Positions 1 through 64,000 of a stretch of DNA of 64,000 bases are shown here, one piece after another. The notes under the pieces are model-generated. The model ran no database searches, was not told the origin of the DNA, and saw nothing but the letters and a program-made list of their open reading frames with translations. Both the position numbers and the translations under genes were made by a program. Each line of letters begins with the position of its first letter. The first letter of the stretch is position 1. Source of the stretch: Ancylobacter polymorphus (lineage in GTDB: Bacteria > Pseudomonadota > Alphaproteobacteria > Rhizobiales > Xanthobacteraceae); the NCBI RefSeq assembly GCF_022836935.1, contig NZ_CP083239.1, positions 1,240,001-1,304,000 on the forward strand, in the 5' to 3' direction.

Positions 1-1822
1 GGCGGGCGGCGTCTGTGAGCGCGTCAGCCTCCGCACCCACGCCGATGACGACGACCTCGCGCGCCCGCAGCCTGGTGTCGAGCGCGTTAAGCAGGCCGGC
101 ATGGCTGTAGAGATGCGGCGCGGCGCGCGGCAGCAGCGCCTCGAACAGGCGGTCAGCACGGGCGCGATAGGCCTCGTCCCCGGTCAGGATCGCCAGCCGC
201 ACCAAATTGCGGGCGATCAGCGCCTGCGGGTTGGTCACCGCATCGTCGGCGGTGGCCTCCGGGCGCAGGATCAACCCTTCCGCGTCGGCGGCGGTGAGAT
301 AATAGCCGCCCGCTTCCGTCGCGTGATGCGTTTCCAGCATCCCCTGCCAGGCAATCGCCTGATCGAGATAGGCCCGCTCGCCCGTCGCTTCCGCCAGCGC
401 CAGCGCCGCGCCGATCATCGCGGCATAATCCGAGGCGAGACCGGGGAAGACCAGCCGGCCCGCGCGCCAGCTATGACCGAGCCGTCCGTCCTTCACCATC
501 GATTCGGCGATGAAACGGAAGGCGCCAGCGGCCAGCTCCACCCATTCCGGCCGTCCGATTCGCGGCGCGGCGCCGACCAGCGCCGCGATCATCAGCCCGT
601 TCCAGTCCGCCAGCACCTTGTCATCGCGGCCGGGCGGTACCCGCTTTTCTCGCACGGCCAGCAGCTTGTCGCGAAGCATGGCGAGCCGGATTTCGTCGGC
701 GCCCGAGCGCTCCGTCTCCTTCAGCCGGTTGGGGATCGACACGCCTTCCCAATTGCCGAACGGGGCAATGTCGTAATGGCGGGCGAAGAACTCGGCGTCC
801 TGCGCGCCCAGCGCGTCCAGCACTTGTTTGAGCGTCCAGACATAATAGCGGCCCTCATGGCCCTCGGAATCGGCGTCGAGGCTGGCGGCGAAGGCGCCGC
901 CCTCGGTCATCATCTCGCGCTGCAGCCAGCCCACCGTCTCGATGGCGCGGGCGCGAAAAAGCTCGGCGCCGGTCTCGGCATAGGCGAGGCCGAGCAGGTC
1001 GAGGATCTGCGCATTGTCGTACAGCATCTTCTCGAAATGCGGCACCAGCCAGCGGTCATCGACGCTGTAGCGGGAATAGCCACCGCCAATATGGTCGTAG
1101 ATGCCGCCCTCGCTCATGCCGTCTAGCGCGTGCAGCGCGGCGTCGCGCAGCTTTTGCCGTCCGGTGCGCTCCCAGCCGCGCCACAGCAAATCAAGGAAAG
1201 GCGTGTTGGGGAATTTCGGCGAGCCCTGCAGTCCGCCATGCTCGGTATCCATGATGCCGAGAATGCGCCCGGCGATATCGTCCAGCTCATTAGTGCCGAT
1301 CACCACCTGGCCCGCCGGTCGCGCCTTCTGCCGCAGCCGCTCCAGCAGCGCCACGCGGTTCTGGGCAATGCGCGGATCGCCCGAGGCGTAGGCGTTCGCC
1401 ATGGTCTTCAGCACATCGGTGAAGGCGGGCTGGCCATAGCGCGCTTCCTTGGGGAAATAGGTGCCGCCCCAGAACGGCGCGCCTTCGGCGTCGAGGAACA
1501 TGGTCATCGGCCAGCCGCCCTGCACGCCGAGCTGCTGCAGCGCGGCCATGTAGATCTGGTCGACCTCCGGCCGCTCCTCGCGATCGACCTTGATGTTGAC
1601 GAACAGCTCGTTCATCACCGCCGCCGTCGCCGCGTCCTCGAAGCTCTCATGCGCCATCACATGGCACCAGTGGCAGGCGGCATAGCCGATGGAGAGCAGG
1701 ATCGGCCGGTTGCTGCGCCGCGCCTCGGCGAAGGCCTCCGGCGTCCATTCCCACCAGTCGACGGGGTTGTCCTTATGCTGGAGCAGATAGGGGCTGGCGG
1801 CGGCGGCGAGCTGGTTGGGCAA
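1..1822 (-). CDS. YyaL/DUF255 thioredoxin-domain protein (C-terminus cut by window edge)
   Basis: The reverse strand is open from a TTG start at 1822 down to base 1, giving 607 codons with no stop, so the C-terminus lies outside the window. The N-terminus carries the family hallmark of an SPYLLQH segment, then a thioredoxin-like CHWCHVM motif (Cys50 and Cys53), followed by an N-acylglucosamine-epimerase-like helical barrel region (for example [15 protein letters not shown] and [11 protein letters not shown]). This is the DUF255/YyaL/SPATA20 family of about 650-700 residues, so most of the protein is present. The biochemical role of the family is not settled. The gene is divergent from mnmE, with about 75 bp between the two starts. 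The TTG start is inferred because no in-frame ATG or GTG lies close upstream of the conserved N-terminus. Confidence 0.88.
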
Positions 1823-1897
1823 GATGACGCTCCGGCTTGGGACGGGGTATCGTGGCGGCCGGTCAAGGCGGCCGATTCAACAGATAGGGCGTAGCGG

Positions 1898-3307
1898 GTG
1901 GACGTGCAGAAAAATAGCGCAATCGCGGCCGACGCAAAGGCGACGGTTCCGGGCGGCAGGGCAGGGAGCGGGGCGTGGGGTGACACCATCGCGGCGGTCT
2001 CTTCCGGCACCGGCGGCGCGGTGGCGGTCCTTCGCCTCTCCGGCCCGCAGGCCGGGGCGGCGCTTGCCGCGCTCGTCGGGCGGCTGCCGGAGCCGCGCCG
2101 CGCCCAGCTCGCCCGTCTGCGCAACCCGGCGACGGGCGAGGTGCTCGACCAGGGGCTCGTGCTGTGGTTCCCCGGCCCGCGCAGCGCGACCGGCGAGGAC
2201 ATGGCGGAGCTACAGATCCATGGCGGCCGCGCCGTGGTCGCCGCCGTGCTCGGCGCAGTGCTCACCGTCCCCGGCCTGCGGCCGGCGGAGGCGGGCGAGT
2301 TCACCCGTCGCGCCTTTCTCAATGGGCGCATGGACCTCACCGAAGCCGAAGGCCTCGCCGACCTGATCGCAGCGGAGACCCAGGCGCAGCGCCGGCTGGC
2401 CTTCGCCCATGCCTTCGGCCATCTCGGCCAGCAGGTCGAGGCCTGGCGCGGCCGGCTCATCCGCGCCATGGCGCTGGTGGAAGCGGGCATCGATTTCGCC
2501 GATGAAGACGACGTGCCGGCCGGGGCGCGGGCGCTGGCCAAGCCGGAAGTGGCGGCGCTCCTGGACCAGCTCACCCGCGCATTGGCGGACCGGCGCGGCG
2601 CCATGGTCCGCGAAGGGGCGCTCATCGCCATTGCCGGCCTGCCCAATGCCGGCAAGTCGTCGCTGCTCAACGCGCTCGCCCGGCGCGAGGTGGCCATCGT
2701 TTCCGACGAGCCGGGCACCACGCGGGACTTGCTGGAAGTCGCGCTCGACCTTGACGGCCACAAGGCCACGCTGGTCGACACCGCCGGCCTGCGCGAGGCG
2801 GAAAGCCGGGTGGAGGCGGAAGGCATTCGCCGCGCCCGCGCCCGCATGGCGCAGGCCGACCTCGTTCTCTGGGTGCATGATCTCACCGACGGCCCCGCGC
2901 CGGCGGAGGCCCCGGTGACGGCCGGCGCGCCCCTCTGGTTGCTGGGCAACAAGGTCGACCGGGCGGTCGGCTCCCCCGCGCTCGACGCTGCGTGGGCGCG
3001 CCATCGGCTGACGGTTTCCGCCGCGCGCGGCGAGGGGCTGGAAGAACTCATCGGCGCCCTCGGCCGCTTCATCGCCGAGCGGGCGGCGGGAGAGCACCCG
3101 GCCCTGCTGCGGGCGCGGCACCGCGCCAGCGCCGAAGAAGCCCGGGCCCAGATCGAGCACGCCCTCGCGCAGTGGGACCGGCTCGACGACGAACTCCTCG
3201 CCGAGGAACTGCGCCTCGCCGCCCGGGCGCTGGGCCGGATGACCGGCGCCATCGGGGTCGAGGATCTTCTCGATGTCGTGTTCCGCGAATTCTGCATCGG
3301 CAAATAG
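1898..3307 (+). CDS. mnmE: tRNA uridine-5-carboxymethylaminomethyl modification GTPase MnmE
   Basis: The product of 469 residues is the GTPase that works with MnmG to place the (carboxymethyl)aminomethyl group on the wobble uridine of certain tRNAs in the cytoplasm. The N-terminal formyl-THF-binding domain is followed by a G domain with P-loop GLPNAGKS (about residues 247-254), a DEPGTTRD switch and a DTAGL G3 motif. The C-terminus ends in the invariant CIGK, whose cysteine is conserved in the family. The start is GTG at 1898. mnmG, encoding the partner subunit, follows 220 bp downstream, and the gap carries two parS-like sites. Confidence 0.97.
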   Translation: MDVQKNSAIAADAKATVPGGRAGSGAWGDTIAAVSSGTGGAVAVLRLSGPQAGAALAALVGRLPEPRRAQLARLRNPATGEVLDQGLVLWFPGPRSATGEDMAELQIHGGRAVVAAVLGAVLTVPGLRPAEAGEFTRRAFLNGRMDLTEAEGLADLIAAETQAQRRLAFAHAFGHLGQQVEAWRGRLIRAMALVEAGIDFADEDDVPAGARALAKPEVAALLDQLTRALADRRGAMVREGALIAIAGLPNAGKSSLLNALARREVAIVSDEPGTTRDLLEVALDLDGHKATLVDTAGLREAESRVEAEGIRRARARMAQADLVLWVHDLTDGPAPAEAPVTAGAPLWLLGNKVDRAVGSPALDAAWARHRLTVSAARGEGLEELIGALGRFIAERAAGEHPALLRARHRASAEEARAQIEHALAQWDRLDDELLAEELRLAARALGRMTGAIGVEDLLDVVFREFCIGK

Positions 3308-3324
3308 GCTCCCGCCGGGGCTTC

Positions 3325-3340
3325 GGATTCACGTGAAACA
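3325..3340. promoter_or_regulatory. parS-like ParB binding site (14/16 match)
   Basis: The sequence GGATTCACGTGAAACA matches the parS consensus TGTTTCACGTGAAACA at 14 of 16 positions, with the central TTCACGTGAAACA intact. It lies just after the mnmE stop codon and 33 bp from a second site. The parAB genes in the same block supply the cognate proteins. Confidence 0.8.
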
Positions 3341-3372
3341 CCGGCCGCACAGGGGCCGATTCGTAAACGAAA

Positions 3373-3388
3373 TGTTTCACGTGAATCA
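3373..3388. promoter_or_regulatory. parS ParB binding site (15/16 match)
   Basis: The sequence TGTTTCACGTGAATCA differs from the 16-bp palindromic parS consensus at one position. It sits in the mnmE-mnmG gap, about 140 bp before mnmG. Confidence 0.88.
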
Positions 3389-3527
3389 GCCCGCCGCCTT
3401 GTCCCCCACGAAGATGACCGAACCCGTGACTTGACGGCACGGCGAAACGCTGGCTCAAACGGCATTCTCCCTTTGCCGGCCGATCCGTGCGCGTGCTTTC
3501 AGCGACGCAACAGCAAGCCGCGAGCCC

Positions 3528-5411
3528 ATGAACCGCGAGCCCATGACCAGCGCTTCCGCTTCTCCCGATCTTCGCTTCGATGTCGTCATCGTCGGTGGCG
3601 GCCATGCCGGCACCGAGGCGGCGGCCGCCGCCGCGCGGCTCGGCGCCCGAACCGCGCTGGTGACGCACAGCCACGCCACGCTCGGCACCATGTCGTGCAA
3701 CCCGGCGATTGGCGGGCTGGGCAAAGGCCATCTGGTGCGCGAGATCGACGCGTTGGATGGGCTGATGGGCCGCGTCGCCGATCAGGGCGGCATCCAGTTC
3801 CGTCTGCTCAACCGCCGCAAAGGGCCGGCGGTGCGCGGCCCACGCGCCCAGGCCGACCGCAAGCTCTACGCGCAGGCGATGCAGCGGGAAATCGATTCGC
3901 AGCCGAACCTATCGGTGGTCGAAGGCGAAGCTGACCGCCTCATCATGCAGGACGGACGCGTTGCCGGGCTGGTGCTGGCGGATGGCCGCCATGTCGCGGC
4001 GGGCGCCGTCGTCATCACCACAGGCACCTTTCTCAATGGGCTGATCCACATCGGCGACCGGCAGATTCCGGCGGGCCGCATGGGGGAGGCGCCGGCGCGC
4101 GGGCTATCTTCGTCGCTCGCCGCGCTCGGCCTGTGGCTCGGCCGGCTGAAGACCGGCACCCCGCCGCGCCTCGATGGCCGCACCATTGATTGGGCCGGGT
4201 TGGAGATGCAGGAGGGCGACACACCACCCGAACCCTTCTCCGCGCTCACCGCCGCCATCACTAACCCACAGGTGATGTGCGGCATCACCCGCACCACGCC
4301 CGAAACCCATGCGGTGATCCGCGCCAATATCGCGCGTTCGGCCATGTATTCCGGCAACATCCAGAGCGTCGGCCCGCGCTACTGCCCTTCGATCGAGGAC
4401 AAGATCGTCCGCTTCGGCGAGCGCGACGGGCACCAGATTTTCCTGGAGCCGGAGGGGCTGGACGACCCCACCGTCTATCCCAATGGCATTTCCACCTCGC
4501 TGCCGGAAGACGTGCAGCGCGCGCTTCTGGCAACCATTCCGGGGCTGGAACGGGTGGAGGTGCTGCGCCCCGGCTACGCCATCGAATATGATCATGTCGA
4601 TCCGCGGGAGCTGGAGCCGACGCTGGAAGTGCGCAAGGCGCGTGGCCTGTTCCTTGCCGGCCAGATCAACGGCACCACGGGTTATGAGGAGGCTGCGGCG
4701 CAGGGGCTGGTCGCGGGGCTCAACGCCGCCCGCCGCGCCGGCGGCCAGGATGGCGCGACCTTCGACCGGGCCGAGGCTTATATCGGCGTGATGATCGACG
4801 ATCTCGTCACCCGGGGCGTATCCGAGCCCTACCGCATGTTCACCTCGCGGGCGGAGTACCGGCTCTCGCTGCGGGCGGACAATGCCGACCAGCGGCTGAC
4901 GGGAAAGGGCGAGGCGCTCGGGCTCGTCGGCGAAGCTCGCCGCCGGCATTTCGCCGGGCGGCGGGAGGCGCTGGCACGGGTGACGACCTGGGCGCATTCC
5001 GTTTCCATCACTCCGGGGGAGGGGGATCGGCACGGGCTCACCCTCAATCGCGACGGCCAGCGGCGCACGGCCTTCGACCTGCTCTCCTACCCGCAGGTGA
5101 GCTGGGCCGACATCTGCCGCATCTGGCCGGAGGCACAGGCGGAAGAGGCGCGCATCGGCGAACAGGTCGAGGTCGACGCCAAGTACGCGGTCTATCTGCA
5201 TCGCCAGGAAGCCGACATCGCTGCCTTCCGGCGGGAGGAAGCGGCTGAACTGGCGGAGATGGATTATCGCGGGTTGGCCGGACTCTCCAACGAACTCAAG
5301 GCCAAGCTGGAATCGATTCGGCCCCGTACCATTGGTCAGGCAGGCCGCATTGATGGCATGACCCCGGCCGCGCTGGCGCTGCTCGCCGCCCATGCAAAGC
5401 GAGCCTCCTGA
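3528..5411 (+). CDS. mnmG: tRNA uridine-5-carboxymethylaminomethyl modification enzyme MnmG (GidA)
   Basis: The 627-residue FAD-dependent partner of MnmE starts with a Rossmann dinucleotide-binding motif GGGHAG (residues 23-28). It then shows the family signatures [10 protein letters not shown] and GLGKGHL, the central [15 protein letters not shown] segment, and a C-terminal helical region for MnmE binding. Its length matches the long MnmG family of about 620-630 residues. Two in-frame ATGs (3528 and 3543) both have weak Shine-Dalgarno sequences. I give the upstream one, and the start may be five codons later. rsmG follows 58 bp downstream. Confidence 0.97.
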
Positions 5412-5469
5412 GCCGCCCCGACCCATCGGTCTTGGCTGATCCCCGGCCGCCGATGCGGTATGCTGCGCC

Positions 5470-6162
5470 ATGTCCCAAACCGATTCGTCCGACCGCGCCC
5501 ATGCGCTGAGCCTCACGCCTGTTTCACGTGAAACAGAACAGCGGCTCGACATCATCGTCGCCCTGCTGGAAAAGTGGCAGCGCACCATCAATCTGGTGGC
5601 GCCGGCCACGCTCCCCGTAGTGTGGACACGCCATGTCGCAGACTCGCTGCAGCTGGTGCCACTGGCCGGAGCGGTCACCCGCTGGGTCGATCTCGGCTCC
5701 GGCGGCGGCTTTCCCGGCCTGGTCGTCGCGGCGGCGCTGGCGGAGCGGCCGGACGCGGACGTGACGCTGGTGGAGAGCGACAGCCGCAAGGCGGCCTTTC
5801 TGCGCGAGGCGGCGCGGCTGGCGGACCTCCCCGTCACGGTGGTGCCGTCGCGAATCGAGCAGGTCGCGGGTGTGCTGGCGCCGGGCGTCGAGGTGGTTTC
5901 CGCCCGCGCGCTTGCGCCATTGCCGCGCCTGCTCCAGCTGGCGGCACCTTTCCTTGCACAGGGGGCGGCCGGCCTGTTCCTGAAGGGACAAGATGTTGAT
6001 AACGAATTGACCGAGTCAGCTAAATCTTGGAGAATCAACAGTGAAATCTCGCCCAGCCTGACCGGCGGCGGCGGGCATATCCTGATCGTCCGCAGTGCGG
6101 TTCCCTTGGGTATCGGTGCGGCCGCAGACGTCGGTTTTTCGCAGGGTGGACATCATGACTGA
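5470..6162 (+). CDS. rsmG: 16S rRNA (guanine-527-N7)-methyltransferase RsmG (GidB)
   Basis: The 230-residue SAM-dependent methyltransferase modifies the 530 loop of 16S rRNA. Motifs visible are the [12 protein letters not shown] segment near residues 54-61, the SAM-binding [10 protein letters not shown] and the later VSARALAPL. The gene ends 8 bp inside parA, so the two are translationally linked. Codons around residues 16-22 (VSRETEQ) encode a perfect parS site, so this stretch serves both protein and partition functions. Confidence 0.96.
5520..5535. promoter_or_regulatory. parS: parS ParB binding site (perfect 16/16) inside rsmG
   Basis: TGTTTCACGTGAAACA is the exact palindromic parS consensus. 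It lies within the rsmG reading frame about 620 bp upstream of parA. Together with the two sites at 3325 and 3373 it forms a parS cluster spread over about 2.2 kb. Confidence 0.95.
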
Positions 6163-7012
6163 GGCTTCGCTCGCTCCCGCCGCGCCCCGTGCGGTTCCCC
6201 GCGTGCTTGCCCTCGCCAACCAGAAGGGCGGCGTCGGCAAGACCACCACGGCGATCAATCTCGGCACCGCCCTTGCCGCCATTGGCGAGACCGTGCTGAT
6301 CATCGATCTCGACCCGCAGGGCAATGCCTCCACCGGCCTTGGCATCGAGCGCAGCCGCCGGCGCGTCTCCACTTATGATGTGCTGACCGGCGAGATCGAG
6401 CTGCGCGACGCGGTGCTGGAAACCGCGGTGCCGCGCCTGCACATCGCACCGTCGACGCTGGACCTGTCCGGCATTGAGTTGGAGCTCGCCAGCCAGCGCG
6501 ACCGCGCCTTCCGCCTGCGTGACGCCATTCGTCGGCTGAATGGGACGGCCGATTCGGACCCGGAACGAACAGATCCCGAATACACCTATGTGCTGATCGA
6601 CTGCCCGCCGTCGCTGAACCTGATCACGGTCAACGCCATGGCGGCGTCCAACGCCATTCTCGTGCCGCTGCAATGCGAGTTCTTCGCGCTGGAAGGTCTG
6701 TCGCAGCTGCTGAAGACGGTGGAGCAGGTGCGCACCACGCTCAATCCCGGCCTGTCCATCCATGGTATCGTGCTGACCATGTTCGATGCGCGCAACAATC
6801 TCTCCACCCAGGTGGTGGACGATGTGCGCCAGTTCATGGGCGCCAAGGTCTATGAGACCATCATTCCGCGTAATGTGCGGGTGTCGGAAGCGCCGTCCTA
6901 TGGCAAGCCGGTCCTGCTCTACGATCTCAAATGCGTGGGGTCGCAGGCCTATCTTCGTCTCGCTTCCGAAATAATTCAGCGCGAGCGCAGCCTGCGCGTC
7001 GCGGCGGCCTGA
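6155..7012 (+). CDS. parA: Chromosome partitioning ATPase ParA
   Basis: The 285-residue protein is a P-loop ATPase of the ParA/Soj family that moves ParB-parS complexes during chromosome segregation. It has the deviant Walker A KGGVGKTT (residues 24-31), Walker A' (IIDLDPQGN) and Walker B (VLIDCPPS). I chose ATG 6155 over an upstream in-frame ATG at 6095 because AGGGTGGA sits just before it and the protein then matches Soj length. It overlaps the rsmG stop by 8 bp and is followed 11 bp later by parB. Confidence 0.97.
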
Positions 7013-7023
7013 GGGAGGGAGCG

Positions 7024-7932
7024 ATGGCGATGGCGGAAGACGGCGGCCGCTCGCGGCTCGGGCGCGGCCTGGCGGCGCTGATCGGCGATATGGGCGAGGA
7101 TGGCGGCGCGGCCAATGAGCGGGCCCGCGTCCCCGGCGGCGCGCGCAAGGTGCCGCTGGCTTTTCTGCGCGCCAATCCGCGCAACCCGCGCCGCAGCTTT
7201 GCGGAGGCGGATCTCGAAGATCTCGCCGCCTCCATCCGCGAGCGCGGCGTCATCCAGCCCATCGTCGTGCGCCAAGTCGCCGGCGAGCGCGATGCCTATG
7301 AGATCGTCGCCGGCGAACGTCGCTGGCGGGCGTCGCAGCGGGCCGGCATCCACGAGGTGCCGATCGTCGTCGTCGAGGTCAATGACCGCGAGGCGCTGGA
7401 AATCGCCATCATCGAGAATGTCCAGCGCGCCGATCTCAACCCGCTGGAAGAGGCGGCGGGCTACCAGTCGCTCGCCGACCAGTTCGGTTACTCCCAGAAC
7501 GATCTCGCCCGCGTCATCGGCAAGAGCCGCAGCCATGTCGCCAATACGATGCGCCTGCTGCGCCTGCCGGAGCCGGTGAAGGCCTATCTCGCCGATGGCC
7601 GCCTGTCCGCCGGCCACGCGCGGGCGCTGCTGACCCAGGATGATCCCGAAGCCCTGGCGCGGGCGATTGTCGAGCAGGGCATGAATGTGCGCGCCATCGA
7701 GGCGCTGGCGCAGGAGCTCAACGTCGCCAAGGCGGAAGCGGCCGGCAAGCCGCCAAAGAAGCCGAAGCACCCCGCGCTCGATGCCGACACCGCCGCGCTG
7801 CAGCGCCGGCTCTCCGACGAGCTGGGGTTGAGCGTGACGCTGAAGCATGACGGCGAGGCGGGCGAGATCCGCATCCGCTATTCCTCGCTCGATCAGCTCG
7901 ACGAGGTCTGCCGCCGCCTCGCCGGCGTCTGA
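7024..7932 (+). CDS. parB: Chromosome partitioning protein ParB
   Basis: The 302-residue protein binds parS and spreads as a CTP-dependent clamp. The N-terminus carries the ParA-stimulating motif LGRGLAAL. The CTPase/clamp domain shows NPRNPRR, GVIQPI and GERRWRAS (about residue 97), and a helix-turn-helix region follows with GKSRSHVANTMRLL. The C-terminal dimer domain ends near LDEVCRRL. Start ATG 7024 has GAGGGAG upstream. The gene converges on holA with 18 bp between. Confidence 0.97.
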   Translation: MAMAEDGGRSRLGRGLAALIGDMGEDGGAANERARVPGGARKVPLAFLRANPRNPRRSFAEADLEDLAASIRERGVIQPIVVRQVAGERDAYEIVAGERRWRASQRAGIHEVPIVVVEVNDREALEIAIIENVQRADLNPLEEAAGYQSLADQFGYSQNDLARVIGKSRSHVANTMRLLRLPEPVKAYLADGRLSAGHARALLTQDDPEALARAIVEQGMNVRAIEALAQELNVAKAEAAGKPPKKPKHPALDADTAALQRRLSDELGLSVTLKHDGEAGEIRIRYSSLDQLDEVCRRLAGV

Positions 7933-7950
7933 GCCCGCGCCCTCCGCGCC

Positions 7951-8976
7951 TCAGCCGCGCCGCGCCTGCGCCGCCACCTGCAGCAGCGCCCGCTCGGCGA
8001 TGGCCGGGCCGAGCGCGGCATTGCGGCGGGCGGCGAGAAGCGCGTCGTCCAGCGCGAACAGCGCCGTCTCCAGCCGGGCGACGGTCCAGCTGCGCAGCGC
8101 CTTCTCGATGAAGGGCTTGCGGCGGAAATGGATCGCCGGCCGCGCGCCTTCCACCGCCCGCTCGACACTGCCGCCGGCTTCAACGGCAAGGCGCATCTGG
8201 TGCAGCGCCTGCGCCGTGCGGCACACCGCCCCCAGCACGATATCCGCCCGCATGCCTTCGCCGGTCGCCTTGGCGAAGGCGCTCGCCATGTCGGCGGGCT
8301 GGCCGGCAAAGGTGGCGTCGGCGATCTCGTCCAGCGCGAGACTGGAGGCGTCGCCGACAATGGCGCGCACATGGGCGCTGGTGATGCGCGGCTCGCCGGC
8401 GGCGTAAAGCAGCAGCTTGGCGATCTCGCCGCGCGAGGCCATGCGGTCGCCGCCGAGCAGCGCCATCAGTTCGCCGCGCGCGTCGCGGTCGAGCTGGGTG
8501 CCGGCCTCGGCCATCATGGTGTCGATAAGCCGGCTAAGGTCACGCTCGCTATCGGCATAGCAGGCGATGGCCAGCGCATGCGGCGAGGCTTCGCACAGCG
8601 CGCGCAAGCCTTGGCCGCGCTTGAGGTCGCCGGCCTCAATCACAACGATCGCCTGCTCCGGCGGCTGAGCCAGCAGCGCTTCCACCGCCGGCACCACATT
8701 GCGCGAGCCGACGCGCAGCGAGACCACGCGGCGGCCGCCAAACAGCGCCACCGTGCCGGCCTCGTCGACCAGCCGTCCGGGATCGCCGGAGATTTCGTCG
8801 CCGTCGAGCCGGATCAGGCCGAAAGGATCGTCGGAACCGGCGCTGGCGCGGGCGAGATAGGCCTTGGCGCGCTCGCGCACCAGGCCGCTATCCGGGCCGA
8901 ACAGCAGCAGCACGGGGCGCAGCGGATCGAGGCGGCTGAGCGTCGCCTCGACATCGCCCGGCCGGACGGCGACCAT
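7951..8976 (-). CDS. holA: DNA polymerase III subunit delta
   Basis: The 341-residue product matches the clamp-loader delta subunit. It has an N-terminal domain with LLLFGPDSGLVRERA, a DDPFGLIRLDGDEI segment, and three-domain AAA+-like architecture without a functional P-loop, as is usual for delta. It opens the sliding beta clamp in the replisome. It lies 4 bp after lptE in a leuS-lptE-holA transcription unit, an order common in alphaproteobacteria. Confidence 0.93.
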   Translation of the reverse strand: MVAVRPGDVEATLSRLDPLRPVLLLFGPDSGLVRERAKAYLARASAGSDDPFGLIRLDGDEISGDPGRLVDEAGTVALFGGRRVVSLRVGSRNVVPAVEALLAQPPEQAIVVIEAGDLKRGQGLRALCEASPHALAIACYADSERDLSRLIDTMMAEAGTQLDRDARGELMALLGGDRMASRGEIAKLLLYAAGEPRITSAHVRAIVGDASSLALDEIADATFAGQPADMASAFAKATGEGMRADIVLGAVCRTAQALHQMRLAVEAGGSVERAVEGARPAIHFRRKPFIEKALRSWTVARLETALFALDDALLAARRNAALGPAIAERALLQVAAQARRG

Positions 8977-8980
8977 GGCC

Positions 8981-9580
8981 TCAGCTCTTCGGCGCGGCAG
9001 TCAGCGGCGCGGTGGTCACAGGGGCCGTGGCGCCCGGGGCGGCGGGCGTCGCACCGCCAGTGACAAAAAAGGAGGCGAGCTGGCTCTTGATCGATTCGGC
9101 GGCGACGGTGGCGGAGCGGTTCTCGGCGTCGCGTATGGCGCGGGCGCGGGCGAAGCGCTGATAGCCGCTGTCGAGCGAGGCCTTGCCGCTGGCCTTGCCG
9201 GTGCGCAGCGGCGTCTTGAGATTGCCGGCGTCGAACAGCTTCCACGAGACATCCACCGAGACGATCTCCACTTCCGGCAGGCCGGTGAGCGGGCTGACGA
9301 CGGAGGCCTGGTTGGTCTTGCTCGCCACGTCGAGGAACAGCTTGTAGGGCACGCCCGTCGGATTGCCGGCGCCGCCGGTCAGGGCGAAGATCAGGTCGTT
9401 GCGCACCTCGTCGGCGACACGGCCCTGCGCGAACACCACTTCCACCTGGCTCAGACTGTCCTGCAAGGACGAGCCCTGGCCGGGCGTGGTCTCGGCATAC
9501 ATGGGCTGGAAACAGCCCGCCGTGGAAAGGGCGAGCAGTCCCGCCCCGGCGAGACCGAGCAGGCGGCGGCGTGAGGGCAT
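8981..9580 (-). CDS. lptE: LPS-assembly lipoprotein LptE
   Basis: The 199-residue product starts with basic residues (MPSRRR), a hydrophobic helix and a lipobox ending in Cys23 (LSTAGC), so it is an outer-membrane lipoprotein. The rest resembles the alphaproteobacterial LptE family, the plug and partner of LptD in lipopolysaccharide export. ATG 9580 is chosen because GGAGGAAC lies 4-5 bp upstream. An in-frame ATG at 9607 would overlap leuS and lacks such a site. It sits between leuS and holA in the same direction. Confidence 0.9.
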   Translation of the reverse strand: MPSRRRLLGLAGAGLLALSTAGCFQPMYAETTPGQGSSLQDSLSQVEVVFAQGRVADEVRNDLIFALTGGAGNPTGVPYKLFLDVASKTNQASVVSPLTGLPEVEIVSVDVSWKLFDAGNLKTPLRTGKASGKASLDSGYQRFARARAIRDAENRSATVAAESIKSQLASFFVTGGATPAAPGATAPVTTAPLTAAPKS

Positions 9581-9593
9581 CGTGTTCCTCCGG

Positions 9594-12215
9594 TCAGGCG
9601 ACGACATTCACAATCCTTTGCGGCACGACGATGATACGCTTCGGGGCGCGTCCGTCGAGGGCCTGCGCGATCAGGTCGAGGGCGAGCACCGCCTTCTCCA
9701 CCTCGGCGGGGCTGGCCTCCTTCGGCACCACGATCTCGCCGCGACGCTTGCCATTGATCTGAATCGGCAGCGTAACGGTGTCGTCCACCAGCAGCGCGGC
9801 CTCGACTTCGGGCCAGTGCGCCTGCGCCATCAGCCCGGCGCCGTTCAGCACCTGCCCGCATTCCTCGGCGAGATGCGGCACCATCGGCGCCACCACGGAA
9901 ACGAGGAAGCCCGCCGCCTCGCGCAGGGCGAAGGCGAGGTCGGGCGCCAGCGCGCCGGCTTCCGCCGTCTTGCGCGCGCCCGTCAGAGCGTCGCCGAACA
10001 CATTGGCGAAGGCGTGCACGCGCGCGACCGCCACGTTGAAGCGCAGCCGCTCGATATCCTCGGCCACCTGCGCCGCCAGCTTGTGCGACGCGCGGCGCAG
10101 CGCGAGCGATTCGGCGCCGAAATCATCCGGCCGCGCCACGTCGCCCGGCACCAGCGCGACGGTGTCGCCGACGAGGCGCCACACGCGCTGCACGAAGCGC
10201 CAGGCGCCCTCGATGCCCTTGTCCGTCCATTCGCTGTCGCGCTCGGGCGGGGTGTCGGAAAGCATGAACCAGCGGGCGCTGTCGACGCCATAGGTGTCGG
10301 CCACCACTTCCGGCGGCACGACATTCTTCTTCGACTTCGACATCTTCTCCGGCGCGCCGACGGTCACCTTCTCGCCGGTGCCCACCTTCACCGGCTGGCC
10401 GGCGGCGTCGCGTTCCACCTCTTCGGGGAACAGCCAGCGGCCTTCCGCGTCCTTATAGGTCTCGTGGACGATCATGCCCTGCGTGAACAGGCCGGCGAAG
10501 GGCTCGGCCACCGAGACGCGGCCGAGCTTTTTGAGCGTGCGAATGAAGAAGCGGGAATAGAGCAGGTGCAGGATCGCGTGCTCGATGCCGCCAATATACT
10601 GGTCCACCGGCAGCCACTGGTCGGCGGCGCCCTTCTGCAGCGGCGCGGTGCCGGGCTCGGCGGCGAAACGGGCGAAGTACCAGGAGGAATCGACGAACGT
10701 ATCCATCGTGTCGGTTTCGCGCCGGGCCGGCGCGCCGCAGTTCGGGCAGTTCACATGCTTCCAGCTTGGGTGGCGGTCCAGCGGGTTGCCGGGCTGGTCG
10801 AAGGACACGTCCTCCGGCAGCTTGACGGGCAGCTGGTCGTCCGGCACCGGCACCGGGCCGCAGGTGTCGCAATGGATGATCGGGATCGGGCAACCCCAAT
10901 AGCGCTGGCGCGAAATGCCCCAGTCGCGCAGGCGGTAATTCACCGCCCGCTCGCCGACGGGCGCGTTGCCGAGAATCTCGTTCTCCAGCCGCAGCGCCAC
11001 CTTTTCCTTCGCCGCCGGCACGGTGAGGCCGTCGAGGAAGCCGGAATTGAACAGCACGCCCTCGCCCTCATAGGGCGCCTCCGCCACCGAGAAACCGGCG
11101 GGGTCGACATCGGGCGGCAGCACGACCGGGGTGATCGGCAGGGCGTATTTGCGGGCGAAGTCATGGTCGCGCTGGTCATGCGCCGGGCAGCCGAAAATGG
11201 CGCCGGTGCCGTATTCCATCAGCACGAAATTGGCGACATAGACCGGCAGATCCGGCCCGCCCAAGGGGTGGCGCACCTTCAGCCCGGTGTCGAAGCCCAT
11301 CTTTTCCTGGGTCTCGATTTCGGCGGTGGAGGTGCCGCCGCGCCGGCATTCCTCGACGAAGCTCGCCAGCGCCGGGTTGCCCGCCGCCAGGGTCTCGGTC
11401 ACGGGGTGGCCGGGGGAAAGGGCGAGGAAGGCGGCGCCGAACAGCGTGTCCGGCCGCGTGGTGTAGACCTTGATCTCGGCGGGCAGGTCCTCCGGCGCAT
11501 CGGCCAGCGCGAAGCGCACATGCAGCCCTTCCGAGCGGCCGATCCAGTTGCGCTGCATCAGCCGCACCTTGTCGGGCCAGCGCTCCAGCGTGTCGAGCCC
11601 GGCGAGCAGTTCCTCGGAGGCGTCGGAAATCCGGAAGAACCACTGCGCCAGCTTGCGCCGTTCCACCAGCGCGCCGGAACGCCAGCCGCGCCCGTCGATC
11701 ACCTGCTCATTGGCGAGCACGGTGTTGTCGACCGGGTCCCAGTTCACCTCGCTCTCGCGGCGGTAGACGAAGCCGCCTTTGAGGAAATCGAGGAAGATGC
11801 GCTGCTGCTCGCCATAATAGGAGGGATCGCAGGTGGCGATCTCGCGCGACCAGTCGAGCGACAGGCCGAGCAGCTTCAGCTGCTCGCGCATGGTGGCGAT
11901 GTTCTCGTAGGTCCACTTGCCCGGATGCGTCTTGCGCTCGATGGCGGCATTTTCCGCCGGCAGGCCGAACGCGTCCCAGCCCATGGGGTGGAGCACGTTG
12001 AACCCCTTCATGCGCTTGAAGCGCGCCACCACGTCGCCCATCACATAATTGCGGCCATGGCCGATATGGATGCGCCCCGAGGGGTAGGGGAACATTTCGA
12101 GCACATAGTATTTGGGACGCGGATCGTCGTTGCGGGTGCGGTAGATGCCGCGTTCGTCCCAGATCTTCTGCCAGCGGGGCTCGGCCTCGCGGGCGTTGTA
12201 GCGCTCGGTGCTCAT
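9594..12215 (-). CDS. leuS: Leucyl-tRNA synthetase
   Basis: The 873-residue class I aminoacyl-tRNA synthetase charges tRNA-Leu. Its HIGH motif is at residues 50-53 and its KMSKS motif at residues 624-628. A zinc-ribbon-like CPNCG segment and the CP1 editing domain lie between them, and the length is standard for the bacterial enzyme. The complementary strand contains a long spurious open frame because of the high GC content. lptE follows 13 bp after the stop codon. Confidence 0.98.
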
Positions 12216-12402
12216 GGACAGGCTTCTTGGATAGGCGGACGTCGGAGAAAGTGCCGCAAGGGTTCAGGTAATGGCGCCGGACTAGGCACCAAGTCGCGTT
12301 CCCGGTCAACCTTTCGCTGCGCTGCGGGGTATTGCGCGACGCGCGCGTTTGCGCGCGGGCGCGATTGGCGTATCTGGTCGGTGCCCGAAGCAGGAGAGCG
12401 CC

Positions 12403-13101
12403 ATGGACCCCATCCGCGACGAGACCGCTGCCGCGACCGCGATCACCGCCCGGCTGGACGAGGTGCGCGCCCGCATCGCCCAGGCCTGCGTGGATGCCGG
12501 GCGCGATCCCGCCTCGGTTGAGCTGATCGCGGTGTCGAAGACCTTCGGGCCGGAAGACATCGCCCCCGTCATCGCCGCCGGCCAGCGCCGCTTCGGCGAA
12601 AACCGCGTGCAGGAGACGGCGGGGAAATGGCCGGCGCTGCGCGTGGCCCATCCCGATCTCGAACTCCATCTCATCGGTCCGCTGCAGACCAACAAGGTGC
12701 GCGAGGCGCTTTCCCTCTTCGACGTGATCCAGACGCTGGACCGCCCCTCGCTCGCCGCCGCGCTGGCGAAGGAATTGGCGCGCGAGGGCGCCCCGCCGGC
12801 GCCGCGCCTGCTGGTGCAGGTCAATACTGGCGAGGAGCCGCAAAAGGCCGGCGTCGCCCCGCATGAGGTCGACGCCTTTCTCGCCCAATGCCGCGATGCG
12901 CACGGGCTGGCGATCGAGGGGCTGATGTGCATTCCCCCCGCCGACGAGCCGGCGGCGCCGCATTTCGCCCTGCTGGCGAAGATCGCCGCGCGCTATGGGC
13001 TGAAGACGCTGTCCATGGGCATGAGCGGCGACTACGAGACCGCCATCACGCTGGGGGCCACCCATGTGCGGGTCGGCAGCGCCATCTTCGGCCACCGCTA
13101 G
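12403..13101 (+). CDS. YggS/PROSC-family pyridoxal-phosphate homeostasis protein
   Basis: The 232-residue protein has the alanine-racemase-like single-domain fold of the PLPBP/YggS family, which binds PLP without known enzymatic activity and buffers PLP supply. The motif LIAVSKTF contains the PLP lysine. FGENRVQE, HLIGPLQTNK and the C-terminal SMGMSGDYE and GATHVRVG motifs are all present. Start ATG 12403 follows CAGGAGAG. The gene is divergent from leuS and convergent with the LysR gene. Confidence 0.94.
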   Translation: MDPIRDETAAATAITARLDEVRARIAQACVDAGRDPASVELIAVSKTFGPEDIAPVIAAGQRRFGENRVQETAGKWPALRVAHPDLELHLIGPLQTNKVREALSLFDVIQTLDRPSLAAALAKELAREGAPPAPRLLVQVNTGEEPQKAGVAPHEVDAFLAQCRDAHGLAIEGLMCIPPADEPAAPHFALLAKIAARYGLKTLSMGMSGDYETAITLGATHVRVGSAIFGHR

Positions 13102-13114
13102 GCGCCGGCAATCG

Positions 13115-14008
13115 CTAGGCGCTGGCCCGGTCCTCCCCGGCCAGCGCGAGAAAGGCCTGCGCCGCCTTGGTGGTGTAGCGCTCGCGGTGGCGCAGCGAGA
13201 GGAAGGGGCGCGCGGGCAGGGGGTAGTCGATCAGCGCCATGGTGCCGGCGCGGATGGCGCCGTCCACCACCCGGCGCGAGATTACCGTCACCCCGCTGCC
13301 GGCTTCCACCGCCGCCCGCACCGCCTCGTTGGAGGGATAGTCGAGCACGACGCGCAAGGCGCCGGGCGCGATTCCCGCCGCGTCGAGATAGGCTTCCAGC
13401 ATGGCGCGGGTGCCGGAGCCCGGCTCGCGCAGCACCCAGGGTCCGTCGATCAGCTCGGCCGGGGAGAGGGGCGGACGCCAGTGCCAGGGATGCGTCACCG
13501 GCGCCACCAGCACCATTTCGTCCTCGGCCACCGCGGCAGTGGCCAGCACCGGGGTCTCGATGCCGCCCTCGATGAAGCCGAGATCGGCGGCGCCCTCCTG
13601 CACGAGGGCGGCGACGAAATCGGTGTTGCCGATGGAAAGGCTCACGGAAACGCCGGGATAGCGGCGGCGATAGGCCTCGATCAGCGGCGGCAGCCAGTAA
13701 TTGGCCACGGTCTGGCTGCCGGCCAGCGCCAGCGTGCCATGCACCAGCCCGGCAAGGTCGGCCAGCACCTTCTCGGCGGCGCTGGCGCGGGCCAGCACGG
13801 CGCGCGCCTCGGGCAGGAACAGCCGCCCGGCTTCGGTGAGCACGATGCCGCGCCCCACCCGGTCGAACAGCTTGGTGGCGTGGCGCGCCTCCAGTGCCGC
13901 GATGGCCGCGCTGGTGGCGGAAGGGGTGAGGTGGATGTCCCGCGCGGCCTGCGTGATGTGCTCACGCTCTGCCACGGCGACGAAGATGCGCAGCTGTTCC
14001 AGGGTCAT
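13115..14008 (-). CDS. LysR-family transcriptional regulator (YeiE/CbbR-like)
   Basis: The 297-residue protein has an N-terminal winged helix (MTLEQLRIFVAVAE through LFDR.GRG..LTEAG) and a periplasmic-binding-like effector domain from about residue 90. It lies 18 bp downstream of and on the same strand as the YeiH-type transporter gene, so the two probably form one unit. The YeiE-YeiH pairing is widespread in proteobacteria, and YeiE has been linked to sulfite sensing. That link is family knowledge and is not visible here. Confidence 0.9.
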   Translation of the reverse strand: MTLEQLRIFVAVAEREHITQAARDIHLTPSATSAAIAALEARHATKLFDRVGRGIVLTEAGRLFLPEARAVLARASAAEKVLADLAGLVHGTLALAGSQTVANYWLPPLIEAYRRRYPGVSVSLSIGNTDFVAALVQEGAADLGFIEGGIETPVLATAAVAEDEMVLVAPVTHPWHWRPPLSPAELIDGPWVLREPGSGTRAMLEAYLDAAGIAPGALRVVLDYPSNEAVRAAVEAGSGVTVISRRVVDGAIRAGTMALIDYPLPARPFLSLRHRERYTTKAAQAFLALAGEDRASA

Positions 14009-14026
14009 CCACCGTCCTCGCCTCGC

Positions 14027-15124
14027 TCAGGCGGTCATCTTTACCAGAGCGAGGCTGAACAGGGCGATGAAGACGAAGGCGGCGAAGCCGAGCAGGAAGG
14101 GGCGCACGCCCTTGGCGCGCAGCTTGGCGATGTCGGTTTCCAGCCCCATGGCCGCCAGCGCCATGGAAAGCATGAAGGTGGTGGCCAGCACCAGCGCCGC
14201 CTTCAGCTCCGCCGGCATCGTCACCACGCTGTTGAGCCCCACCATGGCGAGAAAGCCGAGCACGAACCACGGCATGGGCGGGCGGGCGCGGCCGGCATCC
14301 TCGCCGCGGCCGCGGGCCTGACGCGCCGCCATCAGCCCGAGGGCGATCACCATCGGCGCCAGCAGCATCACCCGCGAGAGCTTGGCGATGGTGCCGAATT
14401 CGCCCGCCGCCGGCCCGCCCTGATAGGCGGCGGCCACCACCTGGGCGATTTCGTGGATCGAAGCGCCGGCCCACAGCCCATAGGCATGCGGGGAGAGACC
14501 GAGCACCACGGGGAGAAGCGGATAGAGAAACATCGCCACCGAGCCGAACACGGTGACGCAGGCCACGGCATAGGCGACATCCTCGTCATGGGCGCGCGTC
14601 ACCGTGTTGGTCGCGATCACCGCCGAGGCGCCACAGATCGAGGTGCCGGCGGCGATCAGTTGGGCGAGGCCGCGCTCCACCCCCATCAGCCGGCCGAGCC
14701 AGGTGGTGAACAGGAAGGTGGCGATGAGGGTGAGGGCGATCACCGCGAGGCCGGTGGCGCCCACTTCCGCCACCTGCGCGGCGGTGAGCTGCAGCCCCAG
14801 CAGCACGATGGCCGCGCGCAGGATGCGCCGCATGGCGAAGGTGACGCCGGGCTTGGCCCGCGCCGGCGTGCCGATGAGGTTGTGAAAGCCGATGCCGATC
14901 ATGATGGCGAGGATCATCGGGCTCAGCACCCCGACCATGGGCAGCTGGCGCAGCGCGAAGCCGAGGCCGGCGATCCCCGCCGTCAGCGCGAGGCCGGGGA
15001 GCAGCGCAGCGGGCGTGATCTTCGCGGCCGGGGACTTGGGAGCGTGCGCCTTGGCCGCGTGGACCTTCGCGGCGTGAGCCCTGCTTGTCCGGGTGTCCTC
15101 GGCCCTCTCGACATGCGCAACCAT
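14027..15124 (-). CDS. YeiH-family putative sulfate exporter (UPF0324)
   Basis: The 365-residue integral membrane protein has about ten hydrophobic segments and the family motifs [12 protein letters not shown] and [12 protein letters not shown]. The first ~40 residues are Ala/Lys-rich ([13 protein letters not shown] and similar), an unusual soluble extension before the first membrane helix. The family is annotated as a sulfate/sulfite exporter on weak evidence. The LysR gene follows 18 bp downstream. Confidence 0.88.
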
Positions 15125-15280
15125 GATGCGTCTCCCCTTGCGGCACCCTCTTCGTCGCAGGAGATGATCATTCGTTCCAGCGCATTATATCGCACAAATC
15201 ATCCGACATAATTGGATGAACACGGACGGGTGGTGCCGCCTTCGGCCTCCGGGGGCTCGGCTACCTCAACCAAACGCCCC

Positions 15281-15365
15281 TCATGGCCGGGCTTGACCCG
15301 GCCACCCAGACTTTTGCCGCGCACCGGCGGAAGTGCTGGGTCCCCGGGTCAAGCCCGGGGATGAG
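15281..15365. repeat. Palindromic intergenic repeat, copy 1
   Basis: The unit opens with TCATGGCCGGGCTTGACCC, continues with GGCCACCCAGACTTTTGCCG, and closes with GCTGGGTCCCCGGGTCAAG then CCCGGGGATGAG. The two ends are inverted relative to each other. The same unit recurs at 15471 and 45456. Such repeats are common between genes in Rhizobiales. Confidence 0.85.
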
Positions 15366-15470
15366 GGCACGGGCGGTGGGCAGCGCTGCCGGTCCTTCTG
15401 GCCGGGGGAGGGACCCGTATCGAGCGACGGGGAAGCGTTCCCCGCTCATCCTCTCAACCTCACAGCCCCC

Positions 15471-15553
15471 TCATGGCCGGGCTTGACCCGGCCACCCAGA
15501 CTTCTGCCGCGCACCAGCGCAAACAGGGCATCGCGGTTCACGCCCGGCGATAA
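15471..15553. repeat. Palindromic intergenic repeat, copy 2 (degenerate right half)
   Basis: The left half is identical to copy 1 over about 34 bases. The right half (GCGGTTCACGCCCGGCGATAAG) is diverged and shorter, so the palindrome is partly lost. Confidence 0.7.
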
Positions 15554-15632
15554 GCGCGCGCGGGAGCACGGAAAGAATGACACAAAGGGAAAAAGGGGGT
15601 GCTGCCGGGCTCTCAAAGCCGGGGCGGAGGAA

Positions 15633-15708
15633 TGGTGCCGCTTGTCAGACTCGAACTGACGACCTCCGCATTACGAATGCGATGCTCTACCAACTGAGCT
15701 AAAGCGGC
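15633..15708 (-). tRNA. tRNA-Thr (anticodon CGT)
   Basis: On the reverse strand the acceptor GCCGCTT pairs with AAGCGGC. The D arm (GCTC..GAGC), the anticodon stem TCGCA/TGCGG with loop TTCGTAA (anticodon CGT) and the T arm GTCAG-TTCGAGT-CTGAC are all complete. The gene is 76 nt and the CCA end is encoded. Confidence 0.97.
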
Positions 15709-15859
15709 ACGCGCGGCTCTGATAGCGGCGAAGCGCGGCTTTTTCAAGCGTCACGGCGGCAATGCGGACGCGATGCGCGCGCGATCGACGCGCAGGGCCG
15801 GAAAACAGCGCCCGCCGGCGCCCAGGGTAAGCTACGGGGCGCCCGAAAGCGCCCCCGCG

Positions 15860-16867
15860 TCAGCCCCAGGGCCCGCGCCGCTCGTCGCCGCCGCGCCGGC
15901 CCCAGGGATTGCCGGACGGGCGGTTCGCCGGGCGCGAAGCCGTGCCGCGCGCCCACGGCCCGCCCTGCGGGGCGTGAGCCGCCGGCTCGGGGGCATAAGA
16001 ACCCTGGCCGTAACCGCCCGACCCCATCTGCTGCGCCAGCGCCTGCAGCGCGGCGATGCGGTTCTCGGTGGCGGGGTGGGTGGAGAACAGATTGTCCATC
16101 CGCTCGCCCGATAGCGGGTTGATGATGAACATATGCGCGGTGGCCGGGTTGTGCTCGGCCGGCATGTTCGGCACCGCATGGGCGGCGTTGGAAATCTTCG
16201 CCAGCGCCGAGGCGAGCCACAGGGGCTGGCCGCAAATCTGCGCCCCGAGCTTGTCCGCCTCATATTCGCGCGAACGCGACACCGCCATCTGCACCACCAT
16301 GGCGGCGAGCGGGGCGAGGATCACCATCGCAATGGTGCCGATGATACCGAAGCCGTTGTTGTTGTTGCGGTTTCCGCCGAAGAACATGGCGAAATTCGCC
16401 AGCATCGAAATCGCGCCCGCCAGCGTGGCGGTGATGGTCATGGTCAGCGTGTCGTAATTCTTCACATGCGCCAGCTCATGCGCCATCACGCCCGCCACCT
16501 CTTCGCGCGAGAGCGAATGGAGCAGGCCTGTCGTGGCGGCCACGGCGGCATTCTGCGGGTTGCGGCCGGTGGCGAAGGCGTTGGGCTGGGGATTGTCCAT
16601 GAGGTAGACGCGCGGCATGGGCAGCTGCGCCCGCGCCGCCAGCTCCTCCACCATGGAATAGAATTCCGGCGCGCTGGCCCGGTCGACCTCGCGGGCGCCA
16701 TACATGGACAGCACCATGCGGTCGGAATTCCAGTAGCTGAACACATTCATGCCGGCGGCGACCAGCAGCGCGATCATCATGCCGCCCTGGCCGCCGATCA
16801 TGAAGCCGACGCCCATGAACAGCGCGGTCATGCCCGCGAGCAGGATGGCCGTACGGAAATAATTCAT
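15860..16867 (-). CDS. htpX: Membrane zinc metalloprotease HtpX
   Basis: The 335-residue M48 protease of the inner membrane degrades misfolded membrane proteins. Two N-terminal hydrophobic helices (about residues 4-50) precede the HELAH zinc motif (residues 130-134), a further hydrophobic pair, and the downstream [11 protein letters not shown] segment that supplies the third ligand. The C-terminus is a Pro/Gly/Arg-rich tail, probably flexible. ATG 16867 follows GAGGGAAC. An upstream extension of this frame would run into the divergent gene and is not supported. Confidence 0.95.
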
Positions 16868-17021
16868 CGTTCCCTCATGCGCCGCCGGTTGCGGCATGTC
16901 GGTGGGGAAATGGGAGCGGCCGGCCGGCCGCGCAAGATTGGCGGGGAGGCGGCGGGCGCGTCGCGCGCTCGTGAGCGGACCTCTCTTGACGCCGGCGCGC
17001 GGCGGGTGGTTCCAATGGCGC

Positions 17022-17279
17022 ATGAGCCAGAGCGATCCCACCGCACCGATCGGTCCCACACTCCACCTCACCGCACTCACCGGTCAGGCCCCCGAGGGCG
17101 TGGCGCCCGTCCCGCGCCGCCCGCTCTCCCCCGCCGCCGAGCGGGCGCTGGCCGAGGCGGAAGCCCGCCGCGCTGCCGCCGCGCCGGTGGCCGGGCCGAA
17201 GGAGATTGACGGCCGCGACGGGCCGGAGCCCGTGCGCTACGGCGATTGGGAAGTGAAGGGAATCGCCACGGATTTCTAA
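17022..17279 (+). CDS. DUF1674 protein, SDHAF4-like succinate dehydrogenase assembly factor
   Basis: The 85-residue protein ends in [14 protein letters not shown], the conserved C-terminal signature of the DUF1674/SDHAF4 family that helps flavinated SdhA assemble into complex II. The first 60 residues are Pro/Ala-rich and poorly conserved, as usual. The start ATG 17022 is inferred and no strong Shine-Dalgarno sequence is visible. The gene is divergent from htpX (154 bp) and convergent with arfB (14 bp). Confidence 0.85.
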
Positions 17280-17293
17280 GGGCTTAGCTGGGC

Positions 17294-17725
17294 TCAGTCC
17301 TCGCCGCCGCCGGAAGGCCGCTCGCGGCGCAGCGACTTGATGCCGGAGCGCTTCGCCTTGCCTTCCAGCCGGCGGATCTTCGAGCCGAGGGTCGGGCGGG
17401 TCGGCCGGCGGGTGATCGGCACCACCGCTGCCTCGCGCACCAGTTCCACCAGCCGCGCCAGCGCATCCGCGCGATTCTGCTCCTGCGTGCGGTAGCGCTG
17501 CGCCACCAGAACCAGCACGCCCTCCTTGGTGAGGCGCCGCCCGGCGAGCCGCTCCAGCCGCTCTTTCACGTGATCTGGCAAGGACTTGGAGCCGCGCACG
17601 TCGAAGCGCAGCTGCACCGCGCTCGACACTTTGTTGACGTTCTGCCCGCCCGGCCCGGAGGCGCGGATGAAGGTTTCCTCGATCTCGTCCTCGTCGAGCC
17701 AGACCCGGGGGGCGACCGGAATCAT
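17294..17725 (-). CDS. arfB: Alternative ribosome-rescue factor ArfB (YaeJ-type peptidyl-tRNA hydrolase)
   Basis: The 143-residue protein has the catalytic GGQ motif at residues 26-28 (SGPGGQNVNKV) and a basic C-terminal tail (KIRRLEGKAKRSGIKSLRRER). That tail is typical of ArfB, which inserts into the empty mRNA channel and frees stalled ribosomes. The start overlaps the stop of the upstream cNMP-binding gene (ATGA at 17722-17725), so translation is coupled. Confidence 0.93.
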   Translation of the reverse strand: MIPVAPRVWLDEDEIEETFIRASGPGGQNVNKVSSAVQLRFDVRGSKSLPDHVKERLERLAGRRLTKEGVLVLVAQRYRTQEQNRADALARLVELVREAAVVPITRRPTRPTLGSKIRRLEGKAKRSGIKSLRRERPSGGGED

Positions 17726-18207
17726 GGCCGCCGCACGTCCTCGATCGCCTCCAGCCGCTCGCGCACCCGCTCCAGATCGGCGAGGGTGGCGGAAACGCGC
17801 TCGCTCAGCCGGCGGGTGAGTTCCCGCGCGGCATCGGGATAGCTTTCCAGCGTGCGCAGGAACATGTTGCGCGGAATGCGCAGCACCTCCGCCGGTTCCA
17901 GCGCCGTGGCGGTGGCGGGGCGGCGCGTTTCGGTGAGCAGCGCCATCTCGCCGATCAGCGCGCCTTCGCCGGCGCGGATGCTCTGGCCCGGCCGCATCGC
18001 CAGCTGCGGGTCCTCCGGCGCCACCCGCAGGCTGCCCTGCTGCACCACATAGGCGCAATCGGCCGGCTCACCCTCGTGAAACAGCGCCTGCCCGCGCGCC
18101 AGCGTGAAATGATCCACGCTGATCGCGATGACGCGCAGCGCCTCCCGCCCCATCAAAGCGAGCGTCGGCACACGTTCCAGAAAGGCGATGTCGTCCTCGA
18201 TGGACAT
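17722..18207 (-). CDS. Cyclic-nucleotide-binding (Crp-like) domain protein without DNA-binding domain
   Basis: The 161-residue protein is a single cNMP-binding domain with the FHEGEPADCAYVVQQGSL barrel and GEGALIGEMALLTETRRPATATA phosphate-binding-cassette-like segment. A C-terminal helix (DAARELTRRLSERVSATLADL) follows, and there is no helix-turn-helix. The cassette resembles the protein-kinase-A regulatory-subunit type. It lies 42 bp downstream of the response-regulator gene on the same strand, an arrangement I recall around the OtpR/CenR regulator of Brucella. A role in the same signalling path is an inference. Confidence 0.85.
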   Translation of the reverse strand: MSIEDDIAFLERVPTLALMGREALRVIAISVDHFTLARGQALFHEGEPADCAYVVQQGSLRVAPEDPQLAMRPGQSIRAGEGALIGEMALLTETRRPATATALEPAEVLRIPRNMFLRTLESYPDAARELTRRLSERVSATLADLERVRERLEAIEDVRRP

Positions 18208-18249
18208 TCGGCGGGCGAAACTCCAAGGCCGGACGAATCAATCGGCCAG

Positions 18250-18936
18250 TCAGGGCAGCAATTTGTAGCCGCCAGCCTCGGTGGCAAGCAGGCTGGGGTG
18301 GGAGGGGTCTTTCTCGATCTTCTGGCGCAGGCGATATATATGCGTCTCAAGCGTATGGGTCGTCACGCCTGAATTATAGCCCCACACTTCCTGCAGAAGT
18401 ATTTCGCGCGCCACCGGCTTTTTTCCAGCCCGGTAGAGATAGCGCAGAATGGCCGTCTCCTTCTCGGTAAGACGGATCTTGGAATTGCGCTCGGTCACCA
18501 GCATCTTGGCGCCGGGGCGGAATGTGTAGGGCCCGATGGTGAACACCGCGTCCTCGCTCGCCTCATGCGAGCGCATCTGCGCGCGGATGCGGGCGAGCAG
18601 CACGGCGAATCGGAACGGCTTGGCGACGTAGTCATTGGCGCCGGCTTCCAGCCCCATGATGGTGTCGCTGTCGGTGTCGTGGCCGGTCAGCATGATGACG
18701 GGCGCCTTGAAGCCGTTCTGGCGCATCACGCGCACCGCCTCGCGCCCGTCCTTGTCCGGCAGGCCGACGTCCATCAGCACCAGATCGACGCGTGTCGATT
18801 CGACTTCGCTGATCGCGGCCGTGGCGCTGTCGACGGAGACCACCTCGAATTCGTCATAGAGCGAGAGTTGTTCGACCAGCGCCTCGCGCAGATCCTTGTC
18901 GTCGTCGACCACCAAAACTCGCAGAGCGTTCGCCAT
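18250..18936 (-). CDS. OmpR-family response regulator (CenR/OtpR-like)
   Basis: The 228-residue protein has a receiver domain with acidic pocket VVDDD (residues 9-13), phospho-acceptor Asp56 in LVLMDVGLP and the KPF lysine. It is followed by a winged-helix DNA-binding domain (VAREILLQEVWGY through HIYRLRQKIE). No histidine kinase gene is adjacent. The sequence recalls the CenR/OtpR envelope regulators of alphaproteobacteria, an assignment based on memory of the family. The neighbouring L,D-transpeptidase on the opposite strand fits an envelope theme. The start is ATG 18936. Confidence 0.88.
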   Translation of the reverse strand: MANALRVLVVDDDKDLREALVEQLSLYDEFEVVSVDSATAAISEVESTRVDLVLMDVGLPDKDGREAVRVMRQNGFKAPVIMLTGHDTDSDTIMGLEAGANDYVAKPFRFAVLLARIRAQMRSHEASEDAVFTIGPYTFRPGAKMLVTERNSKIRLTEKETAILRYLYRAGKKPVAREILLQEVWGYNSGVTTHTLETHIYRLRQKIEKDPSHPSLLATEAGGYKLLP

Positions 18937-19140
18937 ATCGCTTTCCCGAATATCCGCGTTCCCGAGAGAGGCCGCTGGTCGAAGCCCTTGTCCCAGGTGC
19001 CTCGTGCGTCCACTCTCACGCGAGGTTGGAGTGAAATGCCGTATGCCCCGAGTAGGCAGGCGAAGCGCATTCGGCAAGCGTCGAGGACTCGTGGGACGAA
19101 GGTGCTGCCGGTTCGTGACGTGATCGTGAACGGAAATGGC

Positions 19141-19716
19141 GTGAAGAAGAAGACCCTTCGCACAGAATCACACCGAAAATCCCACAGCCTTTCCCGCCTG
19201 CGCGTCGCCGCGCGGCCTGGCGGTCCGCTCCAGGGGCGTCAGAGGGGCTGGCTCATTGTCGAGGGCCGGCCCCTTCCTGTCGCGCTCGGCCGGTCGGGAA
19301 TCCGCGCCGACAAGCGTGAGGGTGACGGCGCGACGCCAAAGGGCGTCTGGCACGCGCGTGAAGTGCGCTACCGCGCCGATCATGGTCCCCGCCCGGTGAC
19401 CCGCCTGCCGGTGTTTCGCATCAAGCCCGACGATGGCTGGTGCGACGCGCCGCGCCATGGCCGCTACAACCGGCCGGTCAAACGGCCGTTTCCCGCCTCG
19501 CATGAGGAGATGTGGCGGGCGGACGGGCTGTATGATCTCGTCGTCGTGCTCGACCATAACAGCCGCCCCCGCCGCGCCCATCGCGGCTCGGCGGTGTTTC
19601 TCCACATCGCGCGCGGGGCCTTCGAGCCCACGGCGGGATGCGTCGCCTTCCGCCCGATCGATCTGCGCCGCCTGCTCGCCCGGCTCGGGCCGCGTACGGC
19701 GATCGAGATCGTCTGA
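19141..19716 (+). CDS. L,D-transpeptidase (YkuD) family protein
   Basis: The reading frame encodes a YkuD-type domain, including LGRSGI..DKREGDGATPKG, an aromatic-rich centre, and the catalytic segment FLHIA then PTAGCVAF with the active-site cysteine. Such enzymes form or modify 3-3 peptidoglycan cross-links, or act on lipoprotein attachment. No signal peptide is evident with a GTG start at 19141 (191 residues). The start is uncertain, since GTG 19120 and more upstream codons are also in frame. The gene is divergent from the response regulator. Confidence 0.8.
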   Translation: MKKKTLRTESHRKSHSLSRLRVAARPGGPLQGRQRGWLIVEGRPLPVALGRSGIRADKREGDGATPKGVWHAREVRYRADHGPRPVTRLPVFRIKPDDGWCDAPRHGRYNRPVKRPFPASHEEMWRADGLYDLVVVLDHNSRPRRAHRGSAVFLHIARGAFEPTAGCVAFRPIDLRRLLARLGPRTAIEIV

Positions 19717-19723
19717 CGACAAA

Positions 19724-19752
19724 GGCCGCGACGGGAGTACCCCCTCGCGGCC
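19724..19752 (+). terminator. Likely Rho-independent terminator after the L,D-transpeptidase gene
   Basis: An 8-bp perfect stem GGCCGCGA / TCGCGGCC with a 13-nt loop starts 8 bp after the stop codon. The following T-tract is weak. Confidence 0.55.
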
Positions 19753-19789
19753 TCGTTCGTGAGATGCGGTTAGACGCCAGATCATTTCA

Positions 19790-19878
19790 CCGTTTCACGG
19801 AAACAGCGATATGATCTAAATCTTTGATTTGTCACGTTTTCTTCACGCGAACCGGTATCCACTTCGCTCGAAAACGCT
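19790..19878. repeat. Rhizobiales-type conserved intergenic repeat
   Basis: An AT-richer block contains the phrases GATTTGTCACG, GAACCGGTATCCACTTCGCT and CGAAAACGCTCTAG. These are typical of a dispersed intergenic repeat seen in many Rhizobiales. Identification is by recollection of the motif. Confidence 0.5.
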
Positions 19879-20190
19879 CTAGCGATAGACATACCAGCAG
19901 CGGCGCACCGGGCGGCCCCAGCGGTCGCGCCGCACCGCGCATACCCGGCGGCGGCGACGGCGGCGGCGCCAGCCGGGAGGCGGCGGGCCGGGCGGGCCCC
20001 ATTGCGTCGTCTCGATCGGCGTACCGTCAGGCGCGTGCGCGACCGCCTCCAAGCCCTCTTCCGCTTCGGGGGCAATGTCCCGCAACTGGTTCAGCACCGC
20101 CGCCTCGGCCGACGATGTCAACAGCGCACCGGCGGCGCTGCCCGCGCCAAGCACGCCGGCCAGGCCGAGCAAAAAACCTCGTCTGTCCAT
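19879..20190 (-). CDS. Small exported protein with Tat-like signal and Arg-rich C-terminus
   Basis: The 103-residue protein starts MDRRGFLLGLAGVLGAGSA, a twin-arginine-like signal peptide with Ala-X-Ala near residue 30. The rest is Pro/Arg-rich (PPGPPPPGWRRRRRRRR) and ends CWYVYR. GGAGAAGG lies just before ATG 20190. It resembles small exported hypothetical proteins of Rhizobiales with no assigned function. Confidence 0.6.
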   Translation of the reverse strand: MDRRGFLLGLAGVLGAGSAAGALLTSSAEAAVLNQLRDIAPEAEEGLEAVAHAPDGTPIETTQWGPPGPPPPGWRRRRRRRRVCAVRRDRWGRPVRRCWYVYR

Positions 20191-20371
20191 GTCCTTCTCC
20201 ACTCTTCTGCCCTAGGGCTGCCGACGCCCGACAACGCGGGACGCAGAGAATGGTTCGCCGGTCGCGGCCGGCACGGCGGGGAGGGGTGGGCCTCGTCATC
20301 GCGCAACGGTGCGGCCTTGCCGCCGGCCGGGCCGCGCGCGATAGTCGAGCCAGCGAATCGCGAGGTCGGAC

Positions 20372-20704
20372 ATGAACGTCTTCGGCACCAAATTCCCGGG
20401 GCGCAAATTCCTGGGGTGGATCATGCGGGCGGCGCTGGCGCTCGCCGTCGCCCTGCCGCTGCTGGCGGTGAGCCCGCCCGCCCATGCCGGCAATTCGACC
20501 GGCGCGCTGATCGGCGGTCTTGTCGCCGGCGCGCTGGTCGGCTCGGCCGTCACCGCGGCGGTGAACCAGCCCAAGACCTATTATTACGCGCCGCCACCGC
20601 CGCCCCCGCCGGCCTATTATCCGCCCCCGCCGCCGCGTCCGGTCTATGGCCCGGGCTATTGCGGCGCGCCGCCCTACCCGCCGTGCCGCACGCCGGTCTA
20701 CTGA
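20372..20704 (+). CDS. Small exported/membrane-anchored proline-tyrosine-rich protein
   Basis: The 110-residue protein has a signal peptide (about residues 15-39, ending AHA), a Gly/Ala-rich glycine-zipper-like helix (GALIGGLVAGALVGSAVTAAV) and a tail of PPPPPPPAYYPPPPP type. Function is unknown. The glycine-zipper segment suggests association with the envelope. It is divergent from the Tat-signal gene and followed 44 bp later by another exported protein. Confidence 0.7.
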   Translation: MNVFGTKFPGRKFLGWIMRAALALAVALPLLAVSPPAHAGNSTGALIGGLVAGALVGSAVTAAVNQPKTYYYAPPPPPPPAYYPPPPPRPVYGPGYCGAPPYPPCRTPVY

Positions 20705-20748
20705 GACGCTTCGTTCCGCTCCTTCCGGTCACGCATCAGGGCACTCCC

Positions 20749-21228
20749 ATGCTGAAGACGGCCGCTACCGCGCTCTGCCTGCTCCTTGGTCTCGCCGCCG
20801 CGCAGGCGCAGGAGACGCAGGCGCTGGATTCCTCCGGTGCCTCCACCGGGCCCTCCGCCGCCGTGCCGCCGCCGGCCCCGGCAGGGGATGCGCTTCCCGC
20901 GCCGGTCGCCTGCACGTTCGAGAAGGTGTTCGTCTGCACCCCAGCGGGCTGCAATCCCTCGCCGGAACTGGGCACGATCGATCTGCCGGCGCATTTCCTC
21001 ATCCATTTCGGCGAGCAGATCATCGCCAGCGTGTCGGACGACAAGGTGCCGCATATCAGCTCGATCCAGAGCGTCATCGGCGATGGCGACACGCTGATTC
21101 TCGACGGCAATGACAATATGGCGGCCTGGGCGATCCAGCTGTCGCTCGATAAGCCCGAGGCGACCCTGACGACGCTCGCCGGTGGCAAGGTGCTAACCTC
21201 CTTCGGCACCTGCGCCCCCGCCAAGTGA
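20749..21228 (+). CDS. Exported hypothetical protein
   Basis: The 159-residue protein starts with a clear signal peptide (MLKTAATALCLLLGLAAAQAQ). A Pro/Ala linker follows, then a folded domain with four cysteines (CTFEKVFVCTPAGC and a C-terminal FGTCAPAK) that could form disulfides in the periplasm. I do not recognise the family. It resembles conserved alphaproteobacterial periplasmic proteins of unknown function. Confidence 0.75.
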   Translation: MLKTAATALCLLLGLAAAQAQETQALDSSGASTGPSAAVPPPAPAGDALPAPVACTFEKVFVCTPAGCNPSPELGTIDLPAHFLIHFGEQIIASVSDDKVPHISSIQSVIGDGDTLILDGNDNMAAWAIQLSLDKPEATLTTLAGGKVLTSFGTCAPAK

Positions 21229-21255
21229 TGCCGCCCATTCTGTGATCGCCACGAG

Positions 21256-21285
21256 AGCCGGCTGTTGACCGCAGCCGGCTTTTCT
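21256..21285 (+). terminator. Rho-independent terminator
   Basis: A 9-bp stem AGCCGGCTG / CAGCCGGCT with a short loop is followed by TTTCTC. It lies 28 bp after the stop of the upstream exported-protein gene. Confidence 0.75.
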
Positions 21286-21325
21286 CTTGGCGGCGCGCGT
21301 CGTTTCGTTATAGACAGCGCTCCGC

Positions 21326-21412
21326 GCGGGCGTGGCGGAATCGGTAGACGCGGCGGACTCAAAATCCGTTTCTGGTGACAGAGTGTCGGTTCGAGTCCGA
21401 CCGCCCGCACCA
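21326..21412 (+). tRNA. tRNA-Leu (anticodon CAA)
   Basis: The 87-nt gene has acceptor GCGGGCG pairing with CGCCCGC, the anticodon loop CTCAAAA (anticodon CAA), a long variable arm typical of class II tRNA-Leu, the T loop TTCGAGT and an encoded CCA end. Confidence 0.97.
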
Positions 21413-21483
21413 GTTCTCTCAGCACCATCACTCCCGGCCCCGCCGTCCCGCCCCCGCGGGGCGATGACGGCGCCGCGCCGGGA

Positions 21484-23379
21484 TCAGCTGAGATAACCCC
21501 GCTCCAGCAGATAGGCGAAGATGCGCTCGGCGGCGGCCTCGGCGGCCAGTGCCCCGCTCTCGATGGTGAGCTCGGCGGCGAGCGGTGGCTCATAGGGGCT
21601 GTCGATACCGGTGAAGTTCCGGATCTGTCCGGCCCGCGCCCGCTTGTAGAGCCCCTTCACATCGCGCGCTTCCGCTACATCCAGCGGCGTGTCGATGAAG
21701 ATCTCGACGAATTCGCCGGCCTCCAGCAGCTCGCGCGCCATCTGCCGCTCGGCGCGGAAGGGCGAGATGAAGGAGACGAGCACGATCAGCCCGGCATCCA
21801 CCATCAGCCGCGCCACTTCCGCCACCCGGCGGATGTTTTCCACCCGGTCGGCATCGGTGAAGCCGAGGTCCTTGTTCAGCCCGTGGCGGACATTGTCGCC
21901 GTCGAGCAGATAGGTGTGCTTGCCGAGCGCGTTGAGGCGCTTCTCGACCAGATTGGCGATGGTGGACTTGCCGGCGCCGGAAAGGCCGGTGAACCACAGC
22001 ACCGCCGGCTTCTGCAGCTTCAGCTGCGAACGGCTGGCCTTGGACACGTCGAGCGCCTGCCAGTGCACATTGGTCGCCCGCCGCAGGCCGAAATCGACCA
22101 TGCCCGCGCCGACCGTCTGATTGGTCATGCGGTCGATGACGATGAAGGCGCCGGTCTGCGGAATCTCGGCGAAGGGGTCGAGCGCGATCGGCTCATGGGT
22201 GGCGATGTTGACCACCGCGACATCGTTCAGTGCCAGCGTCTTGGCCGCCAGCTTCTGGAAGCTGTTCACGTCGATGCGGTGCTTGATCTCGGTCACCGAC
22301 ATGACGACGGTACGGGTGCCGATCTTCATGAGGTAGGGACGGCCGGGCAGCAGCGCCTCCTCATGCATCCAGATCAGATGGGCGGCGAACTGGTCGGAGA
22401 CTTCCGGACGGGCATTCGCCGCCGCGATCACGTCGCCGCGCGAGGCGTCGATCTCGTCTTCCAGCGTCAGCGTCACCGCCTGGCCGGCGCCGGCTTCGGG
22501 CAGTTCCCCGTCGGCGGTGACGATGGCGGCGACGCGCGAGGTCGCGCCGGAGCCGGCGACCACCACCGCCTCGCCCACCCGCACCGTGCCGGAGGCGATG
22601 GTCCCGGAGAAGCCGCGGAAGTTCAGGTTCGGCCGATTGACCCACTGCACCGGCAGGCGGAACGGGCGCGTATGGGCGCCGTCCTCCACCTCCAGCGTGT
22701 CGAGATGGTCGAGCAGCGAGGGGCCGTCATACCAGGGCGTGTTGGCGCTGCGGGCGATGACATTGTCGCCATGGCGGGCGGAGATCGGGATCGGCACCAG
22801 CGTGCGGAAGCCGAACTGCGCGGCGAAGGCGCGGTATTCCGCGACGATCTGGTCGAAGACCGCCTGCGAATAGTCCATCAGGTCGATCTTGTTGACCGCC
22901 AGAACCACATCCTTCAGCCCCAGCAGCGCGACGATGAAGGAATGCCGCCGCGTCTGGGTGAGGATGCCCTTGCGCGCATCGACGAGGATCACCGCCACGT
23001 CGGAATTGGAGGCGCCGGTCGCCATGTTGCGGGTGTACTGCTCATGGCCCGGCGTGTCGGCGACGATGAATTTGCGCTTCTCGGTGGCGAAGAAGCGATA
23101 GGCGACATCGATGGTGATGCCCTGTTCGCGCTCGGCCGCCAGTCCGTCGACCAGCAGCGCGAAATCGAGATCCTCGCCGGCGGTGCCGTGCTTGCGCGAA
23201 TCCGAGGCGAGCGTCGCCAGCTGGTCCTCGAACAGCAGCTTGGTGTCGTAGAGCAGCCGGCCGATCAGGGTGGACTTGCCGTCATCCACGCTGCCGCAGG
23301 TGAGAAAGCGCAGCAGGCCCTTGTCTTCATGGCGGGCGAGATAGTCGGCGGCGCCGAGGGAGGTGATCGCCTCGTTCAT
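21484..23379 (-). CDS. cysNC: Bifunctional sulfate adenylyltransferase subunit 1 / adenylylsulfate kinase (CysN-CysC fusion)
   Basis: The 631-residue protein fuses two enzymes. Residues 1 to about 440 form the CysN GTPase that drives ATP sulfurylase (P-loop GSVDDGKS at 29-36, [16 protein letters not shown]). Residues from about 450 form APS kinase CysC (P-loop GLSGAGKST at 465-473), which makes PAPS. This is the NodQ-type arrangement common in Rhizobiales. The start codon overlaps the cysD stop by one base, so the subunits are coupled. Confidence 0.97.
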
Positions 23380-24287
23380 CAGAAATAGCCCTCGCGCTTC
23401 TTCTTCTCCATCGAGGCGGCCTCGTCATGGTCGATCAGCCGGCCGGCGCGCTCGGAGGTGCGGGCGAGCAGCATCTCGCCGACAATAGCCTCCAGCGTGT
23501 CGGCATCGCTCTCGATGGCGGCGGTGAGCGGGTAGCAGCCGAGCGTGCGGAAGCGCACCCGCTTCATCTGCGGCACCTCGCCCGGCGCCAGCGGCAGCCG
23601 CTCGTCATCGACCATGATGAGCTGGCCGCCGCGTTCCACCACCGGCCGTTCGGCGGCGAAATAGAGCGGCACGATGGGGATGTGCTCGGCGAGGATGTAC
23701 TGCCAGATGTCGAGCTCGGTCCAGTTGGACAGCGGGAAGACGCGGATCGATTCCCCCGGCCGCACGCGGGCATTGTAGAGGTTCCACAGTTCCGGGCGCT
23801 GGCTCTTGGGGTCCCAGCCATGGCTGGCGGTGCGGAAGGAGAACACCCGCTCCTTGGCCCGGCTCTTCTCCTCGTCGCGGCGCGCGCCGCCAAAGGCGGC
23901 ATCGAAGCCGTGCAGCGTCAGCGCCTCCTTCAGCGCCTCGGTCTTCATCACATGGGTGTAGAGCGAGGAACCGTGGTCGAAGGGGTTGATGCCGCGCGCC
24001 ACCCCGTCCTGGTTGGTGTGGACCAGCAGCTTGAAGCCGAGGCGTTTGGCCATGGCGTCGCGGAAGGCGATCATCTCGCGGAACTTCCACGTCGTGTCGA
24101 TGTGCATCAGCGGGAAGGGAGGGGGCGAGGGATAGAAGGCCTTGGCCGCGAGATGCAGCATCACGGCCGAATCCTTGCCGATGGAATAGAGCATTACGGG
24201 GTTGGCGAACTCGGCCGCCACCTCGCGCATTATGAAGATCGATTCCGCTTCCAGACGCCTGAGGTGCGTCATCCGTTCCGACGACAT
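23379..24287 (-). CDS. cysD: Sulfate adenylyltransferase subunit 2 (CysD)
   Basis: The 302-residue PP-loop enzyme adenylylates sulfate as partner of CysN. The ATP-binding signature [16 protein letters not shown] and the motif [11 protein letters not shown] are visible, and the protein ends KKKREGYF, as in the family. It is first in the cysD-cysNC unit. cysH is not adjacent, and a 387 bp gene-free gap and an IS element lie upstream. Confidence 0.97.
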
Positions 24288-24674
24288 CGAACCCGCCTCT
24301 CTCTCCTGATCGCCGCCGCCTGTCGGCGCGCGGGTGCGGATGTCCGCGCCACGGCCCCGGCCGAAGGCGCTCGACCGTGACCGGGGCGCGTGGCCGGATC
24401 GCCGTCGCCCGCGGACAAAACCGCTGCCGGACCGGCGCCGGGACCAACCTCACGTCCGGCGTTCTTAGAGACGGCCGAGAGGTCGGTCAATATCTCACAG
24501 CGTGTATTTGGTGTTGCTGATCAATATACGTACATGTGACGTGATTAATGGGCAAGCAAACTTGCAGCCGTGACGCCGCTCAAATCCCTACCCCGACGTG
24601 ATTCCGTACGCGTCGACGCATGCCGCCTTCTCGGCGGCACGCCGCGCCCGGCGGGGTGCTCAGACCGCGATGCC
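24288..24674. other. Gene-free stretch upstream of cysD, up to the IS element
   Basis: No convincing ORF is present. Bases 24490-24560 are AT-rich (TCAATATACGTACATGTGAC) and are the likely cysD promoter zone, but I cannot assign exact boxes. The right end abuts an IS3-family element, so sequence that originally lay here may have been displaced or lost. Confidence 0.5.
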
Positions 24675-24744
24675 GGTAATCCTCCCCGCGAATAAGGGGC
24701 TTCAAAAGTAGAATTTTCTCGGCAAGATGCTCGAGGAGATTTTG

Positions 24745-25007
24745 ATGAAGAAGAGCCGTTTTACCGAAGCCCAGATCATGGCTGTGTTGCGCCAAGCGGA
24801 AGGCGGTGTCCCGTACCTGAGCTTTGCCGGGAGCACGGCATCAGAAGTGCCAGTTTTTACAAATGGCGGGCAAGATATGGGGGTATGGATGCCTCTATGA
24901 TGAGCCAGATGAAGGCTCTTGAGGACGAGGACCGCCGATTGAAGCGGATGTATGCCGATTTGAGCATGCAGGCGGATCTGCTGAAGGAGGCTCTCGGAAA
25001 AAAATGA
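24745..25007 (+). pseudogene. IS3-family transposase OrfA, disrupted by a 1-bp deletion
   Basis: The frame starts MKKSRFTEAQIMAVLRQAEG, the helix-turn-helix of OrfA. Near 24821-24824 (GTCCCGTACCTG) one base appears to be missing. Shifting frame restores PELCREHGI..ASFYKWRARYGG, the leucine-zipper region and the family end EALGKK. The original frame terminates early after about 50 codons. OrfA is needed to make the OrfAB transposase, so this copy is probably not autonomous. Confidence 0.85.
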
Positions 25008-25831
25008 GGCGGCCATCTCAGCGCCGAGAGCTGGCCGGGAAAGCAGTGGCGCAACGCGGCGTGAGTGTCGCGCTGGCATGCAGGACAGTTGGCGTCAGCG
25101 AAACCTGTTTTCGGTATAGCCCAAAGCGCAATGCCGATAACGATGAGATCGCCGATCTGTTGCTTGGGCTTGTGAAGGTGAAGAAGACCTGGGGCTTCGG
25201 TCTCTGCTTCTTGCATATGCGCAATGTCCAAGGCTTTCGCTGGAACCACAAACGAGTCTACCGCATCTACCGCGAGCTTGAGCTGAACCTGAGGATCAAG
25301 CCCCGCCGGCGGCTGAAGCGCGAGAAGCCAGAGGAGCTGGCGGTGCCCGATGCGCCGAACGTGGTCTGGTCGATGGACTTCATGGCGGATCGCCTGGCGG
25401 ACGGTCGCCAGTTCAGGCTTCTGAACGTGTTGGACGACTTCAATCGAGAGGGACTGGGGATCGAGGTTGACTTCTCACTGCCTGCCGAGCGGGTCGTCCG
25501 CAGCCTCAACCAGATTATCGAATGGCGGGGCAAGCCACTGGCAATCAGGGTCGATAACGGTCCCGAATACGTCAGTTCGAAGCTGGTCGAATGGGCAGAG
25601 AAGCAAGGGATCGCATTGAACTATATCCAGCCCGGCAAGCCTCAGCAGAACGCCTATGTCGAGCGCTACAACCGAAATGTTCGGCATGAATGGCTCGATC
25701 TGTATATTTTTGATAGCATAACGGAGATGCAGGAGATCGCCACTGAATGGCTTTGGACTTATAACCACGAACGGCCCAACATGGGCATTGGCGGCATTAC
25801 ACCCGCTCAGAAACTGAAAATGGCCGCGTGA
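25004..25831 (+). CDS. IS3-family transposase OrfB (DDE integrase domain)
   Basis: The 275-residue protein has an rve/DDE core with Asp in WSMDFMAD, Asp in VDNGPEY and Glu in YVERYNR, and the usual C-terminal TYNHERPN motif. ATG 25004 overlaps the orfA stop in the -1 frame at a run of seven A bases (24998-25004). That is the classic site for -1 programmed frameshifting in this family. The OrfB frame appears intact. Confidence 0.93.
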
Positions 25832-25865
25832 ATTCTATCGCTGAACCCCGCTAAAACGGGAAGGA

Positions 25866-26099
25866 TTACCAGGCATGGCCGGAGGGAGTCCGGTTCGCAT
25901 ATGCGGCAGACCGTTCGTGCCGTGCCGAGGGCCTCGCTGTCAGTCTGGCCACATAGGGCGCAAGATCGAATGCCTTAGCCTCAGGGGGTGTTTCCGGCGC
26001 CTCTGGCGTTCCGAGAGACCGTAGCCACCGCTCAATGGCTTCATGAACGGTGAGATAGCGAGCGCCAGCCGACCGGACGTCCCTGGTCCGCAGCGACAC
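25866..26099 (-). pseudogene. ORF fragment truncated by the IS element
   Basis: The frame is open upstream to at least about 26180 and reads through TRDVRSAGARYLTVHEAIERWL to a stop codon (TAA) formed by the IS inverted repeat (TGGTAA). The protein therefore looks cut at its C-terminus by the insertion. I do not recognise the family. Coding status rests on plausible composition only. Confidence 0.4.
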
Positions 26100-26350
26100 G
26101 ACAATTTCGACCTTGCCCGCCGCAGCCCTCAGCGAGGGGGGATCACTCTCCGATAGCGGAGAACCCCGTGCCGAGACCGCTGAATATAAGGCGCCTCAAG
26201 AAGCCAATTTCCAGCCAAAGAATGTAACCCCTAAGCCGTGACGCCGGGGTTAAGTCATTGATGTTAAAGGGAAATGGTTCCAGGGACGTCTTCGCATTAA
26301 TTGAATTAACGATTTGATATTGAACGACAAATTATTTTTTGAAGATTGCA
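26100..26350. other. AT-rich gene-free stretch
   Basis: The DNA from about 26200 to 26350 is markedly richer in A and T than its surroundings (for example GAACGACAAATTATTTTTTG). It has no supported gene. It precedes the left copy of the attachment-type direct repeat and looks like remnant mobile DNA. Confidence 0.45.
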
Positions 26351-26351
26351 T

Positions 26352-26505
26352 ATGCCAACGCAAATCCAACAAATCGTCTGGCTGCCAACGGATTGCGCCG
26401 GACTAGCTCGAACCGTCGGCGCGCCACAAAGTGTTTCGTATCAATGGTTTTCCGGACTTCCCCAGACGGCCTCGGTGGAGGTGGTGGCCCGGAAGGGACT
26501 CGATC
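26352..26505. repeat. Left copy of attachment-type direct repeat (diverged)
   Basis: This ~150 bp segment is a diverged direct repeat of 28710-28858. Shared blocks include GCGCCGGACTAGCTCGAACC, CACAAAGTGTT, GTGGAGGTGGTGGCC and CGGAAGGGA. Its right end is a degenerate copy of the 3' end of tRNA-Arg(CCT). It is the likely distal attachment site of the integrase-bearing mini-element. Confidence 0.75.
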
Positions 26506-26580
26506 TCCTTCGCCATCTCTCGAATCCGACCCAACCGACCGGCAAGCCCCTCCACGTCGTCTAGATGGATCTCCATCGTC

Positions 26581-27056
26581 TCAATAATTGCCATCGATCC
26601 TCCGCAGCCGATCCCCTTCTGAAACGCGTGTGTCGGCCGTCCTGATCTGACCTCTGGTCAGCGAACGTTGGTTCTGAAAGACCGTCGGAAACGCGGCAGT
26701 AGCTACACGTTCTGGTCCGTTGAACACGACCAGCCCGCGCGCGTTCTCGAAGTCAAGATCGAAGAACAGCAGGTGATCGGCCTTCGTCTCTGTCTGACGG
26801 AACGCCGGTCCCTTGCCCGTGCCCGTCGCCTTGACTTGGACGGTTCGGCCATCCGGGGCATAACCATCGATGCCGGCCATTGATCGTGCAGCTACAAGCC
26901 GTAGCCCGAACAGTTCGACAGCGATGGCCTCGCCCAAGTCCCCGACGAGATTGCCGTCGAGTGTGAACTTCAAACCGATAGCCTTGTAGTGGTTGCGCAG
27001 CTTGTTACGCGCCGTGACGAGTTCGGCGATAGCCGGGGGCAGTTGAATTCAAGCAT
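26581..27056 (-). pseudogene. DUF6998-like (PD-(D/E)XK nuclease-like) protein, apparent N-terminal frameshift
   Basis: From 26973 down the frame encodes 130 residues with GNLVGDLGEAIAVELFGL, then GIDGYAPDGRTVQVKATG. The E...GxDg...xQVK pattern resembles PD-(D/E)XK nuclease-like folds. Upstream codons in the same frame continue as LPPAIAELVTARNKLRNHY, typical of the family start, but reach a stop before any ATG. ATG 27056 (MLEFN) in the neighbouring frame could be the original start, with a 1-bp loss near 27043. Function unknown. A nuclease or anti-phage cargo role is speculation. Confidence 0.55.
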
Positions 27057-27455
27057 GCTCGGTGCCGCGGAATGATCTCTGCATACGCCTTGTTCATCCA
27101 TTCTCGCGCTCACGACTGTGTTCTCGCCAAAGTCGTGAAGCTTGCCCCATTTCTCTGTCGCGGCCATCGGCTTGTCGAGGCCCTCGGGACCATTTTGCTG
27201 CGGAAAAGTGAGCAGGTTCCAAACGAAAGCTTTCGAGGAGCATTCGCGATTCAAGAAAGGCAACAATGGCGTTGGGTCCAGAGGGGCAGCTATCTGCACA
27301 GTGTCAGCCAAAACCGGCCGGTCCGCTGTCGGCCCCAAAACTGCCGTCCCAGAACGCTGTTGCGAATGGCGCTTTGCACCCCTTATCGGCCATTCTTCCT
27401 CATTCCAGCGAACCCCTGCCTCCGCGGCCATGCAGTTGTCTTGTCGGTCGGCGCC
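27057..27455. other. Gene-free stretch inside the mini-element
   Basis: Open frames exist on both strands but none has recognisable domains or a good ribosome site. The reverse-strand frame here runs into a shadow of the DUF6998-like gene. I see nothing else I can support. Confidence 0.4.
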
Positions 27456-28664
27456 TCAGCCCTTCTTCGCCGGCGCCGTCCTCAGCGCGTCGAGATAGTC
27501 GGCCCACACCTGCATCATGCGCACGCGCTCGTCCCAATATTCGGCGGCATGGGTGTAGGCGCGGCGGATGGCGTTGGCGTCTTGATGCGCGAGCTGGCGC
27601 TCAATAGCGTCCACACTCCAATGGCCCATCTCGTTGAGCCGTGTCGCCGCCATGGATCGAAAGCCGTGCGAGGTCATCTCGGCCTTGTCAAAGCCCATGC
27701 GGCCGAGGGCCGCGTTCAACGTATTCTCGCTCATGCCTCGGTCATCCGAGCGTAGGCTGGGGAACACGAAACGGCCCTTTCCGGTGAAGGGGCGAATCTC
27801 GTCGAGGACCGTGAGTGCCTGCCGCGCCAAGGGCACCTTGTGCGGGCGACGCATTTTCATCCGCTCGGCGGGGATCGACCAGACCGCGCTTTCCACGTCG
27901 ATCTCGCGCCACTCCATCAGGCGTAACTCTCCGGGCCGCACGAAGGTGAGTGCCGCCAGTTTCAGCCCGGCGGCCGTGAGGACGTTGCCCTGATAGTCAT
28001 AGATCGCCCGCAGTAGCGCGCCGATCGCGGTCGGCTCGATGATCGCGGAGTGGTGTCGGGTCTTCGGTGCGGTAAGGGCGCCACGAAGGGGATGCGTCGG
28101 GTCAATCTCGGCCTTTTGCGTGCTGACCGCGTAGCGGAAGACGCGACTGCAAATCCCACGCAGGCGGCGTGCGGTCTCAAAGGTGCCACGCCCTTCCACC
28201 TTCTTGAGGAGTTCGAGCACCTCGGCGGGCTTAATCTGGGCAATGGGCCGGTCGCCGAGGGCAGGGTAGGCGAAGTCCTCGAGCAGCCACTTGGCGCTGC
28301 TCACCGTCGAATCAGCCCGGCCTTCAGCCTCCAGCTTGGCGAGGTACTCGGTGCCCAACGCCCGGAACGTGTGCTTCGAGAGGGCGTCAGACTCGACCCG
28401 TTCCTGCTTTCGCTGCGCGGCAGGATCGAAGCCCGCCGCCAGAAGCGCCTTCGCTTCGTCCCGGCGCGCCCGTGCGTCCTTCAGGGAAACGGCGGGGTAA
28501 GCGCCGAATGATAGCTGCTTCTGCTTTCCGTCGAATCGGTAGGCCATCCGCCACAGCCGGCCACCAGAAGGGCTGACGAACAGATGAAGGCCGCCGCTGT
28601 CGGATAGCTTCCGGGGCTTATCGGCTGCCTTGGCGCTTCGGCAGATCGTGTCCGTCAACGTCAT
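27456..28664 (-). CDS. P4-type tyrosine recombinase (integrase)
   Basis: The 402-residue protein has the N-terminal DUF4102-like arm-binding domain (LTDTICRSAKAADKPRKLSDSGGLHLFV is its start), a core-binding domain and a catalytic domain. The catalytic residues are Arg243 (FVRPGEL), His333 and Arg336 (HGFR), His360 (LAHQD) and Tyr376 (AEYWDER). ATG 28664 matches the family start. It is oriented away from the adjacent tRNA-Arg, as expected for an element integrated in a tRNA 3' end. Confidence 0.94.
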   Translation of the reverse strand: MTLTDTICRSAKAADKPRKLSDSGGLHLFVSPSGGRLWRMAYRFDGKQKQLSFGAYPAVSLKDARARRDEAKALLAAGFDPAAQRKQERVESDALSKHTFRALGTEYLAKLEAEGRADSTVSSAKWLLEDFAYPALGDRPIAQIKPAEVLELLKKVEGRGTFETARRLRGICSRVFRYAVSTQKAEIDPTHPLRGALTAPKTRHHSAIIEPTAIGALLRAIYDYQGNVLTAAGLKLAALTFVRPGELRLMEWREIDVESAVWSIPAERMKMRRPHKVPLARQALTVLDEIRPFTGKGRFVFPSLRSDDRGMSENTLNAALGRMGFDKAEMTSHGFRSMAATRLNEMGHWSVDAIERQLAHQDANAIRRAYTHAAEYWDERVRMMQVWADYLDALRTAPAKKG

Positions 28665-28667
28665 CTT

Positions 28668-28735
28668 GTTGGCATTTGATTCGAGCGAGTTGGTCAATGC
28701 CAACAATTATGCCAACAAAATCGCTGGATGCCAAC
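28668..28735. promoter_or_regulatory. Cluster of TGCCAAC repeats upstream of the integrase (possible arm sites)
   Basis: The heptamer TGCCAAC occurs three times on the plus strand (ATGCCAACAATT, ATGCCAACAAAA and ATGCCAACGG) and once inverted (GTTGGCAT at 28669). The left repeat copy at 26352-26390 also holds TGCCAAC twice. The placement between int and tRNA fits integrase arm-binding or regulatory sites. This is an inference. Confidence 0.45.
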
Positions 28736-28858
28736 GGATCGCGCCGGACTAGCTCGAACCGTAGATGCGGCACAAAGTGTTACATATCAAAGCGTTTATG
28801 GAATTCCTCGGACAGCCTCAGTGGAGGTGGTGGCCTCCCGGAAGGGAATCGAACCCCT
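28710..28858. repeat. Right copy of attachment-type direct repeat
   Basis: This is the int-proximal copy of the repeat described at 26352. It runs into the 3' part of the intact tRNA-Arg(CCT) gene. Confidence 0.75.
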
Positions 28859-28907
28859 GACCCCAGGTTTAGGAAACCTGTGCTCTATCCTGCTGAGCTA
28901 CCGGGAG
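28831..28907 (-). tRNA. tRNA-Arg (anticodon CCT)
   Basis: The 77-nt reverse-strand gene has acceptor CTCCCGG pairing with CCGGGAG, the anticodon stem CAGGT/ACCTG with loop TTCCTAA (anticodon CCT), the T loop TTCGATT and an encoded CCA. It is the insertion target of the neighbouring integrase element. Confidence 0.96.
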
Positions 28908-29078
28908 TGACCGCGCGTACATGACCCGAATTGGGCGCGGCGATCAAGGGGGCCGGGGTGCATCGCCGTTCTGCCGCGCCACATCGGTCCGCGCCGACGG
29001 GGTGGGCGGAGGCCGGGCTTTGCGCTAGGCTGCCGCAAAGGCACGGGAGCCACGGGCGGACGGCACGTGGAGAACGCC

Positions 29079-30017
29079 ATGGCGACGCGCACGACCTCCA
29101 GGCTGTCTGACCCGCGCGTCCGTGCCCGCGTCCGGGCGAGCCTTGCGCCGTGGGTGCTCGCGGCCATCGGCCTGCTGGTCCCAGGGGCGGTTCTTGCCGC
29201 CTCCCCGCCGCCGGCTTCCGTCGCCGCGCCCTGCCTGCCTGCGCCGCTCGCGCGCGGCCATGTCGCTGAGGTGACGGCGACCGGCGATCTGGTTTTGCAC
29301 GACGGTTCCGTCCTGCGGCCCGCCGGGCTGGCCGGCGGCGGCGCGGGCAAGGCGGTGAGCTGGCGGGCGGCGCTCGCCGGGCGGGTCGCGGGGCGCGAGA
29401 TCGCCTTCGCCGCCGGGCCGGCGCGCGACCGCTACGGCCGGCGCACCGCGCTCATCGCCGATCCCGTCGCGCCCGTCGTCGCGCCCGTCGTGGCGGAAGA
29501 GCCGCCGACCGTGCAGCAGGCGCTGCTGCGCGAGGGCGTTGCGGTGGTTCGGCCGGAAGATGCGGTGCTGGCCTGCCTGCCCGCCTGGCTGGCGGCGGAA
29601 GCCGAGGCGCGGCGCGCGCAGCGCGGGCTGTGGCGCCAGCTGCCGCTCGCGGCCGCCAATATCGCGGCTTTGCGTGCGCAGCAGGGCCGGTTCACAATCG
29701 TGGCAGGCTATATTCTTGACGTTGGAAAGACGGCCCGCGTGGATTACCTCAATTTTGGCCGGGTTTGGCGTCAGGATATGACGGGAAGGGTTGAGGCCGA
29801 AGGTCAGGCGTCGTTGGCGGCGCGTGGTCTGGCATCGGCCGATCTTGCCGGGCGGCTTGTGCGGCTGCGCGGCACGCTGTTCGAGGCCGGCGGGCCGGCG
29901 ATCACGGTGCGGCGGGCGGAGCAGATCGAACTGGCTGGCGACGCGGCGCACGCGCCGCGCGGCCGCGGTATGGAAAACGGGGCGGAAGGCCGGGCACGGC
30001 CGACGGGGGACGAGTGA
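29079..30017 (+). CDS. SNase-like (thermonuclease-family) exported protein
   Basis: The 312-residue protein has a signal peptide (hydrophobic WVLAAIGLLVPGAVLA ending near residue 40). A staphylococcal-nuclease-like OB-fold follows, in which the family segment AEARRAQRGLWR is visible. The usual catalytic Arg/Glu set is not obvious, so nuclease activity is uncertain. ATG 29079 follows GGAG. GTG 29067 is an alternative. The stop overlaps the GTG start of the next gene (GTGA), so the two are co-translated. Confidence 0.75.
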   Translation: MATRTTSRLSDPRVRARVRASLAPWVLAAIGLLVPGAVLAASPPPASVAAPCLPAPLARGHVAEVTATGDLVLHDGSVLRPAGLAGGGAGKAVSWRAALAGRVAGREIAFAAGPARDRYGRRTALIADPVAPVVAPVVAEEPPTVQQALLREGVAVVRPEDAVLACLPAWLAAEAEARRAQRGLWRQLPLAAANIAALRAQQGRFTIVAGYILDVGKTARVDYLNFGRVWRQDMTGRVEAEGQASLAARGLASADLAGRLVRLRGTLFEAGGPAITVRRAEQIELAGDAAHAPRGRGMENGAEGRARPTGDE

Positions 30018-31522
30018 CGGCAGCGAGGAGCACAAGCGGGACGCAGCGGGCCGCGCCTTTCGGGCGCGCGCGGGCGCGCGCCTTGTTGCCGCGCGCCCTG
30101 ATGCTCGCGGCTGCGCTCCTTGTGGCCGGCTGCGCCGCTGTCGACGACAAGCAAGCCTCCGCCCCCTCGGCGATCAGCCGCGACGATGCGCTCACCCCGG
30201 CGCAGCGCAAGGAACATGAGCGCCTCGTCGCCTCCTATGGCGGGGCCTATAACGATCCCAAGCTGCAGAAGCAGATCGAGCTCGTGGTGGCGCGCCTCGT
30301 CGCCGCCTCGGAGCGGCCGGATCTGCATTACCGCGTCACCATCCTCAATTCCCCGGCGGTCAACGCCTTCGCCCTGCCCAATGGCTCGCTCTATGTGACG
30401 CGCGGCCTGCTCGCCCTCTCCTCCGACAATGCCGAGCTCGCCTCGGTGCTGGCGCATGAAATGGCGCATGTCATCGCCAATCATGCGGCGACGCGCGAGG
30501 ACCAGATGAAGCAGGCGGTGCTGGTCAGCCGCGTCATTTCCGATGTGGTGAACGATTCCGATCTCGGCGCGCTGGCGCTGGCGCGCAGCCGGGTGTCGCT
30601 CGCCAGCTTCTCGCGCGGGCAGGAACTGGAGGCGGACGCGATTGGGGTCGGCATCAGCGCCCGCGCCGGCTTCGATCCCTATGGCGCCGAGCGCTTCCTC
30701 ACCACCATGGGCCGGCAGGCGGGCATGCGCTCCATGTCGATGAACCAGAGTGCCGGTGCCGATTCGCCCGATTTCCTCGCCACGCACCCGGCGACGCCGG
30801 AGCGCATTTCCATCGTCATGGCCAATGCGCGCGAATATGCCTCGCCGGACAAGCCGGGGGAGCGCGACCGCAAGCAATATCTCACCGCGATCGACGGGCT
30901 GGTCTATGGCGACGACCCGAAGGAAGGCTTCGTCCGCGGCAGCCGCTTCTTCCATCCCAAGCTCGGCTTCACCTTCACCGCCCCCGCCGGCTTCACGCTG
31001 GAGAACACCTCGCAGGCCGTGCTGGGCGCCAGCGCCTCCGGGCGCGAGGCGCTGCGGCTGGACGCGGTGCGCGTCGCCGGCGACCAGTCGCTCTCGCAAT
31101 ATCTGTCGTCGGGCTGGATCGAGGGGGTGGAAATCTCCACGGTGGAAAGCCTCGTGCTCAACGGCTTTCCTGCCGCCACGGCGGTGGCGCGGGGTGATCA
31201 GTGGTCGTTCCGCATGTTCGCCATACGCTTCGGCAGCGATGTCTACCGGCTGATCTTCGCCGCGCGCGAATTGACGCCGGATCTCGACCGCGCCTTCCGC
31301 GAGGCGGCGGAAACCTTCCGCCGCGTGTCGATTGAGGAGGCGGAAAACGTCAAGCCGCTGCGGCTGCGCATCGTCACCGCCGGCCTCACCGACACGCCGG
31401 AGCGGATGGCCGCGAAGATGGACGTGCAGGACAAGGCGCTGGAGCGCTTCCTCATCCTCAACGGGCTCAATCGCGGCGACAAGCTCGGCTATGGCGAGCC
31501 CTACAAGATCATCGCGGAATAG
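30014..31522 (+). CDS. M48-family metalloprotease lipoprotein
   Basis: The 502-residue protein has a lipobox LLVAGC with Cys40, then an M48 domain with zinc motif HEMAH at residues 148-152 and the downstream ELEADAIGV segment. A long C-terminal region ends with a LysM-like stretch (MDVQDKALERFLILNG). It resembles BepA/YfgC-type periplasmic proteases that survey outer-membrane assembly. Start GTG 30014 overlaps the upstream stop codon. Confidence 0.9.
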   Translation: MTAARSTSGTQRAAPFGRARARALLPRALMLAAALLVAGCAAVDDKQASAPSAISRDDALTPAQRKEHERLVASYGGAYNDPKLQKQIELVVARLVAASERPDLHYRVTILNSPAVNAFALPNGSLYVTRGLLALSSDNAELASVLAHEMAHVIANHAATREDQMKQAVLVSRVISDVVNDSDLGALALARSRVSLASFSRGQELEADAIGVGISARAGFDPYGAERFLTTMGRQAGMRSMSMNQSAGADSPDFLATHPATPERISIVMANAREYASPDKPGERDRKQYLTAIDGLVYGDDPKEGFVRGSRFFHPKLGFTFTAPAGFTLENTSQAVLGASASGREALRLDAVRVAGDQSLSQYLSSGWIEGVEISTVESLVLNGFPAATAVARGDQWSFRMFAIRFGSDVYRLIFAARELTPDLDRAFREAAETFRRVSIEEAENVKPLRLRIVTAGLTDTPERMAAKMDVQDKALERFLILNGLNRGDKLGYGEPYKIIAE

Positions 31523-31559
31523 GCTTTGGTTGGCTCCGTGGCTGCGCCTCGGGCCTGCT

Positions 31560-32441
<882 letters not shown>

Positions 32442-32602
32442 GCGCCTCTCCCCGAACCTGCCGGGCGGGGGACGGCATGCACCGGCGGTTGACCGCCGGG
32501 GGGGCGCCGCGCCCAGGCCCGAACGGGGCATCAACGCGCCGGGGGGCAGGAAGTTCCCGCGCGGGCGGCGCGAGATAGGGCGCGAACAAGCCTTGTCAAT
32601 GA

Positions 32603-32632
32603 AAAGGCCCGGCGCGGGCCGGGCCTTTCGGG
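32603..32632 (-). terminator. Rho-independent terminator after carD
   Basis: An 11-bp perfect stem (AAAGGCCCGGC / GCCGGGCCTTT) with a 4-nt loop is followed on the reverse strand by TTTTC-type sequence. It separates carD from rpoH on the same strand. Confidence 0.85.
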
Positions 32633-32666
32633 ACTTGTCAGCGACGCAGCGCCGGGTGTGCGCGCC

Positions 32667-33269
32667 TCAGGCGGCGGCTTCCTCGGTGTCGGCCTCGTCA
32701 TCGGCCTCGGCGGCGTCGGCTTCCGCCTCGCCCTTGCCGGTGCGGCGCGGGCCCTTGAGCAGGTTCTGCTCGATGAGCTTGATCGCCTCGGTCTCGGTCA
32801 GATTGTCGACGGCGGCGAGCTCGCGCGCCATGCGGTCGAGCGCGGCTTCATAAAGCTGGCGCTCGGAATAGGACTGCTCGGGCTGCGCCTCGGAACGGTA
32901 GAGGTCGCGCACCACTTCGGAGATGGCGACGAGGTCGCCGGAATTGATCTTGGCCTCATATTCCTGCGCGCGGCGGCTCCACATGGTGCGCTTCACGCGG
33001 GCGCGGCCCTTGAGGGTTTCCAGCGCCTTCTTCATCACCGTCGGCTCGGAGAGCTTGCGCATGCCGACCGAAGCGATCTTCGGCACGGGGACGCGCAGCG
33101 TCATCTTGTCCTTCTCGAAATGGATGACGAACAGCTCAAGCTTGAAGCCCGCAACTTCCTGGTCCTCGATCGCCATAATACGCCCGACGCCATGGGACGG
33201 ATAGACGATGTGCTCGCCCGTCTTGAAACCCTGGCGGATGTTGCTGGTCGGCTTCTTGGTCGACGTCAT
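32667..33269 (-). CDS. carD: CarD-family transcriptional regulator
   Basis: The 200-residue protein has the RNA-polymerase-interacting domain (FKTGEHIVYPSHGVGRI, ELFVIHFEKDKMTLRVP) and a helical DNA-interacting domain (RRAQEYEAKINSGDLVAISEVVRDL). An acidic Glu/Asp/Ala tail follows. CarD stabilises open promoter complexes, notably at rRNA promoters. The start codon is ATG 33269. Confidence 0.95.
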   Translation of the reverse strand: MTSTKKPTSNIRQGFKTGEHIVYPSHGVGRIMAIEDQEVAGFKLELFVIHFEKDKMTLRVPVPKIASVGMRKLSEPTVMKKALETLKGRARVKRTMWSRRAQEYEAKINSGDLVAISEVVRDLYRSEAQPEQSYSERQLYEAALDRMARELAAVDNLTETEAIKLIEQNLLKGPRRTGKGEAEADAAEADDEADTEEAAA

Positions 33270-33657
33270 TCTGTGCCTGCTCCTGGGTCTCGGTTCATCC
33301 GGCGCCGCGTCGCCCTCGGCGCGCTGCCGCCTGCGGCCCGGCCGCAGGGAAAAGAAACACCCCGGCGCCCCGCGGATGCGGGAGCCGTCTTTCAGCCGTC
33401 GACGGAAAATTCAGGGATGCCCTTCCTGCGGCGTGCGCCGCACGAGGAGCGAAGACCCGACATCGGTTCCGGGAGGGGCGCTCCGGGAAGGGAGCGTTGC
33501 GCCATGGCAAACCCAATCGACTGCACGAAGGGCTATATAGCACAAATCTGGGGAGAATCAAAATACTGCCGCATTGCAGCGCATACCACCGCGCCGCCGC
33601 CGGCGGAAGCGGCAGCGGAGAAAGGCGCGGTCAGCAGGCTGCCGTTACGGCCGCCGC
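33270..33657. other. Gene-free stretch between fdxA and carD
   Basis: This 388 bp interval holds the carD leader and presumably its promoter. An AT-richer block around 33530-33560 reads TTTGTGCTATATAG on the reverse strand, a possible promoter core. No structured element is obvious. Confidence 0.4.
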
Positions 33658-33993
33658 TCAGTCCTGCTTACCCGGTTCGGGCGAGAGATACTGTAGCTTG
33701 TCGGGCACACCGTCCCACTCCTTGGCGTCGGGGAGCGGGTCCTTGCGGTCGGTGATGTTCGGCCAGATCTTGGCGTAGTCGGCGTTGAGCGTCAGCCATT
33801 TGTCGAGGCCCGGCTCGGTATCCGGCTTGATCGCCTCGGCCGGGCATTCCGGCTCGCACACGCCGCAGTCGATGCACTCGTCCGGGTGGATGACGAGAAA
33901 ATTCTCGCCCTCATAGAAGCAGTCCACCGGACAGACGGAGACGCAGTCGGTGTATTTGCACTTGATGCAATTATCCGTGACTACGTAGGTCAT
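33658..33993 (-). CDS. fdxA: Ferredoxin FdxA (7Fe-8S type)
   Basis: The 111-residue protein has two cluster-binding motifs, [17 protein letters not shown] and [12 protein letters not shown], matching the [3Fe-4S][4Fe-4S] FdxA family. A conserved C-terminal extension includes [15 protein letters not shown]. It is a soluble cytoplasmic electron carrier. ATG 33993 gives the family's usual length, and the longer upstream frame is not coding. Confidence 0.96.
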
Positions 33994-34136
33994 TGATCCA
34001 GTCTCCGTGCGGGGCATGTGAATTAGAGGCGCCGGACAACCCCGCAACGGCTCCCCTAGCGCACCTGCAGGGGCCGCGCAACACCATCCCGCGCTAAGCC
34101 CTATGGGCGCGGCGCATGGCAGACCTGCCGCGCCGG

Positions 34137-34496
34137 CTATATGCCCGGTCCGTCCGGCGGCGGCGAGGGGGCCGGCTCCGGCGTCACTTCCACATAGGTG
34201 GTGAGGGCGGTGGGCGCATCCCCCCGCCGCTCGATGAATCCGGTCACGCGCCACAGCCGGACCCGGGAATCGAGCGACAGGGTGAGCACATCGCCGACGC
34301 GGACGGGATGGCTGGGGGCGGTGACGCGCGCGCCATTCAGCCGCACCCGCCCCGCCTTCACCAGATCGGCGGCGCTGGTGCGGGTGCGCACGCAGCGGGC
34401 ATGGAACAGCCAGACATCGAGCCGCTGGCGGACGTGCTCCGCCTCCACGCCGGCCGCAGGCGGACCGGAACGGGGGCGGGAGCCGGCGCCGCGCAC
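34137..34496 (-). CDS. S4-domain RNA-binding protein (Hsp15-like)
   Basis: The 119-residue protein carries an S4 RNA-binding domain ([31 protein letters not shown], about residues 24-54) as in Hsp15/HslR, which rescues 50S subunits with stalled nascent chains. The start is GTG 34496, only 3 bp after the helicase stop codon on the same strand. Co-translation with the helicase suggests a shared RNA-related role. Confidence 0.9.
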
Positions 34497-34499
34497 GGC

Positions 34500-37400
34500 T
34501 CAGCCGCCCTTCTTCTCCGCCTCCATGCGCGCCTTGAGGGCGAGCAGGGCGGCAAAGGGCGAATCGGGATCGACCGGCTTGTCGCGGCGGGGTTCGCTGC
34601 GATGCTCGTTGCGGTGCTCCGGCCGGTTCTGGCCGGCGCGGTGGTCCGGGCGCTCGCCGCGTTCCGGGCGCGGCGGGCGCGGGCCGGAATCGCGGCGGTT
34701 GTCGTCGCGGCGCGACTCGCGCTCGCCCTCGGCGCGCTCGGGACGGCGCTCGCGCCGGTCCTCGCGCGGCGGGCGGCGGCCGCGTTCGCCTTCCGGACGC
34801 TCGTCCTGCGGACGGTCTCCTTGCGGGCGCTCGCGGCGGGCGTCAGTGGCGCCGGCTTCCGCCGCAGCCTGGCCACGCGGACCGGAGCGGTCCTGCGGCG
34901 CGCCGTCGCGATTGTTGCCGTCGCGTCCGCCACGGCGGGCGCCATGGGCGGGGCGGCTCTGTCCCGGCGGACGGCCGGGACGCCAGATTTCGATCATGGC
35001 CGGCTCGGCGGGCGCCTCGGGCGTGGCCTCGGGCGCCGCCTCGACCACCGTCGCATCGGCCACCGTCGCATCGGCCACCGTCGCATCGGCCGTAGCCAGC
35101 GCCTCGGGCGCCGCCTCGATCACCGGCGCCGCAGCCTCCGCCACCGGCTCCAGCGCCGGCTCGACGGTCTCGTCGAAGACGGGATCGGTGAACACTTCGC
35201 CGCTCACCGCGCCATCATCCACCGGCAGCGCCTCGCGCACCTCGATGGCGGCGGGCGCCTCTTCCAGCGCCGGCTCGACCGTCTGGTCGAAAGCGACATC
35301 GGTGCCGACCGGCACGTCCGGGGCGGCCATGTCCGCCGCCGCTTCAATGGCGGGGGTCTCAAGGACGGGAGTCTCGGTCGCGCTCGTCTCGGTCGCCGCC
35401 ACCTCGGCCACCGCCGGCGTCTCCACCGGCGCCGGGCGGCGCTCCAGGCGATAGCCGAGCGAGCGCAGGATGGAGGCGAAGTCCTCGCCCGCGCAGCCGG
35501 CCAGCGAGGTCATGGCGACGGTGGCGATGAAGCCATTGCCGTCAAAGGCGCCCGCCGGCTTCTCACCGGGTGAATTGGGCCGCCAGGCCAGCGCCGGGCG
35601 GATGAGGTCGGCGAGGCGTTCGAGAATGTCGACGCGCACCGCCCGCTCGCCCGCCACGCGGAAACCGACGGCGCGGTAGAGCCCCTTCTGGATTTCCGGG
35701 TCGACCGGAATGGAGGTGCGGCCGGAAGCGGCGAGGTGCGGGAGTTCGTCCAGCCCCTTCTGCTGCAGCCCGCCATGCTTGAGCGCCCAGAGCTGGGCGG
35801 CCAGCGCGCGCGGCGCCGGCTTCAGCAGGGTCGGCAAATAGATGTGGTGGGCACCGAAGCGCACGCCATGGCCGCGCAGCACGGCGCGGGCCTCCTGCGG
35901 CAGCGCCTTCATCTCTTCGGCCACGCGGTGGCGTTCCAGCACGCCGAGCGATTCGACCAGCTGGAAGGCGATGCCACGGGCGATGCCGGTCACGTCCTCG
36001 GCCTTGCCGAGCACGAGCAGGGCGCCGAGCAGCTTCTCGATATGCGCCTTGAGCCACAACTCGATGCGCGCCTGCACCGCGTCGCGGGCCGGGCCGGTCA
36101 GGTGCTCGTCGGCGATGACCTTGAGGCGGGGGGTGAGCACCTCCTCGCCGGGAATGAGCTTGGCGACGGGATCGCCGATCCAGCGCAGCGTGCCGTCGGT
36201 GGAGAGCACGAAAGCATCGTCGCCCGCCGCGGACAGGCGGTTGGCGCGGGCCTCGATCTCGCCGGCGAGCGCCTTCTGGGCGGCGGCGCGCAGCGCCTTG
36301 GCCTCCGGCCCGCCGGCGGAAGCGTCCGCGGCGAACTGGAATCCGAGAAGGTGGCCGATCACATGGCCTTCAACGACGACGTCGCCGGTCTTGGTGATTT
36401 CTGTTTCGAGCATCGCGTTCTCTCGCAGGCGTCTCATCAGCACGCTGGTCCGGCGATCGACGAAGCGGTGGGCGAGCCGCTCGTGAAGCGCATCGGACAG
36501 CCTATCCTCCACACGCCGCGTGACACCCTGCCAGTGTTCCGGGTCGTCGAGCCAGTCCGGCCGGTTCGCCGCGAAGGTCAGAGTACGGACCTGCGCTATG
36601 CGTCCCGACAGGGTGTCTATGTCACCTTCCGCTCGGTCCGCCAAGGCCACTTGTTTGGCAAACCACTCGGTGGAGAGCCTTCCGCGCTGCATCAGGTCGG
36701 CATAGACCGTCGCCACGAGGTCGGAATGCGAGGCCGGGGACACTTTCCGGTAGTCCGGCAGCTGGCAGGCTTCCCACAGCCGTTCGATCGCTGGCGCGCT
36801 ATTGGCGAGGCGGCGAATGGCGGGATCGCCGGCCAGCCGTTCCAGCACTAGCACGTCGTCGGCGGTGGGGGCGCGGGTCAGGCCTTCCTCACGCGGCGGG
36901 ATGGAAAGCGAGCGGTTGAGCGCCTCGATGCTGGAGAAATCGAGCTGGCTGTTGCGCCATTGCGCCATGCGGTGCGGCTCGAAGGCGTGCGCTTCCAGCC
37001 GCTCCACCATTTCCGCGTCGAAGGGCGTGCAGCGCCCTGTCGTGCCGAAGGTACCGTCGCGCTGGGCGCGGCCGGCGCGGCCGGCGATCTGCGCCAGCTC
37101 GCCGGGGTTGAGCCGGCGGAACTGCCAGCCGTCGAATTTGGTGTCGCCGGCGAAGGCGACATGGTCGACATCGAGATTGAGCCCCATGCCGATGGCGTCG
37201 GTGGCGACGAGATAGTCCACGTCGCCATTCTGGTACATCGCCACCTGGGCGTTGCGGGTGCGCGGCGAAAGCGCGCCCAGCACCACCGCCGCCCCGCCCT
37301 GCTGGCGGCGGATCAGTTCGGCGATGGCATAGACCTCGTCGGCGGAGAAGGCGACGATGGCCGAGCGGCGCGGCAGGCGGGTAATCTTCTTCTCGCCGGC

Positions 37401-37916
37401 GAAGGTGAGGTTGGACAGGCGCGGGCGCACCAGAATGTTCACGCCCGGCAGCAGCTTCTCCACCAGCGGGCGCATAGTGGCGGCGCCGAGCAGCAGCGTC
37501 TCCTCGCGGCCGCGCCGGTTCAGCAGCCGCTCGGTGAAGACGTGGCCGCGGTCGAGATCGGCGGCGATCTGGATTTCGTCCAGCGCCACGAAGGCGACAT
37601 CGAGATCCCTCGGCATCGCCTCGACGGTGGCGACCCAGTAGCGCGGATTGTCCGGCTTGATGCGCTCCTCGCCGGTGATGAGCGCGACATTGTGCTCGCC
37701 GGCGCGTTCCACCAGCTTGCCATAGACCTCGCGGGCGAGCAGGCGCAGCGGCAGGCCGATCAGCCCGGAGGAATGGCCGAGCATGCGCTCGATGGCGAGG
37801 CTCGTCTTGCCGGTATTGGTGGGGCCCAGAACGGCGGTGACGCCGCGCGCGCGCTGCTGCGGCAGCAGGGGCTTGGTGTCGGAGCGCAGTTGGGCCGGCG
37901 GGGCGGCGATGTTCAT
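34500..37916 (-). CDS. SUV3-like RNA helicase with long disordered C-terminus
   Basis: The 1138-residue protein has an SF2 helicase core in the first ~450 residues. It shows Walker [10 protein letters not shown] (31-39), DEIQ as motif II and motif VI-like [13 protein letters not shown], closest to the SUV3/MgpS group of mitochondrial and bacterial RNA helicases. A Cys-poor middle region follows. Residues from about 830 to 970 are Ala/Glu/Pro/Val-rich with short tandem repeats (ATVAD three times). The last ~140 residues are Arg/Gly/Asp-rich ([31 protein letters not shown]), a probable RNA-binding tail. Substrate unknown. Confidence 0.92.
35046..35090. repeat. Three exact 15-bp tandem repeats in the helicase gene
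   Basis: The unit CACCGTCGCATCGGC occurs three times in a row and encodes a repeated ATVAD pentapeptide on the reverse strand. Being a multiple of three it keeps frame and may vary in copy number between strains. Confidence 0.9.
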
Positions 37917-38083
37917 AGAGCCGTTCAGCTGGAGCCGTTCAGAAAAAAGCTAAGGGCGTCGCGCCGTCGCGGGGAACGCCGGCGGGCGCCTTTTAGCATG
38001 GGAAGCCGCATATGGGCACGCCCCCGGCGGATTGCTCGTCCCGCGCGCGAATTGGCGCAAAGGTTCAGGGCAGTGCCGAACGC

Positions 38084-38935
38084 TCAGGGCAGGCCCGCCT
38101 TGGCCGGGGTGGCGCGGGTGCCGACCATTTCGCGCGTCTCGAAGGCTTCCGCCTCCAGCGCGGCGATGCCGATGGCGGTGGCGACCGAGGCGCGGAACGG
38201 CACCAGCACGCGGGTGCCGGCCACCGGCGCCAGCCACACGAACATGTCCTTGTTCTTCATCATGTACTTCACGCCGGCGCGGTTCGGCTTGTGGCCGGAC
38301 ACCGGGCGATAGGCAACGCGGCAGACCACGGCCGGGCCGGCATAGCCCTTGTCGGCCTTCACCTCGTCGATGCGCTCATAGGAGAGCACGAGATCATAGC
38401 GCTGGCGGCCGTCGAAGATGGCGAGCGTGCGCTCGCACGCCTTTTCCGACACCGGCGCCTCGGTGCCGGGCACCATCACCAGCGCCGCCGTCATCGGATC
38501 GAGAATGCCGCGCTTGTCCTTGTCCGCCACCGGCACCCGGTCGGGGGAGGGGATGACGGGCGGTTCGACGCGCATGTCCGACACGCCGGCGGGGGTCATC
38601 ACCAGGCGGATGGCCTCACTCTTCTTGTCGGATTCCGCTTCCATGGCGAAGCTGCGCGGGGCGAGTGCGCCGCCGCTGATGGCGCCGCGCGCGCCGGCCG
38701 TGCCCTTGCCGGTGGAGACCGCCTGCACCACGCCGGTGAGCCGCCCGCTGCCGGAGGCGATGTAGGAATTGCTGTCGATCTCGACGAGCAGCGCGACGCG
38801 GCCGAGTTCCAGCCCACCCAGCGACAGGCGATAGCGCGCGTCCAGCCGCCCGTCGGCGAAGGCATCCGTCACCATCGTGCCCGCGCCGGCGAGCGCGAGG
38901 AAAGCCGTGAGGCAGGCGCGCATCATGAAGGCCAT
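38084..38935 (-). CDS. DUF3108-domain exported protein
   Basis: The 283-residue protein has a signal peptide (MAFMMRACLTAFLALAGAGTMVTDAFA) and a DUF3108 beta-rich domain (LDARYRLSLGGLELGRVAL, DKRGILDPMTAAL, CERTLAIFDGRQRYDL). The family is periplasmic and of unknown function. Start 38935 is inferred from the signal peptide, and ATG 38926 is also possible. The reading frame continues upstream without a plausible start. Confidence 0.85.
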   Translation of the reverse strand: MAFMMRACLTAFLALAGAGTMVTDAFADGRLDARYRLSLGGLELGRVALLVEIDSNSYIASGSGRLTGVVQAVSTGKGTAGARGAISGGALAPRSFAMEAESDKKSEAIRLVMTPAGVSDMRVEPPVIPSPDRVPVADKDKRGILDPMTAALVMVPGTEAPVSEKACERTLAIFDGRQRYDLVLSYERIDEVKADKGYAGPAVVCRVAYRPVSGHKPNRAGVKYMMKNKDMFVWLAPVAGTRVLVPFRASVATAIGIAALEAEAFETREMVGTRATPAKAGLP

Positions 38936-39199
38936 TCCCGAATCGGCCCCGCCGGCCGGACGAAGCGTGAATCTATCCCCGTTTCGGATGTGGGGGGAAG
39001 GCGGCGGAACTGTGACTCGCCCGCTCACGAACACGACAGCGCCATGACAGGGGCGCCGGACTCCTGCCGCTCCGGCCTTGACGGGCCTGGGTCATCCCCT
39101 TATAGGAGCGCACTCTAATTTCCACGGATGCCGCATGCGGGATCGTCGGGCGCTCATAAATGCCTGCGACGCATCGGTTTTGATACAAGGAAGTCCACG

Positions 39200-39493
39200 A
39201 TGTCGCGTCGGTGCGAACTTACCGGGAAGGCGGTTCTGACCGGCAATCTCGTGAGCCACTCCAACCGCAAGACCCGTCGGCGCTTTCTGCCGAACCTGGT
39301 GAACGTCACGCTCACCAGCGACGTGCTGAAGCGGTCGGTGAAGCTCCGCGTGAGCGCCAATGCCCTCAAGACCGTCGACCATCGCGGCGGCCTCGATGCG
39401 TTCCTGCTGAAGGCCCGCAGCGAAGAACTGTCGCCGAAGGCAGCCGAGCTGAAGCGCGCCGTCGCCAAGGCGAGCGTCGCTGCCGCCGCCTGA
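39200..39493 (+). CDS. rpmB: 50S ribosomal protein L28
   Basis: The 97-residue protein starts [16 protein letters not shown] and has the L28 signature [21 protein letters not shown] lies before ATG 39200. The alphaproteobacterial form has an extended C-terminus. The queuosine-precursor transporter follows 4 bp downstream. Confidence 0.98.
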
Positions 39494-39497
39494 GCCG

Positions 39498-40115
39498 ATG
39501 AAGCTCGCCGGTTCCGAGATCACGTTCAAGACGCTCGCCCTCCCCGTCCTCTCCATGATGGCGGTGGTGGCGGCGTCGAATGTGCTTGTCCAGTACCCGG
39601 TGCAAGCCTTCGGGCTTCAGGAAGTGCTGACCTGGGGCGCCTTTTCCTATCCCGTCGCCTTTCTGGTCAATGACCTGACCAATCGCCGCTTCGGCCCCGC
39701 CGTCGCCCGGCAGGTGGTCTATTTCGGCTTTGCCCTGGCAGTGGTGCTGTCGATCTGGTTGGCGACGCCGCGCATCGCGCTGGCCTCGGGCACCGCGTTT
39801 CTGTTCGGCCAGCTGCTCGATATCGGCGTGTTCAACCGCCTGCGCCGGATGAGCTGGTGGCAGGCGCCGCTCGCCGGCAGCCTGTTCGGGTCGGCCATCG
39901 ACACGGCGCTGTTCTTCTCGCTCGCCTTCGCCGGCGATGCCGACATGTCCTTCCCCGTCACCTATGCCTCTACCGGCATCACCGTGCCGCTGTGGATGGG
40001 CCTCGCCTATTTCGATTTTCTGGTGAAGGCCGCCTGCGCGCTGCTCGCGCTGCTGCCCTATGGCGCGCTGATGGGCTGGCTGAAGCCCTGGCGCGCGGCC
40101 CCCGGCGCCCGCTGA
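39498..40115 (+). CDS. yhhQ: Queuosine precursor transporter (YhhQ/DUF165 family)
   Basis: The 205-residue inner-membrane protein has about six hydrophobic helices and family motifs including YPVAFLVNDLTNRRFG, FLFGQLLDIGVFNRLR and GSAIDTALFF. YhhQ-type VUT proteins import preQ0/preQ1 for queuosine tRNA modification. The gene directly follows rpmB, so it may share its promoter. Confidence 0.93.
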   Translation: MKLAGSEITFKTLALPVLSMMAVVAASNVLVQYPVQAFGLQEVLTWGAFSYPVAFLVNDLTNRRFGPAVARQVVYFGFALAVVLSIWLATPRIALASGTAFLFGQLLDIGVFNRLRRMSWWQAPLAGSLFGSAIDTALFFSLAFAGDADMSFPVTYASTGITVPLWMGLAYFDFLVKAACALLALLPYGALMGWLKPWRAAPGAR

Positions 40116-40136
40116 GGCGCCTTTCCCTCTCCCGTC

Positions 40137-41141
40137 TCACTCGATGAGTGCGAAGCGCAGCAGCAGCGTGCGCTGCAGCGGCGAGAAATTGTCGTCGGAA
40201 ATCAGCGTCAGGATCAGTTCGCCCGCCGCGTTGCGGTGCAGGGCGAGCCCTTCCATATTGTCGATCGCGGCCACGCGGTTGGCGCTGAGCAGCACCTCGC
40301 CCTCGATCACCGCGCCCGGCTGGACGGCGCTGAGCGGAAAGCGGCGCAAGCGCAGGGCGACGCCGCGCAACAGGTCGAAGCGCCTTTCCAGCAGATAGAC
40401 ATTGCCGTCATCGGCAAGCGCCGCGTCGGTGGCGTCGAACTCGTCCGTGCGTGTGATCGTGAACCGGCCCTTCGGCTTCGGGCCTTTGAGCGGGTCGAAC
40501 AGGAAGCCGGGCAGGGCGTTCGCGTCGTCGGGGCTTTCCTCGCCGATGACGATCACCGCCGCCGGCACGCCGCCGGGCGGGGCCAGCAGCGTCTCCGGGC
40601 CCTGATTGCCACCGAGCCGTGAAAGCGCGGGGTCGGAAATCAGCCGGCGCCCGGTCGCCTGCAACGAGTCCGGCCCATCGAAGCGCCAGACTTCCTGCAC
40701 GCGCTCGATCCCCACCAGCACGCCGCCGTGAATGCGGGCGAGCGATTCCACATCGCCGCGCCCCTGGCTCGCCAGCGTCGCGCCCTTGGCGGTGCGCATC
40801 GGCGCCATGCGGGCCTCCGCGATGCCGACCGGCATGTCGCCCTCGCTGACGATGCGGCCGGAGAGCCACCAGCCCTTGTCGGTGACGGCGAGAAATCCTT
40901 CGCCGGCCTCGTCCAGGATGAGGCCGGAGATCCCGCCGAACTGCGGCGAGGGCGAGGACAGCACCAGCCCGCCGCGAAACTCCAGCGGCCCGAAGCGCCG
41001 GGCGCCGCCGGCATCGAAGCGCTCGATCGGGGCCGCCTGCACGGTGATCGGCCCGGCGACCTGCGCCCGCGCCGGGGTTGGCGCGGCCACCGCGATGAGC
41101 AGGGCGGCGGCGAGTAATGTGGAGGCGTGGCGCGTCGCCAT
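40137..41141 (-). CDS. Exported protein with phytase-like esterase-type beta-propeller domain
   Basis: The 334-residue protein has a signal peptide (LLAAALLIAVAAPTPARA) and a domain annotated in databases as 'esterase-like activity of phytase family'. Conserved segments include FGGISGLILDEAGEGFLAVTDKG, DVESLA, NQGPETLL and NMEGLALH. It acts in the periplasm or outside the cell. True substrate unknown. It converges on yhhQ and is divergent from rutR. Confidence 0.85.
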   Translation of the reverse strand: MATRHASTLLAAALLIAVAAPTPARAQVAGPITVQAAPIERFDAGGARRFGPLEFRGGLVLSSPSPQFGGISGLILDEAGEGFLAVTDKGWWLSGRIVSEGDMPVGIAEARMAPMRTAKGATLASQGRGDVESLARIHGGVLVGIERVQEVWRFDGPDSLQATGRRLISDPALSRLGGNQGPETLLAPPGGVPAAVIVIGEESPDDANALPGFLFDPLKGPKPKGRFTITRTDEFDATDAALADDGNVYLLERRFDLLRGVALRLRRFPLSAVQPGAVIEGEVLLSANRVAAIDNMEGLALHRNAAGELILTLISDDNFSPLQRTLLLRFALIE

Positions 41142-41240
41142 GGGGATTTCGTCGCTCCGCGTGGACCGGCGCGGCCGGCCGAATCGCCGCGTCCGCGCCG
41201 GCATATTGCGGTGGCTTTCGTTTCCGTGCCATGTCAGGGC

Positions 41241-41945
41241 ATGAGCCAGGGGACCACGCCTTCGCCGAGAGCCGCGCATCCCGCCGATCCGGCACCGCCC
41301 TCCCGTGCCGCGCCATCCGCCCGGCCGAAGACGCCGCACCGCCTGCGCCGCATCGCCGAGAAGCGCGGCGCCATTCTCGATGCCGGGCTGGCGCTGTTCT
41401 CCCGCCAGGGCCTGCACGGCACCACGGTGGAGCAGATCGCCCGCACCGCCGCCGTGTCCAAGACCAATCTGTTCTATTATTTCGCCTCCAAGGAAGAGGT
41501 CTATGTCGGGGTGCTGAGCCGGCTGCTCGACGAGTGGCTGGACCCCTTGCGTGCGCTGGAGGCCGACAGCGACCCGATCGAGGGCATCCGCGCCTATATC
41601 GCCCGCAAGATCCGCTTCTCGCGCACCCACCCGGAAGCCTCGCGGCTGTTCTGCCTGGAAGTGGTGCAGGGCGCGCCGCTGCTGCGGCCGGAGCTGGAGA
41701 CCACGCTGCGGCAACTGGTCGAGGCCAAGGCGGGGGTGATCCGCGGTTGGATCGCCGCCGGCAAGCTGGCCCCGGTCGACCCGCATCACCTCATCTTCGC
41801 GCTGTGGGCGACGACGCAACACTATGCCGACTTCGCGCCGCAGATCGACGCGCTGCTCGGCAGGGGGCTGGACGAGGAGGCGTTTGTCGAAGAGGCTACG
41901 CGCAACGTGCAGCGCCTTCTCCTCGACGGGCTGCGCCCCCGCTAG
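41241..41945 (+). CDS. rutR: TetR-family regulator RutR
   Basis: The 234-residue protein has a TetR helix-turn-helix (GTTVEQIARTAAVSKTNLFYYFASKEEVY) and a C-terminal domain very close to RutR, with ASRLFCLEVVQGAPLL, GKLAPVDPHHLIF and TQHYADFAPQ. RutR controls pyrimidine-degradation genes in response to uracil or thymine. No rut genes lie in the window. ATG 41241 gives a ~20-residue extra N-terminus relative to E. coli. Confidence 0.92.
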   Translation: MSQGTTPSPRAAHPADPAPPSRAAPSARPKTPHRLRRIAEKRGAILDAGLALFSRQGLHGTTVEQIARTAAVSKTNLFYYFASKEEVYVGVLSRLLDEWLDPLRALEADSDPIEGIRAYIARKIRFSRTHPEASRLFCLEVVQGAPLLRPELETTLRQLVEAKAGVIRGWIAAGKLAPVDPHHLIFALWATTQHYADFAPQIDALLGRGLDEEAFVEEATRNVQRLLLDGLRPR

Positions 41946-41995
41946 TTCGGCGGCTGCGCCCGGCCGGGCGTGCCCGCAGCCAGAAGGACGTTCCG

Positions 41996-42667
41996 ATGAA
42001 GCGCCGCGCGCTGCTCCTCACCGCCGCCGGCGCCCTTGCCGGGGCGGCCCTTGCCGGGGCGGCGCTGCCGGCCCTCGCGGCCACGCCGGCGGTGAAGCCG
42101 CCGTCACCCGCCGCGACGCTGGATGTCGACGCCCTGCTCAATGACAAGCAGACCCCGACCTTCGGCAACCCGCAGGGCGATGTCACCATCGTCGCCTTCT
42201 TCGACTATCACTGCGGCTATTGCCGCAAGTCGCTCCCGGAGCTTGAGCGCCTGGTGGCGGAGGATGGCAAGATCCGCCTCGTCTACAAGGACTGGCCGAT
42301 CCTGTCGGAATCCTCCGTCGTCGCCGCCCAGCTGGCGCTGGCCGCCACTTATCAGGGCCGCTATCTCGACGCCCATAAGGTGCTGATGAAAATGCCCGCC
42401 CGCGCTTCCACCGAGCGGATGAGCGAGGCGCTGGGCGCGGCCGGCATCGACCGCAAGAAGCTGGCCAAGGACCTCAAGACCCATGCGGGCGAGATCGGCG
42501 CCCTGCTCCGGCGCACCAACGACCAAGCCGAAGCGCTCGGCCTGCCGGGCACGCCGGTCTATCTCGTCGGTCCGTTCAAGGTTGCCGCCGCGCTGGATTA
42601 TCAGGGCTTCAAGGACGTGGTTGCCGACGCCCGCGCCCGCGCGGCGGAGAGCGCACCGCCGAACTGA
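41996..42667 (+). CDS. DsbA-family thiol:disulfide oxidoreductase
   Basis: The 223-residue exported protein has a signal peptide (Ala-rich, residues 5-29), a thioredoxin fold with active-site CGYC (Cys73-Cys76) and the cis-proline loop (LGLPGTPVYLVG). It resembles Com1/ScsC-like DsbA proteins acting in the periplasm. AGAAGGA lies upstream of ATG 41996. It is convergent with the next gene, 3 bp apart. Confidence 0.92.
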   Translation: MKRRALLLTAAGALAGAALAGAALPALAATPAVKPPSPAATLDVDALLNDKQTPTFGNPQGDVTIVAFFDYHCGYCRKSLPELERLVAEDGKIRLVYKDWPILSESSVVAAQLALAATYQGRYLDAHKVLMKMPARASTERMSEALGAAGIDRKKLAKDLKTHAGEIGALLRRTNDQAEALGLPGTPVYLVGPFKVAAALDYQGFKDVVADARARAAESAPPN

Positions 42668-42670
42668 TCC

Positions 42671-44245
42671 TCACGCCTCCAGAAGCGCCCGCGCCTCGGC
42701 GAGGACCTGCTCGCGGGCCTGTGCCGAATCCAGCCGCACCCAGTCGAGCGGGCCGGCCTCGCGGCCCGCCTGCCAGCGCACCACCTCCGCCGTGGCGTCG
42801 GAGGCGTCGCCGCGCCGCGCGGTCACGCGCTCAGTCAGCGCCTCCACCGGCGCTTCCAGCCACAGGCCGAGAAAATCCACCCCGCTCGCCTGCGCCACCG
42901 CGGCGATCTCCGCCCGCTCGTCGGGGCGCTGGTGCACGGCATCGACGATCACCGCATGGCCGGCGGCCAGCACCGCCTCCGCCCGCTCGCGCAGCACGGC
43001 ATAGACCTGCTGCGTCGTCTCCAGCGAATAGGCTTCCGGCGGCAGGCGCTCCAGCTCCGGCGTGCCGTTGAGACGCTTGCGCTCGACATCCGAGCGCAGA
43101 TGCACCGCGCCGGGCGCCGGCCCGAGGAAGGGCGCCAGCGCGGCGGCGAGCGTGCTCTTGCCGGAACCGGAAAGACCGCCCACCGCCACCAGCTTCACCG
43201 CGCGCGGCGCCAGCACGTCCTCGGCATAAGCGAGATAGGCCCGGGCTTCCGCCCCCGCCGCTTGCCGGCCGGCCGGGTCGCGAAAGGCCGCCGCCGCCGC
43301 GCCCACCTGCGCCCGTATCGCGGCGCGCAGCGCGAGAAACAGCGGCAGCGCCCCCAGCCCGTCATAGGGCGGGTCCTCACCACAGGCGATGAGGTAGCGG
43401 TTGAGCAGCCGATTCGCCTCGAACGCCATGCCACGCAGGGCGATGTCCATGATGAGGAAGGCGAGGTCGTAGAGCCGGTCGGTGGTGGCGAGCGCCTCGT
43501 CGAATTCCAGCGCGTCGAACAGCACCGGCGCGCCGTCGATGAGCGCGATGTTGCGCAGATGCAGGTCGCCATGGCAGCGCCGCACCTCGCCCGCCGCCGC
43601 GCGGCGCGCCAGCAGCGGTTCCAGCCGGTCGAAGGCTTCGAGAAAGGCCGCTTCCAGCGCGGCCACCTGTGCCGGCGGCAGCAGGTCGGGCGTCTCGCGC
43701 AGCCCGGCGACGACGTTGCGCGCCACCGCCCGCAACTCCCGGCCGCTGGTGCCGGCCACGACTGGGGCCTGCCGGTGCGCCCGCTCCACCGCCTGCGCCA
43801 GCGCATCGATCAGCGCGGGGGATAGCCCCTCACGCGCCGCCACATGGTCGAGGGTGGCGTTCTCGTCGAAGCGGCGCATCTCGACCGCCCATTCCACGAT
43901 CTCGCCCGGCGCGTCGCTCGCGCCCACCCGGCCGAGATGCAGCGTCCCGTTCCGCCGCAGGATGGGCACCATCCCGCGATAAAGTGCCGGCGCGGTGGCG
44001 CGGTTCAGCTCCACTTCGCGGGCGCAGGCCCGCCGGCGCTTTTCCAGCGTGGAGAAATCCATGAAGGAGAAGCGCACCGCGCGCTTGACCTTGTACACCG
44101 TGTCACCGGCCAGAAAGACCACGGCGCCATGGGTGTCGATACGGCGGACGGGTTCGCTCACGCCGTAGGTGGAGGGGTCGGCGAGCAGGGCGAAGATCGC
44201 CTCCTGATCGGCGACGACATGGTCACGCGCACTCATGCGCGCCAT
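42671..44245 (-). CDS. Bifunctional APH-like phosphotransferase / P-loop kinase fusion
   Basis: The 524-residue protein fuses an aminoglycoside-phosphotransferase-like kinase domain (CHGDLHLRNIALIDGAPVLFD contains the catalytic HGDLH..N) to a C-terminal AAA_33 zeta-toxin/gluconate-kinase-like domain. The latter has P-loop GGLSGSGKST at residues 356-365. Such fusions are widespread but their substrate is unknown. The two ATP sites suggest a metabolic or nucleic-acid repair kinase rather than drug resistance. Confidence 0.88.
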   Translation of the reverse strand: MARMSARDHVVADQEAIFALLADPSTYGVSEPVRRIDTHGAVVFLAGDTVYKVKRAVRFSFMDFSTLEKRRRACAREVELNRATAPALYRGMVPILRRNGTLHLGRVGASDAPGEIVEWAVEMRRFDENATLDHVAAREGLSPALIDALAQAVERAHRQAPVVAGTSGRELRAVARNVVAGLRETPDLLPPAQVAALEAAFLEAFDRLEPLLARRAAAGEVRRCHGDLHLRNIALIDGAPVLFDALEFDEALATTDRLYDLAFLIMDIALRGMAFEANRLLNRYLIACGEDPPYDGLGALPLFLALRAAIRAQVGAAAAAFRDPAGRQAAGAEARAYLAYAEDVLAPRAVKLVAVGGLSGSGKSTLAAALAPFLGPAPGAVHLRSDVERKRLNGTPELERLPPEAYSLETTQQVYAVLRERAEAVLAAGHAVIVDAVHQRPDERAEIAAVAQASGVDFLGLWLEAPVEALTERVTARRGDASDATAEVVRWQAGREAGPLDWVRLDSAQAREQVLAEARALLEA

Positions 44246-44374
44246 CTAACCCCGTCGCGCGGGCCCGCGCCATCCGGCACTTGACGCAGGGAACGCCCTC
44301 TAGGCGCGATTGACAAGCGCCCCGGCTGGGTCTCCTCCCTTGTGGAACCGTTCTTCACCGCCGCAGGACCCGCC

Positions 44375-45427
44375 GTGACCGACACCCCCGCCCCCCGCCC
44401 GCCCGGCTTCGGCAGCGACAATGTCGCCGGAATCTCCCCCGCCATCCTCCAAGCGCTGGCGGCCGCCAATGAAGGGCCGATGCCCTCCTATGGCGCCGAC
44501 GACATCTCCGCCCGCGTCGAGGCACGGCTCTCCGCCCTGTTCGAGCGCGAGGTGAGCGTGCTGCTGGTTTCCACCGGCACCGCCGCCAATGCGCTGGCCC
44601 TCAGCGCTCTCACCCCGCCCTGGGGCGCGGTGCTGTGCCATTCCGACAGTCATATCGAGAATGATGAATGCGGCGCGCCGGAATTCTTCACCGGCGGGGC
44701 CAAGCTGGTGCATGTGCCCGGGGCGAACGCCAAGATCGCCCCCGAAGCGCTGGCAGTGGCCGCCCGCCGCGACCGGGGCGACGTGCATTGCGTGCAGCCC
44801 GCCTGCGTCTCCATCACCCAGATCACGGAACGTGGCACGCTCTATTCCCTCGCCGAGACCGCCGCCATCGGCGCGGTGTGCCGGGAGGTCGGGCTCGGCC
44901 TGCACATGGACGGCGCGCGCTTCGCCAATGCGGTGGCGGCGCTGGGCGCCTCGCCCGCCGAGATGAGCTGGAAGGCGGGGGTCGACATTCTCTCCTTCGG
45001 GGCCACCAAGAATGGCGCGCTGGGGGTGGAAGCCATCGTGCTGTTCGATCCCGCCCGCACCAGCGAACTCGCCTTCCGCCGCAAGCGCGCCGGGCACCTT
45101 TCCTCCAAGATGCGGTTTCTCGCCGCGCAGATGGACGCCTATCTCGACGGCGACCTTTGGCTCGCCAATGCCCGCCACGCCAATGCCATGGCCGCGCGGC
45201 TCGCTGCCGGCCTCGCCGGGATCGCCGGGGCGGAGATACAGGGGAAGGTGGCGGCGAACATGCTGTTCGTCCGCCTGCCCGCGCCCATCTGCGAGGGCCT
45301 GCTGGCGCAGGGCTTCCGTTTCTACACCGACCGCTGGGGCGCAGGCGTGGCGCGCCTCGTCACCTCTTTCGCCACGTCGGAGAGCGATGTCGACCGGCTC
45401 GTGGCGGCGGCGCGGGCGCTGGCGTGA
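44375..45427 (+). CDS. Low-specificity L-threonine aldolase (beta-eliminating lyase family)
   Basis: The 350-residue PLP-dependent enzyme has the aldolase signatures DNVAGISPAILQAL, YGADDIS, STGTAANALAL, HMDGARFANA, and the PLP lysine in FGATKNGA. It cleaves threonine or allo-threonine to glycine and acetaldehyde. GTG 44375 with CAGGA upstream is chosen. A GTG at 44342 would add 11 residues. The gene is divergent from the kinase fusion. Confidence 0.9.
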   Translation: MTDTPAPRPPGFGSDNVAGISPAILQALAAANEGPMPSYGADDISARVEARLSALFEREVSVLLVSTGTAANALALSALTPPWGAVLCHSDSHIENDECGAPEFFTGGAKLVHVPGANAKIAPEALAVAARRDRGDVHCVQPACVSITQITERGTLYSLAETAAIGAVCREVGLGLHMDGARFANAVAALGASPAEMSWKAGVDILSFGATKNGALGVEAIVLFDPARTSELAFRRKRAGHLSSKMRFLAAQMDAYLDGDLWLANARHANAMAARLAAGLAGIAGAEIQGKVAANMLFVRLPAPICEGLLAQGFRFYTDRWGAGVARLVTSFATSESDVDRLVAAARALA

Positions 45428-45455
45428 GGGGGTGGGCGTTGCCTCGCGCCTTTCC

Positions 45456-45543
45456 TCATGGCCGGGCTTGACCCGGCCACCCAGACTTTGAACCTCGGCG
45501 CGATCGGCAAAGCTGGGTCCCCGGGTCAAGCCCGGGGATGAGG
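45456..45543. repeat. Palindromic intergenic repeat, copy 3
   Basis: This is the same unit as at 15281, with both inverted halves intact (TCATGGCCGGGCTTGACCC ... GGGTCAAGCCCGGGGATGAG). It lies just after the threonine aldolase stop codon. Confidence 0.85.
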
Positions 45544-45599
45544 GGAAGGGGGGCGTCGCGGCGAGGGCCGGCGAGCCGTCGTGCCCCGCGCTCCAAGAC

Positions 45600-45688
45600 C
45601 GTCATCCCGGCCGCGGCGAAGCGGAGAGCCGGGATCGCTTGGCAATGTCACGCGATCCCGGATCGGCCTGTGGCCGTCCGGGATGACG
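45600..45688. repeat. Second palindromic repeat family (CGTCATCCCGG), copy 1
   Basis: The unit has inverted ends CGTCATCCCGG and CCGGGATGACG and an internal GCGATCCCGGATCGGCC. Related copies occur at 47102 and 48026. It lies between the 3' ends of convergent genes. Confidence 0.8.
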
Positions 45689-45703
45689 GATCGCGTAACA
45701 TCC

Positions 45704-47089
45704 TCACATCACCGCCGACACCACTTCGGGCGATTCTTCCAGGGCATGCGCCATGAAATCCAGCGCCGAGCGGATCTGCGCGCGCGTCGCCGGGCCGCCG
45801 AGGCAGACGCGCACCGCCTCCACGGTGGGCGCGGCGACGGTGAAGGCGTCGCTCGCCACCACGCCGATGCCGGTGGCGCGCATATGGCCGACAAAGGCCG
45901 AGCGGGTCCACGGCGCGGGGAGTTCGATCCAGAGATTGAAGCTCAGCGGGTCGGCGCGGAAGCTGCCCTTGGGCAGAACCTCGCTCGCCAGCGCCTGCCG
46001 CGCGGCGGCTTCGGTGCGGATGAAGCGCAGCAGCGTGTCGGCGGTGCCGTCCTCGATCCAGCGCGTCGCCAGCGCGGTGGTGAGCGGCGAGGCCATGACA
46101 TTGGCGGTGCGCAGCGCGCTGGCGAAGGCGTAGCCGGCGCGCACCTCCGGCGCCACCACATAGGCGGCGCGCAGCCCGGCGCCGATGCATTTGGCCAGCC
46201 CCGCTATATGCCAGGTGAGGTCCGGGGCGATGGCGGCCAGCGGCGCCGGCCCGTGCGGTGGCACGAAGCCATAGGCGTCGTCCTCGACGATCGGCACGCC
46301 GAAGCGCCGCGCCACCTTGGCGATCGCCTCGCGCCGCTCCTCGGGAATGGTCAGCGTGGTCGGGTTCTGCAGCGTCGGGTTGAGGTAGAGCGCCTTGGGC
46401 GCGAGGTCGCGGCAGGCGCTCGCGAAAGCGTCGGGGTCGATGCCGTCCCGGTCCATCGGCAGGCCGTGCAGCTTGATGCCGAGCTGGGCGGCGATGGCGC
46501 GCACGCCGGGATAGGTGATCGCCTCGCACAGGATCGTCTCGCCCGGCCGCGCCAGCAGGCCGAAAATGCCGAGCAAGGCGGGGTGGGCGCCGGGCGTGAC
46601 GAAGATGCGCTCCTGCGCCGGCACCAGCGCGCGCCGGCCGAGCCAGGCGGAGGCCGCGTCCTTGTCCGCCACCGTGCCGCCGAAGCCCTGATAGCGCAGC
46701 AGGCTCACCAGATCGCGCGCGACCTCGGCCAGTCCGTCCTGCATGCGCTCGATCAGCGCCGGGTCGTCCGGCTCGGGCGGCAGGTTCATCGAGAGATCGA
46801 CCGTGCCGGGCTTGGGCGCGGCGGGCGCGCGGGTCTTCGCGCGCGGCGCGCCTGTCACGAAGGTGCCCTGGCCGACGCGCGATTCGACGAGGCCGCGCTT
46901 CTGCGCCTCGACATAGCCGCGCGCCACGGTGGTGAAGTCGATGTCGAGCCGGGCCGCGAGCTTGCGCTGCGGCGGCAGCCGGTCGCCGATCGCCAGTCGC
47001 CCGGCGCGGATATCCTCGCCGATCAGGTCGGCGATGGCGAGGTAGCGCGGCTTGTCGGAGCGGGCGAGGTCGGGAATCCAGTCGGCCAT
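45704..47089 (-). CDS. MocR/PdxR-type GntR regulator with aminotransferase domain
   Basis: The 461-residue protein has an N-terminal GntR winged helix (LIGEDIRAGRLAIGDRLPPQRKLAARL through RVGQGTFV). A fold-type-I aminotransferase domain follows (TLQNPTTLTIP, VEDDAYG, and LAKCIGAGLRAAY with the PLP lysine). MocR proteins use PLP as effector. It is divergent from the nitrilase cluster with 443 bp between starts, so it is a candidate regulator of that cluster or of its own neighbourhood. Direct evidence is lacking. Confidence 0.92.
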   Translation of the reverse strand: MADWIPDLARSDKPRYLAIADLIGEDIRAGRLAIGDRLPPQRKLAARLDIDFTTVARGYVEAQKRGLVESRVGQGTFVTGAPRAKTRAPAAPKPGTVDLSMNLPPEPDDPALIERMQDGLAEVARDLVSLLRYQGFGGTVADKDAASAWLGRRALVPAQERIFVTPGAHPALLGIFGLLARPGETILCEAITYPGVRAIAAQLGIKLHGLPMDRDGIDPDAFASACRDLAPKALYLNPTLQNPTTLTIPEERREAIAKVARRFGVPIVEDDAYGFVPPHGPAPLAAIAPDLTWHIAGLAKCIGAGLRAAYVVAPEVRAGYAFASALRTANVMASPLTTALATRWIEDGTADTLLRFIRTEAAARQALASEVLPKGSFRADPLSFNLWIELPAPWTRSAFVGHMRATGIGVVASDAFTVAAPTVEAVRVCLGGPATRAQIRSALDFMAHALEESPEVVSAVM

Positions 47090-47101
47090 GCGTTCACCTG
47101 T

Positions 47102-47180
47102 CGTCATCCCGGACGGCCACACGGCCAATCCGGGATCGTCTGTCCGAGCGGAGGGCGAGCCCGGCTCTCGCGGCGCGCGG
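47102..47180. repeat. CGTCATCCCGG palindromic repeat, copy 2
   Basis: The copy begins CGTCATCCCGGACGGCCAC and contains ATCCGGGATCG. Its far end is degenerate. It starts 13 bp before the MocR gene start. Confidence 0.65.
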
Positions 47181-47446
47181 CCGGAAAGAGGGCATCCCCC
47201 CGGCCTCGCCAGAATTGACTGTATAATGTTGCAAAGGTGGCCTGTCACCCCTGGTCCACAACTTGCTGCGTAGGACCGGCAAGCGGCCCGTCCTCTGCGG
47301 CTGCGCAGCAAGCGTGCAGAGTCCCGCCTGTTCTCTCAGCGTCCGCCCGTTCTCTCGCCACAGCGTCACCGCCGCCTTCACGTCAATTGTATGTATTATT
47401 GAATGTAATTTGACTGTTCTGCTGATTCTTTCAGCATTCAATCAAT

Positions 47447-47463
47447 TGGCACCTTGATTGCAT
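47447..47463 (+). promoter_or_regulatory. Sigma-54 (RpoN) promoter for the Nit1C cluster
   Basis: TGGCAC-CTTGA-TTGCAT matches the RpoN consensus TGGCAC-N5-TTGC(A/T) fully, with GG and GC in the -24/-12 spacing. Transcription would start about 11-13 nt downstream, roughly 60 nt before the first gene. This fits the nitrogen-starvation theme of the cluster. Confidence 0.85.
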
Positions 47464-47532
47464 TGCCTGTTCCGCCCGGCCCCCCAATGCAGGTTTCCCC
47501 GCCGGCCCATTGCAGCAGCCAAGGAGAGCGAC

Positions 47533-48015
47533 ATGGCCACCATCACCGTGCCGGCCCATGCCAAGGGCGACGTGCTTGTCGATTATGAAGAGAAGAAGTT
47601 CGAGGACGTCAAAGCCGCCCCCGGCGAAAAGGCGCTCATCACCTTTCACACCGTCGCCTTCGAGGGCTCGATCGGCCTCGTCAATCTGCTCCAGGCCTCG
47701 CGCCTGATCCAGAAGGGCTTCGAGACCTCGGTGCTGCTCTATGGCCCCGGCGTCACGCTCGGCGTGCAGCGCGGCTTCCCCAAGCTCGGCGACGAGGCCT
47801 TTCCCGGCCATCTCAACTTCAACAACCGCATCGAGAAAATCCTGAACGATGGCGGCAAGGTCTATGCCTGCCGCTTCGCCCTGCAGGCGCTCTATGGCCA
47901 TGGCGAGGGCGCGCTGATCCCCGGCATCATCCCGGTCAGCCCGCTGGACGTGCTCGACATCGTGCTGCTCCACCGCCGCGAGAACGCCTTCATCCTCGAC
48001 ACCTGGACGCTGTGA
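47533..48015 (+). CDS. MSMEG_0572/Sll0783-family nitrogen-starvation response protein (Nit1C)
   Basis: The 160-residue protein is first in the cluster. It has DsrE-like features ([37 protein letters not shown]) and a single cysteine near residue 115. Sll0783 homologues are induced by nitrogen starvation in cyanobacteria, and no biochemical activity is known. AAGGAGAG precedes ATG 47533. The sigma-54 promoter lies about 70 bp upstream. Confidence 0.93.
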
Positions 48016-48025
48016 CGGCTGTCCC

Positions 48026-48073
48026 CTGACCGAGCGATCCCGGATCGGCGGCGTGCCGCCATCCGGGATGACG
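48026..48073. repeat. CGTCATCCCGG-family palindrome inside the Nit1C operon, copy 3
   Basis: The sequence GCGATCCCGGATCGGCGG ... CCGCCATCCGGGATGACGA forms a strong hairpin between the first and second genes of the cluster. It is the short form of the repeat at 45600. Confidence 0.75.
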
Positions 48074-48091
48074 ACCAACCGGGAGGCCGAG

Positions 48092-49168
48092 ATGGCCGAG
48101 AACAAAGTGACGGAGAAGAAAATCGTCCGCGTCGCCGCGGTGCAGATCGCGCCGGATCTCGACACGCTGGAAGGCACGCTCGCCCGTGTGCTCGCGGCGC
48201 TGGACGAGGCGGCGGGCAAGGGCGCGCAGCTCGTCGTCTTTCCCGAAACCTTCCTGCCCTGGTACCCCTATTTCTCCTTCGTCCTGCCCCCGGTGCTGAC
48301 GGGGGCGGAGCATTTGCGGCTGTACGAACAGGCCGTGCTCATCCCCGGCCCGGTGACGGAGGCGGTGAGCGCCAGCGCCCGCCGGCTCGGCGTGGTCGTC
48401 GTGCTGGGGGTGAATGAGCGCGACCATGGCTCGCTTTATAATACCCAGCTGATCTTCGACGCCGATGGCAGCCTGAAGCTCAAGCGCCGCAAGATCACCC
48501 CCACCTTCCATGAGCGGATGATCTGGGGCCAGGGCGACGGCGCCGGGCTGAAGGTGGTTGACACGGCGGTCGGCCGCATCGGCGCGCTGGCCTGCTGGGA
48601 GCATTACAACCCGCTCGCCCGCTACGCGCTGATGACCCAGCACGAGGAAATCCACGTCGCGCAGTTCCCCGGCTCGCTGGTGGGGCCGATCTTCGCCGAG
48701 CAGATCGAGGTGACAATCCGCCACCACGCGCTGGAATCCGGCTGCTTCGTCGTCAACGCCACCGGCTGGCTCACCGAGGAACAGATCGCCCGCATCTCGC
48801 CCGAGGAGAAGCTGCGCCGCGCCCTCACCGGCGGCTGCATGACCGCGATCGTCTCACCCGAGGGCAGCCATGTCGTGCCCCCGCTCACCTCGGGCGAGGG
48901 CATCCTCGTCGCCGATCTCGACATGGGCCTCATCACCAAGCGCAAGCGGATGATGGATTCGGTCGGCCATTACGCCCGGCCGGAACTGCTCAGCCTCCAC
49001 CACGACACTCGCCCGGCCGTGCCCGTCCACACCGCTGCCGGGGCCCCTTTCCCCGTCCAGACAGGGAGCGTTTCCGATGAAGCCGATGGATCTCGCCAGC
49101 GAACGCGCGCCGCTGCCGACGCAGCAGCTGATCAACGAATTGCAGTCCTACGGGGTGCGGCTGGTTGA
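48092..49168 (+). CDS. Nit6803-type nitrilase (Nit1C cluster)
   Basis: The 358-residue hydrolase has the nitrilase triad Glu52 (FPETF), Lys134 (KRRKITPT) and Cys168 ([10 protein letters not shown]). It closely follows the cyanobacterial Nit6803/Sll0784 pattern ([39 protein letters not shown]). It should hydrolyse organic nitriles to acids and ammonia. ATG 48092 has GGGAGG upstream. The frame runs 92 bp into the radical SAM gene, so the last ~30 residues are encoded in an overlap and look low-complexity ([11 protein letters not shown]). Confidence 0.94.
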
Positions 49169-50228
49169 TCCGCGCGCCGGCGCCGATAGTCGCCGGGGCG
49201 GGGCCGGGCCTTCCGACCACAAGGCGATGACGCTCGACGGCATGACGGTGATGGTCCCCGTGCACACCGCGCCGGCCTTCGAGAGCCCCTATCTCGTCGA
49301 GAAGCCGGACGCCTATGGCAAGAGCCGCATCAGCCGCGACGGGCTGGTGCTGGGCGAAGTCTCGTTTCCCCTCCAGCCGAAATTCTACGGCCTCACCACC
49401 GCCGACGGCATTCCCTATTCCAAGATCGCCGTGCTGCATGGGCGCGATGTGCTGGCGACCACGGTGCTGCAAAGCTGCATCCGCTACCAGAGCCGCACCA
49501 AGACCTGCCAGTTCTGCGCCATCGGCCAGTCGCTCGCCGCCGGCCGCACCATCGAGCGCAAGACGCCGGCGCAGCTCGCCGAAGTCGCCAAGGCTGCCGT
49601 CGAGCTTGATGGCGTCAAGCACATGGTGATGACGACAGGCACCCCGCCGGGCAAGGACCGCGGCGCGGCGCTCCTTGCCGAGAGCGCGGCGGCGGTGAAG
49701 GCGGCGGTGAAGCTGCCCATTCAGGTGCAGTGCGAGCCGCCCGATGACGATGCCTGGTTCGCCCGCATGTCTGAGGCCGGCGCCGACGCGCTCGGCATGC
49801 ATCTGGAAGCCTGCACGGAGGAGGTGCGTCACCGCATCATGCCGGGGAAGGCGCAGGTGTCGGTGGAGCGCTATTTCGAAGCCTTTGCCGCCGCCGTGCC
49901 GGTGTTCGGGCGCGGGCAGGTGTCGACCTATATCCTCGCCGGGCTCGGCGACAGCCGAGAGGACATCCTTTCCGTCTGCGACCGGCTCACCCGCATGGGC
50001 GTCTATCCCTTCGTGGTGCCCTTCGTGCCGATTTCCGGCACGCCGCTGGAAAGCCACCCCACGCCCTCGCCCGCCTTCATGAATTCCATCCTCGGTCCGC
50101 TCTCGGGGATGCTGCTGGCGACCGGGCTGAAATCCATCGAGGTGAAGGCCGGCTGCGCCAAATGCGGTGCCTGCTCGGCGCTCGCCACCTATGAGCGGCA
50201 GGGCGCGGTGACGGGGGGCTGCGCATGA
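49077..50228 (+). CDS. MSMEG_0568-family radical SAM protein (Nit1C cluster)
   Basis: The 383-residue protein has three clustered cysteines at residues 134, 144 and 147 ([14 protein letters not shown]), that is CX9CX2C instead of the usual CX3CX2C. Radical-SAM-like segments follow ([40 protein letters not shown]). The extreme C-terminus has a second group, CAKCGACSA. It belongs to the conserved nitrilase-associated family of unknown reaction. The ATG start has GGGAGCG upstream, and the stop overlaps the next gene (ATGA). Confidence 0.93.
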
Positions 50229-50767
50229 TGTACGGCACCTTCCGCCCCTTCCGCGCCGCCGATTTCCAGGTGAAGTTCGCCACCCAGACCTGGGAGAGGC
50301 GGGGCGCCGCCCGCCTGCGCCACGAGGTGTTCTGCCAGGAGCAGGGTCTGTTCGCCGGCGATGACCGCGACCCGATCGACGAGCTGGCCATTCCGCTGGT
50401 CGCTGTCTCTATGCTGGGTTTGTTAGCCGACGATGTGGTTGGCACGGTGCGCATTCATGAAGCCGCGCCGGGGGAATGGTGGGGCTCGCGCCTCGCCGTG
50501 GCGGAGGACTACCGCAAGGTCGGCGCGCTGGGCGCGGCGCTGATCCGTCTCGCCGTCTGTTCCGCCCATGCGCGCGGCTGCACCAGCTTCTTCGCCCATG
50601 TGCAGAGCCAGAACGCGCTGCTGTTCCGTCGGCTGCGCTGGGACATCGTGGAGGAGAAGCAGCTGCACGGCCGGCCGCATGTGCTGATGCGCGCCGATCT
50701 CGCGCATTACCCGCCGATCCATGACGCGGAAACCGGCTTCCATGCCCAGCCGCGCCGGGCGGCGTGA
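50225..50767 (+). CDS. MSMEG_0567/Sll0786-family N-acetyltransferase (Nit1C cluster)
   Basis: The 180-residue GNAT-fold protein has the family start FRPF...FQVKFATQTWERRGAARLRHEVFCQEQGLF and the acetyl-CoA region WGSRLAVAEDYRKVGALGAALIRLA. Acceptor substrate unknown. It overlaps the radical SAM stop by 4 bp. Confidence 0.92.
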   Translation: MMYGTFRPFRAADFQVKFATQTWERRGAARLRHEVFCQEQGLFAGDDRDPIDELAIPLVAVSMLGLLADDVVGTVRIHEAAPGEWWGSRLAVAEDYRKVGALGAALIRLAVCSAHARGCTSFFAHVQSQNALLFRRLRWDIVEEKQLHGRPHVLMRADLAHYPPIHDAETGFHAQPRRAA

Positions 50768-50783
50768 GGAGGGGAGGGGGCGC

Positions 50784-51803
50784 ATGTCACTCACTCTCGC
50801 CCGCCCCGCCGCGCGCCGGCTCGACTTCTCCGGAGTGGCCTTCTCCGAGGTGGTGAGCCGGCTACACGCCTCGGCGGGCCTTGCCTCCAAGGCCGATATC
50901 GCCCGCGCCGCCGCGCGCCTCGGCTTTGACGGGCGCGAGGCCATCCGCGTCGGCGACGATTGCGCGGCGATCCCCGATGGCGAGGGCTATCTGCTCTTCG
51001 CCATCGAAGGCTTCATGAACGGGTTCGTCGCCGCCGATCCCTGGTTCGCCGGGTGGTGCGGGGTGATGGTCAATCTCTCCGACATCGCCGCCATGGGCGG
51101 GCGCCCGCTGGCGGTGGTGGACGCGGTGTGGGCCAAGGGCGAGGACGGCGCCGCCCCGGTGCTGGAGGGGCTGCGTGCCGCCTCAGCCCGCTTCGGCGTG
51201 CCCATCGTCGGCGGCCATACCAATCTGGCGAGCGAGCAGGGCCAGCTCTCCGTCGCCGTGCTCGGCCGGGCGAACAAGCTCCTCACCTCCTTCGACGCCC
51301 GCCCCGGCGAGGTTCTGGTGGCGGCCATCGACCTGCGCGGCCGCTACCGCGAACCCTTTTCCAATTGGGACGCCGCCACCGACGCCCCGGCGGAACGGCT
51401 GCGCGGCGATCTCGACCTGCTCCCTCGCCTCGCCGAGGCGGGGCTGGCCCGCGCCGCCAAGGACATCAGCCAGGCGGGGCTAGTCGGCACCGCCGCCATG
51501 CTGGCGGAGGGGTCCGGGGTCGGCATCGAGATCGATCTCGACGCGGTGCCGGCGCCCGAAGGGGTCGATCCCGTGCGCTGGCTGATGACCTTTCCGAGCT
51601 TCGGCTACATCATCACAATCGGACACACTGTCCTTCCCATCGTACTCACCAGCCTCGCCGAACGCGGCATTGCGGCCGCAGCGGTCGGCACCGTCACGGC
51701 GGAACGGAAAGTCACAATTCGCCAAGGGCTTGAGTGCGACACCGTGTGGGATTTCGCCCGCGCGCCGCTCATCGGCTGCGGGCCGGCGGAGGACGCGGCA
51801 TGA
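50784..51803 (+). CDS. Sll0787-family AIR-synthase-like protein (Nit1C cluster)
   Basis: The 339-residue protein resembles PurM/ThiL/SelD ATP-binding enzymes, with GDDCAAIPDGEGYLLF, NLSDIAAMGGRPLAVVDAVW, VGGHTN and a C-terminal KDISQAGLVGT. The reaction is unknown but should involve ATP-dependent activation. ATG 50784 follows a strong AGGAGGGGAGG. The stop overlaps the next start (ATGA). Confidence 0.92.
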   Translation: MSLTLARPAARRLDFSGVAFSEVVSRLHASAGLASKADIARAAARLGFDGREAIRVGDDCAAIPDGEGYLLFAIEGFMNGFVAADPWFAGWCGVMVNLSDIAAMGGRPLAVVDAVWAKGEDGAAPVLEGLRAASARFGVPIVGGHTNLASEQGQLSVAVLGRANKLLTSFDARPGEVLVAAIDLRGRYREPFSNWDAATDAPAERLRGDLDLLPRLAEAGLARAAKDISQAGLVGTAAMLAEGSGVGIEIDLDAVPAPEGVDPVRWLMTFPSFGYIITIGHTVLPIVLTSLAERGIAAAAVGTVTAERKVTIRQGLECDTVWDFARAPLIGCGPAEDAA

Positions 51804-52957
51804 AGCGACCCCTGCGCATCGCCATTCTCGCCCATTCCACCAACCCGCGCGGCGGCGTCGTCCACGCGCTGGAGCTCGGCGAAGCGTTGGTACGACTGGG
51901 TTTCGAGGCCGTCGTGCACGCGCCGGACCCGCGCGGCGCGGGCTTTTTCCGCCCCAGCCTGTGCGAGACCGTGAGCGTCCCCGCCGCGCCGGCGCCAAGC
52001 GACGTGGCGGCGATGGTGCGTCAGCGCGCGGACGAATATGTCCATTATTTCAATGCTTTGGAGCATCGCCGCTTCGATGTGTTCCACGCCCAGGACGGCA
52101 TATCCGCTAACGCGCTGGCGACGCTGAAGGAGCGGGGCCTCATCTCCAGCTTCGCCCGCACCGTGCATCATGTCGACGCCTTCCGCGATCCCGACCTTAA
52201 GGCCTTGCAAAATCGATCGATTCGCGCCGCCGACCGGCATTTCGTCGTCAGCCATCTCTGGCAGGACCTGTTGCGCGAGAGCTTCGGGATCGATGCCGTT
52301 CTGGTCGGAAACGGCATTGATATCAAGCGCTTCACGCCCAAGCCCGACGGGCGCGAGGCGGCGCTGGCGGCCCGTCTTGGCCTCGGGCCCGGGCCCGTCG
52401 TGCTCAGCGTCGGCGGTGTCGAAGCCCGCAAGAACAGCTGCCGGATTCTGGAAGCCTTCCGGCAGCTCCGCGCCCTGCATCCGCGCGCGCAACTCGTCAT
52501 CGCCGGCGGCGCCAGCGTGCTCGACCATCATGATTATCTCAATGAATTCAGGGGCTTGCTTGCCAAATCCGGCCTGCCGACGGAGGCGGTCATCCGCACC
52601 GGGCCGCTGCCGCAGGAGGACATGCCGGCGCTCTATCGCCTCGCCGACGTGCTCGCCTTCGCTTCGGTGAAGGAGGGGTTCGGCCTGGTGGCGCTGGAGG
52701 CCATGGCTTGCGGCGTGCCAACCGTGGTGTCGGCCATTGCGCCTTTCACCGAGCATATCCTGGAGTCGGAAACGGTCTGGTGCGACCCGCTGCATCCCGC
52801 TTCCATCGCCGACGCGCTTATGCTCGCCTTGCAGCCGCAAACCCTTGAGCGTCTTGCGAAAAAGGGGCCGATGGCTGCCGCCCGCCACGACTGGGCCGCC
52901 ACGGCGCGGGCGCATCTTTCCACCTATGAGCGCCTCGCGGAGCCGGTCCATGCCTGA
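51800..52957 (+). CDS. MSMEG_0565-family glycosyltransferase (Nit1C cluster)
   Basis: The 385-residue GT4-type enzyme has the N-terminal GGVVHALELGEAL, the acceptor-side HHVDAF and the donor-side signature VKEGFGLVALEAMACGVPTV with the EX7E motif. It probably transfers a sugar to the product of the cluster. It overlaps the neighbours on both sides (4 bp and 8 bp). Confidence 0.93.
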   Translation: MKRPLRIAILAHSTNPRGGVVHALELGEALVRLGFEAVVHAPDPRGAGFFRPSLCETVSVPAAPAPSDVAAMVRQRADEYVHYFNALEHRRFDVFHAQDGISANALATLKERGLISSFARTVHHVDAFRDPDLKALQNRSIRAADRHFVVSHLWQDLLRESFGIDAVLVGNGIDIKRFTPKPDGREAALAARLGLGPGPVVLSVGGVEARKNSCRILEAFRQLRALHPRAQLVIAGGASVLDHHDYLNEFRGLLAKSGLPTEAVIRTGPLPQEDMPALYRLADVLAFASVKEGFGLVALEAMACGVPTVVSAIAPFTEHILESETVWCDPLHPASIADALMLALQPQTLERLAKKGPMAAARHDWAATARAHLSTYERLAEPVHA

Positions 52958-53237
52958 AATGCGCTTCACCATCCGCTGGCCGGACGGTTCGATGGAGAGC
53001 TGCTACTCGCCCTCGCTGGTCGTGAAGGACTATCTAACTCCCGGACAAAGCTACACTTTGGCGGATTTTCTCGCGCGCAGCCGCGAAGCTCTCACGATCG
53101 CCAGCGCCCGTGTCGAGGCCCGCTACGGCTTTCCCTGTTCGCGCGCCATTGGCCAGCTCGCCCGGCTGGAGCGGGCGGGCCAAGCCTATGCCACCCATCC
53201 CGATGCCCGCGTCGCCGTCGAGACGTTCGCGGAATGA
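52950..53237 (+). CDS. MSMEG_0570-family nitrogen-starvation response protein (Nit1C cluster)
   Basis: The 95-residue protein starts [22 protein letters not shown], the typical opening of the family. It contains [15 protein letters not shown] and a second cysteine in YGFPCSRA. The role is unknown. A small carrier or assembly protein is a guess. It starts 8 bp inside the glycosyltransferase gene. Confidence 0.92.
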
Positions 53238-53251
53238 GCCGGAGCCATCCC

Positions 53252-54532
53252 ATGAACGAGAATCGTATCGCGCATTATCCCGTGGTCATTGTCGGGGGCG
53301 GGCAGGCAGGTCTGTCGACCAGCTACCACCTCACCGCGGCCGGTATTGAGCATCTGGTGCTGGAGAAGCGCACGGCCATGCACGCCTGGGAAAGCCAGCG
53401 CTGGGATAATTTCTGTCTCGTCACCCCGAACTGGCAATGTGACCTGCCGGGCCATCCCTATGCCGGACCAGACCCGGACGGCTTCATGAAGAAGGACGAA
53501 ATACTCGCCTATCTCAAGGGGTTCCGCGCCAAGGTCGATCCGCCGATCCGCGAGGGGGTGACGGTGCGCCGGGTCAGCCGGCGGGCGGAAGGGGGTTTTC
53601 TCGTCGCCACCTCCGCCGGCGATGTCAGCGCTGACGCGGTCGTCGTGGCCTCCGGCGGCTATCACGAGCCGATCGTGCCGCGCATGGCCGAGCGCCTGCC
53701 GCCATCGCTCGTGCAACTCCATTCCGCCGAATACCGCAATGCCGGCCAGCTGCCGGATGGCGCGGTGCTGGTCGTCGGCTCCGGCCAGTCCGGCGCCCAG
53801 ATCGCCGAGGACTTGCACCTTGCCGGCCGCAAGGTCTTCCTGGCGGTGGGCAATGCCCCGCGCTGCGCCCGCTTCTATCGCGGTCGCGATGTCGTCAGCT
53901 GGTTGGCCGACATGGGCTATTACGACATGCCGGTGGAGCAGCACCCCCTGCGCGAAGGGGTGCGCGACAACACCAATCATTACGTCACCGGCCGCGACGG
54001 CGGGCGCGACATCGACCTGCGCCGCTTCGCGACGGAAGGGATGGAACTATTCGGCGTGCTGCGGGAATTCGATGGCACGAACCTCCTGTTCGACACGAAT
54101 CTTGCCGAGGCGCTGGACGATGCCGATCGCACCTATAACGGCATCAACGCCGCCATCGACAAGCACATCGCGGAAAAAGGCCTCACCGCGCCGCCGCCCT
54201 CGGTTTACACGCCGGTGTGGCAGCCGGAGCGGGAACGGCCCGCGCTCGATCTCGCCGCCTCCGGCATCGCCGCCATCATCTGGTGCATCGGTTTCCGGCC
54301 CGATTTCCGCTGGCTCGACGCGCCGGTGTTCAATGGCGCCGGCCATCCCCAGCACCGGCGGGGGGTAACCGCGCAGGAGGGCATCTATTTCATCGGCCTG
54401 CCCTGGCTCCACACATGGGGCTCCGGCCGCTTCGGCAGCGTTGGGCGCGACGCCGCCCACATCGTCGCCCACATCGCCGAGCGCCGCGCCAACGCTGAAG
54501 CTGCCCTCGCCGACCGGGACACCGCCGCATGA
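53252..54532 (+). CDS. MSMEG_0569-family flavin-dependent oxidoreductase (Nit1C cluster)
   Basis: The 426-residue protein has an FAD-binding [11 protein letters not shown], an NAD(P)H site ([15 protein letters not shown]) and a terminal FAD segment ([17 protein letters not shown]). It resembles flavin monooxygenases of the YUCCA/FMO type. ATG 53252 with GGAG upstream is preferred over ATG 53234. The stop overlaps the next start by 4 bp. Confidence 0.93.
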
Positions 54533-55407
54533 ATATCGCGCTCTCCCCGGAGGGGCTTGCCCCGACAGAAGCTTTCGTCGCGGAGGAGACGCTGCTGCTC
54601 GGCATGCCGCAGCTCTGCCTGGCCGGCCTCTCCGAGGTCTGGCTGTTGAAAGAGCTCGGCCACCGGCACTGGATGGGTCTGGCGCAGCTGGCGGGCCGGG
54701 CCGTTCCCGATTTCCGCGCGGCCGATGGCGCGCCGGTCTATGCCGCGTTCCGAGCGCTCTCGGTGGAACAGGCGGACTTCGGCGCGCTGGGCGAGAACGA
54801 CCGATTGACCATCCGCACCACCCTATGCCGCCTGACCCACACGCAATGTGCCAGCCGGCACGAACTGACCTGTCAGGGCCGGCCGGTCGGCACGGTGAAT
54901 CTTGTCTCCACCTTTGTGCGCCGGGCGCCTGGAGGCGGCAATCATACCGTGGCGCGCGTGGCGCTGGAGGCGTTTCCCACCTGCATTCCGCCCATCATGT
55001 CGCCCGGCCGCGCCAGCGAATCGCTCGCCGCCCGCGCCGCGACCTTCCGCAGCACCGGAGCGGTGCCGGAGGCCCGGTTCGCTGCCGCCGGTATCGTCGA
55101 GGACGCGCTGATAACCTTCGATCCCTGCCCCGCGCAGGATTTCAACGGCGCCGGCTTTCTCTATTTCTCAAGTTTCATAGCTCTGGTTGATCGCGCCGAG
55201 TGGCATTTCGACGGCCGGCCGGCACCCCGGGCGACCACGCGCCGGCGCGAGGTCTATTTTCACGGAAACATCGATCCGGGCGAGCGCGTCGCGGTCCGCC
55301 GCCTGAAGGACGAGCACGGCGCGAATGAACGCATCCATCACTATCGGCTGGAGCGTGCGAGCGATGGCCTGCATCTCGCCGACGCCTTCACACAGCGTGT
55401 CTTCTGA
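54529..55407 (+). CDS. Pnap_2097-family (LnmK-like) biosynthetic protein
   Basis: The 292-residue protein resembles the Pnap_2097 family related to LnmK, a double-hot-dog acyltransferase/decarboxylase of polyketide biosynthesis. Segments include [33 protein letters not shown] and [21 protein letters not shown]. It is translationally coupled to the oxidoreductase and ends the operon. Its presence suggests that an acyl- or CoA-linked step belongs to this version of the cluster. Confidence 0.82.
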
Positions 55408-55557
55408 TAGTCCGCCACGGGGTCCGGCCGGCCGAACGTGGCGCCGTCAACAGGCTGTGAGAAATCCTGCGGGACCCCGTTGCAATCTCCGCGAGGCTGG
55501 GGCATAGAGGCGTCCCGTTCGGGGCGGCAACGAAAGCCGACACGGACGACGGAGCGG

Positions 55558-55632
55558 GCGGGTGTAGCTCAGGGGTAGAGCACAACCTTGCCAAGGTTGG
55601 GGTCGTGGGTTCGAATCCCATCGCCCGCTCCA
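55558..55632 (+). tRNA. tRNA-Gly (anticodon GCC)
   Basis: The 75-nt gene has acceptor GCGGGTG pairing with CGCCCGC (one G-T pair), anticodon loop TTGCCAA, the T loop TTCGAAT and an encoded CCA. Island-type genes begin downstream, so its 3' end is a candidate attachment site. Confidence 0.96.
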
Positions 55633-55661
55633 AATTTTCCCAAGAAAATCAGATAGTTAGC

Positions 55662-55682
55662 AAACGCCCTTCGGGGCGTTTT
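55662..55682 (+). terminator. Rho-independent terminator after tRNA-Gly
   Basis: A perfect 8-bp stem AAACGCCC / GGGCGTTT with a TTCG tetraloop followed by TTT lies 30 bp after the tRNA. Confidence 0.85.
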
Positions 55683-55684
55683 CT

Positions 55685-55729
55685 GCTTACCGGCAACAGC
55701 TCTGCCATTTCGGTAAGCAGGCGGTAAGC
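55685..55729. repeat. CGGTAAGC inverted and direct repeats near the island edge
   Basis: GCTTACCG at 55685-55692 is the exact inverse of CGGTAAGC at 55711-55718, which is repeated directly at 55722-55729. The cluster next to a tRNA 3' end resembles recombinase or excisionase binding sites. Confidence 0.5.
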
Positions 55730-55860
55730 GCGGCAGGGAAAGCCGTGGCGCGCTCCAGCGGAGGCGCCCGCCCTGTCCGACCGGTCAGCGAAAGCGCGGA
55801 CAAGCGGTGCGGCTATTCGGCAGACCACCTCTCCCGCGTACGGGATGTCCTTTCGCCCAC

Positions 55861-55935
55861 TGAGAGTGAGAGGTAGGACCGGAATCCCGCGACGGGTTGA
55901 GGGCCGGAGGAGGGCTTCCGGCGCCCGTCATGGAG
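55861..55935 (+). promoter_or_regulatory. Structured leader repeat, copy 1 (orphan)
   Basis: A ~75 nt element has GAGAGTGAGAGG, then an outer stem GACGGG (55891-55896) / CCCGTC (55924-55929) enclosing an inner hairpin GCCGGA..TTCCGGC. It ends in ATGGAG. It matches copies 2 and 3 but leads into a transposase remnant, so its original gene has been lost. Confidence 0.8.
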
Positions 55936-55937
55936 TC

Positions 55938-56041
55938 AAGGCTGAGGTCATCCATCGCCGAGGTCCTTGGCGATCCTTCGAGGCCGTCGAGGTTGCCACG
56001 CTGACCTGGGTCGACTGGTTCAACCATCTCTGGCTGCTGCA
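55938..56041 (+). pseudogene. IS3-family transposase fragment
   Basis: The frame reads KAEVIHRRGPWRSFEAVE and then VATLTWVDWFN, a typical C-terminal part of an IS3-type OrfB transposase. The rest of the gene and the IS ends are missing. It lies directly behind the orphan leader. Confidence 0.75.
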
Positions 56042-56120
56042 GGAGAGTTCTTTCGGGATAATTTCAGATCACACCTCCCGGACTGTCGGGCAGACCCACC
56101 CCAAAGCCCTCAGGGCGGCA

Positions 56121-56196
56121 AAGTGTGAGAGGCAGGTCTGGATTTCCGTGACGGGTTGAGGGCCGGGAGAGAGGCTTCCGGCGCCCGTCATGGAGG
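56121..56196 (+). promoter_or_regulatory. Structured leader repeat, copy 2 (DUF932 gene)
   Basis: The element has outer stem GACGGG (56150-56155) / CCCGTC (56184-56189) and inner stem GCCGGGA / TTCCGGC. It ends directly at the ribosome-binding site GGAGG of the DUF932 gene, so folding could control access to that site. Confidence 0.85.
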
Positions 56197-56205
56197 TTGA
56201 TCCCC

Positions 56206-57399
56206 ATGAACATGCAGGTTCTGGATGCCGGTCGTGATGCCAGCAGCGGCTACAAGGTGGAGGTCACCCGCGGCGAGCGGGTCGGCCGCGTGTCTTCGGA
56301 GTGGTTCTCCCGGCCGGATGATGAGCGGTTCCTGTCGCTCGGCGAAATGGCCGCGATGGTGCGGGGGCGTGCTGATCACAGTCGGTCGCGCCTGGTGGAG
56401 ACGTCGCGTATCCATGTGGAGGCGAGCCGCTCCAATGCCGAGCGGTTGGCGCTGGTCATTCCCGGGGCGGATGCCCCCGTCGAGCCGAACCATTGGTCCT
56501 TCGGCCAGCTCGCGGCCCAGATCGGGGCCCCGGCCGCCTATCTGCGCCAGCTTCCAGCCGCGCTGGCCGGCATTAATCTGCAATATGGTCTGACCTCGCA
56601 CCGCGCCGAGCAGATCAAGACCTATGAGACCGCCAATGGCCGCGTCGAGCTGCGCGCGGTGACCGGCCCGGACTATGGCCGGATCTACGATCACGAGCTG
56701 GTCGAAGCGGTGCAGCGCATTGCCGGCAACGGCACCGGCGACACGCGCTGGAAGGTGCCGGGCGTGCTCGACTGGTCGACGGGCATCTACAATCCGCGTG
56801 TGGACATCACCAGGGATACGACGACGCTCTATGCCTCCGACCGCGACGTCTTCCTGTTCCTGGTTGACGACCTCAACCCGATCGAGGCCGGGCGTTTGCC
56901 CGACGGCTCGCCGGACCTCTATTTCCGGGGCTTCTACTGCTGGAACTCGGAGGTGGGGGCCAAGACGCTCGGCATCGCGAGTTTCTATCTGCGTGCCGTC
57001 TGCCAGAACCGCAATCTCTGGGGTGTCGAGGATTTCCAGGAGATCACCATCCGCCACTCCAAATACGCCGCCTCGCGCTTTGCGCACGAGGCAGCGCCGG
57101 CACTCACCCGCTTCGCCAATTCCTCGCCCATGCCCTTCGTCAACGGCATCAAGGCGGCACGGGAGAAGATCGTGGCGCGCACCGACGAGGACCGCAGCGA
57201 CTTCCTCCGCAACCGGGGCTTCTCCAAGGCCGAGACCGCCAGGATCATCGACACGGTGCTGGCCGAGGAGGGGCGCAAGCCCGAGAGCATCTTCGACTTC
57301 GTGCAGGGCATCACCGCGGTCGCACGCGCCAAGCCCCACCAGGATGCAAGGCTCGATCTTGAGGGCCGGGCAAAGAAGCTGCTCGATCGGGCAGCCTGA
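56206..57399 (+). CDS. DUF932-domain protein
   Basis: The 397-residue protein belongs to the DUF932 phage/plasmid-related family, with WSFGQLAAQIGAPAAYLRQLP, LRAVTGPDYGRIYDHELVEAV, SDRDVFLFLVDD and FRGFYCWNSEVGAKTLGI. Function unknown. It is common on plasmids and integrative elements. ATG 56206 lies 9 nt after GGAGG. It is preceded by leader copy 2, and the next gene has its own leader. Confidence 0.92.
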   Translation: MNMQVLDAGRDASSGYKVEVTRGERVGRVSSEWFSRPDDERFLSLGEMAAMVRGRADHSRSRLVETSRIHVEASRSNAERLALVIPGADAPVEPNHWSFGQLAAQIGAPAAYLRQLPAALAGINLQYGLTSHRAEQIKTYETANGRVELRAVTGPDYGRIYDHELVEAVQRIAGNGTGDTRWKVPGVLDWSTGIYNPRVDITRDTTTLYASDRDVFLFLVDDLNPIEAGRLPDGSPDLYFRGFYCWNSEVGAKTLGIASFYLRAVCQNRNLWGVEDFQEITIRHSKYAASRFAHEAAPALTRFANSSPMPFVNGIKAAREKIVARTDEDRSDFLRNRGFSKAETARIIDTVLAEEGRKPESIFDFVQGITAVARAKPHQDARLDLEGRAKKLLDRAA

Positions 57400-57474
57400 C
57401 TTCCGGAAAGCCGGAGATGTGGAGATCCGTGTCTCCGGCTTTCTGCTTGTGCGGTTCTGCGGCGCTGCCCTCCA

Positions 57475-57548
57475 GAGTGAGAGGGCGGCGCTGCGCTTCG
57501 TGACGGGTTGGAGGCCGAGAGAGAGGCTCTTGGCCGCCCGTCGCGGAG
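57475..57548 (+). promoter_or_regulatory. Structured leader repeat, copy 3 (ParB-like gene)
   Basis: The same GAGTGAGAGG start is followed by outer stem GACGGG (57502-57507) / CCCGTC (57537-57542). The inner stem GGCCGAGAG / CTCTTGGCC differs in sequence from copies 1 and 2 but keeps its pairing. It ends at GGAG, the ribosome-binding site of the ParB-like gene. Confidence 0.85.
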
Positions 57549-57557
57549 ATGCCTTCC

Positions 57558-59621
57558 ATGGCGACCAATGTTCAGAAGATCACGCTCTCGCCCTCGCGTG
57601 ACATCCCCTTCAACAAGCTGCTGCTCAGCCAGTCGAACGTCCGGCGCATCAAGGCTGGGGTCTCGATCGAGGAACTGGCTGAGGACATCGCCCGCCGTGG
57701 CCTGCTGCAGGGCCTGAGCGTGCGGCCTGTGGTTGACGACACCGGCGTCGAGACCGGCATGTTCGAGATCCCGGCCGGCGGACGGCGCTATCGGGCGCTG
57801 GAAGTGCTGGTGAAGCAGAAGCGCCTCGCCAAGACCGCGCCGGTGCCCTGTGTCATCCGGGAGGGCGGCATCGCCGAAGAGGATTCGCTCGCCGAGAATG
57901 TCCAGCGCGCGCCGCTGCATCCGCTCGACCAGTTCCGCGCATTTCTGGCGCTGCGCGAGAAGGGGCAGTCCGAGGAAGAGATCGCCGCCGCCTTCTTCGT
58001 CTCCGTCGGCGTGGTGAAGCAGCGTCTCAGGCTCGCCTCGATCTCTCCGGTGCTGTTGGAGGTCTATGCCGAGGACGACATGACGCTCGACCAGCTCATG
58101 GCCTTCACCGTTTCCGGCGACCATGCGCGCCAGGAACAGGTCTTCGAGCGGCTGAAGACCTCCTATGACAAGCAGCCCTATGCCATCCGCCGCATGCTGA
58201 CCGAGGGTGCTGTCCGCGCCTGTGACAAGCGCGCCCAATTCATCGGTCTCGAGGCCTATATCGAGGCCGGCGGCACCATCCTGCGCGACCTGTTCCAGGG
58301 CGATGATGGCGGATGGCTGCAGGATGTCGCGCTCGTCGACCGGCTTGTGGCTGAGAAGCTCAAGGCCGAGGCCGACGCTGTCGCTACCGAAGGATGGAAG
58401 TGGGTCGAGGTGGCCCCTGACTTCGCCTATGGCCACACCTACGGCCTGCGACAGCTGCGCGGCGAGACCATCCCGCTCACCACTGAGGAGGAAGCGAGCC
58501 GCGATGCCCTCCAGGCGGAATATGATCGCCTGTCCACGGAATACGCCGAGGCGGATGAACTGCCGGAGGAGGTCGACGCGCGGCTCGGCGAGATCGAGAC
58601 GGCGATCGAAGCCTTCGAGGCGCGTCCGATCGCCTTCGATCCGGCGGAGGCGGCGCGCGCCGGCGCCTTCGTCAGCATCGCCCATGATGGGTCGGTGCGC
58701 ATTGAGCGCGGCTATGTGCGGCCTGAGGACGAACTGCCGGCTGAGCCCGAACTCGCCGTGGAGGACGCGGGGCCGCGCCTTGCCGCCGCTGCGGCCACGA
58801 GGGCGGGCGATGCTGTTACAGCCGATACGCTGGCGCCCGAACTCGAGGAGGACGAAGGGCTGTCTGCGCTCTCGGACCGGCTCATGGCCGAACTGACCTC
58901 GCACCGCACGCTCGGCCTGCGTCAGGCGCTGGGCGAACGGCCGGACGTGGCCTTCCTCGCCGCCCTGCATGCCCTGACGCTGAAGAGCTTCTACCGTTAC
59001 GGCTCGGATAGCTGCCTCGAACTCGACCTGAAGAGCATCGCCTTCAGCGCGCAGGCGCCGGGGCTGAACGACAGCGCCTCGGCCGCGGCGATCCACGCCC
59101 GGCATGATGGCTGGGCCAAGGTCCTGCCGAAGGACTCGGCCGATCTCTGGGAGGCTCTGCGGGACTGGGACAGCGACAGCCGCTCCAGCCTGTTCGCCCA
59201 TGTGGTGAGCCTGTCGGTGAATGCTGTTCATGAGGCCTGGAACCGGCGCCCCCGCGCCCTCCACCATGCGGATCAACTCGCCCGCGCCGTCGACCTCGAC
59301 ATGGCGGCCGCCGGGTGGAGGCCGACCGTGGACAATTTCCTCGGCCGGGTCACCAAGGCCCGCATTCTGCTGGCGGTGTGCGAGGCCAAGGGGTCGCGCG
59401 TTGCGGACCGCATCGCGCACCTGAAGAAGGGCGACATGGCCCGCGAGGCCGAAACGTTGCTGGCTAATACCGGCTGGCTGCCGGAACCGCTGCGCGGAGC
59501 CGAACCCGCCGTTGGCGAGGATACGGCGGCGCAGGACGGCACAACGGCCATGGGCGAAGACGAGAGTCTTGAGGATACTGAAGACACCACGGACATCCCC
59601 CCTGCCGTGGCGGCGGAGTAA
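57558..59621 (+). CDS. Large ParB/RepB/Spo0J-like protein of mobile elements
   Basis: The 687-residue protein has a ParB N-terminal nuclease-like/CTPase domain (LLLSQSNVRRIKAGVSIEELAEDIARRGLLQGLSVRP, IPAGGRRYRALEVL, EDSLAENVQRAPLHPLDQ) and a KorB-like helix-turn-helix. A coiled-coil segment (about residues 300-350) and a long C-terminal domain unlike chromosomal ParB follow. No ParA partner is adjacent. It is typical of plasmids and ICEs in Rhizobiales, with unclear role. ATG 57558 is chosen for its spacing from GGAG. Confidence 0.92.
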   Translation: MATNVQKITLSPSRDIPFNKLLLSQSNVRRIKAGVSIEELAEDIARRGLLQGLSVRPVVDDTGVETGMFEIPAGGRRYRALEVLVKQKRLAKTAPVPCVIREGGIAEEDSLAENVQRAPLHPLDQFRAFLALREKGQSEEEIAAAFFVSVGVVKQRLRLASISPVLLEVYAEDDMTLDQLMAFTVSGDHARQEQVFERLKTSYDKQPYAIRRMLTEGAVRACDKRAQFIGLEAYIEAGGTILRDLFQGDDGGWLQDVALVDRLVAEKLKAEADAVATEGWKWVEVAPDFAYGHTYGLRQLRGETIPLTTEEEASRDALQAEYDRLSTEYAEADELPEEVDARLGEIETAIEAFEARPIAFDPAEAARAGAFVSIAHDGSVRIERGYVRPEDELPAEPELAVEDAGPRLAAAAATRAGDAVTADTLAPELEEDEGLSALSDRLMAELTSHRTLGLRQALGERPDVAFLAALHALTLKSFYRYGSDSCLELDLKSIAFSAQAPGLNDSASAAAIHARHDGWAKVLPKDSADLWEALRDWDSDSRSSLFAHVVSLSVNAVHEAWNRRPRALHHADQLARAVDLDMAAAGWRPTVDNFLGRVTKARILLAVCEAKGSRVADRIAHLKKGDMAREAETLLANTGWLPEPLRGAEPAVGEDTAAQDGTTAMGEDESLEDTEDTTDIPPAVAAE

Positions 59622-59644
59622 CCCTCACCACGATCCTGAACCTC

Positions 59645-59678
59645 GGCCCGCCGGCTCTGTCGGCGGGCCTTTGTTTTT
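59645..59678 (+). terminator. Rho-independent terminator after the ParB-like gene
   Basis: A perfect 9-bp stem GGCCCGCCG / CGGCGGGCC with a 7-nt loop is followed by TTTGTTTTT. It ends only 12 bp before the next ATG, so the Toprim gene either needs read-through or has a promoter within the terminator region. Confidence 0.88.
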
Positions 59679-59690
59679 GAAAAGCTCGCC

Positions 59691-60725
59691 ATGTCCGGGA
59701 TTGCTCAACATCTGTCGCGCCGGCTCGCCGATCGGGCCGAAGCCGTTTGCCGTCACTATCTCTCCAATGGGCGCCGGGAGGGCCGCTACTGGCTCGTCGG
59801 CGATGTCCGCAACACGCCCGGCCGCTCGCTCTTCGTCCGGCTCCACGCATCCGCGAAGGGCCCGGCGGGCAAATGGACCGATGCCGCCACCGGCGAACAT
59901 GGCGATCTTCTCGATGTCATCCGGGGATCGCTGGGGCTCCTCGACTTCGCTGACGTTGCCGAGGAAGCGCGGACCTTTCTCAACCTGCCGCATCCCGAAC
60001 CGGAGCCCGCAGCACCACGTCGCTGCGTCACGCCGGCTCCATCAGGTTCGATCGAAGCGGCACAGCGGCTGTTCGCTATGTCGCGGCCCATCGCCGGGAC
60101 CCTCGCACAGACGTATCTGCGCCGACGCGGCATTACGCTTCTGCACGGAACCGGAAACCTGCGCTTCCACCCGCGCTGCTACTACAGGCCTGACGACGGC
60201 CCGACCGAGACCTTGCCCGCCATGATCGCCGCCGTCACCGATCTCACGGGCAGGATCACTGGCGTACACCGCACCTGGCTCGCCCCCGACGGTTCGGACA
60301 AGGCCCCAGTCGACACGCCGCGCAAGGCGATGGGCGATCTGCTCGGGTCTACCGTTCGCATCGGTGTGCCCGACACCGTGATGGCAGCGGGCGAAGGCAT
60401 CGAGACCTTGCTGTCGCTCCGGCAGGTTCTGCCGAGCATGGCGATGGCGCCGGCGCTCTCGGCAGCACATCTGGCCGCCATCCTGTTCCCGCCTGCCCTG
60501 AGGCGGCTCTACATCGTCAGCGACAACGATCCTGCCGGTGACGCCGCGCGGGACACGCTGATCGAACGGGCGAACGCTGAGGGGATCGAGGCCATTCCAT
60601 TGTCGCCAGCGCTCGGAGACTTCAACGAGGATCTCCAGCGGCTCGGTATCGATGCGCTCCGGATGGGTGTTCGGGTGCAACTCGTCCCGGAAGATGTCGT
60701 GCGCTTCATGAGCCTGGCCCCATAG
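59691..60725 (+). CDS. Toprim-domain protein (primase-like, mobile-element type)
   Basis: The 344-residue protein has an N-terminal DUF7146-like region (HYLSNGRREGRYWLVGDVRNTPGRSLFVRL). A C-terminal Toprim domain follows, with the catalytic glutamate in AAGEGIETLLSL and acidic pair in VSDNDPAGD. It may act as a primase or in element replication or transfer. It lacks the helicase domain of full phage primases. Confidence 0.9.
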   Translation: MSGIAQHLSRRLADRAEAVCRHYLSNGRREGRYWLVGDVRNTPGRSLFVRLHASAKGPAGKWTDAATGEHGDLLDVIRGSLGLLDFADVAEEARTFLNLPHPEPEPAAPRRCVTPAPSGSIEAAQRLFAMSRPIAGTLAQTYLRRRGITLLHGTGNLRFHPRCYYRPDDGPTETLPAMIAAVTDLTGRITGVHRTWLAPDGSDKAPVDTPRKAMGDLLGSTVRIGVPDTVMAAGEGIETLLSLRQVLPSMAMAPALSAAHLAAILFPPALRRLYIVSDNDPAGDAARDTLIERANAEGIEAIPLSPALGDFNEDLQRLGIDALRMGVRVQLVPEDVVRFMSLAP

Positions 60726-61095
60726 CCGAAACGGGCTGAACCGCGATGCGTGGCCGCCATGCCTGCAAGGATGCGTCAGTAACGGCAAGAGGACCGCGCC
60801 TTGCGCCTTCGAGAGGGCGATCGGCCGTCAGCCGGGCCGGATAAGCAATGGCTGCCGCCGACGATTTTCCGGCGCGGCCTTCGGGCCGCTTTCCATCGCG
60901 AAGCAAAATCGCCGGCTTGTCGCCATCCTCCGCTGGCGCTGCGGCCCTGTGCGCTTTTCCGGCATGGTCTTGTCCCGAAACCGGTTCCCACTTTCGGGGA
61001 CCATGCCCGTGCTCCGGGTGCAGGTCCGTCCCGACCGACGGCTTCGTCGCCATGAAGGCCGCCACGGCAGGCGGTCCAAACCGACGGAGCATCCC
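60726..61095. other. Gene-free stretch with a nested palindrome
   Basis: This 370 bp interval has no convincing gene. It contains the nested palindrome at 60961-61007 and GC-rich sequence leading to the DUF2493 gene's ribosome site. Confidence 0.5.
60961..61007. repeat. Nested palindromic repeat (Rhizobiales intergenic type)
   Basis: Outer arms GGCATGGTC / GACCATGCC enclose inner arms CCCGAAA / TTTCGGG around CCGGTTCCCAC. The design matches a repeat class common between genes in Rhizobiales. Confidence 0.75.
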
Positions 61096-62022
61096 ATGAG
61101 CGCGCATGACGACCACGAGCCGCACCACGTCTCATCGCCGACCGACCACCTGATCCAGGAATTGCAGCTCCACGGCCATCGTCCCTCCGAGGACGAGCGC
61201 GACCAGCGCCCGCCACCGGAGGACCGCCACATCGAAGGCGCCGTTGCCGACATCTTCGATGCCCTGGTCGCAACGATCACCGACACCAGCCTCGATGCCG
61301 AGCTTCCCGATCTCCTCTGGTCGACCGTCAACATGTTCCACCGCGCCGTGGACCGGATCGAACAGAAGCTCGACGACAATGAGCAGGCCCAGAAGCAGCT
61401 TCAGCGCGAACAGGACGGCTCGGAGGTGAAGTCACTGGAGCTCGAGCGCCTGATCGACATCGGCATGAACCTGATCGGCCGGCGCGACGGCATGGAAACC
61501 TTCCGCGAGGCCGCCGCCGACCGCTACCGTATCGCCACCGGCTCGCCCTGGACGCCACGGGCCGGATCACGGGTCAACCATCGGCACCTCACCGCATCGC
61601 TGATCGACAGCCGGGATTTTCTCGCCGCCAGGAGGCGCGCGGATAGCGAGGTGCTCGTGCCCGTCGGGCCGAAGATCGCCTTCTCGGGCGGCGACACTGC
61701 CGATCACAGGCAGATCTGGGCCAAGCTCGATCAGATCCACGCCAAGCACCCGGACATGGTGCTGCTGCATGGCGGCTCGCCTAAAGGCGCCGAAAAGATC
61801 GCATCCCTCTGGGCCGACAGCCGCAAGGTGCCGCAGGTGGCCTTCAAGCCCGACTGGACGAAGCACGCCAAGGCGGCGCCCTTCAAGCGCAACGACCAGA
61901 TGCTGAACGTGGTGCCGATCGGGGTCGTGATCTTTCCCGGCACCGGCATTCAGGACAATCTGGCCGACAAGGCCCGTAAGATGGGCATCCCGGTCTATCG
62001 CTTCGGAACTGGTGGCGCATAA
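61096..62022 (+). CDS. DUF2493-domain protein (SLOG-like)
   Basis: The 308-residue protein has a charged N-terminal half with coiled-coil-like sequence (DRIEQKLDDNEQAQKQLQRE) and a C-terminal DUF2493 Rossmann-like domain. The latter shows IAFSGGDTADHRQIW, MVLLHGGSPKGAEKIA and NVVPIGVVIFPGTGIQDNLADKA. DUF2493 belongs to the SLOG superfamily of nucleotide-ligand binders. It is common on Rhizobiales plasmids and islands, with unknown function. ATG 61096 follows GGAG. Confidence 0.9.
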   Translation: MSAHDDHEPHHVSSPTDHLIQELQLHGHRPSEDERDQRPPPEDRHIEGAVADIFDALVATITDTSLDAELPDLLWSTVNMFHRAVDRIEQKLDDNEQAQKQLQREQDGSEVKSLELERLIDIGMNLIGRRDGMETFREAAADRYRIATGSPWTPRAGSRVNHRHLTASLIDSRDFLAARRRADSEVLVPVGPKIAFSGGDTADHRQIWAKLDQIHAKHPDMVLLHGGSPKGAEKIASLWADSRKVPQVAFKPDWTKHAKAAPFKRNDQMLNVVPIGVVIFPGTGIQDNLADKARKMGIPVYRFGTGGA

Positions 62023-62035
62023 GCGCCGCCAAGCC

Positions 62036-62062
62036 CGCCATCTTGAACGTGATGGCGTTTTC
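62036..62062 (+). terminator. Rho-independent terminator after the DUF2493 gene
   Basis: A 7-bp perfect stem CGCCATC / GATGGCG with an 8-nt loop is followed by TTTTCT. Confidence 0.8.
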
Positions 62063-62106
62063 TCTATTTTGCTATCAACGCTATCGGCCTTACTGGAGGC
62101 GCCATC

Positions 62107-62361
62107 ATGCCCGCAGTGACGATCCGCAACCTCTCCGAGGCGACGCACCGTGCCCTCAAGGTGCGCGCGGCACAGCACGGCCGCAGCACCGAAGCCGAGA
62201 TGCGCGACATCCTAGAGACCGCCGTTCGCCCTGACACGCGTCTTCGGCTCGGCACGGCGCTCGCGGAGCGCAGCCGCCGTCTCGGCCTAACCAATGAGGA
62301 CATCGACGCCCTCAGCCCGGCGCGCGACAGGACGCCCGACGAGCCGATGAGCTTCGAGTGA
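62107..62361 (+). CDS. vapB: VapB/FitA-type antitoxin (ribbon-helix-helix)
   Basis: The 84-residue protein begins MPAVTIRNLSEATHRALKVRAAQHGRSTEAEMRDIL, the typical FitA/VapB ribbon-helix-helix DNA-binding domain. A C-terminal toxin-binding tail follows. It should repress its own operon together with the toxin. The upstream TGCTATC/CTATCGG sequence at 62070-62085 is a possible operator. GTGA overlap links it to the toxin gene. Confidence 0.93.
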   Translation: MPAVTIRNLSEATHRALKVRAAQHGRSTEAEMRDILETAVRPDTRLRLGTALAERSRRLGLTNEDIDALSPARDRTPDEPMSFE

Positions 62362-62780
62362 TCCTTCTCGACACCAATGTCATCTCGGAGGCGATGAAGC
62401 CCACGCCCGACGACACCGTGCGGGCGTGGCTCGACGAGCAGGCGGCCGAGACGCTCTATCTCTCCAGCGTCACCATTGCCGAGCTGTTGTATGGCATCGG
62501 TGCGCTGCCTGCGGGCAAGCGCCAAGACCGGCTCACCGAAGCCCTGGATGGGCTGATGGAGCTGTTCGCTGACCGTGTCCTGCCGTTCGATATCGCTGCC
62601 GCACGACGCTATGCCGACCTCGCCGTGAAGGCGCGTGCGGCCGGGAAGGGCTTTCCGACGCCCGACGGCTATATCGCCGCAATCGCAGCCTCCCGGGGCT
62701 TCACTGTGGCCACGCGCGATACCAGCGCATTCGACGCCGCCGGTGTGGCGGTCATCAATCCGTGGAACGTGGAACGGTGA
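62358..62780 (+). CDS. vapC: VapC/FitB-type PIN-domain toxin
   Basis: The 140-residue ribonuclease toxin has all PIN acidic residues: Asp5 (MILLDTN), Glu42 (IAELLYG), Asp103 (TPDGYIAA) and Asp121 (ATRDTSAF). VapC toxins cut tRNA or rRNA. The start is GTG 62358, overlapping the antitoxin stop. The active site looks intact, so the pair probably works in element maintenance. Confidence 0.94.
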   Translation: MILLDTNVISEAMKPTPDDTVRAWLDEQAAETLYLSSVTIAELLYGIGALPAGKRQDRLTEALDGLMELFADRVLPFDIAAARRYADLAVKARAAGKGFPTPDGYIAAIAASRGFTVATRDTSAFDAAGVAVINPWNVER

Positions 62781-63062
62781 CGACCTGCCACAGTCAGCAC
62801 GTGTTGAACCTGACAACGCTTCGGAAGCGACCTGCGCAGTAACCCGCCATCACGGTCTCCTGACCGGACGACCATCCCCGCTTCACGACGCTGATCCTTG
62901 GGTCCAGCCGATGGCCTGACGCCATCAACCCATGAAGGGTCGGACTACGCTGCGCGTGCCGCCGCTCCGGCTGCGCCGGACACGGTGATTGCGGCCACCG
63001 GCCGGCCCTTTCGGGCGCCTGTCAGCGGGGGATGGACCTCCGCTCGCGCAGGAGCCAGGTCG

Positions 63063-63230
63063 ATGTCCGCCCAGATCGCTCACGCCTTCGCCTTCAGCCT
63101 CGCCACCACCCTGATGGCCACCGTCGTCATCTTCCGCGCCGGCGACGGCACGCTCTCCGTCGCCCCGGCTGCAGAATATGATGGCGACGAAGCCGCCATC
63201 GTCCGCGAAATCGACCCCTTCGCCTCTTGA
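63063..63230 (+). CDS. Small single-pass membrane protein
   Basis: The 55-residue protein has one hydrophobic segment (AFAFSLATTLMATVVIF, residues 9-25) and an acidic C-terminal tail (EYDGDEAAIVREIDPF). Purine-rich AGGAG..AGG lies upstream of ATG 63063. Function unknown. Confidence 0.6.
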   Translation: MSAQIAHAFAFSLATTLMATVVIFRAGDGTLSVAPAAEYDGDEAAIVREIDPFAS

Positions 63231-63353
63231 GAGGCGAACAGGCGGCCATGAACGGCGGAGACGGCGTGCGCTCTTGCTCTGACGCCGACGCCAATCTCGC
63301 CGGTGCATCGTGGTGGTGGAGGCGCTTCGATCTGATTTTATGGAGCCGCCCCC

Positions 63354-63791
63354 ATGATCTTCATCGGCATTCTCCTCAGCATGGCGACAATCGCATTCTT
63401 CTGCTGGCTGCTCTTCACGCTGGCGGTATTCGCGTTGCCGCTGTTTGCGGGCATCACGGCGGGCACATGGGCCTATGGCACCGGCGCCGGATGGCTCGGC
63501 GTTGTTGTCGGCCTTGTGGCCGCTGGCCTGACTTACGCCCTCGGCCAGTTCCTATTCGCGATCGTCCGCCCGATCTGGGCGCGTCTGCTCATCGTTGCCG
63601 TGTTCGTCGTCCCGGCTGCGGCGGCAGGCTTCCACGCCACCCATGGCATCGTGAAGCACACCATGCCCTCGCAGACGTGGCAGATGGTGTTTTCGATCAT
63701 CGGAGCCGGCGTGGTTGGCATTGTCGCCTTCGTGCGGATCACCGGAAGGAAGGCGTTCCGCCCTTCTGACGGGCACAGCTCCCCTCCCTGA
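63354..63791 (+). CDS. Multi-pass membrane protein of unknown function
   Basis: The 145-residue protein has about four hydrophobic helices (IFIGILLSMATIAFFCWLL, FAGITAGTWAYGTGAGWLGV, LLIVAVFVVPAAAAG, MVFSIIGAGVVGIVAFV). GGAG lies before ATG 63354. It is typical of small island-encoded membrane proteins. I do not recognise the family. Confidence 0.8.
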   Translation: MIFIGILLSMATIAFFCWLLFTLAVFALPLFAGITAGTWAYGTGAGWLGVVVGLVAAGLTYALGQFLFAIVRPIWARLLIVAVFVVPAAAAGFHATHGIVKHTMPSQTWQMVFSIIGAGVVGIVAFVRITGRKAFRPSDGHSSPP

Positions 63792-64000
63792 CGCCGCGAT
63801 AGCCGTTCGGCGCACCAGACAGCGAACGGCATATCGTCCGCGTCAACCGGCTGGGCCGGGAGGGAGCGGAGATCCGGCGCGCCGGCTTCGCCCTCTAATG
63901 CGGCAAGATTGGTGAGCGTGGAGGACGGCGGCCGCGTCGCAGCCGAAAGCCCCCTTGGGGCAGAGCATTCGCGACGTTGGCGGGACGAGGAATGCGCAGC
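63792..64000. other. Right end of the window, no supported gene
   Basis: A plus-strand frame opens with GTG at about 63914 and runs off the window edge, but nothing in its ~28 codons is recognisable. I cannot support a gene here. Confidence 0.3.

Follow-up and report, generated by a model that had tools for sequence, protein, structure and literature searches.

A hairpin leader with AGAG motifs in front of probable establishment genes of alphaproteobacterial conjugative elements

Leader copies at a tRNA-Gly island

The window analysed here is a stretch of 64 kb from the 5.2-Mb genome of Ancylobacter polymorphus, in which a tRNA-Gly gene (55558-55632) is followed by three copies of a hairpin leader, all on the plus strand. 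An earlier note on this DNA had reported three copies, and all of them were found at their places with the covariance model R1, which was built from 15 copies: the orphan copy c1 at 55861..55935 (82.5 bits, E 7e-19), c2 at 56121..56196 in front of a DUF932-like gene (88.1 bits, E 2.3e-20), and c3 at 57474..57548 in front of a ParB-like gene (80.2 bits, E 2.9e-18). In each copy, a purine box and a spacer of about 20 nt precede a hairpin, which has the outer stem GACGGG/CCCGTC, an inner stem of variable sequence, and a short loop of purines. Both stems, including the covariation of the inner one, agree with the first description. The box reads AGAGTGAGAG in c1 (55863..55872) and c3 (57474..57483), and AGTGTGAGAG, one base off the consensus, in c2 (56122..56131). 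The common start that had been claimed for the copies holds for the core pattern GTGACGGGTTGAGGGCCG, which occurs three times in the window at up to three mismatches versus 0.15 expected (three were reached in 0 of 100 shuffles), but not for the short start GAGTGAGAGG alone, for which seven matches at one mismatch versus 3.5 expected are not significant (7 of 100 shuffles equal this).

The predicted hairpins of c2 and c3 extend over 56141..56198 and 57493..57552, respectively. Contrary to the original description, the Shine-Dalgarno sequence GGAG of these two copies does not directly follow the hairpin; it lies inside the 3' arm in both cases (56192-56195 and 57545-57548). The predicted folds are very stable, with -40.9 kcal/mol for the region 56115-56200 of c2 and -56.5 kcal/mol for the region 57465-57560 of c3, which makes a simple RNA thermometer unlikely. 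Compared with shuffled sequences, c2 (z -3.9) and c3 (z -4.6) stand out, whereas c1 reaches a z of only -0.8, so that the three window copies alone are weak and the relatives decide.

The gene behind c2 encodes a DUF932-like protein of 397 amino acids with the probable start ATG 56206 (56206..57399, plus strand). Its match to Pfam DUF932 (E 0.0036) is under the family cut-off, and a relative (L013:12083-13282) is annotated as DUF932. The ParB-like protein behind c3 is encoded at 57558..59621 on the plus strand. Its start was assigned from the spacing and by comparison with relatives, which share the beginning MATxVQKITLS, and is ATG 57558 and not 57549; with the frame taken from 57549, Pfam ParB_N is matched with E 3.4e-06. 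Behind c1 there is no gene, just a frame of 24 codons. The proposal that the leader controls several genes of the island thus narrows to two genes that follow model-found copies. The orphan c1, which lies between the tRNA-Gly gene and c2, is possibly a relic of a lost establishment gene. A fourth copy is present on another contig of the same genome (G000:C2:77893-77988), in 5' position to a second ParB gene.

An integrase gene and type IV secretion genes (TrbE-, TrbL-, and TrbI-like) are encoded further along the contig of the window, and because of these genes the island is likely an integrative conjugative element. A search for its far border as a direct repeat of the tRNA end gave no shared word of at least 11 bases within 60 kb. 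The island also encodes a pair of a FitA-like antitoxin and a PIN-domain toxin (62107-62780). A 12-bp perfect inverted repeat at 57406-57443 (GAAAGCCGGAGA / TCTCCGGCTTTC), located between the DUF932 stop codon and the ParB leader, resembles a terminator without a clear T run. On the minus strand, a match to the Brucella sRNA BASRCI27 at 60945-61018 remains below threshold (28.6 bits, E 0.004, cut-off 59.8) and overlaps the start of a YspA-like gene. The P10 sRNA model from Pseudomonas has sub-threshold matches in two DUF932 coding regions (56832-56906 and L107:4530-4604), perhaps owing to a resemblance of coding sequence.

Conserved anatomy and covariation of class I leaders

The leaders that are found with R1 (class I) have a constant order of elements: the purine box AGAGNNAGAG, the hairpin with the Shine-Dalgarno sequence GGAG in its 3' arm, and the start codon ATG. 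The box is conserved in an anchored profile of 176 copies. Box and GGAG are recognizable in 127 of 145 representatives, and one or the other could not be recognized in 18. Conservation starts at the box, which in the 127 copies lies 64-74 nt ahead of GGAG, and in 123 of them an ATG follows 7, 8, or 9 nt behind GGAG when a start codon is sought 3-13 nt behind it and the longest frame is taken. Three weak matches (L040:1971-2063, L041:1945-2037, and L123:643-733) have an outer stem before a start codon without the AGAG loop and are perhaps degenerate or differently regulated leaders.

A covariance model and a search of further alphaproteobacterial DNA had been suggested as a check, and the homologs found in this way covary strongly. 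In an alignment of 150 hits (141 distinct), which was fitted to the structure and is biased towards it, 96.4% of 2674 stem cells pair and 16 of the 19 pairs show double changes, compared to 7.7 in shuffles; when the partner is slid by one to three columns, pairing falls to 37-54%. Covariation holds after removal of redundancy. Thinning to below 80% identity leaves 69 sequences with double changes at 15 pairs (shuffle maximum 10), thinning to below 70% leaves 19 sequences with 11 such pairs (shuffle mean 4.5, maximum 9), and thinning to below 65% leaves six sequences with seven (shuffle maximum 6). The leader of a distant ParB gene (L236, 38% identity) has the outer stem GACGGC/GCCGTC. The three hairpin copies are therefore confirmed as real and as part of a widespread cis-acting RNA.

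According to fold predictions for the 127 copies, computed at 30 °C for GGAG, the latter is paired with a mean probability of 0.83 (above 0.5 in 116 of 127), while the loop is mostly open (0.28) and the box is about half open (0.47 paired). A fixed 5' hairpin around the box was considered and rejected: the helix score of 12.6 beat all 200 shuffles (mean 11.5, sd 0.24), but no pair of positions is consistently paired, and a loose pairing around the box is possible. No alternative intramolecular fold was seen for class I. Lacking both such a fold and a fixed 5' hairpin, a switch in class I would need an outside factor.

RNA or DNA as the acting molecule

Repeated palindromic sequences in the vicinity of ParB genes could also be double-stranded DNA sites, such as an operator or a centromere-like repeat, with the hairpin as a by-product. 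Neither compensatory changes nor G.U pairs would be expected for such a site, nor would the strict coupling to start codons, and we regard this explanation as extremely improbable. A further DNA-based explanation is a single-stranded DNA promoter or priming site on the entering strand, and hairpins in front of leading-region-type genes are indeed known from Frpo (PMC11541004). The two strands of the leader, however, are not equivalent. Among 4708 stem cells, 3708 are Watson-Crick pairs, 813 are G.T, and 87 are A.C, with 56 of the A.C cells derived from one inner pair with shifting register. The sense strand of the hairpin is more stable than its complement in 126 of 127 copies, and the order does not change when DNA parameters are used (126 of 127). 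The difference amounts to -9.7 kcal/mol and is exceeded by the copies' own shuffles in few cases (122 of 127 exceed theirs); base composition alone explains a part of it, as shuffles give -4.2 kcal/mol. The predominance of G.T over A.C and the better folding of the sense strand point to a leader acting as RNA and not as a single-stranded DNA promoter. The complement also beats its own shuffles (mean z -3.2 versus -5.2 for the sense strand), so that this asymmetry weakens the promoter idea without refuting it. A promoter would further require that the mRNA begins at or behind the Shine-Dalgarno sequence, and upstream promoter-like conservation is absent: in 176 copies, the 65 nt that precede the box contain no conserved promoter. 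Altogether, a single-stranded DNA element appears very improbable.

The early proposal of a cis-acting RNA that operates at the level of translation gains support from the G.U pairs and from the Shine-Dalgarno sequence inside the stem, and none of the three outcomes that had been named as speaking against it was observed. Translational cis-regulatory leaders are characterized by a covarying, conserved structure at the 5' end that includes the ribosome-binding site, and such a structure was found here. As far as can be judged from sequence, the element is consistent with an mRNA leader that affects translation.

Genes behind the leaders

The association with gene starts, which had been named as a second check, is pronounced, as copies precede a small set of mobile-element gene families. 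Altogether 283 distinct leader sequences, 241 from R1 and 42 from the class II model R2 (see below), were assigned to genes, a few of them being counted twice because each model also picks up some leaders of the other class (six helicase leaders by R1 and one ParB leader by R2). Five families account for 261 of them: ParB-like proteins (108), ArdC (55), DUF932 proteins (39), strawberry-notch helicases (39), and a protein of 185 amino acids (20) for which no family match was obtained. Among the other 22, several precede members of these families that are truncated or broken in frame, two are weak matches in front of a 162-aa protein, and three lead a 140-145-aa protein. The coupling is close for the ParB-like genes. 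Among 57 homologous places inspected by eye, an R1 match is present at the start codon in 27 of 29 homologs with at least 50% identity versus 1 of 28 below 50%; the two misses in the first group are partial matches, one from residue 140 (G361) and one with a stop (G034).

The ArdC protein of locus L010 has an ArdcN and a zincin metallopeptidase domain. ArdC has been described as an antirestriction protein that binds transferred DNA (PMC5512222). Distant homologs of the ParB-like protein are encoded on enterobacterial plasmids, which among the matches listed are mostly predicted to be conjugative. On an E. coli IncF plasmid, one ParB homolog is located between ssb and psiB, a site that we take to be a leading-region position. 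Since ArdC confers antirestriction and ParB homologs occur on conjugative plasmids, one of them between ssb and psiB, the leader-bearing genes are probably establishment genes of alphaproteobacterial conjugative elements.

In eight leaders checked, the box follows a co-directional stop codon by 31, 32, 40, 40, 65, 74, 81, and 112 nt. The shortest gaps, seen in annotated plasmids, leave little room for a separate promoter, suggesting that these leaders act within longer transcripts. For ArdC in L010 and L012, in contrast, the leader follows a gene on the opposite strand and needs a promoter of its own. Box and hairpin could also act on RNA polymerase as an antitermination site of the nut or put kind, in favour of which are the linear box followed by a hairpin with a conserved loop and the recurrence of leaders inside gene clusters. 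Such a transcription element would require neither the tight distances to GGAG and ATG nor a Shine-Dalgarno sequence in the stem, and we consider it quite improbable.

Occurrence across genomes and plasmids

In a sample of 385 genomes of the class that includes G000, the genome of the window, R1 has matches in 29 (E up to 0.01). Two of these are weak and without the hallmarks (G135, 25.3 bits; G157, 24.4 bits) and look like chance, leaving 27 genomes. A phylum-wide sample gave matches in 34 of 398 genomes, all 34 in the window's own class. Among plasmids, 194 of 72,556 records match c2 in blastn searches; 95 of the 194 are predicted to be conjugative, 70 come from the single genus Pseudosulfitobacter, and the best 60 of the 194 are alphaproteobacterial where the name is informative. 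Scanning species genomes with a pattern returned at least 120 stretches; R1 matches 119 of the 120 listed, the miss being a stretch from Nocardioides (L157). Two stretches that match R1 have titles that name other groups, a gammaproteobacterial MAG (L110) and Verrucomicrobia bacterium LP2A (L154). In the latter, the leader at 2984-3076 precedes a truncated ArdC gene; it may have been transferred beyond the class, or the genome may be mislabelled. Both stretches are candidates for misbinning. No copies were obtained from viral contigs with one pattern or from phage records with blastn of c2.

A second structural class before helicase genes

The leader of strawberry-notch helicase genes, for example at L010:18616-18723, has a different and longer hairpin. 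It shares the AGAGNNAGAG box and has the loop GAGAGAGAGCG, and CGCTCTCC is located directly before GAGG. It thus represents a second structural class (class II) with the same AGAG signature, in which box and loop are kept. Most of the 42 matches of the corresponding model R2 precede strawberry-notch helicase genes. R2 has matches in 16 of 385 genomes, 15 of which also contain class I leaders, the sixteenth match being weak (25.5 bits); in G000, there is no R2 match.

Covariation in class II is modest in a plain alignment of 31 sequences, with double changes at 6 of 20 pairs compared to 3.4 in shuffles (23 of 500 shuffles reach this number). In the 42 model-fitted hits, pairing holds in 89.7% of the cells, and double changes are seen at 17 of 20 pairs versus 6.1 in shuffles, some of these changes being owed to divergent members. 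A CUCUC stretch adjoins the ribosome-binding site and is predicted to pair with the box at a mean probability of 0.50; pairing with the loop is possible in principle (0.07). Covariation cannot decide between these partners because box and loop are both almost invariant. The Shine-Dalgarno sequence of class II is predicted to pair only in part (0.53; more than 0.5 in 19 of 37), so that sequestration is not uniform. The occurrence of one signature in two folds argues that the AGAG motifs are what is recognized.

Proposed mechanism

Most likely, and with fair confidence on our side, the leader would silence the translation of establishment and anti-defence genes until a factor reads the AGAG boxes. 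Each copy would stand at the 5' end of an mRNA as its leader or, where the mRNA is longer, lead a single cistron within it. With the Shine-Dalgarno sequence held in the 3' arm of the hairpin, ribosomes would by default not start. The two AGAG signatures, upstream box and loop, would be recognition sites for a putative trans-acting factor, either protein or RNA, which, by setting the fold, would control the translation of all leader-bearing genes jointly. The leader would probably serve to keep costly genes off in a host where the element is established and to release them upon entry into a new cell. In this model, the RNA fold, its covariation, the Shine-Dalgarno sequence in the stem, and the association with genes are supported by sequence analysis, while we infer repression by default, the trans-acting factor, and the timing at transfer. 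No convincing candidate for the factor, for which an element-encoded protein had tentatively been suggested, was found among conserved neighbours, none of which appeared RNA-binding-like by eye. The 185-aa protein was considered for this role and set aside, as it has no family match and nothing suggestive was seen in its sequence by eye.

Hairpins of insertion sequences are known to block translation of read-through mRNA, and the leader might likewise be an insulator that works without any trans-acting factor: mRNAs from upstream would be blocked, and transcripts starting inside or behind the hairpin would escape. The very stable folds and the short distance of several leaders to preceding genes agree with an insulator, as does the pLS20 element EGeRS1-B, which is described to block expression from an upstream promoter (PMC8708921). 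A near-invariant AGAG box and loop in two fold classes would be left unexplained, however, and by eye nothing promoter-like is apparent between the hairpin and the start codon. Altogether, we judge an insulator to be unlikely.

More specifically, the factor-dependent leader could constitute an RNA-level establishment switch, in which an anti-defence regulon stands behind two AGAG-sharing folds and a dedicated factor frees translation within the first minutes after entry. We put this forward only tentatively. For the activation of anti-defence genes on incoming conjugative DNA, few systems appear to be known, namely single-stranded DNA promoters and a transient repressor (PMC8708921), and an RNA-level switch, if true, would be a third way beside them. 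The leader that is common to ArdC, ParB-like, DUF932, helicase, and other genes provides a sequence handle on the alphaproteobacterial establishment regulon and points to new candidate establishment genes, such as the 185-aa family.

Relation to known RNA families and establishment systems

The assumption that no named RNA family fits was borne out by searches of Rfam. Rfam 15 at gathering score finds four tRNAs only in the 64-kb window, and no match overlaps the copies in 55640-64000 at E up to 5. Four class I loci gave no match at a leader (E up to 3), and seven class II loci gave none anywhere (E up to 1). The leader therefore adds a well-supported family that is absent from the Rfam copy searched. 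Among the open-licence papers listed in literature searches, none describes the leader by title or start of abstract, which is weak evidence of absence.

The radC RNA has antirestriction genes among its genes and is, like the present leader, a proteobacterial cis-regulatory candidate. Unlike the leader, it is represented by a model of 149 positions with several hairpins. It was presented as a candidate (RF01754) in the 104-RNA paper of 2010 (PMC2864571). In G000, 12 matches to it were found at E up to 10, none of them at the copies and all below the cut-off, so that it was rejected as an identity of the leader. The best of these matches (L171:1501-1632, corresponding to G000:C1:1635901-1636032) scores 38.6 bits against a cut-off of 40.

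Leaders that sequester the Shine-Dalgarno sequence in general likewise have their ribosome-binding site in a hairpin, on its 3' side. The present leader differs from them by its common AGAG signature and by its regulon of mobile-element genes.

The closest parallel in terms of role is EGeRS1 of the pLS20 family of Bacillus plasmids, a repeated upstream sequence that is described to mark an establishment regulon and to block read-through expression (PMC8708921). Both elements are structured, and in both the same upstream sequence precedes several establishment genes including ardC, which in the present case are the ArdC genes and four further families. This resemblance is one of role and not of membership. 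According to its description, EGeRS1 comprises about 400-750 bp, is multi-branched, and belongs to Bacillus, which sets it apart from an alphaproteobacterial leader of about 90 nt with two fold classes and AGAG boxes, whose conservation does not reach upstream of the box.

Frpo and ssi likewise fold and lie upstream of leading-region genes, anti-defence islands among them (PMC11541004). As described there, Frpo is a DNA mimic of a double-stranded promoter, whereas the covariation of the leader favours the mRNA strand, its hairpin contains the Shine-Dalgarno sequence, and promoter-like hexamers were not seen in its consensus by eye. In kind, the element is a translational leader RNA; its new part is the AGAG signature across two folds together with the conjugative regulon.
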